Source: Candidatus Altimarinota bacterium (GTDB lineage: Bacteria > Patescibacteria > JAEDAM01 > BD1-5 > UBA2023). From it: a stretch of 5,243 nucleotides of DNA. A program made the position numbers and the translations under genes. The notes under the pieces are model-generated. The model did not search any database and was not told the DNA's origin. It saw only the letters and a program-made list of their open reading frames with translations. Where the stretch lies: the NCBI GenBank assembly GCA_018457335.1, contig JAGYHI010000054.1, forward strand, positions 1 through 5,243, read 5' to 3'. The stretch's first letter is position 1; every line of letters starts with the position of its first letter. Positions 1 to 5,243 of this stretch are shown piece by piece.

Positions 1-80
1 GATATTTTTCAAGATATTTTTATTGGTATTTTGCAGTTTGAGTTAGAATGTGGGATTATTTTTGTATTTTTCAAAAAATC

Positions 81-380
81 TTATTTAAACAAAAAAGTTT
101 CATTTTCATAAAAATGAAACTTTAGAAGAGAAGGGAATCAATCTTTTTTTTGAATTGAATCAACAAATTGAGCTATTTCCAGATCATGAGCTTCTCCAGT
201 AGGAAGAATATATACACTATCTGGAAAATCTATCTCATTTTTAAGAAGAGCCGTTAAACTTTCAAGAAAAGAGGCTTTGTCTTTCGCTTGAAATATCCAC
301 TTGGTATTATGTCCTTTAATAAAATTAGCAGCATATGAGCCAAGTGAGTTAGGATTTATAATAAGTTCTGTGTTATTCAT
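81..380 (-). CDS. Small protein of unknown function, left copy of a tandem paralogous pair (code 25)
   Basis: The start is the ATG at 380, preceded by a GGAG Shine-Dalgarno site seven bases upstream (391-388). I do not recognise the protein. It is soluble-looking, with no signal peptide or membrane segment, and has a KWIFQ motif near residue 27, then a mixed helical stretch, an FP dipeptide and an acidic end (QFVDSIQKKD). The same landmarks occur in the same order in the gene at 606-863, so the two are paralogs. The standard-code end is a TGA at 138-140 (80 aa). In this genome UGA is Gly elsewhere, so I extend the frame to the TAA at 81-83 (99 aa). The extra tail, starting GFPSLLKF, is encoded by the terminator hairpin and has no counterpart in the paralog, so the true C-terminus is uncertain. 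It appears monocistronic, with its own promoter, leader and terminator. Confidence 0.7.
94..123 (-). terminator. Intrinsic terminator of the left small gene
   Basis: A perfect 13-bp stem (94-106 with 111-123) closes a four-base loop. On the minus strand it is followed directly by a T-rich tract (TTTTTTG, then TTT), the classic rho-independent layout. The plus-strand side lacks a T tract, so it acts leftward. It overlaps the code-25 extension of the coding region at 81-380. Confidence 0.75.
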
Positions 381-484
381 ATTTTTTCTCCGAAAAAGTG
401 AAAAACAAAAAATGACAGACCCTTCACTAGCAAGAAGTTAGATCTACCATTTTTTGTATAAAGGTTTACTTACTTTTGCTAGTG
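381..484 (-). promoter_or_regulatory. Structured 5' leader RNA of the left small gene (candidate cis-regulatory RNA)
   Basis: This leader of about 103 nt runs from the predicted transcription start (A at 483) to the ATG at 380. A hairpin forms between CACTAGC (484-478) and GCTAGTG (431-425), continued inward by an AAGUA-like/UACUU-like stretch. The loop carries ACCTTT (465-460), which can pair with AAGGGT (424-419) just after the hairpin, forming a possible pseudoknot. A T-rich run and the GGAG ribosome site follow. The sequence is strongly similar to the leader at 864-970. Compared with that copy, the stem shows a compensatory C-G to T-A change, and a one-base insertion near the right arm shows it is not a conserved reading frame. 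Confidence 0.6.
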
Positions 485-489
485 GTAAT

Positions 490-517
490 ACTATATTTAA
501 ATATTTTAATTTGTCAA
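490..517 (-). promoter_or_regulatory. Sigma-70-type promoter of the left small gene
   Basis: A perfect TTGACA -35 box (517-512) is separated by 16 bases from a TATAGT -10 box (495-490). The expected start, A at 483, falls within the first base pairs of the leader hairpin. The boxes and spacing are identical in the second copy (1004-977), although the spacer sequence differs, which supports both as real. Confidence 0.8.
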
Positions 518-540
518 GTATATATTAATTTCAATTTAGA

Positions 541-590
541 AAAAATATAAAAAGCTTCAATTTTACAAAATATAAAATTGAAGCTAAAAA
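541..590 (-). terminator. Intrinsic terminator of the right small gene
   Basis: A perfect 13-bp stem (554-566 with 574-586) has a seven-base loop. On the minus strand it ends in GAAGCT and runs into a T-rich tract (TTTTATATTTTTT). It lies 20 bases beyond the TAA at 606-608 and upstream of the next copy's promoter (517), so it insulates the two units from each other. Confidence 0.8.
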
Positions 591-605
591 GGAGAGTCAT
601 TCATT

Positions 606-863
606 TTAAGAATTAAATTTTTTTTCAAGAAAATCTATAAATTGAATAAGTTCTTTGTCATATTCCTTAGTTTTATTGGGAGTTTTTACTATGTTTTTTG
701 GAAAACTTTCTTCTTTTTCAAAAAGCATCAGTATTCCATTTTTAAAAGTACTCATCTCCTCGGTCTGAAAAATCCATTTTATAGAATTATCATAAAAATA
801 TGTGGCTTGCATCATTCCGACACAGTTTTTTTGTATGACGAGTTGGTTTATTATGGTTGTCAT
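606..863 (-). CDS. Small protein of unknown function, right copy of a tandem paralogous pair (85 aa)
   Basis: I choose the ATG at 863 because an excellent GGAGGA ribosome site (876-871) lies seven bases upstream. The longer in-frame start at 935 would make the conserved RNA leader coding, and the left copy lacks that reading frame. The protein begins MTTIINQLVIQ and has no signal peptide or membrane segment. It shares with the 81-380 product the KWIFQ motif (about residues 29-33), an FP dipeptide, and a C-terminal QFIDFLEKK matching QFVDSIQKK. It ends at a clean TAA with no in-frame UGA. Divergence between the paralogs is high outside these landmarks, although the leaders are well conserved. 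I do not recognise the family and assign no function. It forms its own transcription unit. Confidence 0.8.
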   Translation of the reverse strand: MTTIINQLVIQKNCVGMMQATYFYDNSIKWIFQTEEMSTFKNGILMLFEKEESFPKNIVKTPNKTKEYDKELIQFIDFLEKKFNS

Positions 864-970
864 AATATTTTCCTCCGAAAAACTGAAAAAACAAAAAATG
901 ATAGACCCTCCACTAGTAAGAAGTAGATCCACCATTTTGCTTTTATAAAGGTTTACTTACTTTTACTAGT
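864..970 (-). promoter_or_regulatory. Structured 5' leader RNA of the right small gene (candidate cis-regulatory RNA)
   Basis: This 107-nt leader runs from the predicted start (A at 970) to the ATG at 863. The hairpin pairs ACTAGT (970-965) with ACTAGT (917-912) and continues with AAGTA against TACTT. The loop ACCTTT (952-947) can pair with GAGGGT (910-905). The downstream T-rich run and ribosome site match the left copy. Relative to that copy, the sixth stem pair changes from C-G to T-A and the closing pair from C-G to T-G, so pairing is kept. The loop core around GTAAGTAAACCTTTATA is identical in both copies. The class is unknown to me. Confidence 0.6.
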
Positions 971-976
971 AAAAAC

Positions 977-1004
977 ACTATAGTAAAAATAAATAAAATG
1001 TCAA
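977..1004 (-). promoter_or_regulatory. Sigma-70-type promoter of the right small gene
   Basis: TTGACA (1004-999), a 16-base spacer and TATAGT (982-977) place the start at about 970, the first base of the leader hairpin. The -35 box lies five bases beyond the stop codon of the membrane-protein gene at 1010-1516. No terminator separates them, so some read-through from that gene is possible. Confidence 0.8.
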
Positions 1005-1009
1005 GAAAA

Positions 1010-1516
1010 TTATACTCGAATAGTTTTTATTTTTTCTCCAAATTTTTCGTTTTTCTTTGTGATATTTTTATTGTTTAAGAAAAATCCAGTAAACATCAAA
1101 ATAAATCCAAAGAAATAAAACCAGTTATCCGTCGAAAGTGTGAAGGGAAGTGCTGAAGTAGGATTTTTTGCAATTTGTGTCAAATCAATATTTTCTGTTT
1201 TTGGAAGTGTGACAGTAGGCTCTTTATCTTCTATCAGTAAAGCAGAAATCAAAATCATCGCAACTCCAAAACCAAAAATCGTCCATTTCCAGATTTTTTT
1301 TCGGAAAAGTCCTGGATCAAAAATCGCTCGGATGAGCCCCACAGCAGGGAAGAAGTAGAGTGCATATTTGCATTCATCTGGGAGCCCCCACTCCATACGA
1401 GTCACAGGCCACCCGAAGAAAATAAAAGTAATCAAAACAAGAGCAAAAATTGCTCGATACAATCTGATTTTGAAGTCAGAAGGTTTTCACATAAGTTTTT
1501 GTGCAAGTCAAAGCAT
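1010..1516 (-). CDS. Hypothetical four-helix membrane protein (168 aa, two UGA-Gly codons)
   Basis: The protein has four hydrophobic segments at about residues 20-38, 52-67, 78-96 and 131-147. A polar loop (about 97-128, with a TQIAKNPTSALPF stretch) lies before the last helix, and the tail is lysine-rich (KKNEKFGEKIKTIRV). It is probably an inner-membrane protein; I do not recognise the family. The start needs code 25. The ATG at 1516 gives MLGLAQKLMGKPSDFKIRLY, with UGA as residues 3 and 10. An alternative ATG at 1492 gives MGKPSDFKIRLY, with UGA as the second codon. Neither has a clear Shine-Dalgarno site; I list the longer form. Under the standard code the frame would open only at a TTG at 1462, inside the first helix, which is implausible. 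It lies 38 bases after the tRNA-Gln CCA end with no promoter between them, so co-transcription is likely. It ends at TAA. Confidence 0.75.
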
Positions 1517-1554
1517 AATATTTTTTAAAATAAAAAATAATTGGTAAATTTGAA

Positions 1555-1629
1555 TGGTTGGGGTAGTAGGATTCGAACCTACGCATAGCGGATTCAGAGT
1601 CCGCGGCCTTACCACTTGGCTATACCCCA
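1555..1629 (-). tRNA. tRNA-Gln (anticodon CUG), CCA encoded
   Basis: A full cloverleaf can be drawn. The acceptor stem pairs TGGGGTA with TACCCCA, and the D arm pairs GCC with GGC. The anticodon stem GCGGA/TCCGC carries loop CTCTGAA, giving anticodon CUG, which reads CAG. The variable loop is TATGC, and the T arm is GTAGG/CCTAC around TTCGAAT. The discriminator is A (1558) and the CCA end is in the DNA (1557-1555). A tRNA-Gln(UUG) would be expected elsewhere in the genome to read CAA. Confidence 0.95.
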
Positions 1630-1649
1630 ATATAAATTAATCGCGATAT

Positions 1650-1677
1650 ATGATATAAAATTATTTAAATTTTGCAA
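1650..1677 (-). promoter_or_regulatory. Probable promoter of the tRNA-Gln / membrane-protein unit
   Basis: TTGCAA (1677-1672), a 16-base spacer and TATCAT (1655-1650) would start transcription near 1643, about 14 bases before the tRNA 5' end. The boxes match consensus at 4/6 and 5/6. The 16-base spacing matches the other promoters in the window. Confidence 0.45.
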
Positions 1678-1679
1678 AT

Positions 1680-2312
1680 TTATTTCCTAATTTTTTCTCT
1701 CTGAAACAATTGAGAAATAAAATTATTTACATTTTGCATAATATCTTTATGTGGTTGTATTTCATCAAAATTTTTTCGCGAAAAATAATTAAAACTCACG
1801 ATATGATTTGATTCTCTTGTGTATTTATTATAGCCGTGATACACAGTACCACCATTTCACTTATCTGTTTTTTGAATAGTTTTTATCGAAGATTTTGTGA
1901 TAAAATACGGCTCACTTTGTGGTAAACTTTTATCTTGATATTTTCGAGTCTCACAACTGGAAAAAAACACTGAAAAGCACATATACTGCTGAGAAGAATT
2001 TTCTTTTTTGATTTTAAATCGTATACTAGTAAGTGCATCATCAGTGTAGGTCAGACAATTTTTTGGATACCAAATAATAAATCTTTTTCCTTGGATTTCG
2101 AGGGTTTCTTTTTTATCTTTATGGTTTTGTGGGAGAATTTTTTCGACTGGATTTTCGAGGGTATTACAAACTTTTTTTGGGATATTTTTCGTGATATTTT
2201 TGGATTTTGATACAGGCTTCTCGCGGGTTTTCTGTACAGAATTTAGAGCCTCCAAGGTAGGATTTCCAAAGTGGTCAAATAAGTCTTTTTGTCTAGGGTG
2301 AGCAGTTTTCAT
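1680..2312 (-). CDS. Hypothetical protein, 210 aa, one UGA-Gly codon
   Basis: The ATG at 2312 opens a frame to a TAA at 1680-1682 once the UGA at 1859-1857 (residue 152) is read as Gly, giving GNGGTVYHGYNKY around the join. The standard code would truncate it to 151 aa. The N-terminal third is polar, Lys- and Asn-rich and probably disordered. From about residue 72 (RFIIWYPKNCLTYTDD) onward it looks folded, with alternating hydrophobic strands. I do not recognise the family. There is no signal peptide or membrane helix. Residues 8-12 (QKDLF) resemble the bacterial sliding-clamp-binding pentapeptide QL[S/D]LF, which is suggestive only. No Shine-Dalgarno site precedes the start. A good promoter lies at 2367-2394, and the stop is 50 bases before the tRNA-Gln gene. 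Confidence 0.75.
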
Positions 2313-2313
2313 C

Positions 2314-2340
2314 TTGCAAAAATTAAAAAATCTATATAAT
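2314..2340 (+). promoter_or_regulatory. Possible promoter of the 81-aa membrane-protein gene
   Basis: A perfect TATAAT lies at 2335-2340, with a weaker TTGCAA (2314-2319) 15 bases upstream. The predicted start near 2347 leaves a leader of about 50 nt. The transcription start would face the opposing promoter at 2367-2394, so the two are interleaved. Confidence 0.45.
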
Positions 2341-2366
2341 TGAGAGAAATACTTCTAATTTTGGAT

Positions 2367-2394
2367 ATTATACTTTTATTTTATAAAAAGTCAA
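2367..2394 (-). promoter_or_regulatory. Promoter of the 210-aa hypothetical gene
   Basis: TTGACT (2394-2389), a 16-base spacer and a perfect TATAAT (2372-2367) give a start near 2360 and a leader of about 48 nt. The -35 box ends two bases before the ATG of the plus-strand gene at 2397, so the two divergent genes share this interval. Confidence 0.7.
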
Positions 2395-2396
2395 CT

Positions 2397-2642
2397 ATGA
2401 AATTTGTAATGGGTTTAATTTTGATTATACTCGGTGGAGTGATTATTCGCTATCGATATCATATTTATCATTTCACAGGTGACTGGTGATGGGCTCAGAG
2501 ATACCTTGGTGGAAATGGAACTGTCACAGCGATTAGCATGATTGGTGCAGGGCTTATTTTTATAGGATTCGCCTATCCTTTTGGGGCTTTTGATTTTGGC
2601 AATAAAAGTATGGTACCAGAGATTACGACCAGCAAAAAATAA
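2397..2642 (+). CDS. Small two-helix membrane protein, 81 aa, one UGA-Gly codon
   Basis: The ATG at 2397 opens a frame to the TAA at 2640-2642 if the TGA at 2487-2489 (residue 31) is Gly. The first helix spans about residues 2-18 (MGLILIILGGVII). A conserved-looking linker, GDWGWAQRYLGGNGT, follows at residues 29-43. The second helix runs from about 44 to 62 (ISMIGAGLIFIGFAYPF), and the tail is short and polar, ending in KK. The standard code cuts the frame at residue 30, so ordinary gene callers would miss it. The linker resembles a pattern I associate with short CPR membrane proteins, but I cannot name a family. No Shine-Dalgarno site is visible. It converges on rel with three bases between the stop codons. 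Confidence 0.75.
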
Positions 2643-2645
2643 GTT

Positions 2646-4928
2646 TTATCGATTTTCTTGCACAAGCAATTCTATATTTTTGGCTTCTGGAATCACAAAT
2701 TTAAGTTTTTCAACGAAAGTTTCATAGAAAAAGTGATTGTCAGTTTCTACTTCAAATGAGAAAATATTTTCTATTTCCTCATTTTTTTTGTGAAATTTTA
2801 TATCGCAAATATTTGCATTAAAGTCATAAAATACCTTTGTAATCTGCATAAGCATACCAGGAGTATCAGGAGTACTCAGTTTAATTTCAAAATACAATTT
2901 CATTGTCTCGGGTGCATTACTCCAATGAACTGGCAAAATTCTATCAAGGGAAACTTTCTTAATGTTACCACAATCTTTTTTATGAATCGTGGTCATCCCC
3001 TGTCCGATAACTGCAATAATTCTTTTATTTGAAATTTGTGGTTTGCAACATTTTGCAATACGATATGGAATATTTTTTTCTTTTCCAAACATCAAGTGAA
3101 CTTCTTCTGATGTTGATTTTCCATCTGCAGAAATTGATTTTTTTACTGAAACTTTTTCTACTTGGATTCTCTTTTTGCCAAAATTCGCAATAATATTTTC
3201 ATCAGTAATTGCCTTCATAACAGATGAGGGTTTTCTTGAAAGGTTTCAGATTTGCACCAAAATATCTTCTTTTTTCTTGGTATCTAAAATATTTCCATCG
3301 ACCATCTTTAAAAGAGAGAGATCTTTATCAAGTCATTTTCCATAATGTTTTTCAAGATAATCATTAAAAATAGCTCGCCCTTTGTCGATAAAAGTTTCAC
3401 GCTCAGATCGATTGATATATTGACGAATATGTTCTTTTGCTTTAGAAGTTTGTACAATTGAAATCCACATCGCTCGCGGTTTCTGGTCTTTATTTGTAAT
3501 AATTTCAACGGTTTCACCATTTCGCAAAACATAATCAAGTGGCACAATTTTTCCATTGATTCGCGCCATAGAAAAAGTATGACCGAGTTTTGAATGGATT
3601 GCATAAGCAAAATCTATCGGTATAGAACCCTTTGGAAGAGTAATCACATCGCCAGCCGGCGTAAAAGCAAATACTTGATCATGGAAAATATTGACTTTCA
3701 TACTATTCATAAACATTCCACCTTCTTCTGCATTTTTTACGATTTTATTAATACTTCGCACCCAATAACTGTCTTTTGAATTTACAGATTTTCCGCTTTC
3801 AGAATAAGTAAAATGGGCAGCGACTCACATTTCTGCAACTTCGTGCATTTTATTGGTTCGGATTTGGATTTCGGTTGGTTGACTGCGAAGCTCTGGAAAC
3901 AGCCCGATAATTGTCGTATGAAGCGACTGATAGCCATTTTCTTTTGGAAGTGCAATATAGTCCTTAAACCGCTTTGGCATCGGCGTAAAGAGGTTATGTA
4001 AAATCCCGAGAATTTCATAACAGTGTCGGATATTATCCGTGATAATCCGAATTGCAAAAAGGTCATACAAATCACTCGCATGCTCGTATCTATCTCATTT
4101 TCGATGGAGTTTTTTGTAGATACTCATCGGCGCCTTGATACGATACGAGATTTTTATGTCATTTACATATTTTTTAATCGTCTGCTCAAGGAGTTTTGTT
4201 GCCTGGTTCATAAAAAAGTGTTGCTCTTCTTGGAGTTGTCCGAGTTCTTTTTGGATAGTGTCATAGTCTGCTGGGTAAAGATTTTTCAAGCACAGTGTTT
4301 CGAGTTCTTCTTTAAAATAAAAAATACCAAGTCGATCTGCAATTGGCGCATAAATATTCATCGTTTCGAGTGCGATTCGCTCGCGTTTTTCAGGTTTTGG
4401 AATATGATGCAAGGTTGACATATTATGAAGTCTATCAGCGAGTTTTACGATGATAACCCGCAAATCATCGACCATTGCAAAAAGCATTTTTCGAAGACTC
4501 CCAATCGTCCGCTCTTCTCATCGATACTTGATTGCAGAGAGTTTTGAGAGTCCTTCACAGATTTCTGCTACCGTCTTATTAAATCGCTTTTTGATATCGT
4601 CTTGGTCGTACTCAGTATCCTCGATGACATCATGCAAAATCGCACATTGAAGCGTGATAATATCAGGCTTCATTCAGAGAAGAATTTTCGCGACAGAAAC
4701 GGGGTGATTTATATATGGCTCGCCACTTTTTCGGATTTGCTTACTGTGGGCATCACGAGCGAAAAGATAGGTCTCCATCAAGGTTTTTTCTACTTCTTCA
4801 CTTGTGTGCGTCGTGATATATTTTTTTGCTGCCTCGATGACTTCATCCATGATTTGATTTGCGACCGTATAATCAAGCGCTTTTTCTGTGGTTTCGTTAT
4901 TGTTTGGAATGTTCGGTTTTTGTGTCAT
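2646..4928 (-). CDS. rel: Bifunctional (p)ppGpp synthetase/hydrolase, RelA/SpoT homologue (long RSH), six UGA-Gly codons
   Basis: This is a 760-aa cytosolic stringent-response enzyme that makes (p)ppGpp from ATP and GTP/GDP and hydrolyses it. The hydrolase HD domain keeps H75, H99-D100, E103-D104 (HDVIEDT) and the LADRLHN aspartate (about 165). The synthetase has D289 in [13 protein letters not shown] at 320-323 followed by [15 protein letters not shown], and E353 in EIQIRT. The basic RxKD form is typical of bifunctional enzymes, as opposed to EXDD in RelA-only synthetases. A TGS domain follows (about 411-475), then a Cys/His zinc-finger-type region (C627, C628, H649, C653) and a C-terminal ACT domain (about 676-756). 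Length and order match long RSH proteins. The frame requires UGA as Gly at residues 85, 137, 278, 368, 532 and 561; G368 is the invariant glycine of AEMGVAAH. It ends at TAA. The ATG at 4928 has no Shine-Dalgarno site but lies about 20 nt from a strong promoter. It is probably the only long RSH, since both activities look intact. Confidence 0.96.
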
Positions 4929-4954
4929 ATTTTTTTGATAAAAATTATACTTCT

Positions 4955-4982
4955 ATTATAGCAGAAAATCACGATTTTTCAA
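4955..4982 (-). promoter_or_regulatory. Promoter of rel with extended -10
   Basis: TTGAAA (4982-4977), a 16-base spacer and a perfect TATAAT (4960-4955) preceded by TG (TGCTATAAT, an extended -10) place the start near 4948, giving a leader of about 20 nt. A second TATAAT at 4949-4944 lacks a matching -35 box. Confidence 0.7.
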
Positions 4983-4995
4983 AAGAAAATTTCTC

Positions 4996-5023
4996 TTTAC
5001 TTTTCTTTCAAAAAATATATAAT
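4996..5023 (+). promoter_or_regulatory. Promoter of the rightward membrane-protein gene
   Basis: TTTACT (4996-5001, 4/6 match), a 16-base spacer and a perfect TATAAT (5018-5023) give a start near 5030 and a leader of about 38 nt. The promoter is divergent from that of rel, with only 13 bases between the two -35 boxes. Confidence 0.6.
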
Positions 5024-5067
5024 CAATATACAGATTTATAAAAATTTAATTTTTAATTTTCATATAT

Positions 5068-5243
5068 ATGAAAACATTTTTACAAAAACTTCATCTGTCA
5101 AATTTTAAAAATGCAATATTTCGGTTTCCAATTGCGAGTTTTTTTGCGATTTTTGCTACCTCTATTCTCCTTTGCAATATCTGGATTCGAAGTGATTTTT
5201 GGACGGGAGAACTCCTCTTTCGACTGATGAGTACTAGCGTGCT
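5068..5243 (+). CDS. N-terminal part of a membrane protein, possibly DUF4153-like (truncated by window end)
   Basis: The ATG at 5068 opens a frame that stays open to the window end (58 complete codons). The start MKTFLQKLHLSNFKNAIFRF is basic and amphipathic. A hydrophobic segment follows at about residues 21-38 (FPIASFFAIFATSILLC), then a short charged turn and the beginning of a second stretch (ELLFRLMSTSV). The 'RFP-hydrophobic helix' opening followed by a second helix resembles the start of DUF4153 integral membrane proteins. With so little sequence this is a weak suggestion. No UGA codon and no Shine-Dalgarno site are seen. The promoter at 4996-5023 supports it as the first gene of its transcript. 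Confidence 0.7.
   Translation, partial: MKTFLQKLHLSNFKNAIFRFPIASFFAIFATSILLCNIWIRSDFWTGELLFRLMSTSV

Follow-up and report, generated by a model that had tools for sequence, protein, structure and literature searches.

The two small genes of the analysed window (the whole stretch of DNA, 5243 bases) are each preceded by a leader RNA that probably works as a transcription attenuator and would form the very 5' end of a transcript carrying that gene alone, with one stem (S1) serving as antiterminator and a second (S2) as terminator; we put the probability of this reading at roughly 0.58. The conservation footprint of the leaders, the presence of both helices in both copies, the strand-specific preservation of their pairs and the order of folding in growing prefixes were all obtained by calculation. 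The first leader is 103 nt long (381..483, minus strand) and lies ahead of gene 1 (138..380, minus strand), which codes for an 80-aa orphan protein. The second is 107 nt long (864..970, minus strand) and precedes gene 2 (606..863, minus strand), which codes for an orphan protein of 85 aa. Besides its leader, each gene has its own promoter, a GGAG(G) site and a predicted 3' terminator (97..121 for gene 1 and 553..585 for gene 2, both on the minus strand). Because each has its own promoter and its own predicted 3' terminator, the two leader-gene units look like separate monocistronic transcripts.

Both predicted promoters lie on the minus strand and consist of TTGACA, a 16-nt spacer and TATAGT, with 11 of 12 consensus matches (490..517 in copy 1, hexamers at 517-512 and 495-490; 977..1004 in copy 2, hexamers at 1004-999 and 982-977), in a window where promoter-like sites as such are not enriched (7 against 6.9 in shuffled sequence). 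The -35 and -10 hexamers are identical between the copies, while their spacers agree at 7 of 16 positions and the six bases ahead of ACTAG at 2 of 6. Conservation resumes at ACTAG, 7 nt past the -10 box, where the conserved block of the leader starts and which corresponds to the predicted, rather than mapped, +1. From this point 94 of the 102 aligned columns are identical (92%); the other 8 are mismatches, and there are 6 gap letters besides. In the codon-aligned coding DNA of the two genes 126 of 240 positions agree (52.5%; 40, 49 and 37 of 80 at codon positions 1, 2 and 3), and the proteins share 30% identity over 76 aa. The leaders are thus far better conserved than the proteins, as the first-pass annotation had claimed, and its minus-strand coordinates were right. 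Judged from these counts, a stretch left over from duplication and evolving neutrally would not be expected to end so abruptly at functional boundaries.

Within the leader, a single base differs between the copies over nt 1-27, and nt 7-27 (AAAAGTAAGTAAACCTTTATA; 457..477 in copy 1 and 944..964 in copy 2, minus strand) are identical at all 21 positions. The last 17 nt of this stretch occur in the window only at these two sites, even with up to three mismatches allowed. Nucleotides 13-27 (AAGTAAACCTTTATA) are not only invariant but also mostly unpaired, lying outside both the 12-bp S1 and the 13-bp S2. An identical loop core had been reported earlier; this describes nt 7-27 correctly, whereas two substitutions and two indels fall in the remainder of the S1 loop.

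S1 begins at the predicted transcript start. Its 5' arm is formed by nt 1-12 (472..483 in copy 1, 959..970 in copy 2; all stem coordinates are on the minus strand), and its 3' arm by nt 46-58 in copy 1 (426..438) and nt 47-59 in copy 2 (912..924), with 12 pairs and one bulged C, as found by folding and pair analysis. S2 was found by folding and also appears in a scan for hairpins beside T-runs. Its arms are nt 31-43 and 63-75 in copy 1 (441..453 and 409..421) and nt 33-45 and 64-76 in copy 2 (926..938 and 895..907), and the 3' arm runs into a U6 tract in each case (412-407 and 898-893). The arms follow the order A-B-A'-B', so that S1 and S2 interleave. All pairs can form in both copies (12/12 in S1, 13/13 in S2), and of three outer pairs that could extend S2, copy 1 can form all three and copy 2 one. 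The hairpin described in the first-pass annotation is therefore present in both leaders, but its stem is longer than had been stated and the second hairpin, S2, had been missed.

Stem columns make up 50 of the 102 aligned columns and contain 4 of the 8 substitutions, none of which breaks a pair. In S1 a double change converts C-G to U-A, the U being carried by the 5' arm and the A by the 3' arm of copy 2; the compensatory change previously read from ACTAGC/GCTAGT against ACTAGT/ACTAGT is thus real. In S2, A-U becomes G-U and U-G becomes U-A, again with pairing retained, and the one substitution in a small CTTC/GRAG stem within the S2 loop is likewise tolerated through G-U. S2 contains three G-U pairs in each copy, each of which corresponds to a C-A mismatch on the opposite strand, so S2 is a structure of the minus-strand RNA and not a DNA palindrome. 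When the same 8 substitutions were placed at random (200,000 trials), no pair was broken in 4.0% of trials, and no pair was broken with a compensatory pair gained in 0.46%; when four transitions were required to fall in stem columns, these values became 11.9% and 3.4%, in a test devised after the helices had been seen and applied to two paralogous copies on one contig. One compensatory pair and two wobble-preserving changes in two copies make the covariation no more than suggestive, and the substitutions as a whole give moderate support to the helices. Against dinucleotide shuffles, the S1 segments reach z values of -3.2 and -3.5 (7 and 3 of 1000 shuffles equal or better) and the S2 segments -5.3 and -4.9 (0 of 1000 each). 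Leaders taken with 17-20 nt of the promoter side fold only mildly better than shuffles (z of -1.8 and -3.1; 11 and 2 of 200 shuffles match).

The terminator character of S2 was assessed with a scan, written after S2 had been seen, of all runs of at least five T on both strands having at least 50 bases upstream (n = 108), in which the hairpin was required to end beside the run. The predicted 3' terminator of gene 2 ranks first (-13.6 kcal/mol) and S2 of copy 2 second (-12.5), followed by a plus-strand hairpin inside an ORF (-9.5), S2 of copy 1 (fourth, -9.3) and, in seventh place, the predicted 3' terminator of gene 1 (-7.1); the energies given for S2 are those of the part ahead of the T-run. 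S2 of copy 2 hence stands out, and S2 of copy 1 is on a par with the ORF-internal hairpin, a probable false match. A simpler terminator scan with loops limited to 3-8 nt reported the 3' terminator of gene 2 and did not report S2. By prediction, a terminator-like hairpin followed by a U-run is present between promoter and start codon in both leaders.

In the nested folding model, to which pseudoknots are external, S1 and S2 are mutually exclusive. Folding of growing prefixes shows S1 complete at nt 60 (-14.7 and -15.2 kcal/mol), and S2 replaces it at prefix 78 in copy 1 and 75 in copy 2; in copy 1 the minimum-energy fold returns to S1 in prefixes of at least 120 nt (120 and 123, about 17 bases into the ORF). 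A co-transcriptional estimate was made for equilibrium, nested structures, assuming 10 nt hidden in the polymerase. Once 71 nt have emerged, S1 has a probability of 0.996 and 0.982 in the two copies; that of S2 rises to 0.49 at 76 nt and 0.97 at 78 nt in copy 1, and to 0.69 at 74 nt and 0.91 at 76 nt in copy 2. Blocking nt 1-12 gives the S2 core a probability of only 0.28 and 0.33 with about 68 nt out, where the RNA 3' end coincides with the end of U6, and gives S2 0.80-0.94 with 71-72 nt out, where the 3' end lies at about nt 81-82, in a second U-stretch. Given the low value at the end of U6, a stop would need to fall a few bases later, in this second U-stretch.

According to the attenuator reading, nt 1-12 (ACTAGYAA AAGT) of the emerging RNA would pair with ACTT-C-TTRCTAGT to give S1, whose loop contains the left arm of the terminator, so that S1 would act as the antiterminator. 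If S1 were prevented or opened, TGGTRGATC and GGTCTRTCA would pair into S2, a putative intrinsic terminator leading into U6, and transcription would halt ahead of the small gene. The candidate sensor is the unpaired segment at nt 13-27, through which one shared trans-acting factor (a metabolite, a protein or a small RNA) might control both paralogues. Such a common factor is likelier than control of each gene by its own product, as the proteins drifted to 30% identity while the RNA did not. Our guess is that the leader is ON by default and switches OFF once the 5' arm or S1 has been captured; the opposite sense, with S1 stabilised by a ligand, agrees just as well with these figures. Whether the leaders also stand for a novel class of leader RNA that senses a ligand or factor in code-25 bacteria of the Gracilibacteria/Absconditabacteria-like kind, with a 5'-terminal stem that senses through the invariant 15-nt unpaired segment and gates a terminator for an orphan small-protein family, is a more tentative matter, and we regard it as rather doubtful.

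The interleaved arms could also be formed together. The leader would then be an H-type pseudoknot serving as a ligand- or protein-binding aptamer, a layout like that of the preQ1 or fluoride riboswitches, and the terminator stem would be part of the aptamer instead of a competitor of S1. The A-B-A'-B' order is the one required, the 21-nt block is conserved in the manner of a binding site, and the connectors (about 22-26, 7 and 4 nt by hand count in copy 1) would allow an S1 shortened to 6-8 bp to stand beside S2. The 4-nt link GRAG is however short for spanning the full 12-bp S1, and the ACC/GGT and AG/CT pairs lengthening S1 draw on bases in or beside the left arm of S2, which makes this arrangement unlikely in our view. 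Less probable still is a DNA operator, in which the inverted ACTAGY..RCTAGT repeats downstream of the promoter would bind a dimeric repressor common to both genes. The 5' arm of S1 does lie at the predicted start site, a usual place for operators, and an operator, too, would be expected to change symmetrically in its two half-sites; yet the conservation spans the whole leader, far beyond two half-sites, and S2, which ends at a U-run, is retained through G-U pairs that are meaningless in DNA.

It also has to be weighed whether the upstream region was recently duplicated or converted, with no special RNA function beyond the promoter and the ribosome-binding site. The copies are paralogous and lie 486-487 bp apart, no other copies are known, and a conversion tract with one end at the promoter spacer and the other close to the start codon is formally still admissible. 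Against this, the flanks have diverged (7/16 in the spacer, 52.5% in the coding DNA, 37/80 at third positions), so that the block appears to have been held while its surroundings changed, and every stem substitution keeps its pair; we therefore give such an origin little credit, about as little as the operator. A leader-peptide attenuator is also unlikely, since there is no conserved short ORF with a Shine-Dalgarno site, even if translation without one is possible. The ATG frame of the leader has only four codons in common between the copies (MVDL). A GTG frame (nt 57/58; 425-427 and 911-913, minus strand) has nine, V[K/E]GLSFFVF, located after the indel, and then diverges; its start codon falls in the S2 loop, where the S1 3' arm ends, and the frame overlaps with the beginning of the gene. 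Neither frame has a Shine-Dalgarno site. The initial argument that the one-base indel excludes a leader peptide was accordingly too strong. Type III toxin-antitoxin systems of the ToxIN kind, in which tandem pseudoknot-RNA repeats lie upstream of an endoribonuclease toxin, were considered and rejected: no tandem repeat was detected in 370-1000 at score 30, and no toxin family in Pfam, NCBIfam or PADLOC matches the two proteins.

Among known devices, the BglG/LicT-type RAT and the ANTAR two-hairpin antiterminators resemble S1 in that a hairpin ties up some of the terminator stem. The RAT hairpin measures about 30 nt and overlaps the left arm of the terminator with its 3' part, whereas in the twin leaders the terminator's left arm is wholly contained in the S1 loop and the right arm of S1 in the terminator loop. 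The preQ1, fluoride and ZTP riboswitches share with the leaders the A-B-A'-B' arms and an intrinsic terminator at the end, and are absent among the Rfam matches listed for the leaders with E values up to 10. All the Rfam matches listed remain below the gathering score (for example 24.8 against 100 bits), in line with the earlier impression that no known riboswitch or leader class is involved. Relatives of the leader were not found in the collections scanned, which do not extend to CPR genomes, and a scan of a genome collection with a strict pattern was empty. A cis-acting regulatory RNA outside the Rfam families is thus the best explanation, as had been proposed, but the novelty claimed for it has to be narrowed: by its layout the device is an attenuator of a known kind, and it is the element itself, present in two copies only, that is unrecorded as far as searched.

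Gene regulation in Patescibacteria with altered codes is little known. No native riboswitch, attenuator or leader RNA for these lineages was among the matches listed in a literature search made mostly outside subscription journals, and passages of one paper (PMC11665869) present riboswitches as promising tools with no mention there of a native one. Intrinsic-terminator transcription attenuators in general (Naville and Gautheret 2010, PMC2965389) have in common with the twin leaders a terminator in the 5' leader. The twin leaders differ in an antiterminator that starts at the first predicted transcribed base and in preceding orphan genes of a code-25 bacterium. The leader was kept while the proteins drifted to 30%, which suggests that common regulation of the two genes is more important here than the precise sequence of their products. 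The element, at 100 nt, is small enough for in vitro work, and its signal, if found, would hint at the function of the two orphan genes and might yield a native regulatory part for bacteria in which genetic tools are scarce.

The two proteins are clearly related to each other (BLASTP E value of 9e-15 for the pair), and a protein database search with them returned only these two. Neither has a Pfam or NCBIfam family, PHROGs and PADLOC gave weak matches only, and a protein model with a pLDDT of 83 offers no lead on function. The leader of copy 2 is open in frame with gene 2, and a 109-aa form from the ATG at 935 (606-935, minus strand) is possible. In the protein database the 85-aa form is the one recorded, together with a contig of 14,563 bases, so a longer assembly of the region may exist. 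The Shine-Dalgarno-like sequences, GGAG at 388..391 in copy 1 and GGAGG at 872..876 in copy 2 (minus strand), are outside S1 and S2. In both copies a small hairpin (TTTTTCGGAGAAAAA and TTTTCGGAGGAAAA; 383-397 and 868-881, minus strand) has the Shine-Dalgarno bases in its loop, by way of an indel, which may be incidental.

Elsewhere in the window, a RelA/SpoT gene (4928-2646, minus strand), whose protein was assigned by NCBIfam (622 bits against a cutoff of 499), has an uninterrupted reading frame only when TGA codes for an amino acid. It contains six in-frame TGA codons, glycine under code 25; in an alignment with a Holosporales RelA two of the six stand opposite glycine and four do not. One of the two corresponds to the Gly of GVAAHF, which we take to be an invariant residue of RelA. 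This reading of TGA points, at the level of sequence, to a Gracilibacteria/Absconditabacteria-like organism. No believable family match was obtained in PHROGs or NCBIfam for a 210-aa ORF under code 25 (1680-2312, minus strand), nor a good one for the ORF at 1010-1462 (minus strand), which is longer under code 25. The latter and the ORF at 2397-2642 (plus strand) have the look of membrane proteins when judged by eye, and a tRNA-Gln with anticodon CTG is located at 1555-1629 (minus strand).
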